Part shown: one piece after another, positions 1-31,873 of the stretch
Numbering within the stretch: the first letter of the stretch is position 1
Layout: each line of letters begins with the position of its first letter
IMG/VR virus record: IMGVR_UViG_3300009174_000013
Location: 1-31,873 of that record
Direction: 5' to 3' (one strand)
Origin: a virus
DNA length: 31,873 nt
Program-made: the position numbers and the translations under genes
The notes under the pieces: model-generated
Seen by the model: the letters and a program-made list of their open reading frames with translations, nothing else
The model's database searches: none
What the model was told of the DNA's origin: nothing

Positions 1-186
1 GGGGGAACTCCCGTAGACCCGGCCAGCTTCTCCCAAGATATGGGAGTACAGCCAGAGCTGCCTCCGACGGGCAATATCCACAATAATCACCAGATGGTAC
101 CTCTCGTCGGGGACGATGGGAGCATCGTTTACGGGGTAGATCCCAAGACGTTTGCGAAGGGTGGAAACGTTCGGAGGTCCCTTTGA
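1..186 (+). CDS. C-terminal end of a virion-region protein (partial, 5' end outside window)
   Basis: Frame 1 is open from the first base to a TGA at 184-186, giving 61 residues that end in FAKGGNVRRSL. The upstream part lies outside the window. The short 'KGG' tail motif recurs in the next-but-one gene (YAKGG, DQGG), which fits a family of late-module phage proteins, but I do not recognise the protein. The next gene begins inside this one, in the +1 frame. That could be a simple overlap or a frameshift joining the two. Confidence 0.55.
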   Translation, partial: GGTPVDPASFSQDMGVQPELPPTGNIHNNHQMVPLVGDDGSIVYGVDPKTFAKGGNVRRSL

Positions 187-796
187 CGAGCTAGCTAAAT
201 CTCTCCAAGGGTTTAGAGAAGGTCATCTACCAATTACTTCGGCTGAGATCGATCCTAAAGACCAGACTCATATCGCTCGGTGGATGTATGGAGATGAATG
301 GCCTTATATCGAAGACTTCGGCTACTCGAAGAAACCGAGCGAGGCCGCCGATACCTTTGATCGATTAACCAACTCCTACGGGCTACAGACTCCGACGACT
401 CTTTTCAGGGGGATAGGGGAGAGCGAACCGGATCTTAATGGTCTACGTGATAGGTTAAGCTCCTTTACGGCTGATAAGAGCCTGGCTACGAAGTACTATG
501 CCAGTCCGTCGGGAGAATCTCGTCATGTATTGGTATATAAGGCTAAGCCGGGGACACCGGGGCTACCCCTTAGACTTCCAGAGCCGGGAGTCAGTGACTT
601 CGCTAACCAGGACGAGTTTCTGATGCCTAGAGGACTGAGTTGGGATTTATCTGGAGATCCAATTAAGCGAGGCTCCGTGCTATATCATCCAGTAGAACCA
701 AAGGATGCCCCCGTAATCCCACAGGCATTTAAGCCGGCCGACCAGCCTTGGGACCTAGAGCAAGCTTTAAAACGTTATTACGGTGAGGAAGAGTAA
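152..796 (+). CDS. Putative ADP-ribosyltransferase-fold protein of the late module
   Basis: About 214 residues. The order of motifs matches the R-S-E type ADP-ribosyltransferase fold: LFRG with Arg86, then SSFT at 103-106 followed by a helix (LATKYY), then QDE at 153-155, where the last Glu would be catalytic. Such domains transfer ADP-ribose from NAD to a protein or nucleotide and are known both as injected and as structural phage proteins. A Q-x-E rather than E-x-E motif is usual in members that do not modify arginine. The start is uncertain: TTG 152 or GTG 161, neither with a good Shine-Dalgarno site, and the gene overlaps the end of the previous frame. It may therefore be the frameshifted C-terminal domain of that protein. 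The fold call rests on short motifs only. Confidence 0.6.
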   Translation: MRRVETFGGPFDELAKSLQGFREGHLPITSAEIDPKDQTHIARWMYGDEWPYIEDFGYSKKPSEAADTFDRLTNSYGLQTPTTLFRGIGESEPDLNGLRDRLSSFTADKSLATKYYASPSGESRHVLVYKAKPGTPGLPLRLPEPGVSDFANQDEFLMPRGLSWDLSGDPIKRGSVLYHPVEPKDAPVIPQAFKPADQPWDLEQALKRYYGEEE

Positions 797-797
797 T

Positions 798-1631
798 ATG
801 CCTTGGACCCCGAAAGACGCTCAGCGTCATACGAAGAAAGCGAAGACACCGAAGAAGCAGCGGCAGTGGGCGCACGTCGCCGACAGCGTTCTGGAGCGCG
901 GAGGGTCGGAGGGCTCCGCGATCCGGCAGGCAAATGGTGTAATAGCCCGGTACGCTAAAGGAGGCTTGGCGGGGATGGTTAAGCCTCCGACTAGGATGAC
1001 ACAACCTCCCGTACTAGGCCACGTAAACTCACCTCTCGGGCAGGCTATCCAGAATAAGGGGAACGCCGGCCGGTATGCCGGCGGGATGGGTCTCGCACCG
1101 GCTCGTCCACCTCGGATTCCGATTCAGAGTATGATGCGGAACATCGACGCATCCCAGAAAAAATTCCAGTTAAAGGCACTGGGCGGACGCATTCATGGAT
1201 TCGATCAAGGGGGAGAAGTAACTCCACCGCCAGACGGGAACCAAGTGCATCAGGTAGTGCTGACGGCATTGAAGCATCTGCAGGGGATGGACGCTAGCAC
1301 CGCAGCGGCCGTTTTAAGATCGTCGCCGGAGGCGATGTCGCACCCCGAAATTGCAGCCGTGGCACGGGCATTAACCACTAGCTCGGGCATCACCCCGGCG
1401 ACGAAGACGTTAAATCAAATCAGCCAGGCCGGATCGGAGTCGCCCGTACAACAGACTCAGACTCTGCGACCCCCTGCTGGCGTCCCGCCTCAAATGCCTG
1501 GCGGTGTACCTCCTGGAGGACCCGCTCAACCTCAGCCTTCTGCACCCATGGGAGGCGGCCCGGCTCAGGGCACTCCCGGACCATCCCAATTTCCGTCCAC
1601 CAATAGAGGGCCATCGGGACCTGTAGGGTAA
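798..1631 (+). CDS. Gly/Pro-rich late-module protein
   Basis: 277 residues from ATG 798, preceded by GGAAGAG at a good distance. Residues 1-50 are basic (WTPKDAQRHTKKAKTPKKQ) and contain a W-AHVADSVLERG-EGSAIRQAN pattern. I have seen this in short phage and bacterial proteins that sit near virion genes, but I cannot assign a function. The middle has repeated glycine motifs (YAKGG, YAGGMG, GFDQGG). The last 70 residues are rich in Pro, Gly and Gln and probably disordered. It is the last gene of the plus-strand late module and meets the minus-strand cluster tail to tail with 3 bases between stop codons. Confidence 0.75.
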   Translation: MPWTPKDAQRHTKKAKTPKKQRQWAHVADSVLERGGSEGSAIRQANGVIARYAKGGLAGMVKPPTRMTQPPVLGHVNSPLGQAIQNKGNAGRYAGGMGLAPARPPRIPIQSMMRNIDASQKKFQLKALGGRIHGFDQGGEVTPPPDGNQVHQVVLTALKHLQGMDASTAAAVLRSSPEAMSHPEIAAVARALTTSSGITPATKTLNQISQAGSESPVQQTQTLRPPAGVPPQMPGGVPPGGPAQPQPSAPMGGGPAQGTPGPSQFPSTNRGPSGPVG

Positions 1632-1634
1632 TAT

Positions 1635-1886
1635 TCATAGCAATATCCTCAGAGTGCCTACGCCGGTCTCAAACTCGTCCTGCGCCCACTTCTCGAAGAT
1701 CTCATCCCAGGCGAGAAATCGGGTTTGCAGTTTGGTCCAGTTATCACGCATATAGGTATGCACGTCCTCGATTCGATCGAACCGGGGCAGGTCATCACAC
1801 TTTACTGAAATGGCCCGCCCCGGAAACGATTCGAACGGAACGAAGATACCCTTGCTAGTCGCTGGCGTCCCCGTCGTCCTCGTCAT
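1635..1886 (-). CDS. Hypothetical protein, 83 aa
   Basis: Start ATG 1886 was chosen because AAGGAA lies upstream; the frame stays open further upstream but overlaps the neighbour more. The product has an N-terminal Thr-rich stretch, then a compact section with aromatic and acidic residues (YMRDNWTKLQTRFLAWDEIFEKWAQDEFE) and no recognised domain. It overlaps the previous gene by 32 bases and is the last gene of the minus-strand cluster. Confidence 0.6.
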   Translation of the reverse strand: MTRTTGTPATSKGIFVPFESFPGRAISVKCDDLPRFDRIEDVHTYMRDNWTKLQTRFLAWDEIFEKWAQDEFETGVGTLRILL

Positions 1887-2088
1887 TTCGCTTCTTTCCT
1901 TTCGACTTCTCTTTAGCCCACGCTTCGAGGAAATCTTGCGCCTCTGCGACGTCTTTGGCAATAAGTGAGCTAGGGCCGTCGATGTCCCTCGTCTCGCCGA
2001 GGATGAAACCGTTGGACGTCGGGGAGATCGTGAACGTATCCCACTCCCGTATGACGCGGATCAATTTCTTGTTCGTGATTTCCGGCAT
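1855..2088 (-). CDS. Hypothetical small protein, 77 aa
   Basis: ATG 2088 follows GAGG with six intervening bases. The first 55 residues look like a small folded domain (ITNKKLIRVIREWDTFTI, then GFILGETRDID). The tail is Lys-rich and then strongly acidic (NDEDDGDASD). No family is recognised. It sits downstream of the SPFH lipoprotein gene in the same direction. Confidence 0.65.
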   Translation of the reverse strand: MPEITNKKLIRVIREWDTFTISPTSNGFILGETRDIDGPSSLIAKDVAEAQDFLEAWAKEKSKGKKRNDEDDGDASD

Positions 2089-2212
2089 GTTTTACCTCGA
2101 CTCGTTTACGCCTCAGGCTCGACTTGATTGCAACGACGATGAGTCCGAGCACTCCCCATCGCTTTACGGTAGCCGTCTCCTTCGGGCTCGGCTCGTCCCT
2201 CAGGGGATTCAT
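1970..2212 (-). CDS. Possible small protein coupled to the SPFH gene (uncertain)
   Basis: ATG 2212 overlaps the stop codon of the SPFH gene as ATGA, a translational-coupling pattern used repeatedly in this genome. The first 45 residues have a short hydrophobic stretch (WGVLGLIVVAI) followed by basic residues, as in a small membrane protein. The rest overlaps the next gene out of frame for 119 bases and looks non-native (His/Arg-rich). It is either a real short gene with an extended tail or a chance frame. Confidence 0.3.
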   Translation of the reverse strand: MNPLRDEPSPKETATVKRWGVLGLIVVAIKSSLRRKRVEVKHAGNHEQEIDPRHTGVGYVHDLPDVQRFHPRRDEGHRRP

Positions 2213-3042
2213 TTCTGGGCAACGTTGATAAACGGCAACGCTCCTCCGTTGACGTTCGGCAAGTGCCCGTCCCACTTCTCGATGGCATTGAGCTGAACGA
2301 GTCCGGGGTTATCCTTTAGCGCTTGACCCCGCAGAGCGAGTGCCTTTGCCTCGGCCTCGGCATTTACCAGCCGGGCCTTCGCATCGCCCTCCGCCTTGGC
2401 GACTTCCTTCTGAGCTTCCGCTTCGGTTTGGGCTACTTCGTTGTGTCGACGTTCGGCCATCTGCGTCGCAGCAATCTTGGCGTTAATCCCCTGTTCGACT
2501 TGCGGTGGCAAGCGCATAGCCCCGATCAGGTAGACCTTTTCGACTACGAGACCGATGGGAGCAACCGCAGCCTTGACCCTATTCTGAACCGCCGTAACCA
2601 GATCGGCCTTCTTCGTGCCGTAGATATCTTCGATTGCCATCGTAGAGCCGATCTCGACGAAGCCGTCACGGACCATATTATGGATATACAGGTCGGTGAT
2701 CTCGTCGATGCCCTTGCGGTACTTCTGGAAGAGCACGGAAACCATATTAGGGTCTACGTGGTAAGTAATTCCCAGGGAGGTAGAGACCGCCATGCCTTCT
2801 TTCGACTGGAAGCTGATGTACTCGTTGTTCGTAGCGTCCCAAGTACGGGTCTGCGTAAACGTCGGGAAGAGGTAGATATCCTGGTTGATTGATAACCAGT
2901 ACCGACCGGGCCCAACCTGTTGAGCTTGAACTCCCTTGTCGGAGCCGTAAAGATCGACCTTGATCCCTACGTTCCCCACCGGCACCTTCTCGACGCTGCA
3001 ACCGGCCAGCAGCAGTACGAACAGCAATGCGAACTTTCTCAT
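2209..3042 (-). CDS. SPFH/band-7 (prohibitin-like) lipoprotein
   Basis: 277 residues from ATG 3042, with AGGTGG just upstream. A short hydrophobic signal ends in the lipobox LLAGC, so Cys15 would be lipidated and the protein anchored in a membrane. The SPFH domain follows (roughly 20-200), with the typical TRTWDATNNEYISFQSKEG, VSTSLGITYHVD and VYLIGAMRLPPQVEQGI segments. Next comes the usual long Ala/Glu/Lys coiled coil (AAKIAATQMAERR to EAEAKALALRGQ). SPFH proteins form large rings on membranes and control proteases or membrane order. The gene is coupled by ATGA to a two-helix membrane protein upstream. A role in altering the host envelope during infection is inference. Confidence 0.9.
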   Translation of the reverse strand: MRKFALLFVLLLAGCSVEKVPVGNVGIKVDLYGSDKGVQAQQVGPGRYWLSINQDIYLFPTFTQTRTWDATNNEYISFQSKEGMAVSTSLGITYHVDPNMVSVLFQKYRKGIDEITDLYIHNMVRDGFVEIGSTMAIEDIYGTKKADLVTAVQNRVKAAVAPIGLVVEKVYLIGAMRLPPQVEQGINAKIAATQMAERRHNEVAQTEAEAQKEVAKAEGDAKARLVNAEAEAKALALRGQALKDNPGLVQLNAIEKWDGHLPNVNGGALPFINVAQK

Positions 3043-3242
3043 TTTGCCACCTTTTTGATTAGATCCCGTACCCAAAACTTCCACGTAATGACTCCGTAGA
3101 TAGTCATTAAGGCTACCCCTGTCACTACCGAGAGATCGTCCCGAGCCGACATCAGGAACGGCACCAGGAATATCAGTACTATCAGGGTGAGGATATACGC
3201 CCACCACTTTAGCTCCCGTCGCTTCTGCGGTCTAATTAACAT
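3039..3242 (-). CDS. Small membrane protein with two transmembrane helices
   Basis: 67 residues from ATG 3242, which has a near-perfect AGGAGG site. After a basic start (MLIRPQKRRELKWW) come two hydrophobic segments, about residues 14-31 and 38-55, and a basic tail (RDLIKKVAK). Its stop overlaps the SPFH start as ATGA. The pairing suggests a membrane partner of the SPFH protein. Holin-like function is another possibility, but no endolysin is seen nearby. Confidence 0.75.
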   Translation of the reverse strand: MLIRPQKRRELKWWAYILTLIVLIFLVPFLMSARDDLSVVTGVALMTIYGVITWKFWVRDLIKKVAK

Positions 3243-3250
3243 TCTCCCTC

Positions 3251-3430
3251 CTATTGGACCAACGCCATTAAAAAAACGATACAGCCGAGGATTATCACAA
3301 AGAGCCAGATAGGCCCGATGAAGTGAATAATTACTGCTGCGATATATAGTACGAGGCAGGCAACTCCTATCAGCAGCAGACAGCCGAATAGGGGTGCGCC
3401 TTGCTCGTTAGGGTCCCGGTTATGCCTCAT
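3251..3430 (-). CDS. Small membrane protein, 59 aa
   Basis: A short gene of 59 residues starting at ATG 3430, which overlaps the stop of the upstream gene as ATGA. A polar N-terminus (MRHNRDPNEQGAP) is followed by two hydrophobic stretches, LFGCLLLIGVACLVLYIAAV and IWLFVIILGCIVFLMALV. The product is almost entirely membrane-embedded. With the next gene and the SPFH lipoprotein it forms a three-gene membrane cluster. Confidence 0.7.
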   Translation of the reverse strand: MRHNRDPNEQGAPLFGCLLLIGVACLVLYIAAVIIHFIGPIWLFVIILGCIVFLMALVQ

Positions 3431-4227
3431 TTCTTCTTCGCCTTTGCCTTCGCCACGACCTTGATTCCCTGCTGGTATGCGGCTCTGACCTTCTTCTCGT
3501 CCTCGTACGGGGCTCGCATACCCGTTGCCCGTACGGCTACCCGAAACTCTTGGGTAGTGACCTTGAACTCGCTTGCGAGCTTCTTAATCAGATTGCCGCG
3601 ATCCGCCGCAGGCTTCGCAGGAGTCGATTTGGCAGCCTTTGCGGGTTTACCCTTTGCCGGGACCTTCGCGACCTTCTTTGGGGCCTTCTTGGCGCCCGTG
3701 GCGACGCTCTCGATAACCTGCGAGCGCGGCTCCTCGGTTCGTATCGGCAACTCGGGCTCAACCGCATAGAGCTTTCCCTGATACTCCTTAGTGACGTCTC
3801 GGACGGGCGACGGTCGCTGGGCTGCTTTCTGCCGCTCCTTCGGCGTATTATCAGCCATAATGCGTTCCTGCTCGATATCGACCGGTTCCAGTATTTCCTC
3901 GGGTAGCTTCTCTTCGTTGGTTTTATCCAGCAGCTCGAGGATATGCTTGGCCCGGCGAGTCATCGGCTTGCGGGCAAGCTTGGCTGACATTAGAAGCCGG
4001 TCAGCAAACGGCTTCGGCTCGTACGGTTCCCCGTGGTAGTGGACGAACCCGGCCTTATCGTGATCTGGCAGAGGTAGCTCTATCGTGCGTACCCAGGTAT
4101 CATCGTTTATAACTGCCAGTGCAATCTTTTTCCCCCGGACACAAAGAGCAGGCTTGACGCCTGCTACTTGCTCATACCCCTTAGATGTCTCCCGTACCTC
4201 AGCCACAAATCGGACGCTGCAATCCAT
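3427..4227 (-). CDS. Lys/Ala-rich protein with C-terminal HTH-like segment
   Basis: 266 residues from ATG 4227, preceded by GGGGAG. Residues 1-120 form an unrecognised globular part, followed by a charged linker and a Lys/Ala/Pro-rich, histone-H1-like stretch (about 175-215). The C-terminal 50 residues (NLIKKLASEFKVTTQEFRVAVR) resemble the helix-turn-helix ends of the proteins at 4974-5399 and 30394-30810. It is probably a DNA-binding protein. It is the first gene after the possible promoter at 4264-4312. Confidence 0.75.
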   Translation of the reverse strand: MDCSVRFVAEVRETSKGYEQVAGVKPALCVRGKKIALAVINDDTWVRTIELPLPDHDKAGFVHYHGEPYEPKPFADRLLMSAKLARKPMTRRAKHILELLDKTNEEKLPEEILEPVDIEQERIMADNTPKERQKAAQRPSPVRDVTKEYQGKLYAVEPELPIRTEEPRSQVIESVATGAKKAPKKVAKVPAKGKPAKAAKSTPAKPAADRGNLIKKLASEFKVTTQEFRVAVRATGMRAPYEDEKKVRAAYQQGIKVVAKAKAKKK

Positions 4228-4263
4228 AGATGCTCTCCCCTTAAGCGAACGTGCGTTATTCGC

Positions 4264-4312
4264 GAAAACGGCTAGTATAATGCCAAACAGTCAAATTTAA
4301 CTTAAATTAATT
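4264..4312 (-). promoter_or_regulatory. Candidate promoter and operator upstream of the 4227 gene
   Basis: Read on the minus strand, a TATACT box (plus-strand 4274-4279) lies downstream of TTTAAGTTAAATTTGACT. The TAAGTTAA core (4297-4304) falls where a -35 element would be, so a protein bound there would overlap the promoter. The intergenic gap is 84 bases and holds no open frame of interest. The assignment is by inspection only. Confidence 0.4.
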
Positions 4313-4716
4313 CACCTGCGCAGAATCGTCCGCAGAGCGGACGTAGGCGACTCTATCGGGCGGGTCCAAATATAGGCCGCTATCTTCTCCAACTGCTTTA
4401 AAGTCGCTTGGTTAAAGTCTTCCCAGTACTTACCGGGTATGAGAAAGCAGAGAGCCCCTACTTGCGCGAGTATCCAAACGCGACCCCCTTGGGCTACCTG
4501 CATTTCGAACCAGTCCCGTTGGGACTTGCGTAAACCCCTGTCACCGAATGGAGCATCGCCTATTTTCAGCTCGATGAATCCGGCGATACCGTTGATGCAG
4601 TAATGAACGTCCGGGATACCAGGGGAGGTATCGTTGGACTCGATTCTCGAATAATGACCCCCGAGAGGCAGAACGCCTTGGAGGTAGTCCCAGAGTGCGC
4701 TTTCTGGTTTTGACAT
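4312..4716 (-). CDS. VRR-NUC domain nuclease
   Basis: 134 residues from ATG 4716, with GGGGGATCT upstream. The layout fits the VRR-NUC branch of PD-(D/E)XK nucleases: an N-terminal helix with an acidic residue (PESALWDYL), G-IPD with Asp36, F-I-ELK with Glu49 and Lys51, and a later Gln66 in SQRDW. Phage members of this family act as structure-specific or junction-resolving nucleases. It lies just downstream of tRNA-Trp and ends the replication and recombination module. Confidence 0.85.
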   Translation of the reverse strand: MSKPESALWDYLQGVLPLGGHYSRIESNDTSPGIPDVHYCINGIAGFIELKIGDAPFGDRGLRKSQRDWFEMQVAQGGRVWILAQVGALCFLIPGKYWEDFNQATLKQLEKIAAYIWTRPIESPTSALRTILRR

Positions 4717-4729
4717 AGATCCCCCGATC

Positions 4730-4805
4730 TGGCATACCCGGAGGGAGTCGAACCCCCAACCTTCGGTTTTGGAGACCGATGCTCTACCAGTTGAGCTACG
4801 GGTAC
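4730..4805 (-). tRNA. tRNA-Trp (anticodon CCA), with encoded CCA end
   Basis: A full cloverleaf can be drawn. The acceptor stem GTACCCG pairs with CGGGTAT (one G-U). The D arm contains GCTC..GAGC, the anticodon stem TCGGT/ACCGA encloses the loop CTCCAAA with anticodon CCA, and the T arm GGGGG-TTCGACT-CCCTC follows. The discriminator is G and is followed by a genomic CCA. G73 and the CCA anticodon are the usual bacterial tRNA-Trp identity elements. It reads UGG only, so it gives no sign of stop-codon recoding. It lies between two minus-strand genes and is probably cut out of the operon transcript. Confidence 0.95.
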
Positions 4806-4973
4806 GAATATCCGTGACCCGCGTGAGCGACTGCTAGCATTTAAGCCTTGGCTATAGCTAGCGTCTTCTCTCACGCGGGCCGGAGCTTGAGCAGCCCCCG
4901 AGACCGTAAAGGTTCAGACATCTTCCCAGACCGAACCCTCACTCCTAACCGTGGTCTCGGGGGTTGCAACTGG
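4806..4973 (-). other. Intergenic segment with two large inverted repeats beside the tRNA
   Basis: This 168-base gap has no convincing gene. It contains two strong stems: CCCGCGTGAG (4818-4827) with CTCACGCGGG (4870-4879), and CCCCCGAGACC (4895-4905) with GGTCTCGGGGG (4953-4963). The second encloses a smaller hairpin, GGTTC (4911-4915) with GAACC (4933-4937). The first encloses two copies of the palindrome GCTAGC. Neither stem is followed by a T-run on either strand, so ordinary terminators are unlikely. A structured RNA, a tRNA-processing signal or a decayed tRNA are possible readings. Confidence 0.5.
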
Positions 4974-5399
4974 TTAAAGGCCCAGGATCTCCCGAGCCTT
5001 CTTCAGAGCCTTGCTGCCTTCGGGCCAGACCCAGCGACCCTCGGGCCGTTCGATGTCGGATGCACGGAGCTTGACGCGCGCAGACTGCGCGGTGATCTCG
5101 GCCTCATCAGCGAGCTGGGCAACTGAGACGTGCCCCTCGGGGACTTCCTGTGGACCACGGCTCTCACCGTTGCCGTTCTTCTTGGCCTTGGCCTTCTCCT
5201 TCCCCTTGGCTTCGACCTTGTCGACCTTCTTGGCGGACTTCTTGCCTTTCTTGGAGGAAGTCTCCTCGGCCGCAACGTCCTCGGAATCCTCAACCGCCTT
5301 CACTTTCTTCAACTTCGCCACTTTTCGTACCTCTTTTGCTTCCTGCCGCGCCTCTCCGTCTTGGAGCATGCGGGCAATACCGTTTGCTACTTTACCCAT
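4974..5399 (-). CDS. Lys/Ala-rich DNA-binding protein with C-terminal HTH-like domain
   Basis: 141 residues from ATG 5399, preceded by AAAGGGGA. The middle (about 25-80) is a highly charged Lys/Ala/Glu/Ser linker (SSKKGKKSAKKVDKVEAKGK). The C-terminal 60 residues (VSVAQLADEAEITAQSARVKLR, then GRWVWPEGSKALKKAREIL) look like a small winged-helix or HTH unit. The protein at 30394-30810 shares this layout. It follows the helicase gene with a stop immediately before the ATG. A nucleoid-like or replication accessory role is inferred. Confidence 0.75.
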   Translation of the reverse strand: MGKVANGIARMLQDGEARQEAKEVRKVAKLKKVKAVEDSEDVAAEETSSKKGKKSAKKVDKVEAKGKEKAKAKKNGNGESRGPQEVPEGHVSVAQLADEAEITAQSARVKLRASDIERPEGRWVWPEGSKALKKAREILGL

Positions 5400-6824
5400 T
5401 TAGCTTCCCCTTTTCCTACGATACTTGGTCCGACGATACCTATCGATGATTAGCTCTACGAGCCGCTTCTTGTTTGAAATCGCATCGTAGATTACCTCAT
5501 CAATCGTTCCCTTTGCAAGTAAAAAAACATATCTTGACGGGGAATCTTTTGCGTACGCCAAAATTCGGAACCTCGCTTGCTCGAATTGAATGCTGCTGTA
5601 GCTGCTAGAGTAGAAGAAAATGGTATCGGCCGCCGACATATCAACGGCGCAGGCCGAAGCGATCTGCATTATCACCCCGTCCCCGTCTATCTTCCCGGAG
5701 TAGGGGAGCCCACCCCGTACGATCTGCATACGGTAGCCGAGCCTAAACAGGAAAGAGTGAATCGTCTCGATTTCCCAGACGTGACGGCAGATGATGAGGA
5801 ACTTCGTCCGTGATTGCAGGGAGCGCAGCTTCTCGTGAAGTAACTGAATCTTCTCGGTTCCAATCGCGTGATCGGTATGGACTGGAAAGTTTCGGACTTC
5901 GAGTTTCTTGGTCTTTCGGTTTTTGACCTTGCGCTCCTCGTAGACGGTCTCCCGAAAGAATCCCCCTGTTATCTGTTGCAGCTTCGCGCAGGCTGCGAGG
6001 ATATTCTTGAATTTGACCCTCCGCTCGTTGACAGTAACGAGCATTTCTTCGTGGGCTTCCTTATACATGCGGGCGGCTTGCCCGGTAAGCTCGCAGTACG
6101 CTTTAGTATACTGCGTGATCGGAGGAAGCTTGCCGTCGGTGCGTTTCGCTTCGTCCAACGTAATACGATAGGAGTACTGATCGAGGATCTTCTGGAATTT
6201 CTTGCGATTGCGGTAGCCGACTACCTGCTTATTCTGGTACCCCCCTTTGACTAGGTATCTGCCTTCGAACCCGAGCCTGACGACCGTCTTCTTGTCAGGT
6301 CCCAGCTCGTTATCGTACGGCCCGAAAATCTCCGGATTAATGAAGTTAAATAGCGGCCAGGCGTCGTGTAGATTCTGCTCGATAGGCGTCCCGGTCAGTC
6401 CGACCTTATACATAGCCCTTCGAGCGAGCGTCCGCAGACGCATAGACGTGGAGGAACCCCGATCCTTTATCCGGTGAATCTCATCGGCAATAATACATAG
6501 GCCCAGCTCTTTACGCTTATCGGCCCACTTATACCACGAAAGATGATTGCACCGGATCTGCTCGTAGTTGGTAATTATGATCTCGTCCGGCCAGCCTACG
6601 TCGGTCTCTCTCTGGATAGCTTCCTCCCAGACCTTGCGCGCTCCTTTCGGGCAGACTACCAGGAGGGTCGTTATCTCCTTCTTAAAGTGGTCTACGATGC
6701 CGAGAGAGATGTCAGTTTTGCCCGTCCGTTGCTCGTTAAACAGAAGAAAGCCACCGCTATCTTCCATGATAGCGATGGCCTTATCCCGAGCTTCGGCCCT
6801 ATAGGACTTTAGCTCTGTCTGCAT
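5400..6824 (-). CDS. SNF2-type superfamily 2 DNA helicase/translocase
   Basis: 474 residues. Motif I is NEQRTGKT (30-37), Ia is TLLVVCPKGARKVWEEA, motif II is DEIH (114-117) and motif III is LTGTP (143-147). The second RecA lobe contains the SSSYSSIQFEQARFRI segment, which holds a QxxxR motif VI lacking the usual glycine. Length and motif order fit the short SNF2-like helicases found in many phage replication modules, where they remodel forks or drive branch migration. It starts 2 bases after the DUF669 gene, with a weak ribosome site, so translation is probably coupled. Confidence 0.9.
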   Translation of the reverse strand: MQTELKSYRAEARDKAIAIMEDSGGFLLFNEQRTGKTDISLGIVDHFKKEITTLLVVCPKGARKVWEEAIQRETDVGWPDEIIITNYEQIRCNHLSWYKWADKRKELGLCIIADEIHRIKDRGSSTSMRLRTLARRAMYKVGLTGTPIEQNLHDAWPLFNFINPEIFGPYDNELGPDKKTVVRLGFEGRYLVKGGYQNKQVVGYRNRKKFQKILDQYSYRITLDEAKRTDGKLPPITQYTKAYCELTGQAARMYKEAHEEMLVTVNERRVKFKNILAACAKLQQITGGFFRETVYEERKVKNRKTKKLEVRNFPVHTDHAIGTEKIQLLHEKLRSLQSRTKFLIICRHVWEIETIHSFLFRLGYRMQIVRGGLPYSGKIDGDGVIMQIASACAVDMSAADTIFFYSSSYSSIQFEQARFRILAYAKDSPSRYVFLLAKGTIDEVIYDAISNKKRLVELIIDRYRRTKYRRKRGS

Positions 6825-6826
6825 GA

Positions 6827-7699
6827 CTAGAGCAGTTCGACTTGTTCCGACGGAACATCGTACTCGTCACCGTTCTTGTCCTCGATGCGAGCCGTCTTGT
6901 TCTTGACCGAGACGACGGTGCCGCGAATGGTCTTCTTGCCGTCCTTGAAGGAGACCTTCGCTCCCTTCACGAGTCCGGTTGAAGTCTTCCCGTCCTTGCG
7001 GCCTGGTTTCCGCTTCGTCGGGCGCTCCTCCTCATCGTCCTCTTCTTCATCTTCTTCGTCGTCATCTCCATCGTCGGACTCTTCCTCGTCCTCTTCTTCC
7101 TCATCTTCCTCTTCCTCGTCTTCGTCTTCATCCTTGGACTTCTTGGAAGCCTTCTTCACGGTCTTCTTCTTCCGTGCAGGCTTCTCATCCTCCTCATCAT
7201 CGTCCTCATCCTCGTCTTCGTCCTCATCTTCGGACTCTTCATCCTCGTCCTCGGACTCCTCTTCGTCGTCCTCCTCCGAAGTCTCGCCATCAACTGACGC
7301 ATAACCGGCAGGACGGGGACGCTTTTTGCCCTCGTAGGTCTCGTTTTCGATGTCCAGGATCACCTCCTGCCCAACGAAATCGTCGGGGTCCAGATCGGCC
7401 GCACCGTCCGCGTCGATGCCGAGAGCTTCGCACAGAGACTTCAGGCGAAAGAGCGCCTGGGGCTGCAACGAGAGATTGTCATAGACAGTCGTCCCTTTGC
7501 CCTTGCCTTGCAGAATCTTGAACTTGCAAACGATCATATCGTTGCCTGTGGAAGACTCCTCCTGCTCGAACGAGGTGATCTCTGCCTTGAACGAGCCGTC
7601 GGGCACCGGGCGACCACCGGACTCTACCCCTGTAAAGTCTACGGAGATGACTCCGCCCTTGCGCTTCTTGGAACCTTTCGCCTTTCTCTTAATAGCCAT
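6827..7699 (-). CDS. DUF669-like single-strand DNA-binding protein with hyperacidic linker
   Basis: 290 residues. Residues 15-140 match the DUF669 pattern of phage SSB-like proteins (VISVDFTGVESGGRPVPDGSFKAEI, then MIVCKFKILQGKGKG and DDFVGQEVILDIENETYEGKKR). They are followed by an extreme Asp/Glu tract (about 141-173), a basic patch (174-189, KKKTVKKASKKSK) and a second acidic tract (190-225). The final 50 residues form a KOW/SH3-like strand-rich unit (VKGAKVSFKDGKKTIRGTVV). SSB proteins often have acidic tails that recruit partners, but this one is internal and unusually long. It is next to the Sak4-like gene. Confidence 0.85.
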   Translation of the reverse strand: MAIKRKAKGSKKRKGGVISVDFTGVESGGRPVPDGSFKAEITSFEQEESSTGNDMIVCKFKILQGKGKGTTVYDNLSLQPQALFRLKSLCEALGIDADGAADLDPDDFVGQEVILDIENETYEGKKRPRPAGYASVDGETSEEDDEEESEDEDEESEDEDEDEDEDDDEEDEKPARKKKTVKKASKKSKDEDEDEEEEDEEEEDEEESDDGDDDEEDEEEDDEEERPTKRKPGRKDGKTSTGLVKGAKVSFKDGKKTIRGTVVSVKNKTARIEDKNGDEYDVPSEQVELL

Positions 7700-7700
7700 G

Positions 7701-8525
7701 TTACTTGATCCTCTTAATTAACTTCTTGACCTTTTTCTTGGTCGTTCCCAAACTCCCGCCCTGGGAGATCTTTTCGATCTTCTCATACGACGGGTCTACG
7801 ATGATATCCGGCGGTGCTCCGGATGATTTTGGCCTGCGAATCTTGGCCGCATAGTATGCATGCGGACCGATTCTCAAGCAATACTGAACTTCGCGGGATT
7901 TGGTTTTCTTATCACGCTGCTCCCGGATAAACGTGTTGCCGATGATCGAGACGGCCCCGTTCACGAAGGACGAGACCGATCCCATTAGGTTGGAGCCTAC
8001 CGAGGGCGCAATACGCTCGTCATCTTCCTCCTGCGGCTCCTGTACCCGTTCGTGAGCGTTGAAGATAACGTGGTATCCGTCGTCTGTGAGATTCCGGTAC
8101 GCCTCTATCCACTGCTGCATCAGACCGGAGAGCCTGCCCCAGTTGCGCTGCGAGAATGCATCCCCCTCCTTAACGTGCGCTATCTCCCGGATATGATCCA
8201 TTCCCAGGGATTGCATCGCGGTGAGCTGATCGAGGACTACAGTCTTATACGAGGAGCCGTCCTTCAGCGCCCAGTAGACTTCCTCCAACTGCTCCCAGTC
8301 GGTTACCCTTATGCGCTTAACACCCGGTACTCCGATAATGGATCGAGTGCCGCGCTCCTTGATATCGAGCAGTAACAGGGGTTTCGGATACGTAGCTGCC
8401 AAAGTTGTCTTGCCCGTACCCGCCCGACCGTAGAGTAAAACCGACTGGGGCTCGTGCTCATCCACAATATCCTCCGCCTCGTCCAAAATCGAAGCCTTGT
8501 GCTTCTTCAGTACCTTCTTAGCCAT
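7701..8525 (-). CDS. Sak4-like RecA-fold ATPase (phage recombinase)
   Basis: 274 residues from ATG 8525, preceded by GAGGAGG. Walker A is GRAGTGKTT (near 33-41), followed by the family-typical PLLLLDIKERGTRSI and a Walker B-like YKTVVLDQLTAMQ. This is the short phage nucleotide-binding protein family that includes Sak4 single-strand annealing recombinases. These usually sit beside an SSB and a Cas4/RecB-like nuclease, exactly as here. The start overlaps the nuclease stop (TGATG). The tail is Lys-rich (TTKKKVKKLIKRIK). Confidence 0.85.
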   Translation of the reverse strand: MAKKVLKKHKASILDEAEDIVDEHEPQSVLLYGRAGTGKTTLAATYPKPLLLLDIKERGTRSIIGVPGVKRIRVTDWEQLEEVYWALKDGSSYKTVVLDQLTAMQSLGMDHIREIAHVKEGDAFSQRNWGRLSGLMQQWIEAYRNLTDDGYHVIFNAHERVQEPQEEDDERIAPSVGSNLMGSVSSFVNGAVSIIGNTFIREQRDKKTKSREVQYCLRIGPHAYYAAKIRRPKSSGAPPDIIVDPSYEKIEKISQGGSLGTTKKKVKKLIKRIK

Positions 8526-9526
8526 CAATCCTCCTCGGCGAACTCGGCTACCCGGTCGCTTGGTTCGTATTCAGTCTTCTCGATGAACTTATAGTCTAGG
8601 CCGCGAACCTCGGCATTGCAACGACGATAGAATTCACACCACGAGCAATCACGGGTGAGGTTATGGCAGAAGTGACGAGTGCGGTGCATCTGCGTAGACG
8701 TCTCGATAAAGTCGTCCACTACGATCTTCGTCATTCCTTTCGAGGGAGAGGGCAGCTTGATACGCTGGTAGAAGCGGCCGCGCTGACGCTTCTCGAGCAT
8801 CGCCAGGTATTCCCGGTAGTCCTTCTGATCGAGTTTTAGCCGGTTGATCTCCTTTAGGTAGGTGAAGACGTCGGTATCGCAATTCTTCGCCTGCGAGAGC
8901 CCACCTCTAACGAGTGGTTCCGGGATAGTCGGCGGCTTGGTGCGCAGGTAGTCCCAGATAATGCCGTCCGCCTTCTTCTTCGGGTTCCCGAGATTCCATG
9001 CCCAGAGGTACATCAGAATCTGGTAGTCGTTGAGACGCTGCTGCTCGTCCGGGATGTTCTTGTGCGTCTTATGGTCCATTAGCCATCGACGCTCGTCCTC
9101 CAGCGTAATCAAGCGCTTATCGAGATGACCCTGATAGATGAGGCTATGCTTCTTGTTGGCGACGATAATCTGGCCGATATCAATCTCTACCTTTTCCTCA
9201 GACGCCTCGTATTTGATATCCGAGTCGTCTCCGTACTCGCGCAGGTAGCCGTCATATACGCGCTTTAGGTCGCCAAGAAAGTCCTCCCCGTACTCGTCCC
9301 TCTCCTCGCGGAAAAGCTCGCCAAATTTCGCCTCGTACTTCGCCAGGACGGCTCCCGCTTTTAGCTTCGGGGTCGCTCTCGCGTGCAGCATTTCGTGGAG
9401 GATCGTTCCCCGGATGAGCGGGGCCGCCGGTCGCTTCCGCTGCAGCCCGATGATGTACTTGAGTTCGAACTGCTTTTGACATCGACGGAAAGACTTTACC
9501 ATCGAGTAGCCGGTCGCCAGGCTCAC
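8525..9526 (-). CDS. Cas4/RecB-like PD-(D/E)XK exonuclease with Fe-S cysteines
   Basis: 333 residues. Landmarks are RCQKQF with Cys16, RGTILHEMLH with His45, GHLD with Asp135, DHK at 151-153, a QxxxY helix at 169-173, and a C-terminal cluster Cys287, Cys294, Cys297 and Cys303. One early and three late cysteines are the Fe-S signature of the Cas4/AddB nuclease group. The enzyme probably resects DNA ends to feed the Sak4-like recombinase encoded next. It overlaps the HAD gene by ATGA. No cas genes or CRISPR repeats are present, so this is a recombination role. Confidence 0.9.
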   Translation of the reverse strand: MSLATGYSMVKSFRRCQKQFELKYIIGLQRKRPAAPLIRGTILHEMLHARATPKLKAGAVLAKYEAKFGELFREERDEYGEDFLGDLKRVYDGYLREYGDDSDIKYEASEEKVEIDIGQIIVANKKHSLIYQGHLDKRLITLEDERRWLMDHKTHKNIPDEQQRLNDYQILMYLWAWNLGNPKKKADGIIWDYLRTKPPTIPEPLVRGGLSQAKNCDTDVFTYLKEINRLKLDQKDYREYLAMLEKRQRGRFYQRIKLPSPSKGMTKIVVDDFIETSTQMHRTRHFCHNLTRDCSWCEFYRRCNAEVRGLDYKFIEKTEYEPSDRVAEFAEED

Positions 9527-10134
9527 GACTGCCCCACATCCGGAGCGCGCCCCGGCGGCAGCTGGTTGTAAAGGTGCTCGAAGGTATCCCGACGCCGCTT
9601 GCTCTCGGCAGCCACGGAGCTACCCCCTGTAACCATGCCAGAGCGCTTCTCTTGGAAGAGCAACGTACGCAGATCCTCGAGCTGGTCATTCGTAAGCGAG
9701 AGGGTCAGATTACGGTAGGAGGGAAGGCCCTCCAGGTTAAACTCCTGCCGTTTGTTCCAAGGCTTCCAGTTTATCAGGGTGGAGATCTCGGGCCACTTAC
9801 CCTCAAACGTCAAGATACGGTCGTCCAGGCCAACGAACGCTTTCGGCTTGCAGGGGGGGAACCGGAGAATACGATGAGCTATATCGGAACGCTCAGTAGT
9901 ATCTGCGTGGTCCTCGAACCAAGCCTTCATCGCATCGCGGCCCTCTTGGGTCTCCGAGCGGGTGGAGTAGATCTCGATCACGAAGTATTCGCTTGCGGCT
10001 TCCAGGAATTCCCACATACCCGGCACCGGGTCGTCTGGAATTACGGTAGGCCCCTGCCAAGGAGACGTATAGGAGTGGCATACTCCGTCAAAGTCTAACG
10101 ACAGCGTTTTCTTTCCGGGGGATTTTTCTGACAT
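9523..10134 (-). CDS. HAD-superfamily phosphatase
   Basis: 203 residues. ATG 10134 is preferred over an upstream in-frame start because GAGGA lies eight bases before it and HAD motif I follows at once (LSLDFDGVC, Asp14 and Asp16). Motif II is IYSTRS and the late acidic motif is VGLDD. The C-terminal 65 residues (SYRNLTLSLTNDQLEDLRTL onward) are an extra unrecognised tail. Small phage HAD enzymes often remove phosphate from nucleotides or DNA ends; which one applies here is unclear. The gene overlaps the polymerase end by 47 bases. Confidence 0.85.
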   Translation of the reverse strand: MSEKSPGKKTLSLDFDGVCHSYTSPWQGPTVIPDDPVPGMWEFLEAASEYFVIEIYSTRSETQEGRDAMKAWFEDHADTTERSDIAHRILRFPPCKPKAFVGLDDRILTFEGKWPEISTLINWKPWNKRQEFNLEGLPSYRNLTLSLTNDQLEDLRTLLFQEKRSGMVTGGSSVAAESKRRRDTFEHLYNQLPPGRAPDVGQS

Positions 10135-12670
10135 TTTTCGGGTCCTCATAGGCTTTCCCGGCACCCCAACGGCCGATTTCAATTTCGGACTCCATCGGGA
10201 CGACGGTACTGACTTTAAATAAATCAAATAGATCAGGCCGACGCATGATAGCACGAACACGAGGTAAAACTTCATCGCGATATTCCGGGCGGAAGATTCC
10301 GAGCAAGGCATCGTGGTGCTCTCCGACCAGCATCAACTTATCGTGTGGGATTGTCTCTTCTATCTCGACGAGAGCACAAGCCTTCCAGTCTCCTATGGTA
10401 CCTTGAACCGGAGAGTTAATAGCTTGCCGCTCAGCTTCCATTCTGAGATCCTTATCCCTTGAATAAATTCCCGGCAGCCTTCGAAGTCTACCGAACAGGT
10501 TCCTAACGTACCCATCGATGCGGCAAAGCTTCTTTTGCTTCTCGTGCCACGGTTCGATCCCGGCATATAGCTCAAAGTAAGCTGTTCGGAAGTCGTGGGC
10601 TTCTTCCCAGTTGCAGTCCCAGTCGTACTTCGTCTTGGCTTGCTGGATGAATTTATTCTCGTACATGCCGAAGACGAAGCCGAAGTTGATTGCTTTTGCT
10701 TTCTTGCGGCCTTCCTTCCAGGGCTTCCAGAGTTCGATTGCGGCATTGTGTCCTCTGCTCGATAGGATCTCGATGGCTTCGGTCAGAGTAATATCACGAG
10801 GCTTTACGCCCTCCAGCTCCGACGCGGTAACGATTGTCTGCTTAGTATACTCCTTCGACCGACCGCTGCCGATCATATACATCAAGGTTCGCCAGTGGAC
10901 GTCTTGTCCTCCGGGACGAAAACAACTGACAAGCTCAATGTCGCGTGATAATTCTGCTGCGATTCTAAGTTCAGCTTGCGAGAGATCCGCTTGAAAAAAA
11001 TCCCATCCGGGAGGTGCGGTGGCGAGATTCCTAAGAGTTCCATCTCTAGGGATCTGATGCAGGCGAGAAGCGTATCTCCCGGTAACAGTACCGTGGATCT
11101 TATATCCAAGGTATAGACGTCCTTCGTGGATAAACTCTTTCCATCCCTCGATATAGGTTCCAAGGAATTTCTCCTTCTCGCGGAATTTCACGAGCTGTTC
11201 GGCTACCGGGTGCTGATGCTTGAGTTCTACTATCGCGTCCTCGCCGGTCGACAGAGCCCCGGTTTTCGTCTTGACAGTAGTAGTCAGTCCGAGAGTATCG
11301 TACAGGAACGCTCCTACCTGCTTCGGAGAGTTCCAGTTAATCAACTTGCCGTTATTATGCTTGCGCACCAGGGCATCGAGACCCCGCTTTATCTCATCCC
11401 GTTCGGCTGTAATCTGCTTCTCGACAATAGCGTACTGCTTCATATCGAGCGTAATGCCTCGGCCTTCTATCGCGAAGAGAGCGCGAGAGGCCCGCATTGT
11501 CAGCTTATAGAACAGACGCTTGATCTGAGCGTTCTCGGGCAGGTTCAGCCGTTCCGAGAATATCTGCTTTAGCAGGTAGGTATAGGCGCCGTCGAAGGCA
11601 GCATACCTCAGGTACTCCATTCGCTTCCCTTCGATATGGAGGAACTTCCCCTGTTTCTCTGCCTTGGGGATATCGTACTCTGGAGCGCCGCACTCGTTTC
11701 TAGCCATCGTCTTGAGATCGTGATCGACGTTCTCATCCAGAATATGAGAGGCGAGCATCGTGTCGAAGTGCAGCTCGAAAGTGACACCGTAGGTCTCGAA
11801 CATCCAGTGCTGGTCGAACTTGCCGTTTTGGGCTATGGCGAGCTTGTCGGTCTCCTTCGCGATTCGGACGAGATCTGTGAGAACCTGACGGACTCCTCCT
11901 GGCTGGTCGTGCAGCGGCATTCCCGGCATATCGAGCGGGAAAACCCAAGCAATCTTTTCCAAGCCGATCGATAGACAGCGTATTTTGCCCTTTTTATCAA
12001 ACGGGAAGAGGCCGGTGGTCTCCGTATCATAGCTAAACTCCGGTGCTGCGATGAATTGCTCTAGGAATACCGAGAGAGTCTTGCTGGTAACTAGCCTATA
12101 CCTTGGGAGCTTGTCCTCCCTCAGATTTCCGTCCATGAATTCCCGCAGTCTCCTCAAGTCCCGCTGTAACGCAGGCAACTTTGAAGGATCGCGTAAGGTA
12201 TACGCCGGGTGGAAGGCTGGCATACCCCACAAGTCGGCAAGGTTCACCAGACTTCCATGGTCCAAGGTTATCTTGGATTTCTTTAGCACCGACTTCGATG
12301 AAAATCGACCCAGCGTCAAGACAAATTTCAAGCCAAGAGATCGTATTTCCCGATCCAGATACTTCCGACATGCTTTCAACTCCTCTGGTTTAGGATCGCG
12401 ATTGTCCGGCGGGCGGCACTTGACTACGTTCGTAATGACGTAATCGCGGATGCCTGCCTGCTCAAGCTCGTGGCGGATTAATCGACCGCTATCGCCGATA
12501 AAGGGCCTGCCTTGCGCGTCTTCCTGGCGGCCCGGGGCTTCCCCTATGACGAGAACTTCCGGGGGGCCTCGTCCTACCCTCTCCGCAGGCAAGCAGACCG
12601 TCTTGGCGGTCTTATGCAGCGGGCAGTCTCGGCACTCCGGGTTATAGATCGGCGGGGCTACCTCCTTCAT
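10088..12670 (-). CDS. Uracil-DNA glycosylase (family 4 type) fused to DNA polymerase A
   Basis: 860 residues. Residues 1-185 form a family-4 UDG with Fe-S cysteines 13, 16, 85 and 101, GEAPGRQED at 43-51 and FHPAY at 153-157. The 3'-5' exonuclease follows with DTE 215-217, N282/D286 and Y356/D360. The polymerase domain has motif A ADLSQAELR (Asp562), the O-helix RKKAKAINFGFVFGM (Arg655, Lys659, Phe663, Phe667) and motif C HHDA (Asp787). In E. coli Pol I numbering Tyr766 is Phe here and Glu883 is Ala. A UDG-PolA fusion is, to my knowledge, also found in SPO1-like phages. It is the phage replicase, with built-in uracil sensing or removal. Its start overlaps the dCMP deaminase stop (ATGA). Confidence 0.95.
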   Translation of the reverse strand: MKEVAPPIYNPECRDCPLHKTAKTVCLPAERVGRGPPEVLVIGEAPGRQEDAQGRPFIGDSGRLIRHELEQAGIRDYVITNVVKCRPPDNRDPKPEELKACRKYLDREIRSLGLKFVLTLGRFSSKSVLKKSKITLDHGSLVNLADLWGMPAFHPAYTLRDPSKLPALQRDLRRLREFMDGNLREDKLPRYRLVTSKTLSVFLEQFIAAPEFSYDTETTGLFPFDKKGKIRCLSIGLEKIAWVFPLDMPGMPLHDQPGGVRQVLTDLVRIAKETDKLAIAQNGKFDQHWMFETYGVTFELHFDTMLASHILDENVDHDLKTMARNECGAPEYDIPKAEKQGKFLHIEGKRMEYLRYAAFDGAYTYLLKQIFSERLNLPENAQIKRLFYKLTMRASRALFAIEGRGITLDMKQYAIVEKQITAERDEIKRGLDALVRKHNNGKLINWNSPKQVGAFLYDTLGLTTTVKTKTGALSTGEDAIVELKHQHPVAEQLVKFREKEKFLGTYIEGWKEFIHEGRLYLGYKIHGTVTGRYASRLHQIPRDGTLRNLATAPPGWDFFQADLSQAELRIAAELSRDIELVSCFRPGGQDVHWRTLMYMIGSGRSKEYTKQTIVTASELEGVKPRDITLTEAIEILSSRGHNAAIELWKPWKEGRKKAKAINFGFVFGMYENKFIQQAKTKYDWDCNWEEAHDFRTAYFELYAGIEPWHEKQKKLCRIDGYVRNLFGRLRRLPGIYSRDKDLRMEAERQAINSPVQGTIGDWKACALVEIEETIPHDKLMLVGEHHDALLGIFRPEYRDEVLPRVRAIMRRPDLFDLFKVSTVVPMESEIEIGRWGAGKAYEDPKNVRKIPRKENAVVRL

Positions 12671-13098
12671 ACGAGTCTCGTCAGTACCCCGGCTCGCTGG
12701 AGTTCCTCAAGTGGTTTAGTATCCCGGTACTCCCGAGAATAGAAAACCTCCCTGATACCTGCATTGATAATGAGCCGAGCGCAATCGAGGCACGGGGAGT
12801 CGGTCGATACCATCGTAGCTCCGTTGGTAGCAATCCCGTACTTGGCTGCGAAAGCGATGGCGTTCGCCTCCGCATGGACTGCCCGTTTACAGGGAGGTCC
12901 CCCAGAGTAGCACTCGTCACCGCAATGCGGTAGATGAGACGGCGCCCCGTTGTACCCCGACGATACAACGCGACCATCGATGGCAATGACCGCACCGACT
13001 TGGAGCCTGTTGCACGTCCCCTCGTGAGCTTCGATATGAGCGTGCGAAAGGAGCTTCTGGATTCTCTTTCGTTCGGGTGCATGCGGATCAGGCTCCAT
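12667..13098 (-). CDS. dCMP deaminase
   Basis: 143 residues from ATG 13098 with GGGAGG upstream. The zinc site is HAE at 75-77 (His75, catalytic Glu77) and PCLDC with Cys103 and Cys106. The insert with CGDECYSGGPPC (59-70) is typical of the dCMP deaminase branch rather than cytidine deaminase. The product deaminates dCMP to dUMP, which ThyX, encoded just upstream, can methylate. It overlaps ThyX by 11 bases and the polymerase gene by 4. Confidence 0.93.
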   Translation of the reverse strand: MEPDPHAPERKRIQKLLSHAHIEAHEGTCNRLQVGAVIAIDGRVVSSGYNGAPSHLPHCGDECYSGGPPCKRAVHAEANAIAFAAKYGIATNGATMVSTDSPCLDCARLIINAGIREVFYSREYRDTKPLEELQRAGVLTRLV

Positions 13099-13837
13099 TT
13101 TGCGCCTCCCAGAAGAGTTGATGCGTATGCGGGAAGTACTGCCGGATCAGTTCGTTTACTGCGTGTGCGTACTGCCGGATTTCCCACTGCGCCTTCTCAT
13201 CGAGACGCAAAGTCAAGAAGCCGAGCCAATTGCGCAGGTTCGCCGTCGCGCGCATCGTCGAGAAATGCCCGACCGGCATACCGACTCTTGCCAGCTCCTT
13301 CGGCACTCCCATCTTCAGCCCTAGCTGATAGAACTTCTCGGCGTAGGCGTAAAGATCGTCCAGACAAGTAAGCCAGTCCTCAGCGTCCTTATCAGTAAGC
13401 TTGCGGGCCGATGTGACCGTTTGTGCCTGCTTGTTCCGCGTGGTAACTACCGAGCGCTCGAGGAGGTTCAGCAGGTTCGGCCGGTAGTAGTCGGCTTCCA
13501 GAGGTTTATAGCGGGCGCTCGCCTCGTTGTAGCTCTGCGTCCGGTGCCGGTGCCATTCCCGGAAAACCATAATCGGGGCGCATACCTCAATCGTCATCCC
13601 CGCAGCTTCGAACGGGGTCGATTGATTTGCCTGATGGTTGAAGAGCGTCCGCATCAGTCCCATATCCTCGTCCCATCCCTTAAACGAGCCTTGCGTACTC
13701 TGTCGGGCCGCTTCGACGATTCCGACTTCGTAGTCTACAGCATCTTCCCGCTGCAAGCGTTCTACTCCTCCGGCCTTACCGGTCCCCCACGCTTCGATGA
13801 ACTCTACGTATCCAAGGTCCAGAACCGTAACTTTCAT
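13088..13837 (-). CDS. thyX: Flavin-dependent thymidylate synthase ThyX
   Basis: 249 residues from ATG 13837, preceded by AAGGAG. The ThyX signature RHR-x7-S is present as RHRTQSYNEAS (97-107), with the following SARY. The enzyme makes dTMP from dUMP using FAD, NADPH and methylenetetrahydrofolate. ThyX supplies dTMP on its own, so the thymidylate-synthase-like proteins encoded upstream are free to do something else. Confidence 0.95.
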   Translation of the reverse strand: MKVTVLDLGYVEFIEAWGTGKAGGVERLQREDAVDYEVGIVEAARQSTQGSFKGWDEDMGLMRTLFNHQANQSTPFEAAGMTIEVCAPIMVFREWHRHRTQSYNEASARYKPLEADYYRPNLLNLLERSVVTTRNKQAQTVTSARKLTDKDAEDWLTCLDDLYAYAEKFYQLGLKMGVPKELARVGMPVGHFSTMRATANLRNWLGFLTLRLDEKAQWEIRQYAHAVNELIRQYFPHTHQLFWEAQNGA

Positions 13838-13893
13838 AGCTCCACTCCTTCCGGTGCTCTACCGGGATGCCTTTCGAGTTGATGTAAATAACG

Positions 13894-14430
13894 TCACTGC
13901 TTGAATATTTTCTGTAGCTTGGGGAAAAGCTTTTCGTTCGAGTTTCCCTTGAGTGCGAAGACGTTGGCTTTCGTAGCCATGATCGTAACCGTTCTCCACG
14001 GAGTAAACTCGTGAGAAAGGAATCCAAAGAGCGTAAGATCATACGCAAATCCCCCGATCAGCTCCAGGCTGCGATAGAATACGGTGAGGTCCCTACCCCT
14101 GATAACCCCGCCTACTAGGCAAAAGTCCCCGCGCTCGCCTTTATAGCCGTGCCCGCTTTTTGACACGCCGAACCTTATGGACGCTTCTCCCTTGGTCTCG
14201 AGCTTCTTTCTCGCTCGCATCACCTCTTCGGGGTCCAGGTAGTTCTTGACCCGGTTTGCGTACCTTCTTTGACTTATCTCTCTTATGGCTAGAGCGTACT
14301 TGTCGTCCCACTCCATCCGGAATATCAAACCGGGGTAGACTCGGGACTGGTATTCGGGCACCAGAGTATTCCAGTGATCCGGGATCGGCAATGAAGTTAA
14401 GGCTTTTGTCGTCTGGGTAACGTTCGTCAC
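13894..14430 (-). CDS. Divergent thymidylate-synthase-superfamily paralogue B
   Basis: 178 residues from GTG 14430, with AAAGGA seven bases upstream. Its core keeps the superfamily spacing: Cys104 in GDFC, then YRSLE with Arg120, then Asp131 eleven residues later. That Asp sits where dUMP-using synthases have Asn and dCMP hydroxymethylases have Asp. The His of the late ribose-binding motif is missing (KANVF). The N-terminal half aligns by eye with the protein at 16247-17086, so it looks complete. Activity is unknown; it may use a changed substrate or be a non-catalytic partner. The first 290 bases overlap another frame. Confidence 0.65.
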   Translation of the reverse strand: MTNVTQTTKALTSLPIPDHWNTLVPEYQSRVYPGLIFRMEWDDKYALAIREISQRRYANRVKNYLDPEEVMRARKKLETKGEASIRFGVSKSGHGYKGERGDFCLVGGVIRGRDLTVFYRSLELIGGFAYDLTLFGFLSHEFTPWRTVTIMATKANVFALKGNSNEKLFPKLQKIFKQ

Positions 14431-14671
14431 GGAATATTCCTTTGCGGCAGATGTCGACGGCTTCGGCTAGGGTCTCCAGCCACCAGGCATCTGCCGTAGT
14501 ATAGCCGTCTACCCAATAACGAATCAGTTTATCCCGGCCCTTACCTTTCGTCCCCGAAACATCGAGAGTGAGTCTCGGGTACTTCTCCGAGCGCCAGATT
14601 TGAAAGTAATGCCTCCGGGGTCCGTCAAAGAAGCCTACCGGCTTAAACGGGTGCGGAGCCTTCTTTACCAC
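14141..14671 (-). CDS. Hypothetical protein overlapping paralogue B
   Basis: 176 residues from GTG 14671, with GGAG eight bases upstream. The first 80 residues look like a genuine domain (RHYFQIWRSEKYPRLTLDVSG, then WWLETLAEAVDICRKGIF). After position 14430 the frame runs for 290 bases inside paralogue B. The last 60 residues are Arg/Lys-rich and look like the off-frame of B. The true product may end by frameshift into B or simply carry this basic tail. Its position between two thymidylate-synthase-like genes suggests a shared pathway. Confidence 0.5.
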   Translation of the reverse strand: MVKKAPHPFKPVGFFDGPRRHYFQIWRSEKYPRLTLDVSGTKGKGRDKLIRYWVDGYTTADAWWLETLAEAVDICRKGIFRDERYPDDKSLNFIADPGSLEYSGARIPVPSLPRFDIPDGVGRQVRSSHKRDKSKKVRKPGQELPGPRRGDASEKEARDQGRSVHKVRRVKKRARL

Positions 14672-15482
14672 CGAGACGTCTCCAGTCGTTTATGAAGCAG
14701 TGGAGGGAAGCGACGTGCATCGTAAAGAGCCCCGGCTTTACCGTATTCCAGCAAGGATTGCGTTTCCGCAGCTCTCCCAGGCACCAGAGGAGCAAACGTA
14801 CAGCAAGGTAGCAGTCGTCTGCCCAATGGCGAATAACGTCGCAACTACGGATGTAGTAAGTAATATGCAGATGATCGTGACGCATAAGAAAGTGGTACCC
14901 GAGAGTACAGGGCCTTCGACCCTTGCAGGTCCCATCCTCAGGAAACCATACAGGAAGGTAAGCTTGACGGCTAAGAGGATCGTCAGCGAGATGAGCAATA
15001 AGATCATTTAAGTCTCCGTATTCAAATCGGACCCCCCAACGGGGATGGATCGTATCGATATACTGAGTAGACTCATCTACGACCCCCTCTGAAGTCTTTC
15101 CGGCATATTTCGGCCAGAAGCGCTCCATATACGTATGATCGAACTTGCCGCCCTCCTGCACGCGAAACTTGTCGGCGTTATTGCTCCAAGGCCAGGATAG
15201 CCAGGAGTTACCGGGGTTGAGCGGCTGACCCCCGACACGTTCCTCGAAGTGCTCGTCTGCCCATGGTAGGTTCGGGGTTATGTCTTGCCGGTAGTAGTCC
15301 AGATTCTCTTCTCCGCGCAGCGGCACAACGAAGGAGTGTCCGTAGATTTCCTTCATTGCCATCTCTGGCTTAGTTGAGACGTCTATTCCCTGCCACCGGG
15401 GAGCGCGAACCGTATACGCCTGATGTAGGAACATCTCGTGCATCTTGAGTCGGGCTTCGAGAAACGTGCCGTAGGTCGCCAT
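14643..15482 (-). CDS. dCMP hydroxymethylase-type thymidylate synthase homologue
   Basis: 279 residues from ATG 15482, with GAGGA upstream. The C-terminal half is a clear thymidylate-synthase fold: SRQAYLPVWFPEDG, catalytic Cys192 in PCTLGYHF, Arg212 in IRSCD, Asp215, Asp223, and the late VASLHCFINDW. The Cys-to-Arg (20) and Arg-to-Asp (11) spacings equal those I recall for T4 gp42. Asp223 replaces the Asn that reads dUMP, which points to dCMP. The expected reaction is hydroxymethylation of dCMP with methylenetetrahydrofolate. The first 140 residues are less conserved. Simple methylation of dCMP cannot be excluded. Confidence 0.85.
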   Translation of the reverse strand: MATYGTFLEARLKMHEMFLHQAYTVRAPRWQGIDVSTKPEMAMKEIYGHSFVVPLRGEENLDYYRQDITPNLPWADEHFEERVGGQPLNPGNSWLSWPWSNNADKFRVQEGGKFDHTYMERFWPKYAGKTSEGVVDESTQYIDTIHPRWGVRFEYGDLNDLIAHLADDPLSRQAYLPVWFPEDGTCKGRRPCTLGYHFLMRHDHLHITYYIRSCDVIRHWADDCYLAVRLLLWCLGELRKRNPCWNTVKPGLFTMHVASLHCFINDWRRLGGKEGSAPV

Positions 15483-15487
15483 TTCAG

Positions 15488-15925
15488 TTAATCCTCTTCT
15501 TCGTTGGCATGCAGCTTTGCATGCTCCTCACGCCGTTTCTCGTCGCGCAGAACGCGGCGAATGCTCTTGGCCGGATCCAGATCTACCGTCTCCCTGGTGA
15601 GCATCTCGAGGGACTCCTTTGTCAGGTAGATGTTCTTTCCGAGCATCTGTGCCCACTTGATCTCCCGCTTCGTGGATTCCCCGACGTAGCCCTCATCATC
15701 GGTAATCAGCACTACCCCATCCGACTCCTGGATCTTCCGTAAATGAACGAGATCCAAAGTTTCCTTCTCGAAGGGAGTCAGAGGGTCCGGGCTTCCAGGG
15801 GTATAGTCCGAACTGCTCGACCGGGTTGCGATAGAATATACCACGTGCCCGGCCAGGGACAAGATCCGGTTCAATTCGAGATACCGGTCCATAAAGCGAC
15901 TCGATCCAATTAAGCATAATTTCAT
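15488..15925 (-). CDS. Nucleoside 2-deoxyribosyltransferase-like protein
   Basis: 145 residues from ATG 15925 with GGAG upstream. The Rossmann-like start (MKLCLIGSSRF), the central SDGVVLITDDEGYVGES and the helix TKREIKWAQMLGKNIYL follow the plan of the deoxyribosyltransferase/SLOG-like superfamily, in which the Glu of the GES segment is catalytic. Such enzymes exchange or cleave bases on deoxyribonucleosides or nucleotides. The position directly upstream of the dCMP-hydroxymethylase-type gene suggests a role in nucleotide salvage or in handling modified nucleotides. The exact substrate cannot be read from the sequence. Confidence 0.65.
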   Translation of the reverse strand: MKLCLIGSSRFMDRYLELNRILSLAGHVVYSIATRSSSSDYTPGSPDPLTPFEKETLDLVHLRKIQESDGVVLITDDEGYVGESTKREIKWAQMLGKNIYLTKESLEMLTRETVDLDPAKSIRRVLRDEKRREEHAKLHANEEED

Positions 15926-16257
15926 GCCTTCTTCTCCGGTACTGCATCTTCTGGTTTAGCAGAGGTAGAGACCTTAGCCTGGATGTCGGCTATCTCGTAC
16001 TCCTGCTTGAAGCGAGCGAGGTTGATTGCGTGGATGGAACCGTCCGGTGCGAGATAAACGACGTCCCCCGCGTGGACTACCTTCGTACCCCGATCCTCCT
16101 TTGGATCGTTGATAACGAAAGTCGTATCCGGCTTCGCCGCAGGCTCGGCTACCTTCTGCAGCCAAATCGGCATCGATTCCGCCGGTCGTTCGTTGACAGC
16201 CTTGCCCTTGGTATTGTGCCAAGCCTGCAAGGTGATCGCCTTGCGTCTAATCTTCAT
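15922..16257 (-). CDS. Hypothetical protein, 111 aa
   Basis: Starts at ATG 16257 with GAGGAAG upstream, overlapping its upstream neighbour by 11 bases and its downstream one by ATGA. The N-terminus is basic; the centre (DRGTKVVHAGDVVYLAPDGSI) looks like a small beta-rich unit. The tail is Lys/Glu/Ala-rich. No family is recognised. Its tight packing in the nucleotide operon suggests it is expressed with those enzymes. Confidence 0.65.
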   Translation of the reverse strand: MKIRRKAITLQAWHNTKGKAVNERPAESMPIWLQKVAEPAAKPDTTFVINDPKEDRGTKVVHAGDVVYLAPDGSIHAINLARFKQEYEIADIQAKVSTSAKPEDAVPEKKA

Positions 16258-17086
16258 CGTCTTCCTCCTTACGGGCGCGTTGCCCTTTTGGTACGTAGGA
16301 CTTGTCGTGGAAGTCCTTTGGGAGCGGGCGACCGGTCTTGCGGTGTAGGGGCTCCAGGAAGTCCCGAACCTCTCTGATTTGTTTGGCCGTGCCGCGCTCC
16401 CAAAGGTACTTGTGGGATACCCGCTCGGGAGAGAACGGGTGAAACTGGTCCTGCTTGTAGCTGGCCTTGAGCAGAAACCGGGTCGTGCGAATGAAAAACT
16501 CGGGATCGACCTTGCTCGTAAGCGCCAGGAATTTCAGCAGATCGATCTTGTCGATGAGATACGGAAAGTACGCCCCCGATAGGGCACAGTTGGCGAAGCG
16601 GAAGCGGCAGACGTCAGGCTCGATCTCGAAACGCTCTGTCAGTAGCTTTCTCAAGAGCCAAACGTCCGCCGCAAACTTCAGGACGGCTTCTGTCGTGCGG
16701 TACTGCACTTCGACGCTATTCCAGTCCTTATTGCGCGATATGACGAGGGAGAGCATGCACCAACCCTGTGAGCGAGAATCCTTCGGCGCTCCGCGCAGAT
16801 TGACCGCGACGGACGTGTATTTATTACCCGCCCGCCTTCCAAGGACGGATAGTACACGTCCAAATTCGTCTTCATTGATGTAATTCCGGTAAAGTTGTTT
16901 TTCTTTCCCCTTCCCATAACCCCACTCGGCTAGATCCCAGTCGGGAAGATAGTCCGACTCCAGAGTAATGTTCTGGACGACTTTTCCTATCGCCTGAGTG
17001 CCTACAGCCTTTCCGTAGACGATAGCTTTGTAAAGTGGAAGAGCCCAGAAACCGGGGTCTTCCGTTCTGGTAATTACCTCGGTCAT
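16247..17086 (-). CDS. Divergent thymidylate-synthase-superfamily paralogue A
   Basis: 279 residues. The superfamily core can be read as Cys110 in SQGWCMLSL, Arg130 in VQYRTTE and Asp141 in FAADVWLL. The spacings of 20 and 11 match those of the dCMP-hydroxymethylase-type neighbour. The late His of the ribose-binding motif is absent (CALSGAYFPY), so the substrate pocket differs. About 100 extra C-terminal residues end in a charged tail (RKEEDDED). Paralogue B shares its N-terminal half (YRNYINEDEFGRVL against RVKNYLDPEEVMRA). The start overlaps the MazG-like gene as ATGA. Superfamily membership is by motif spacing only. Confidence 0.6.
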   Translation of the reverse strand: MTEVITRTEDPGFWALPLYKAIVYGKAVGTQAIGKVVQNITLESDYLPDWDLAEWGYGKGKEKQLYRNYINEDEFGRVLSVLGRRAGNKYTSVAVNLRGAPKDSRSQGWCMLSLVISRNKDWNSVEVQYRTTEAVLKFAADVWLLRKLLTERFEIEPDVCRFRFANCALSGAYFPYLIDKIDLLKFLALTSKVDPEFFIRTTRFLLKASYKQDQFHPFSPERVSHKYLWERGTAKQIREVRDFLEPLHRKTGRPLPKDFHDKSYVPKGQRARKEEDDED

Positions 17087-17760
17087 TTGCCTTGCGAGAA
17101 TCCGAGGTTGTCGGATACTCCCTTCAGAGCGTCTTCCTTCCTCTTCTGGTTCGTTTGCTGCTTGAGGAAGTAGTGGTGATGCAGAATGCTCGCGTCGATG
17201 CCCGTGCAGATGCAGGCAGTCACGAACGAGAACCAGGCGACCCCGAAGAAATGCTTCACCCGTCCCGGATCGCTCGGCCGGTTATCCGTACGCCAGGGCC
17301 TCTGCTTGAACTCCATCATCAGATGCGCGAAGGCAGTAAGGAAGAGTCCCCACGCTTGCTGCGCCGTGAGCCGCATGGGATACATGTTAGCCCGATCAAA
17401 CGAAGCCGCAAGATAGTCGCCACCGTCGGGCAGCAGCATATTGGCGTCTCCGCCCGTCGCGACTTCCGTGGAGCTGACGCCGCAGATAATCGCAAGCTCC
17501 GCGAAGAAATGCATGACATCGGCTACTTCCTCCCTGTACTCGTTGACGTTCCCCTTGTCGTACTCCTCCAGTGCCTCGTAGACTTCTTCGGAGATGCGCC
17601 ACGCGAGCAGGCGGAACTCCTCCTGAGCATGCCGGGAGTCGAGGTTGAACGGGAATTTGTTCTTCTCGAAGAATTCGTTGTGCTCGTAAATGGGTGCGAG
17701 GGAACGCAACAGCTTTTCCTGCGCGTCAAAGATCTCATAGAGATGATCGGGCTTCTCCAC
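17083..17760 (-). CDS. MazG/dimeric dUTPase-like nucleotide pyrophosphohydrolase
   Basis: 225 residues from GTG 17760, with AGGAG six bases upstream. The all-alpha NTP pyrophosphohydrolase signature is ExxE at 59-62 (EEVYEALEEY) and ExxD at 78-81 (REEVADVMHFFAELA). These residues bind magnesium in the dimeric dUTPase/MazG group. The enzyme probably hydrolyses dUTP, or the unmodified dNTP whose use the phage wants to prevent. The C-terminal 120 residues are unlike the standard short MazG domain. Neighbours are a dNMP kinase and thymidylate-synthase-like genes. Confidence 0.8.
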   Translation of the reverse strand: MEKPDHLYEIFDAQEKLLRSLAPIYEHNEFFEKNKFPFNLDSRHAQEEFRLLAWRISEEVYEALEEYDKGNVNEYREEVADVMHFFAELAIICGVSSTEVATGGDANMLLPDGGDYLAASFDRANMYPMRLTAQQAWGLFLTAFAHLMMEFKQRPWRTDNRPSDPGRVKHFFGVAWFSFVTACICTGIDASILHHHYFLKQQTNQKRKEDALKGVSDNLGFSQGK

Positions 17761-17761
17761 G

Positions 17762-18277
17762 TTAGGCTCCTAGAAACAGTTGGTTGAGATCGGCGGGGGG
17801 ACTCGTCCAGTCGTAGTCTACGACTTTCACGCCGAGACGGCGCAAGGATTCCATCGACTGGTCGTATGCTTGGTAGAGAGCCCAGTAGTGCTCGTGAACT
17901 CCGTCCATCTGCCGTTCGCGGCGGGATGCTTTCTGGGCTACCTCGAGATCCGGCTTGCAGTAGATGATTCTACTGGCGGTATTGGCTATCGCGTCGAGTG
18001 CGCGGTCGCGGGAATAGGCTTCTTCTATATAGCTCTTACCCCTGGTAATGGGACCGTAGATAGGCTCCGATATCAGGGGGTGCCTATCGGCTATCAGGGG
18101 GATTTCGTACTGAGACCCTCGGGCGAGGATCTGTATCGTCATATAAAGGTCTACGGACCCCCGAGGTGGACCGGAGCGAGCGAATAGCCAGCATAGCTGC
18201 TTGGCCTGCTGCCGGAAGTTCTGGATGAGCGTTGTCTTACCTGCGCCATCGACGCCCTCTACCACGATTAACGGCAT
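17762..18277 (-). CDS. Deoxynucleoside monophosphate kinase (thymidylate-kinase-like)
   Basis: 171 residues from ATG 18277, preceded by AAAGGGGA. The P-loop is GVDGAGKTT (8-16), followed by the kinase-typical ADRHPLISEPIYG and a later lid-like basic segment (KASRRERQMDGVHEHY). It phosphorylates a deoxynucleoside monophosphate, most likely dTMP or a modified dNMP made by the downstream enzymes. It is the first gene of the long minus-strand nucleotide and replication operon that starts at the divergent region 18278-18471. Confidence 0.85.
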   Translation of the reverse strand: MPLIVVEGVDGAGKTTLIQNFRQQAKQLCWLFARSGPPRGSVDLYMTIQILARGSQYEIPLIADRHPLISEPIYGPITRGKSYIEEAYSRDRALDAIANTASRIIYCKPDLEVAQKASRRERQMDGVHEHYWALYQAYDQSMESLRRLGVKVVDYDWTSPPADLNQLFLGA

Positions 18278-18471
18278 ATGCGATCCCCTTTCCCGCCTGC
18301 GGAAAATCAGCTTTATTTAGATTCGAAGAACCGGTAGCTTACTCGGCTCGAATCGCAAGTTAAAGCTAACACTTCACACGGAGTCGAGAATGTTACTGAT
18401 CGCAAAAAAAGGCGCAACCGTTGCTAGCGGATGCGCCTACTGTATCGTTACGATCATAGGGGGGATCTAAC
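18278..18471. promoter_or_regulatory. Divergent control region between the nucleotide operon and the primase gene
   Basis: 194 bases separate the start of the minus-strand kinase gene from the plus-strand primase gene. It holds CAAGTTAA (18356-18363), one mismatch from the recurring TAAGTTAA motif. It also holds the hairpin annotated separately at 18404-18437 and an AGGGGGG ribosome site before GTG 18472. I see no strong -35/-10 pair on either strand, so the promoters may need a phage or host activator. Confidence 0.5.
18404..18437 (-). terminator. Rho-independent terminator reading on the minus strand
   Basis: On the minus strand the stem GGCGCA-t-CCG pairs with CGG-t-TGCGCC around a seven-base loop and is followed at once by seven T residues. 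This is a textbook terminator. The only transcripts that could reach it run leftward through the primase gene from the J-domain gene, antisense to the primase. It would also shield the nucleotide operon promoter from read-through. Confidence 0.85.
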
Positions 18472-20649
18472 GTGCCGAATCCTACTAGAAAAACTGTATC
18501 GGATGCAATAGGGCACGCTCGCCATTGGCTTACTACCTACGGTATTCGCACCGTACCCCTACTACCCCGGACTAAGAAACCCCGTGGCGAGGACGGGACG
18601 GCTAAGGCGAAGGACTGGAATAAGCTCCGGGTTACGAAGGCGAACATCGACCAGTACTTCCGTCCAACTGATAATATCGGAGGACTGTGGGGAGAGCCGT
18701 CTAACTGGATTATCGATATCGACCTGGATTGCCCTGAAGCTCTGATCGCCTCGCAGTTTTACCTCCCAAAGACATACACCTACGGTCGTACAGGTGCTCC
18801 TGCGTCCCACTTCCTCTACCGTTGTGAGGGCGCCATAACCCGAAAGTATCAATCTAGGCAGATGGGTACTATCGTCGAGATACGAAGCAGTGGTACTCAG
18901 AGTGTGCTTCCCCCCAGTATTCATCCTTCGGGCGAACGCTACAAACCATTCTCGAAAAGCGACATCTCCGAGATCCGGTGGGGCAATCTCGATAATAGAG
19001 TCAAGAAGCTCGCTGCGGTTGGCCTCGCCGCGAAGTATTACCCTGAGAAGGGTGGGAGGCATGATTATGTCCATGCTATGACCGGCGCTCTCCTCTGGGC
19101 CCGATGGTCGGATGACGACGTGCGGAGGTTCATGCAAGCTCTGATAGCCTGTCAGAATGATGGGGAGACCAAGGATCGGGATGGGAGTGTAGAAAATACT
19201 ATCGAGCACTATCATAAAGGAGATAACGTCCAAGGTTGGCCTAGTCTATCGGCATTCATGCCGGGACAGGACTTGATGCTGCTGCAGCGTTGGGTTGGTT
19301 CGAAGAACATGCCGGATAACTCAGAAGTGGCTCCGGATACGATTGCGGCAGAGCTACCCCCGCGTATGAAAACGAATCTCTTCGAGGTTCCGGGACTTGT
19401 AGGACGGATTGCGAAGTGGGCTGGTAAAATATCATATGCTAAACAACCTCTCTTTGAAATAGCGTCGGGCTTAATGTCAGTAGCCTTGGCGTCGGAGAAC
19501 AAGTACCTCGTCGCAGGGTATAACACTCCCCTCCAACCCTATATGATGCTGCTTGCCCCAACTTCGGGTGGCAAAGAGTCTGCGATGGACGCTGTGATGC
19601 AGATAGCGGCGCGGGTCGGGCTCAAGAATCATATCGTCTCGGGGATGCAGAGTTACCATGCTATGCTCGATGTCCTCTCGAAGCCCCCGCACGTACTGTG
19701 CTGGCATTGGGACGAGGCAGCGCGGAAGCTGCGCACTGCGGTGCGCTCGCAAGGGGGCCAGGACTATCAGATCCTGACTTACCTGCTTTCCCTCTACGGC
19801 AAAGGCAACAAAACAGTACCGGGGATGCCCGGACGTAAGTCCTCTATAGAGGCTATCGAGCATCCCTTCTTCACGGTCCTGGCAGCCGCGCAGCCGAACC
19901 AGCTTCTCGAAGCCATCTCGGCGAGCGATATGAGTATGGGCCTCGTCAATCGCTTCCTGTTGCTGGACGCGGGTAACGAACTCGCCCGAACTAATGAAAT
20001 GCGGTCCAATATCTTCCCCAGCGTAATCGAGGAAGGACTCAAAGCTCTTAAGGAGGCCAAACCCCGGCCCGCTGATCCGGCGAGCAGTGAGGAGCAAGGG
20101 TTCATCTGGGTAAACTTCGAGAATCAGGAAGCTTTTCAAATATTCGCCGATTTCGAAGTGGCGGCTCGAGAGTGGGGTCATAAGGAAGAAGGCTCCGGTG
20201 AGATGTGGGGTAGAGCAAATCAGAATGCGCTAATCTATGCTGGAATCGTCGCCGTCGGGTGTAATCCTAAGCGACCGTTGATTACTATAGACATAGCTCA
20301 GTGGGCAGTCGAGTTTGTTACATGGTCCGTCGAACGCTGGATCCAACGGATTGAGCAGAGTTCGAGCCGGTCGGTGACAGAGGCTGCAAGTAAGACAGTA
20401 GAGAAGTTCATCCGGGGTGTCCGCAATTTTAAGCATTTGGCTAAGCCCGGCCGAGAGCAGGATTTGGCGAAGGAAGGCAAGATGCCACGCTCGATGCTAA
20501 CTCGCATGTGTCGGCATCTGCGCAGCCGGGACCTGGACGACGTGCTCGCTCAGCTCTGCCTCGCCGATCTGGTGGGAGCATCCGATGAGGACGGCATCGA
20601 CTGTTACTGGGCAAAGCAAGTCGTAAAACAAAAGAAGGCATCAGGCTAA
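18472..20649 (+). CDS. Primase-polymerase (AEP) fused to helicase-like ATPase
   Basis: 725 residues from GTG 18472 with AGGGGGG seven bases upstream. Residues 10-160 form a bifunctional Prim-Pol domain: HARHWLTTYGIRTVPLLP, the metal-binding DIDLD (82-86), SH at 112-113, and the typical ending VEIRSSGTQSVLPPSIHPSG. From about 300 a DUF3987-like P-loop ATPase follows (APTSGGKES 362-370 as Walker A, then CWHWDEA as Walker B). The protein would prime replication and unwind DNA for the polymerase. It is the only replication gene on the plus strand and converges with the J-domain gene, their ends overlapping by 9 bases. Confidence 0.9.
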   Translation: MPNPTRKTVSDAIGHARHWLTTYGIRTVPLLPRTKKPRGEDGTAKAKDWNKLRVTKANIDQYFRPTDNIGGLWGEPSNWIIDIDLDCPEALIASQFYLPKTYTYGRTGAPASHFLYRCEGAITRKYQSRQMGTIVEIRSSGTQSVLPPSIHPSGERYKPFSKSDISEIRWGNLDNRVKKLAAVGLAAKYYPEKGGRHDYVHAMTGALLWARWSDDDVRRFMQALIACQNDGETKDRDGSVENTIEHYHKGDNVQGWPSLSAFMPGQDLMLLQRWVGSKNMPDNSEVAPDTIAAELPPRMKTNLFEVPGLVGRIAKWAGKISYAKQPLFEIASGLMSVALASENKYLVAGYNTPLQPYMMLLAPTSGGKESAMDAVMQIAARVGLKNHIVSGMQSYHAMLDVLSKPPHVLCWHWDEAARKLRTAVRSQGGQDYQILTYLLSLYGKGNKTVPGMPGRKSSIEAIEHPFFTVLAAAQPNQLLEAISASDMSMGLVNRFLLLDAGNELARTNEMRSNIFPSVIEEGLKALKEAKPRPADPASSEEQGFIWVNFENQEAFQIFADFEVAAREWGHKEEGSGEMWGRANQNALIYAGIVAVGCNPKRPLITIDIAQWAVEFVTWSVERWIQRIEQSSSRSVTEAASKTVEKFIRGVRNFKHLAKPGREQDLAKEGKMPRSMLTRMCRHLRSRDLDDVLAQLCLADLVGASDEDGIDCYWAKQVVKQKKASG

Positions 20650-20658
20650 CCCCCTGAT
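20640..20658. terminator. Short hairpin at the convergent stop codons (possible weak terminator)
   Basis: ATCAGG (20640-20645) pairs with CCTGAT (20653-20658) around seven bases that include the primase stop codon. There is no T-run on either strand, so termination would be weak at best. It is the only hairpin at this gene junction. Confidence 0.3.
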
Positions 20659-21690
20659 ACCCTCGTCCTTCGCGGTATTTAGATCTTTCATCTTCTCGGT
20701 AGCCTCCAGCTTCTCCTTCGGATCGGTGATCCGGTCCGGATGGAGAGCCGAGATCTTCTTACGCCAAGCTTTCTTTATCTCCGCTGCGTTGGCCTTCGGG
20801 GATATCTCTAGGACTTCGAACCACGGCGCCCGCGTCTTATTGCGGGCCTTTGGCCGGGCTTTCTCCTGCTCCTGCTCCCCTTGCCTATGCTGCCCCCCGT
20901 TCGGCCCGCTGCGGCCGCCATATGCACGGCGGAATAGCTCCTCGAAAGGGTTTCCCCCCATGCTATCCCGGAAATCCTGCTGGTACCGCCGGGCCCACTC
21001 CTCGTATCCCATGCCGAAAGCGTCCTTGAAATCTTGTGAGAAGTCCCCTTCCATTCCACTCCGACGTGATTTAGCTCCGGAGTCTGATCCCGCAGCCGAC
21101 TCACGACGATACGCTTCCTCACGCTCTCTGCGGCGTTGCTGCCACATGCCCTCCTGCCTGGCCCGCTCCCTCTCTGCCTCGGCTCGAGCCTTGGCATTCT
21201 CTTTCTCACGCTCCTCGCGTTGGCGCTTTGCCTCCGCCCTGGCAGCCTGCTCTCTCTCACGTCTTTTCTGATCGGCGGCCCTACGCCACTCTTTCAACTC
21301 TTCGAGCTTGCGAATGGTTTCGTCGAACATCCGTTTCGTAATGACAGCTTCTACCCCGGAGTGAACATACTTCTTCTGGTGCTCTAGCCATCCCTTTAGA
21401 TCATCGCAAGTAACCCCGGTGATATTGTCCGCGTACCGGCGAGTGATATCCTCGAACTCGGTGATTCGATCCATTATCTCTAGGAACCCAGCCATGATCT
21501 GCGAGTCGGTCCCGAAGTACGACTGACCAGACTCGTAGAGCTTTTCATTATCTATGTGAAAGATAATGCGCGAGTATTTACCATCGGGGCTCCTCTTGCT
21601 TTCGACGGTACTGCAGCGCAGCAATGCGCGTAGCTGCTCTAGGGAGGGGGGGCCGCTACCCCTATAGCGGGGGTCTTTCTCGTCGGGCAT
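20641..21690 (-). CDS. J-domain protein with long coiled coil
   Basis: 349 residues from ATG 21690 with GGAG seven bases upstream. Residues 1-125 are unrecognised. Residues 125-200 are a very charged Arg/Glu/Ala helix (KRREREQAARAEAKRQRE). A Gly/Arg-rich linker follows, and the last 63 residues are a J domain (PWFEVLEISPKANAAEIKKAW) with HPD at 317-319. J domains stimulate the ATPase of DnaK. A C-terminal J domain behind a coiled coil suggests that the phage recruits host DnaK to a phage complex, perhaps for replication or assembly. Confidence 0.88.
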   Translation of the reverse strand: MPDEKDPRYRGSGPPSLEQLRALLRCSTVESKRSPDGKYSRIIFHIDNEKLYESGQSYFGTDSQIMAGFLEIMDRITEFEDITRRYADNITGVTCDDLKGWLEHQKKYVHSGVEAVITKRMFDETIRKLEELKEWRRAADQKRREREQAARAEAKRQREEREKENAKARAEAERERARQEGMWQQRRREREEAYRRESAAGSDSGAKSRRSGMEGDFSQDFKDAFGMGYEEWARRYQQDFRDSMGGNPFEELFRRAYGGRSGPNGGQHRQGEQEQEKARPKARNKTRAPWFEVLEISPKANAAEIKKAWRKKISALHPDRITDPKEKLEATEKMKDLNTAKDEGIRGLA

Positions 21691-21871
21691 AGGCGGGCTC
21701 CGTATGCTGCGCTAGGGGCCTGCTCGGATGCCGTTCTAGGGGCTTCCCGAGATCCCGGAGCGCGGATTAAGTTAAATTGCAATAAGTTAAACGGGGGCTC
21801 GGCTATTTTACTTAATCCGGCCCCCGTTTGCCCGCGTGATTTAGGATGCGCGGCCCCCCGACTCGACTGGA
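21691..21871. promoter_or_regulatory. Intergenic control region with hairpin and TAAGTTAA boxes
   Basis: 181 bases between two minus-strand genes. Two exact TAAGTTAA copies (21768-21775 and 21783-21790) lie on the plus strand, and an inverted degenerate copy (TTTACTTAATCC) follows. AAACGGGGGC (21789-21798) pairs perfectly with GCCCCCGTTT (21820-21829), enclosing the degenerate copy, so hairpin and operator are interleaved. On the minus strand the stem is followed only by TTTAACTT, a poor terminator tail. It probably separates the DUF3846 gene from a new promoter for the J-domain gene. Confidence 0.55.
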
Positions 21872-22261
21872 TCAGAATCTATTTATCGGCTCATCTCCGT
21901 CTTTGGCTTTCTTTCTCCGAGTCGATATCACCCCTCTTCGTCCTACCCCACTCGTCTCGTCCGGGATCCAGAGTACTACGACCCCCAGCAACGGCTTGGC
22001 CGTAGGCCCGTGGTAATCCCGAAACCACTCGGTCGCCTTCGTATTGACAGGGGGTAGAGGCTTGCCGTGCTTCTGCAGCTTGGCTTCCTCGTCTACGTAC
22101 GCGACCCGCGTATGCTGGTCGTATCGAACCGCGATCCGCTCCACTACTTCGCAGCCGATAAGGTGGTATAGCTGATCTATAGTCCACCCCTGTGGGTTCT
22201 CTACCCTGACATGCTCGATTGTCCCGTTGGGCGAGACCTTGACTAGCGTTCCCTTTGACAT
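21872..22261 (-). CDS. DUF3846-like protein
   Basis: 129 residues from ATG 22261 after GAGGAG. The pattern TIDQLYHLIGCEVVERIAV, then VAYVDEEAKLQKHGKPLPPVN, TKATEW and LLGVVVLW matches the DUF3846 family common in phages and plasmids, whose function is not known. The C-terminus is basic (RRKKAKDGDE). The gene ends next to the hairpin-containing control region. Confidence 0.75.
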   Translation of the reverse strand: MSKGTLVKVSPNGTIEHVRVENPQGWTIDQLYHLIGCEVVERIAVRYDQHTRVAYVDEEAKLQKHGKPLPPVNTKATEWFRDYHGPTAKPLLGVVVLWIPDETSGVGRRGVISTRRKKAKDGDEPINRF

Positions 22262-22326
22262 CCCTTGCTCCTCGTTAGAGGACGGGGGATTACTCCCCCG
22301 CCTCGGTTACTAGGTAGTACGTTACC

Positions 22327-23070
22327 TTACAGACTTGCTCCGCTGGTAGGGGCCTCGGCGTCCCCAGAGTCCGAAGTAGGGTCTGCAGCGTCGCTGCTCC
22401 CAGCATCACCGCTACCACTACCAATAGAGTCCGCAGATCCAGCCTCTCCAACGAGGCCGCCAGCCTCACTGGGAACCGAGGCCGTCTCTGCAGTGGAATC
22501 GGCATTTCCATCGGCAATTCCAGCTGCCTTGCTCGCATCTTCCTTCTCCTTTTGCTGCCACTCGTCCGTCGTAATCCCGCACGACTCGCGGTAGAGACGG
22601 GCAAACCAAACCGCTTTCCTTTCCCGAAGCTTTTTCTCCTTGGTCTCCCGTGCTGCGTCTATTCTCTCATCGAAAGACATATACAGCTTATCGTACTCGA
22701 CCCCGACAGCGCCATCGAGTGCCGCCGAGCGCTCGTCCCGTAGCTTCTGTACAGCGTCCAGCTCCTCCTGACAATCCCCCTGGTAACGTCTCCTCCAGAT
22801 ATACTCCCAGCTATCACCGGTATCCCGGTAGGTGGTATGATAAGGAGGAAGCAGCATCTCAGCTGCCCAGCCTATATCCATCTCATTCTCGATAGCCTTG
22901 AGTGCTACCGCTTCGGTCACCTCGACGTTCGGCCCGAATAGCTCTCGGAACCTTTCGACGTTGGAAGAGCAGGCCCCCCTCTTCGCCAGCATCTCCGTCG
23001 TAATCACCGCCTGCCCTCCCGCGAAGGTATTGAGGGACTCTCCAACGGCCTTTGCTACAGTCTCGTTCAT
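22327..23070 (-). CDS. Hypothetical protein with low-complexity Ser/Ala/Asp tail
   Basis: 247 residues from ATG 23070, with GGAG ten bases upstream. Residues 20-75 (ITTEMLAKRGACSSNVERF, then VTEAVALKAIENEMDIGWAAEMLL) form a helical motif I recognise from several phage proteins of unknown role. The middle is charged and helical. The last 65 residues are Ala/Gly/Ser/Asp-rich and probably disordered. It lies just after a strong terminator, so it may have its own promoter. Confidence 0.7.
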   Translation of the reverse strand: MNETVAKAVGESLNTFAGGQAVITTEMLAKRGACSSNVERFRELFGPNVEVTEAVALKAIENEMDIGWAAEMLLPPYHTTYRDTGDSWEYIWRRRYQGDCQEELDAVQKLRDERSAALDGAVGVEYDKLYMSFDERIDAARETKEKKLRERKAVWFARLYRESCGITTDEWQQKEKEDASKAAGIADGNADSTAETASVPSEAGGLVGEAGSADSIGSGSGDAGSSDAADPTSDSGDAEAPTSGASL

Positions 23071-23100
23071 TGTCAATATTCTCCAGTTAACAGTAGTATG

Positions 23101-23123
23101 AAAAAACGGGGCGTCCTTGCCCC
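23101..23123 (-). terminator. Rho-independent terminator on the minus strand
   Basis: On the minus strand GGGGC, a six-base loop and GCCCC are followed by GTTTTTT. It sits 15 bases after the stop of the 23138 gene and ends the CsrA-containing run of small genes. It is only 30 bases upstream of the next start codon, so any promoter for that gene must overlap it, or read-through must occur. Confidence 0.75.
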
Positions 23124-23137
23124 CAATGCGTACGCTC

Positions 23138-23338
23138 CTACTTCGATACCGTCTGAACACCTCCCTTGCCACCTTCCTTGCAAGATGGCCCATGGAATGG
23201 AAGCTGGCATGCGCAGAACGGGCAATAGACACCCTTAACCTTCGGCGGCCCCCTCGTCAGCATGCCTACCGAGAACCCGACAATTGCCACGCAAGCCGAG
23301 TAGACGATAAACCAGCCTTCTGTGAAGGTAAATACCAT
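23138..23338 (-). CDS. Small membrane protein with zinc-ribbon-like cysteines
   Basis: 66 residues from ATG 23338, with AAGGAG seven bases upstream. One transmembrane helix (about 8-28, WFIVYSACVAIVGFSVGML) is followed by CPFCACQLPFHGPSC, a cysteine cluster that could bind zinc. The C-terminus is Gly/Lys-rich. No family is recognised. It is the last gene before the terminator at 23101-23123. Confidence 0.65.
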   Translation of the reverse strand: MVFTFTEGWFIVYSACVAIVGFSVGMLTRGPPKVKGVYCPFCACQLPFHGPSCKEGGKGGVQTVSK

Positions 23339-23342
23339 CGCT

Positions 23343-23723
23343 TTACTCCTTGCCTTCGAGCATGCGTGCCGCGAAGCGGGACCATAGCTCGGCCCCCTCC
23401 ACGTCTCCACTGCGTGCGAAGTCCGCAGCTCGGTGGCATGCTATCAGTGCATCGATTTTTCCGGGACGCTTACGCACCGGGACTTCCGGTGGAGTAACCT
23501 GTACTGGCAGTGACCGGTCCTCACCCTTGGCCTCCTTATACTTCGCTCGCTTGCTTGCGAGGTACTTTTGCTTATTGGCGTGGTAGTACGCCCGAGCGGT
23601 TGCTCGCTTGGCTTCGAGAGCTTCCGCTTCGCTGAAATAAACCTTGCCATTAACAGTAACCCCTTTCCGGCGCTGAGGCACCGGACCCCTATGAACAGTT
23701 GCGATACTACTTGCGTTTTCCAT
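23343..23723 (-). CDS. Hypothetical basic protein, 126 aa
   Basis: ATG 23723 was chosen because GGAGG lies seven bases upstream; the frame is open further upstream but reads as Arg-rich off-frame sequence. The product has a Lys/Ala-rich helix (YFSEAEALEAKRATARAYYH, then ANKQKYLASKRAKYKEAKG) reminiscent of short DNA-binding or HNH-associated segments, but no nuclease motif is present. The last 40 residues form another helix pair. Confidence 0.65.
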   Translation of the reverse strand: MENASSIATVHRGPVPQRRKGVTVNGKVYFSEAEALEAKRATARAYYHANKQKYLASKRAKYKEAKGEDRSLPVQVTPPEVPVRKRPGKIDALIACHRAADFARSGDVEGAELWSRFAARMLEGKE

Positions 23724-23976
23724 ATCTACCTCCGAGGACGGCGTACCCTTTCGGGTACGCCACCGCCTCGTCGCAGCGGTTAATAGCGGTCTCTGCCACC
23801 TTGCGGGAGAGAGCGAGCTTCGAGGCTGATAGCTTGCGCTTCTGCGATAGATTCGAGAGGCACGTTCCACAGATCCCCGTCTTGGAATGCGTCGCCACCT
23901 TGCGGGTCTTCCCCGTCTTGCGGTCGATGCAAGCCAAGATACAGTCGCCTCCACCCGTTAACTTGCGGGCGGCCAC
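23707..23976 (-). CDS. Hypothetical small basic protein, 89 aa
   Basis: Starts at GTG 23976 with AAGGGGAAG upstream and overlaps the next gene by 17 bases. It contains four cysteines, including a CGTC motif (ICGTCLSNL), and many Lys/Arg residues. A zinc-binding or nucleic-acid-binding role is possible but unproven. Confidence 0.6.
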   Translation of the reverse strand: MAARKLTGGGDCILACIDRKTGKTRKVATHSKTGICGTCLSNLSQKRKLSASKLALSRKVAETAINRCDEAVAYPKGYAVLGGRYGKRK

Positions 23977-23979
23977 GAG

Positions 23980-24198
23980 TTACTTCCCCTTGCCCTTCGG
24001 CGTGTCCTTCGCCGGAGTAAGGTCCTTGGTATAGACGTTCAACCCCACCGAGACCTGGTCATTACCCTCGAGCTTCGTGCTCCCGTCCGTACTGGCAATA
24101 ATCATGGTCTTCTGCGACTGCGAGAGCCCGAGGCGCTTCGAGAGATCAACCTCGATGGTCAACGTGTCGCCCTTTACTGTCATTTTTACGTTTCTCAT
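23980..24198 (-). CDS. Small conserved phage-type protein, 72 aa
   Basis: The start MRNVKMTVKGDTLTIEVDL followed by KTMIIASTDGS and VSVGLNVYTKD is a pattern I know from small proteins encoded in many phages and mobile elements; its function is not known. The Lys-rich tail is probably flexible. ATG 24198 has AAGGAT eight bases upstream. It lies 33 bases after csrA. Confidence 0.7.
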   Translation of the reverse strand: MRNVKMTVKGDTLTIEVDLSKRLGLSQSQKTMIIASTDGSTKLEGNDQVSVGLNVYTKDLTPAKDTPKGKGK

Positions 24199-24231
24199 TC
24201 CATCTATCCTTTCCAGTTGTTAGTTATCTAA

Positions 24232-24426
24232 TCAAGCCACTTTCGGGTCGGTCTTCCCGGCCCTCTCGTGCGCAATGCGCTCCGCTACCTCCTCCCTGTG
24301 AACATCAATCTTCCTCGGGGCATCAACCCCAATTCGGACTTGATTTCCTTTGACACCGAGTACCGTTACCCGGACGTCGGGTCCGATAGTAATCGTCTCA
24401 CCGGTTCGTCTAGTAAGTATCAGCAT
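24232..24426 (-). CDS. csrA: CsrA-type RNA-binding regulator
   Basis: 64 residues. The sequence keeps the CsrA plan throughout: [36 protein letters not shown] and [11 protein letters not shown], including Leu4 and Arg44, which contact GGA in RNA. CsrA dimers bind ANGGA motifs near ribosome sites and change translation or mRNA decay. The gene's own leader has ATGGAGAAGG just before ATG 24426, an ANGGA overlapping the Shine-Dalgarno site, so autoregulation is plausible. A phage copy could reset host metabolism or time phage genes. Confidence 0.95.
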
Positions 24427-24464
24427 ATACCTTCTCCATTCGGTTCGTTACTTGGTCCATTCTT

Positions 24465-24611
24465 TTATTCGTGGGCCCCTCCTAGCCAGAGGCGCTGGCA
24501 CGACCTATAGCAGTATCGAAAGATAAGCAACCACCGAGCCGCCTCGGCCGTTGCGTGGTCGAATTCCCGTTGCTGCTCTACCTGCCGCAGATGCTGGAGG
24601 ACGTAGCTCAC
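24465..24611 (-). CDS. Small basic protein, 48 aa
   Basis: GTG 24611 overlaps the upstream stop as GTGA. The 48 residues read as a helical, basic peptide (MSYVLQHLRQVEQQREFDHA, then RWLLIFRYCYRSCQRLW). It fills an otherwise empty gap of 180 bases before csrA. Support is the coupling pattern and the protein-like composition; no family is recognised. Confidence 0.45.
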   Translation of the reverse strand: MSYVLQHLRQVEQQREFDHATAEAARWLLIFRYCYRSCQRLWLGGAHE

Positions 24612-25084
24612 TTCGCGTGCTCCCGTTCGTAGACGATTAGCGCGTCGAGCGCCATCGTAATATATCCACCGTTATAGTCCACGTCGTCGTCTCCGCCGAG
24701 GTTCCAGCGATTCCAGGGGGTTTTCTTGCTGGCCTGCCGCCCGTCCTTATACTCGTAATCCTCGGCACTAGTCGAGTAGTCGCCCTTCGCCAGAATCTCC
24801 GCGTCGAAGTCGTAGTCCGCCATTACACAGGCGGCCTCTAAGGCGATCACCCCGAAGTGGTCCGGGTCGTAGTAGATGGTATCGTCCTCGAACCAGAGCC
24901 CGTGCTCCTTTAGCCAGGCGCTAAAGAGATCGCTTGCGCTGGTAAGGAAGTGACCCATATCGAAGTCCTCCTCGTCAGCCTTCTCGCGTGTCTTCGCATC
25001 CATGCTCGTGATCTCTTCGAACACCTCCTGCTTCTGCGACCAGAGCCACTCGTTAAAGACCGCCATACTAAGTTGCTTCTGCAT
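24608..25084 (-). CDS. Hypothetical acidic protein, 158 aa
   Basis: Starts at ATG 25084, close after the previous stop, with GGGTG as a weak ribosome site. It is rich in Asp, Glu, Trp and Tyr (DDTIYYDPDHFGVIALEAAC, then AEDYEYKDGRQASKKTPWNRW) and probably a single folded domain. It could be an inhibitor or DNA-mimic type protein by charge alone, but I do not recognise it. Confidence 0.65.
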   Translation of the reverse strand: MQKQLSMAVFNEWLWSQKQEVFEEITSMDAKTREKADEEDFDMGHFLTSASDLFSAWLKEHGLWFEDDTIYYDPDHFGVIALEAACVMADYDFDAEILAKGDYSTSAEDYEYKDGRQASKKTPWNRWNLGGDDDVDYNGGYITMALDALIVYEREHAK

Positions 25085-25087
25085 GGG

Positions 25088-25330
25088 TCACCCATAGATA
25101 AAGACCAGCACGATATGGTTCGTGGAGCGGATTATCTGGTCTCGTTCCACCCCCGCCGTATGCGCGCAGGCTAGCAGCGCACCCGCCGCAGCTATTGCCT
25201 TCGCGCACTCGCAGCCGCACTCCGAGGAGATGATAAAGTCGTCCTGCTTCGATAACCCCTGTGGATCATCGATAGGAGCACCCAGCACCTCCTCGAAGTA
25301 CCGGGCAACCGTTACGTTTCTAATTGGCAT
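25088..25330 (-). CDS. Hypothetical protein, 80 aa, CGxEC family 1
   Basis: ATG 25330 follows GAGGTGA. The second half has SSECGCECAKAIAAAGALL and ends in IVLVFIYG. The same layout (CGYEC, a helix, and a hydrophobic end AVVILG) occurs in the next gene upstream, so the two look like a diverged tandem duplication. The function is unknown. Confidence 0.65.
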   Translation of the reverse strand: MPIRNVTVARYFEEVLGAPIDDPQGLSKQDDFIISSECGCECAKAIAAAGALLACAHTAGVERDQIIRSTNHIVLVFIYG

Positions 25331-25339
25331 AAGTCACCT

Positions 25340-25645
25340 CTATCCTAGTATCACTACGGCGCAGGTATCGAGGCATATCAACCGCAGCGCCTCTGCCTCG
25401 TCGTGGTCTTCGAGATTGCCGATTACGTAGCGTAGCAGGTTCGCGGTGGCGTCTGCGATCCTGCGGCACTCGTAGCCGCATACGCTATCGAGCGGGCAAT
25501 TGCGCAAGGCTTCCAGCGCCTGCTCGGGATCACCGATATCGGAATCCAGCAGCAGAGGCTCGATCTCGCAGTTGAGTGCGAAGCCGAGATAAGCCAGCAC
25601 GGAGCCCGGCGGGATCTTCTTGTTTTTGCGCTTACGCTTTGGCAT
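25340..25645 (-). CDS. Hypothetical protein, 101 aa, CGxEC family 2
   Basis: ATG 25645 is chosen for the GAGGAG seven bases upstream. A basic N-terminus (MPKRKRKNKK) is followed by an acidic helical region. The paralogous segment is DSVCGYECRRIADATANLL, ending LDTCAVVILG. It overlaps the upstream gene by 14 bases. No known domain. Confidence 0.65.
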   Translation of the reverse strand: MPKRKRKNKKIPPGSVLAYLGFALNCEIEPLLLDSDIGDPEQALEALRNCPLDSVCGYECRRIADATANLLRYVIGNLEDHDEAEALRLICLDTCAVVILG

Positions 25646-26087
25646 TGCAAAGCTCCTCTTCTTGACAGTGGACGCAACCATTGCAGGTGTACTGGGCGTG
25701 CAGTATCATCTGCCTCTGGCACTCCGCCATCGACGTCTTTAGTCCCTCCATCCCAGCCGCCCTGCGCTGGTTCGAGTCGGTTGATGCCCTCCAGCAATCG
25801 ATACGCAGCACTCGGGGCGCGGGCTTCTGCGAGAGTGCCGCTGCGTACTGCACCCGCATCTTCACACCCTCGACGCAGTGCGGGCAGACTGCCTCTCTGC
25901 CATGCATGCACGCCCACGTACGCGGCGGCAGGCGGACGATGGGAATCTGCACCACTCTCGTTTTCACGATTATGGGTCCCTTCGGCAAGCGCGGTGCCTT
26001 CTTCGGCGGTTTGCGCGGCAGATCCCCCGGAAGCCTGCGCGCCGCAATCAACTCTTCCATCGGAAGTGCCTTTTTCTTATTGGACAT
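25632..26087 (-). CDS. Cysteine-rich hypothetical protein, 151 aa
   Basis: Starts at ATG 26087, with GGGAG upstream. The N-terminal 55 residues are Lys/Pro-rich (LPRKPPKKAPRLPKGP). CMHG and CPHC (about 60-71) and a terminal CNGCVHCQEEELC look like metal-binding clusters; the CxxCxxC pattern could hold zinc or an Fe-S cluster. No family is recognised. Confidence 0.65.
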   Translation of the reverse strand: MSNKKKALPMEELIAARRLPGDLPRKPPKKAPRLPKGPIIVKTRVVQIPIVRLPPRTWACMHGREAVCPHCVEGVKMRVQYAAALSQKPAPRVLRIDCWRASTDSNQRRAAGMEGLKTSMAECQRQMILHAQYTCNGCVHCQEEELCNAKA

Positions 26088-26199
26088 TGGTAAGCTCCCT
26101 ATAAACGAAATAACAGCACTCTCCTATAGCCAGCCCGAACGAAGTCGAGACTAGCCATAGCAGAAACCCAAGGATCCAGCTATGCGTTCTACTGGACAT
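26077..26199 (-). CDS. Small membrane peptide, 40 aa
   Basis: ATG 26199 has a strong GAGGAG eight bases upstream and lies inside the end of the previous gene. The peptide is one hydrophobic helix (SWILGFLLWLVSTSFGLAIG) followed by CCYFVYRELTNVQ. It fills the gap between two annotated genes and its stop falls just inside the next gene. Confidence 0.6.
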   Translation of the reverse strand: MSSRTHSWILGFLLWLVSTSFGLAIGECCYFVYRELTNVQ

Positions 26200-26437
26200 G
26201 CCCGTCGCTCCTCGCAATCAGATACTCGATCTCCTCCAGGCTCAGCTTGCGGGGCTGGTCGTGCAGATTGCCTACTATGACAAATCCCCGTTTCGCCAGC
26301 TCCAGCGCTCCCTCCGCATTCGTAAAGCCGTGCAGACGCAGCTTAGGAGTCTGCTGCTCTGCAAACCCCTCCGCGCGTTCTACCAACTCGCGAAACATCT
26401 CGAACGCCTCCTCGACCGTCAGCTTATCCTTTTTCAC
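26189..26437 (-). CDS. Hypothetical protein, 82 aa
   Basis: Starts at GTG 26437, which overlaps the upstream stop as GTGA and has AGGGGAT upstream. The product is a compact helical and strand protein (VEEAFEMFRELVERAEGFAE, then KLRLHGFTNAEGALELAKRG). No known family. It is translated with the small genes around it. Confidence 0.65.
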   Translation of the reverse strand: MKKDKLTVEEAFEMFRELVERAEGFAEQQTPKLRLHGFTNAEGALELAKRGFVIVGNLHDQPRKLSLEEIEYLIARSDGHVQ

Positions 26438-26550
26438 TTTCTATCCCCTGTCAGCTTCGAACGCATCCACATATCGAACTCCCATGCTCGCACGTGCGAG
26501 TCGTATAGCCGCACGAAGACGACGCTATAGAATTGCGTTGGTTTTCGCAT
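26434..26550 (-). CDS. Small protein, 38 aa
   Basis: ATG 26550 directly follows the stop of the LuxR-type gene and has GGGAG six bases upstream, inside that gene. The peptide (MRKPTQFYSVVFVRLYDSHV, then RAWEFDMWMRSKLTGDRK) is protein-like and ends by a GTGA overlap with the next gene. Its function is unknown. Confidence 0.55.
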   Translation of the reverse strand: MRKPTQFYSVVFVRLYDSHVRAWEFDMWMRSKLTGDRK

Positions 26551-27006
26551 TTAAAACTCCCAGTCCGTTGGAAACGGGAACGAGACCATCTCGTTATATC
26601 CCGGCCCCGGTCCTCCGGGTATCCAGTGCCTAAAGTGGAACTGGTCATCGTCGCTGCCGACCTGCATGACCCACTCGTCGCTATTGACTACGACGTGCCA
26701 CTGCTCCTCCTCTGTCAGGTAGCGCACGGAAATCTCCGCCGTAGGAAAGATCGCGCGAAAGATGCGTTCGATAACCTGCTCGGGTGTCGGCCTCGTCGGG
26801 GGTCCTGCCGTCAGACGCAGGCTGGCCTCCGTACGATTGCGCACGCCTAGCGCCTTATAGACGCTCGTGCAGTGCGCTTTCACCGTCTTCTCGGAGAGCT
26901 GGAGCCGGAACCCAATCTCCTTATTCGTCGCACCGTTGCGGATTAGATCCGCGACCCGCTGCTGCTTCTCGGTCAAGCCAATTCCATTCTTCTTGTGGAC
27001 GGCCAT
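26551..27006 (-). CDS. LuxR/GerE-type HTH protein with extra C-terminal domain
   Basis: 151 residues from ATG 27006, with GGGAG seven bases upstream. Residues 10-68 are a standard LuxR-type DNA-binding domain (LTEKQQRVADLIRNGATNKE, IGFRLQLSEKTVKAHCTSVY, KALGVRNRTEA). Unlike normal LuxR regulators, the HTH is at the N-terminus. About 80 residues of unknown fold follow (EISVRYLTEEEQWHVVVNSD), rich in aromatic and acidic residues. It could be a phage transcription regulator, possibly of the recurring TAAGTTAA sites; that link is a guess. Confidence 0.85.
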   Translation of the reverse strand: MAVHKKNGIGLTEKQQRVADLIRNGATNKEIGFRLQLSEKTVKAHCTSVYKALGVRNRTEASLRLTAGPPTRPTPEQVIERIFRAIFPTAEISVRYLTEEEQWHVVVNSDEWVMQVGSDDDQFHFRHWIPGGPGPGYNEMVSFPFPTDWEF

Positions 27007-27008
27007 TT

Positions 27009-27506
27009 TTATTCTCCCTTTGCTTCGATCTGATACATCCACCCCTTCGTGCTCGCGCGCAGCTCCTCGACTAGTTGCGCCGCGCGTTTCGGGCCGTATA
27101 GAGCCGCCTCGTCTTTCGCGAATCCCCAGCAGGTTCCTCCCATCATCCACATGCGACCGTCCTCGCAACGGCCCGTTATGCGCAGGGTGCGTTTCTCGTA
27201 CTCGTACGTAGGAGCAGCGGGGAGTGGGAGCTTCCGCAGACGACTGCAGAAACACTCCATCTCGTAGTCATCGGATTCCCGGACGGCGTTATCCAGATGC
27301 TCGGCATCGAGACCGAAGCGAGCCGCTACCTTCGCGATCTGGCGCGCGTACTCTTCCTCTTGGTACTTCGCGTTAATGGGACCGGAGAACTCTCCGCCAT
27401 CGAATCCCGCGTCAGCCTCTGCACCTCGGTCCAGCTCCCTCGAGATCCAGAACCAGATTCGACCAAATGCCCTAATCGCCACCTTCACGTTTTTCGTATT
27501 ATTCAC
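27009..27506 (-). CDS. Hypothetical protein, 165 aa
   Basis: GTG 27506 is preferred over an upstream start because AAGGAG lies nearby at a proper distance and the upstream part is Arg-rich and not protein-like. The product has a Trp-rich N-terminal strand (AIRAFGRIWFWISREL), an acidic centre and a C-terminal domain (RTLRITGRCEDGRMWMMGGT, then AAQLVEELRASTKG). It is the first gene of the CsrA-containing operon. Confidence 0.65.
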   Translation of the reverse strand: MNNTKNVKVAIRAFGRIWFWISRELDRGAEADAGFDGGEFSGPINAKYQEEEYARQIAKVAARFGLDAEHLDNAVRESDDYEMECFCSRLRKLPLPAAPTYEYEKRTLRITGRCEDGRMWMMGGTCWGFAKDEAALYGPKRAAQLVEELRASTKGWMYQIEAKGE

Positions 27507-27753
27507 TTCCGTATCTCCTTTCCAGTGCAACCGCTCGACGCGCGCTATGCGAGAAGAACGTGCGCGCGTATTATACCGCCAGTGCGGCCGAGCTTGCCGA
27601 TATTTATTCACCTCCGCCCTCCCGGAGAGAATAAGTTAAATTGCGTAGATTAAGTTAACTCCGGCCCCTTTCGGGTGCTCGATGGATTATAATAGAGAGT
27701 CGGGCCTTGCGCCCGAAACGCTCTTTAACACAATACGGGATAGGAGAACGGGG
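27507..27753. promoter_or_regulatory. Divergent promoter region with paired TAAGTTAA boxes
   Basis: Two exact TAAGTTAA copies lie 19 bases apart (27632-27639 and 27651-27658). On the plus strand a perfect TATAAT (27688-27693) stands before the 27754 gene, without a good -35. On the minus strand TATAAT (27570-27575) stands before the 27506 gene, also without a good -35. The nearer plus-side box would be centred about 45 bases upstream of the predicted start, where activators often bind. The hairpin TCGGGC-CTTGC-GCCCGA follows the plus-strand -10. Confidence 0.6.
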
Positions 27754-28155
27754 ATGACAAGATTGTTGACATTGCGCAACGCTGGACCAAACGCGGATAC
27801 AGCCGGTGATCTTTATACGGATGCAATCCGCATGCTGCAGGACGCATGCGCCCTTACTCACAAACCGACCGGGGTAAAGCCGAAGGATGCAAGCGAGATT
27901 CGGGAGATCCTAACCGGGGTTCTCGATATCCTTACGCGGCAGCTAGAGTCTACGGGGGAACGCCTAGAGATCCCGAAAGCAGCCCCGGAGGAGCCTGCAA
28001 AGGGGTCTAGCCGAGATCCCGAGAGCAACGAAGCGTTGCTGGAGGATGCAATTACGCAGCTCGAAACTGCGTTGCTACCGACCGCAGACTGGCGGACGCA
28101 CGTAGACTCTGCGTTGGTTATGTTAAGAGATGTGGATTTGGAGGATGACGAATGA
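27754..28155 (+). CDS. Hypothetical acidic protein, 133 aa, monocistronic
   Basis: ATG 27754 is preferred over the in-frame ATG 27682 because AGGAG lies seven bases upstream and the predicted -10 box lies between the two. Two helical segments (DLYTDAIRMLQDACALTHK and SNEALLEDAITQLETALLP) are joined by a Pro/Glu/Ser-rich linker, and the end is acidic. It is the only plus-strand gene between 20,650 and 31,396, with its own promoter and a strong terminator. That layout is typical of a regulator or an early-expressed accessory gene. No family is recognised. Confidence 0.7.
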   Translation: MTRLLTLRNAGPNADTAGDLYTDAIRMLQDACALTHKPTGVKPKDASEIREILTGVLDILTRQLESTGERLEIPKAAPEEPAKGSSRDPESNEALLEDAITQLETALLPTADWRTHVDSALVMLRDVDLEDDE

Positions 28156-28159
28156 GATC

Positions 28160-28186
28160 GGGGCGCTACGGCGCCCCTTTCTTTTT
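28160..28186 (+). terminator. Rho-independent terminator of the 27754 gene
   Basis: GGGGCGC (28160-28166) pairs with GCGCCCC (28171-28177) around TACG and is followed by TTTCTTTTT. It begins five bases after the stop codon. It overlaps the last codons of the convergent minus-strand gene at 28166-28303. Confidence 0.9.
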
Positions 28187-28303
28187 GTGTCGACGGGCTT
28201 CCCATATCGCATAGAGCCATCCACCTACCCCTGACACGAGCAGGAGCAACAGCACACAGACGACTTTGGCTAGGATCGGGTAGCGCTCGATTGCTGTTTG
28301 CAT
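28166..28303 (-). CDS. Small single-pass membrane protein, 45 aa
   Basis: ATG 28303 has AAGGA seven bases upstream and overlaps the end of the previous gene. The peptide has one hydrophobic helix (LAKVVCVLLLLLVSGVGGWL) followed by YAIWEARRHKKKGAP, a positive tail that would stay in the cytoplasm. Its stop codon lies inside the opposing terminator stem. Confidence 0.65.
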   Translation of the reverse strand: MQTAIERYPILAKVVCVLLLLLVSGVGGWLYAIWEARRHKKKGAP

Positions 28304-28482
28304 ACGATTTCCTTTGCCGCGAGATAGGTATGGATATACTCTTTATAATGAGTTAGTCCGCGCAGGCAGCGCTTGGCCGTTCGTTTCTGTGACATCCAAA
28401 TGCGCTTCTGCCCGATGAGATACGCGCGATAGCTGCGCATTACGTGCGCCGGGTCGGGGTGAGGATGGTCGTAGACTCTCAT
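28270..28482 (-). CDS. Hypothetical basic protein, 70 aa
   Basis: ATG 28482 follows GGAGG and overlaps the upstream stop as ATGA. The peptide is rich in Arg, Lys, His and Tyr (MRVYDHPHPDPAHVMRSYRA, then RIWMSQKRTAKRCLRGLTHY). It may bind nucleic acid; no family is recognised. Confidence 0.65.
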   Translation of the reverse strand: MRVYDHPHPDPAHVMRSYRAYLIGQKRIWMSQKRTAKRCLRGLTHYKEYIHTYLAAKEIVCKQQSSATRS

Positions 28483-28718
28483 GGTCCCTCCGGTACTGGA
28501 AACCATTCGTACTCGTAGGACCTGGATATGGTGCCGTGACCGAAGTCGCGCTTGACGCGGCGTCTGAACTTCTGCATCAGCACCCTCTGACCCGGCACCG
28601 GTGTATCCTTTATCACCTCCCAGCGAAGATACTCGGTAGGCCCCCAGTTCCCGTAGCTAATGACAGGGGTTTTCGATCGGTCGCCGGGAGTCGCGCTCGT
28701 CGGTTTCTCTTCTCTCAT
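28479..28718 (-). CDS. Hypothetical protein, 79 aa
   Basis: ATG 28718 has GGAGG seven bases upstream and overlaps the upstream stop. The sequence is strand-like and basic (EYLRWEVIKDTPVPGQRVLM, then QKFRRRVKRDFGHGTISRSY) and could be a small nucleic-acid-binding beta barrel. No family is recognised. Confidence 0.65.
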   Translation of the reverse strand: MREEKPTSATPGDRSKTPVISYGNWGPTEYLRWEVIKDTPVPGQRVLMQKFRRRVKRDFGHGTISRSYEYEWFPVPEGP

Positions 28719-28879
28719 CGATAATCCTCCATCCAGTGCTCGGGCATTTCTGCGGGTGCGCCGCACGGGCAGTCTGCGCCCGGCTTGCGGTCTTTCTGGC
28801 AGTACCAGCACGTTGGTATTACTTCCGTGGGTGCGCCCTGCTCTTCGAAGTTGTCGTAGTGATCCTCTGGGTCTATCAT
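28715..28879 (-). CDS. Small zinc-ribbon-like protein, 54 aa
   Basis: A 54-residue gene from ATG 28879, with a strong GGAGG seven bases upstream and ATGA overlaps at both ends. Four cysteines (CWYC, then CPC) over 16 residues suggest a zinc ribbon. The rest is acidic (MIDPEDHYDNFEEQG and EHWMEDYR). Confidence 0.7.
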   Translation of the reverse strand: MIDPEDHYDNFEEQGAPTEVIPTCWYCQKDRKPGADCPCGAPAEMPEHWMEDYR

Positions 28880-29091
28880 TGCTCTACCTCCACGTAGATC
28901 TTCTTGTGGTAGAAGTCGTGAGTAATCGATATTACGCGGTGGTCGGACTGCTTGACCGGACCTATGCCCGGCGGCGCTCCGAGACGTACGAACTCGCCCA
29001 CCCTGGGAAGTGGTTGCCCCTCAGCTATCCAGGCATCCCACGTTATGCGGGGTGATCCGAGAGTCGAGACGTGAACGGAGTACTTGCTCAT
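28876..29091 (-). CDS. Hypothetical small beta-rich protein, 71 aa
   Basis: ATG 29091 has GGGAGG seven bases upstream and overlaps the upstream stop as ATGA. The pattern LPRVGEFVRLGAPPG then HRVISITHDFYHKKIYVEVE looks like a small SH3-like or beta-barrel fold. The function is unknown. Confidence 0.7.
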   Translation of the reverse strand: MSKYSVHVSTLGSPRITWDAWIAEGQPLPRVGEFVRLGAPPGIGPVKQSDHRVISITHDFYHKKIYVEVEQ

Positions 29092-29771
29092 CTCGTTGCC
29101 TCCCAGGTACGTTCGAGGGGGTTCTCAGGGGTAAGATCCTCTGCGTTCTCGAGTGCCGCATCTATCAGCGCCCGGTCGAGATCGTTGAGAGTCTCACCGA
29201 AGGCCCGGTTGGGCATTATCGTCCCTGTGAAGTCTACGTGAATCTTGCGCTTGTCCTTTAGACCTAAAGTATCCCCGTTCTGCGCTACTGCGACAGTATC
29301 AGGGTGGGGCTCGAATAGACTGAGATGCTTCTGGCGGAATGTACTGGGCCGTCCACCTTTCGCCTTGCCTTTGCGTATCTCGCGGGGCTTCGTCGGTCTG
29401 CGCCATTCGCTCCCCAGCCAACGGAAGAACGGCTCCGTCAACGGCGGGTGCTTCTCGCTTCCCCACGTAATGACGGGCATCTTGCCGCTGATGCCGATCT
29501 CGTAGAAGTAGGCATGGTCGCGCGGTGGCTTGCGGGTATAGATGCGGCCGCAGTCCTGTGGAACGGTGCGGAATAGCTGACCTACTACGTTCCAGACGTA
29601 CTCTTCGGGCTTCGCAATGACGATAGTACGACGATGAGAGCACGCACGACGGAGTGCTTCCTTGATTTTGCTGGGCTCGCCGCCGTATGCTAGGTAGAGC
29701 GAAATCTTCGGTGAACCGGGTGTGCGCAGCTCTAAAAGCGCACTGGTTCGAGCTAGATACTCGGTTGGCAT
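29088..29771 (-). CDS. Hypothetical protein, 227 aa, first gene of the small-gene operon
   Basis: ATG 29771 has AGGGG upstream. The N-terminal half has an alternating strand and helix plan (ISLYLAYGGEPSKIKEALRR, RTIVIAKPEEYVWNVVGQLF); the middle is basic (KPREIRKGKAKGGRPSTFRQ). I do not recognise a family. It is led by the AT-rich region 29772-30360, which must hold its promoter. Confidence 0.7.
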   Translation of the reverse strand: MPTEYLARTSALLELRTPGSPKISLYLAYGGEPSKIKEALRRACSHRRTIVIAKPEEYVWNVVGQLFRTVPQDCGRIYTRKPPRDHAYFYEIGISGKMPVITWGSEKHPPLTEPFFRWLGSEWRRPTKPREIRKGKAKGGRPSTFRQKHLSLFEPHPDTVAVAQNGDTLGLKDKRKIHVDFTGTIMPNRAFGETLNDLDRALIDAALENAEDLTPENPLERTWEATR

Positions 29772-30360
29772 TGATCGTTACCCCTAATCAAATCGATAGC
29801 TTATGAAGCGAAAGAGCATAGCACGAATCCGCCGAGCGGGGCTAATTAGCTCGCCAAGTATCGGATTCTAAAGGAAAAACTGGGATTAAAAGGATCGATT
29901 TAGTTCTCGCGTCGCGCTCTTAAGGAGAGGAGAGAGTATAAAAAGACTGACTGATATATAAATCAAGCGTGTGCTCTCTATAGGAAAAGCAGTGTTTCGC
30001 ATATACAAAAACTATAAACTAGATATACGTATACAATATATAATAGAAATAAAGACTTAGGAGGGGATTAGTGCCCCCTGGGAGCGCGGAGTAATTGGAG
30101 TTAGTACCAGTTTTCAGTTATTACCGAGCTGGCACATGTCATCGTCTTGGCTCTGACAGAATCGCATATAGGGATGGTCAGCCGAAATCGTGACAAGCAT
30201 TGAAGTGAGGAGATATAACCCCTGATAGCCTATCTGGACGAATGTTGGTGTGGTTTAGAAAATTCTGACAGGTTTAAGTGGCAAGCAATATTATGTGAAA
30301 CGATATTATGTAAAGGTACATAGAATATGTTAAATCGGTCCACGAAAAATCGACACAGGC
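29772..30360. other. AT-rich non-coding control region, possible replication origin
   Basis: About 590 bases without a credible gene and clearly richer in A and T than its surroundings, most of all 29,930-30,060. It holds the palindrome GCTAATTAGC (29841-29850) inside GAATCC/GGATTC arms (29825-29868), the palindrome TATACGTATA (30024-30033), and TTATGTGAA at 30291-30299 with a variant at 30307-30313. On the minus strand TATACT near 29935-29940 could serve the 29771 gene. The features fit a promoter cluster or an origin with an easily melted section; neither is proven. Confidence 0.5.
30282..30299 (+). repeat. 18-bp inverted repeat, left copy
   Basis: CAAGCAATATTATGTGAA is repeated exactly, in inverted orientation, at 31165-31182, about 870 bases away. 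Sequence just inside both copies is also similar (GATATTATGTAAA here, GATATGTGAA there). The pair flanks the 30394-30810 gene and the operator cluster. Confidence 0.9.
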
Positions 30361-30380
30361 AAAAGCCCCCTTGCGGGGGC
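30361..30380 (-). terminator. Rho-independent terminator of the 30394-30810 gene
   Basis: On the minus strand GCCCCC-GCAA-GGGGGC is followed by TTTT. It lies 13 bases past the stop codon and makes the gene monocistronic. Confidence 0.88.
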
Positions 30381-30393
30381 AAATGCCGTGATT

Positions 30394-30810
30394 TTACTTC
30401 TTCTTAGCAGCCTTCTTTGCGGGCTTCGTTTCTGCCTTCGGTGCAGGAGCTTCGCTTTCGCCGTTGCGCTCGACGTAGTCGGTAAGGATCTTGCGAGCCT
30501 CCGTAAGCTGCGCACCCGAGAGAAACCAACGGGTATGCAGTCCGTGCGAGGTAAGACCGCTCTTTTCCTTCGCCTCGATTGCTTCGCGGCGATGCTTGCG
30601 CAGCTCTCGGCGCGCGACCTTCGGGTTAATCCCGATTTCGGCGCAGAGCTTCTTGAGCGGCAGAGTGCCTTTCGGCGCTTCCGTTACTCCGATCGATCGC
30701 GCGGGGGCATCGCTTGCGAGAGTCGCAGCCTTTACGGGCCGCTTTGCTTTCGCAGAGAGGGCCGCGCGAGACTTCGGGGCAGACTTCGAAACGTTCGTAG
30801 CAGTACGCAT
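30394..30810 (-). CDS. Lys/Ala-rich HTH protein (histone-H1-like tails)
   Basis: 138 residues from ATG 30810, with GAGGA eight bases upstream. Both ends are Lys/Ala/Pro-rich and probably disordered. The centre (about 48-115) contains LPLKKLCAEIGINPKVARRE, then TRWFLSGAQLTEARKILTDY, an HTH or winged-helix unit shared with the protein at 4974-5399. It has its own terminator and a promoter region with five TAAGTTAA-type boxes, so it could be the regulator of those boxes or a nucleoid-like protein. No phage repressor family is recognised. Confidence 0.75.
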   Translation of the reverse strand: MRTATNVSKSAPKSRAALSAKAKRPVKAATLASDAPARSIGVTEAPKGTLPLKKLCAEIGINPKVARRELRKHRREAIEAKEKSGLTSHGLHTRWFLSGAQLTEARKILTDYVERNGESEAPAPKAETKPAKKAAKKK

Positions 30811-30949
30811 AGTAACTATCCTCTTGTGTTTTTAGCCGAACGCGCGCACGGTTGCCCGCGCGAGTCGTCGGCAGTTAGGTTTTTAAAAAGCTATCGAGTG
30901 CAAGACTCGACGTGCCTAGACTCGCATACTCCGCACCCCTGCAAAGTCT

Positions 30950-31063
30950 GTTTTAACTTAATTCCACGAAATATTTTGGAGTTAACTTATTCCGGTGTTT
31001 AACTTAATCGTGGATCGCAGCTTGCATGCCGGATTACGTTAACTCCAAGGATAAGTTAAATCC
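30950..31063. repeat. Cluster of five TAAGTTAA-type operator boxes
   Basis: Exact cores lie at 30953-30960, 30982-30989 and 30999-31006 (as TTAACTTA) and at 31052-31059 (as TAAGTTAA); a one-mismatch core lies at 31035-31042. Flanks are conserved too: GGAGTTAACTTATTCC and GGATAAGTTAAATCC show GGA and TCC at the two ends. Spacing is irregular and orientation mixed, which is more like operators than iterons. Confidence 0.75.
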
Positions 31064-31164
31064 ACCTGCACGAAGCGTGCCACTTACCATAATGCACGCT
31101 CCCACGTTATGTGAAGTGGCCCAGCTCTTGCTAGGCACAAACCATGCCAGTTCACATATCACCT

Positions 31165-31182
31165 TCACATAATATTGCTTGA
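31165..31182 (-). repeat. 18-bp inverted repeat, right copy
   Basis: Exact inverted copy of the repeat at 30282-30299. It overlaps one of the TATGTGAA motifs. Confidence 0.9.
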
Positions 31183-31298
31183 CAGGTATAAGGTCGAGGT
31201 GTCAAGGATCGGCCAGCCACCCCCCTAAAAGACCATACCCCCGTCGCGCCAGCGCCTGGCCGCCCCAAAAATTTCAAACCATCGAGCATATAAAGTCA

Positions 31299-31314
31299 AA
31301 TCAGTTAACTGATT
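31299..31314. repeat. 16-bp perfect palindrome upstream of terS
   Basis: AATCAGTTAACTGATT is a perfect dyad centred on GTTAAC, 83 bases before the terminase start. Its core resembles the AGTTAACT form of the dispersed operator boxes, so it may be bound by the same protein or by another dimer. Confidence 0.6.
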
Positions 31315-31396
31315 CCCTCCCGAATCATTCCCCACATTGCTAGCCGCGCGAGACTGCCGTACGCTCCCCTCAAACGACAAACGGAGCCCGAAGCAG

Positions 31397-31873
31397 ATGC
31401 CCCAGCCCAAGAAGGTCCCTCCCCGTAAGGGAAAGGCCCGTGCAGTGCCGCCCCGTACGCACAGACGATCTCAGAAACCAATCCACGACGATCTCGATGA
31501 GGAGAACGTCGAATTAGCCGACCCTCCCCCTGTCAAACCGAAGCCTCGACGTCCCGTGTATGAATCGAGGCCGGCGGCGCCAGGAGGGGTCTTTCTTCCG
31601 GACCATACTCAGCTGGTGCGGCTGATTGCTGCGAGAGGAATGACGGATAAGGACATCGAGATGATCTATGGACTCGGGAGCGGGACGATTGCCCTTTGGA
31701 GAAAGCACTATCCGGGGCTCGACCGGGCCATCGAGGAGGGACGCACGGCAGCGGATGCCGAAGTCTTATCAGCCCTGTATAAGACGGCGACAGGGTACCA
31801 CTACGAGGAGGACCAGGCAGTTGGGGGGCAGAACCCGGAGATCATGCGAGTGCAGAAGTGGAAGGCGGGGGAA
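31397..31873 (+). CDS. terS: Terminase small subunit (partial, 3' end outside window)
   Basis: ATG 31397 opens a frame that runs off the window end (159 residues seen), with GGAG ten bases upstream. After a basic, Pro-rich N-terminus of about 60 residues comes an HTH-like unit (LIAARGMTDKDIEMIYGLG, then TIALWRKHYPGLDRAIEEGR). It is followed by the segment typical of small terminases, ADAEVLSALYKTATGYHYEE. This subunit recognises the packaging site on phage DNA. Its strand and place show that the packaging and virion module continues to the right. Confidence 0.85.
   Translation, partial: MPQPKKVPPRKGKARAVPPRTHRRSQKPIHDDLDEENVELADPPPVKPKPRRPVYESRPAAPGGVFLPDHTQLVRLIAARGMTDKDIEMIYGLGSGTIALWRKHYPGLDRAIEEGRTAADAEVLSALYKTATGYHYEEDQAVGGQNPEIMRVQKWKAGE

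Follow-up and report, generated by a model that had tools for sequence, protein, structure and literature searches.

A divergent thymidylate synthase-like protein family tied to a cytosine-directed enzyme in phage nucleotide operons

Described cytosine-modifying systems and the phage locus

The phage locus described here shares the combination of a pyrophosphatase, a C5-modifying enzyme and a dNMP kinase with phage T4 (gp56 dCTPase, gp42 dCMP hydroxymethylase and gp1 kinase, respectively), and gp42 carries Asp at thymidylate synthase (TS) position 177. T4 differs in that its sugars are added on the DNA, and gp42 is more distant from the candidate C5-modifying enzyme of the locus, protein B, than is ORF048c of phage RB69. 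We know of no T4 paralogue of the A, Y and C proteins that accompany B.

AfhB of phage HY126 (PDB 9IQU and 9IQC), reported in 2025, is a flavin-dependent dCMP hydroxylase. It shares with A and B the TS fold, the three residues Cys, Arg and Asp (TS positions 146, 166 and 177) and, by prediction, a part in phage cytosine modification at the level of dCMP. It is the best structural match of A and is closer to B than gp42 is. However, AfhB is encoded by a single gene, and its residue at TS position 169 is Asn, compared to Asp in B and Glu in A and C. MilA, the CMP hydroxymethylase of the mildiomycin pathway, is a further TS-superfamily cytosine enzyme; it provides the best profile match of B and the next-best fold for A after AfhB. 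MilA differs in that it acts on CMP and in antibiotic synthesis, and to our knowledge it has no A/Y/C partner. Finally, the MetaGPA study described a system for 5-carbamoyloxymethylcytosine that consists of a phage TS homologue and a carbamoyltransferase (PMC8670742). Like the present locus, it combines a cytosine-reading TS homologue, deaminase and pyrophosphohydrolase neighbours, and an enzyme for a second step, which is putative here. While the second step in that system is carried out by a carbamoyltransferase on 5hmC, the second gene here encodes a TS-fold paralogue.

The window, i.e., the whole 31.9-kb phage record analysed here, carries its nucleotide genes in one minus-strand run with the order kinase, MazG/dUTPase-like protein, A, small protein, deoxyribosyltransferase-like protein, B, C, ThyX, dCMP deaminase and DNA polymerase I (Table 1). 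The three open reading frames singled out in the initial annotation (A, B and C) are all present on this strand at the coordinates given there, and Pfam and PHROG matches bear out that ThyX, a MazG-type protein and a dNMP kinase belong to the same run. The deoxyribosyltransferase-like protein has no Pfam or PHROG match, and its gene is inserted between A and B, outside the conserved cassette.

Table 1. Genes of the minus-strand run in the window, their assignments and the basis of each
Feature	Coordinates	Strand	Basis
dNMP (thymidylate-kinase-like) kinase	17762..18277	-	phrog_761 5e-16
MazG/dUTPase_2-like all-alpha NTP pyrophosphatase, candidate dCTPase	17083..17760	-	phrog_12184 2.8e-11; PF08761/PF03819 below cut-off
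A: divergent TS-superfamily protein, Tyr69, Cys110, Arg130, Glu133, Asp141	16247..17086	-	AlphaFold model, TS fold Z 10-13.5, profile
Small protein of unknown function	15922..16257	-	No family match of weight (Pfam, PHROG)
Nucleoside deoxyribosyltransferase-like protein	15488..15925	-	Sequence motif; phage relatives, one annotated deoxyribosyltransferase
B: predicted C5-modifying dCMP enzyme of the TS family (either a hydroxymethylase or a hydroxylase like AfhB)	14643..15482	-	PF00303 7.7e-6 (over cut-off); phrog_160 7e-28; residue conservation
C: short paralogue of A, Cys104, Arg120, Glu123, Asp131	13894..14430	-	hhalign to A 8e-7 to 1e-12; to TS profile 1.6e-4
ThyX flavin-dependent thymidylate synthase	13088..13837	-	PF02511 (Thy1) 1.1e-34
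dCMP deaminase	12667..13098	-	phrog_174 9.6e-48
Family A DNA polymerase with N-terminal uracil-DNA-glycosylase domain	10088..12670	-	PF00476, PF01612, PF03167

Identity of protein B

The TS-equivalent residues of B are Arg172 (TS position 126), Cys192 (146), Arg212 (166), Asp215 (169), Asp223 (177) and His261 (207). All six are invariant in the alignment of the B family, and TS position 147 is occupied by Thr or Ser. The gp42-type signature, which comprises Asp at 177 together with Cys146, Arg166, Asp169 and His207, is complete and invariant in the family. In MetaGPA, the two top-ranking markers of contigs with modified cytosine are Asp at position 177 and a change at position 147 (PMC8670742). 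Judged from its sequence, B can firmly be assigned as a cytosine-directed TS-family enzyme. The presence of ThyX and dCMP deaminase would also fit genes that just reshape host nucleotide pools or make dTMP, with no base modification at all. This is very unlikely, given that dTMP is already made by ThyX and that every aligned B protein has Asp in place of the dUMP-reading Asn, which is the signature of modified contigs in MetaGPA (PMC8670742).

The initial annotation had seen in B all the marks of a dCMP hydroxymethylase. The residue marks of such an enzyme, including Asp223, are present, but the label "hydroxymethylase" is not secure because B is closer to the AfhB-like ORF048c of RB69 than to T4 gp42. 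ORF048c is nearly identical to AfhB and represents its orthologue. When we tested whether gp42 is the nearest relative of B among dCMP enzymes, ORF048c scored higher both in the B-family HMM (51 vs. 32 bits) and in hhalign from the B family (4.6e-11 vs. 7.6e-7). These scores raise the possibility that B, and not A, is an AfhB-like dCMP hydroxylase and that the base is a 5-hydroxycytosine derivative tailored by A and C, a variant that is compatible with the two-step pathway proposed below. In TS, Asp at position 169 is a folate contact. B does not have the Asn found at this position in AfhB; Asp is present in all aligned B proteins. Moreover, the matches of the B profile in the PDB comprise MilA, TS, AfhB and T4 gp42, and the best solved structure among them is the folate enzyme MilA (2.7e-8). 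Both observations speak against a hydroxylase, and we regard this variant as possible but somewhat doubtful.

A, Y and probably C as a divergent branch of the TS superfamily

Y proteins form an actinophage branch and stand at the place of A (e.g., Muddy gp47, Yakult gp50, Shrew gp74, and Zuko gp75). Profile comparisons of small sets connect A with Y (2e-12), A with C (8e-7) and C with Y (4e-7), and in larger sets A+Y match C at 1e-12. By these comparisons, A, Y and C are a single family. The gene immediately upstream of B encodes a relative of A in phages of Pseudomonas, Serratia, Brevundimonas, and Yersinia, and Y is carried by 85 records of the phage collection. In Pseudomonas phages, relatives of C follow immediately downstream of B, whereas in the Gordonia phage Yakult a few genes lie in between. 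Overall, the pair of A or Y with B is present in Pseudomonas, Serratia, Brevundimonas, Yersinia, Gordonia, Mycobacterium, Streptomyces and other phages. The A/Y/C proteins are annotated as "hypothetical protein" and twice as "pyrimidine hmase synthase," and an NCBIfam search with A, C and Y gave no match. A scan of bacterial genomes for A returned one short metagenome contig and nothing more. For C, a scan of viral contigs with a single protein found none, and an alignment-based scan found ten loci.

The TS family PF00303 does not match A or C at E-values up to 5, A is without any Pfam match, and PDB sequence searches with the A and C profiles returned nothing relevant. When small profiles of A, C and Y were compared with B, the matches did not rise above noise (E 0.015-0.49). 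The match between A/Y/C and B exceeded the decoys only once the alignments were enlarged and TS sequences were included. A profile of 131 A/Y/C sequences matches the B profile at E 0.0018, compared to 0.037 for the top-scoring decoy among some 50 families taken from these loci and 0.46 for reversed B. When the B profile is extended by six phage TS sequences, the match reaches E 3.2e-5 for A+Y+C, 0.0011 for A+Y alone and 1.6e-4 for C alone, the latter being only about eight times better than the best decoy of C (0.0013). Aligned with the B+TS profile, the conserved Arg and Asp residues fall into TS register, as does the Cys wherever the alignment extends to it.

The AlphaFold model of A, which was built with 36 sequences, has a pLDDT of 90.2 and a pTM of 0.86. 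In a Foldseek search with this model, the top PDB rows are all TS-superfamily chains (E down to 6.6e-6), as are the best 50 rows in VIA-align (Z 10-13.5, 154-177 residues aligned). The best fold match is AfhB (9IQU, Z 13.5, 3.6 Å over 175 residues; 9IQC, Z 13.1), and further matches are MilA (Z 12.1), TS (Z 10.8) and T4 dCMP hydroxymethylase (Z 10.2). Among viral models, the A protein of PMBT14 is nearest, followed by two uncharacterised proteins and then by TS and hydroxymethylases. A and Y are divergent members of the TS superfamily, A by fold and profile and Y by profile comparison, and C appears to belong here by profile comparison and by its homology to A. The initial annotation had made this assignment for A and C and tied both to a cytosine-reading TS-family enzyme, and it agrees with the structure prediction, run for A, and with the profile searches, which do not place A or C outside the superfamily.

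The rank of AfhB in the fold comparison might indicate that A/Y itself is an AfhB-like flavin-dependent C5 hydroxylase acting on dCMP, with B hydroxymethylating in parallel or as a second step. Consistent with this, the A+Y+C profile aligns ORF048c over 177 columns (E 0.0054) and does not align T4 gp42. However, the gap in Z between AfhB and MilA is small (within about 1.5), and the dependence of A/Y on B would be left unexplained. In addition, AfhB is a single gene in RB69, where none of the tested neighbours of ORF048c proved to be A- or C-like. We thus consider a hydroxylase function of A/Y quite improbable.

In the alignment of 131 non-redundant A/Y/C proteins, conservation reaches 90% or more at just four positions, namely Tyr69, Cys110, Arg130 and Asp141 (A numbering). 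The Cys, Arg and Asp correspond to Cys146, Arg166 and the Asn177-to-Asp exchange of TS, and Cys110 and Arg130 are invariant in A-type proteins (39/39). A and C had been described as keeping these three residues at the Arg-to-Asp spacing of 11 that is also found in B (130/141 in A, 212/223 in B and 120/131 in C), and the sequences and the 131-protein alignment confirm this. As the three residues account for three of the four columns conserved at this level, their presence in A and C is more than chance. At the position of TS Asp169, A and C have Glu and Y has Tyr. The late His (TS His207) is kept in 72 of 76 Y proteins and in B (His261), and its loss from A and C, also pointed out earlier, is evident. 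The conserved core consists of catalytic-type residues only, which fits catalysis by A/Y/C.

Dependence on B and a proposed pathway

In an A-based scan, B adjoins A in all of the 34 loci found. B likewise adjoins Y in 78 of 80 loci of a Y-based scan, the remaining two contigs ending just after Y, and is present in nine of ten C loci, the tenth contig being only 5 kb long. B without A/Y occurs in 26 non-redundant loci, where it has other neighbours such as DNA methyltransferases. A/Y depends on B, not the reverse. The gene orders are A-B, A-B-C and Y-B, as well as B-A twice and A-B-A once, and the usual arrangement is a kinase-pyrophosphatase-A/Y-B cassette. A kinase is found near B in 109 of 130 A/Y loci as compared to 1 of 39 loci without A/Y, and a pyrophosphatase in 109 of 130 as compared to 9 of 39, with the loci without A/Y stemming from other phage groups and searched near B only. 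Hence, phage lineage may account for the contrast in the kinase. The finding as a whole is confirmed and extends well beyond this window. The initial annotation had named no described system with this exact set of genes; the set is not confined to this phage.

The dependence of A/Y on B fits a later step as well as a B-dependent subunit. TS enzymes are dimers, and their active sites use residues of both subunits. A/Y, and also C, might be partner subunits in mixed TS-type dimers or oligomers with B that tune specificity or activity and have no catalysis of their own. The constant company of B, the building of TS sites from two subunits and the frequent gene overlaps (in seven of the nine annotated records, A or Y and B share 4 nt) are in agreement with such a role. 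On the other hand, no A-B fusion gene exists in any locus examined. The sole conserved columns over the 131 A/Y/C proteins are catalytic-type residues and the catalytic residues of B are complete both with and without an A/Y neighbour, which favours a later step over a subunit. A role of A/Y as non-catalytic partner subunits is rather unlikely, and the most likely role of A/Y/C is catalysis of a step that requires the product of B. We rejected a model in which A contributes residues that B lacks, as the site of B is complete in all contexts.

Sequence or structure shows the superfamily membership of A, the conservation of catalytic residues, the dependence on B and the kinase and pyrophosphatase cassette, whereas we infer that A/Y/C are catalytically active, that the product of B is their substrate, which kind of group is added and that the base occurs in DNA. 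In the pathway that we tentatively put forward, and to which we give slightly less than an even chance, the operon makes a modified deoxycytidine nucleotide, and A and C (Y in actinophages) further modify the product of B. The modified nucleotide would be made ahead of replication in the fashion of T4. A dCTP pyrophosphatase would supply dCMP, the C5 of which would be altered by B through hydroxymethylation or hydroxylation. A and C, or Y in actinophages, would act as TS-fold enzymes with a Cys nucleophile, a phosphate-binding Arg and a cytosine-reading Asp. They would most likely re-bind the cytosine nucleotide made by B, form a bond between the Cys and C6 and then replace or derivatise the substituent at C5, yielding a further modified dCMP. 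A dedicated dNMP kinase would hand the product on to the polymerase. The annotations of the complete Muddy and PMBT14 genomes include neither a glycosyl- nor a carbamoyltransferase, but many genes in both are unannotated and may hide other modifying enzymes.

Several features of the proteins and genes were counted against a second step. The late His that binds ribose is missing from A and C, C is a short protein whose TS match exceeds the best decoy by a small margin, and the tight pairing and gene overlaps fit a B-A complex as well.

Both the superfamily and the kind of pathway are known, and A/Y/C adds to them a branch that is new and uncharacterised. Neither a published description of the family nor a published base measurement for phages with A/Y and B was found in the open-access literature. 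The tie between A/Y and B across over a hundred phage loci suggests an extra step in building an altered DNA letter. It is conceivable, though we would not expect it with confidence, that the new branch carries out a B-dependent second step, e.g., replacement of the 5-substituent via a covalent Cys adduct, and thereby gives rise to an undescribed cytosine base in considerably more than 100 phages, with Muddy and Gordonia phage GTE2 among them. Carriers of A/Y and B include the cultivable phages Muddy, GTE2, Yakult, PMBT14, and Serbin. Phages replace cytosine to escape restriction and CRISPR. If true, tailoring of the nucleotide by a TS-fold enzyme ahead of replication would add a new way of making a modified base, and it would give a function to the protein that is labelled "hypothetical" beside "thymidylate synthase" in nearly all annotated genomes seen.

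Genes surrounding A, B and C

The gap between B, the putative dCMP C5-modifying enzyme, and C, one of its two divergent relatives (A and C), is filled by the first 80 residues of a 176-aa ORF. These residues look coding, and no family match was found for the ORF. The closest phage relatives of the deoxyribosyltransferase-like protein come from giant phages of Caulobacter and from Nostoc phage A-1; none of these nearest relatives is from an A/B phage.

Features of the window and of phage locus L090
Feature	Location	Strand	Remark
Band-7/SPFH-domain protein	2209-3207	-	PF01145, 5.9e-22
tRNA-Trp gene, single	4730-4805	-	anticodon CCA
DNA polymerase I	10088-12670	-	N-terminal PF03167
176-aa ORF	14141-14671	-	other frame; overlaps B at its end and C over much of its length
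Deoxyribosyltransferase-like protein	15488-15925	-	between A and B
DnaJ-domain protein	20641-21690	-	C-terminal PF00226, 1.4e-10
A-B-A arrangement, first interval	L090 7626-8615		
A-B-A arrangement, second interval	L090 10395-11162		

Other genes of the window

In DNA polymerase I, exonuclease and polymerase parts are joined in one protein to a uracil-DNA-glycosylase-superfamily domain (residues 37-166); the SPO1 polymerase is a similar fusion. PHROGs annotates the Band-7/SPFH-domain protein as a lipoprotein.

Arrangement of B in other phages

In L090, a second protein resembling A or Y (the actinophage branch of the A/C family) lies downstream of B, and thus the A-B-A order there parallels the A-B-C order of the window. 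In four loci where B occurs without A/Y (L008, L010, L012 and L063), it is accompanied, judged by eye, by a protein similar to glutamine amidotransferases and by one or two that resemble DNA methyltransferases. Together with B, these genes perhaps form another cytosine-modification cassette.
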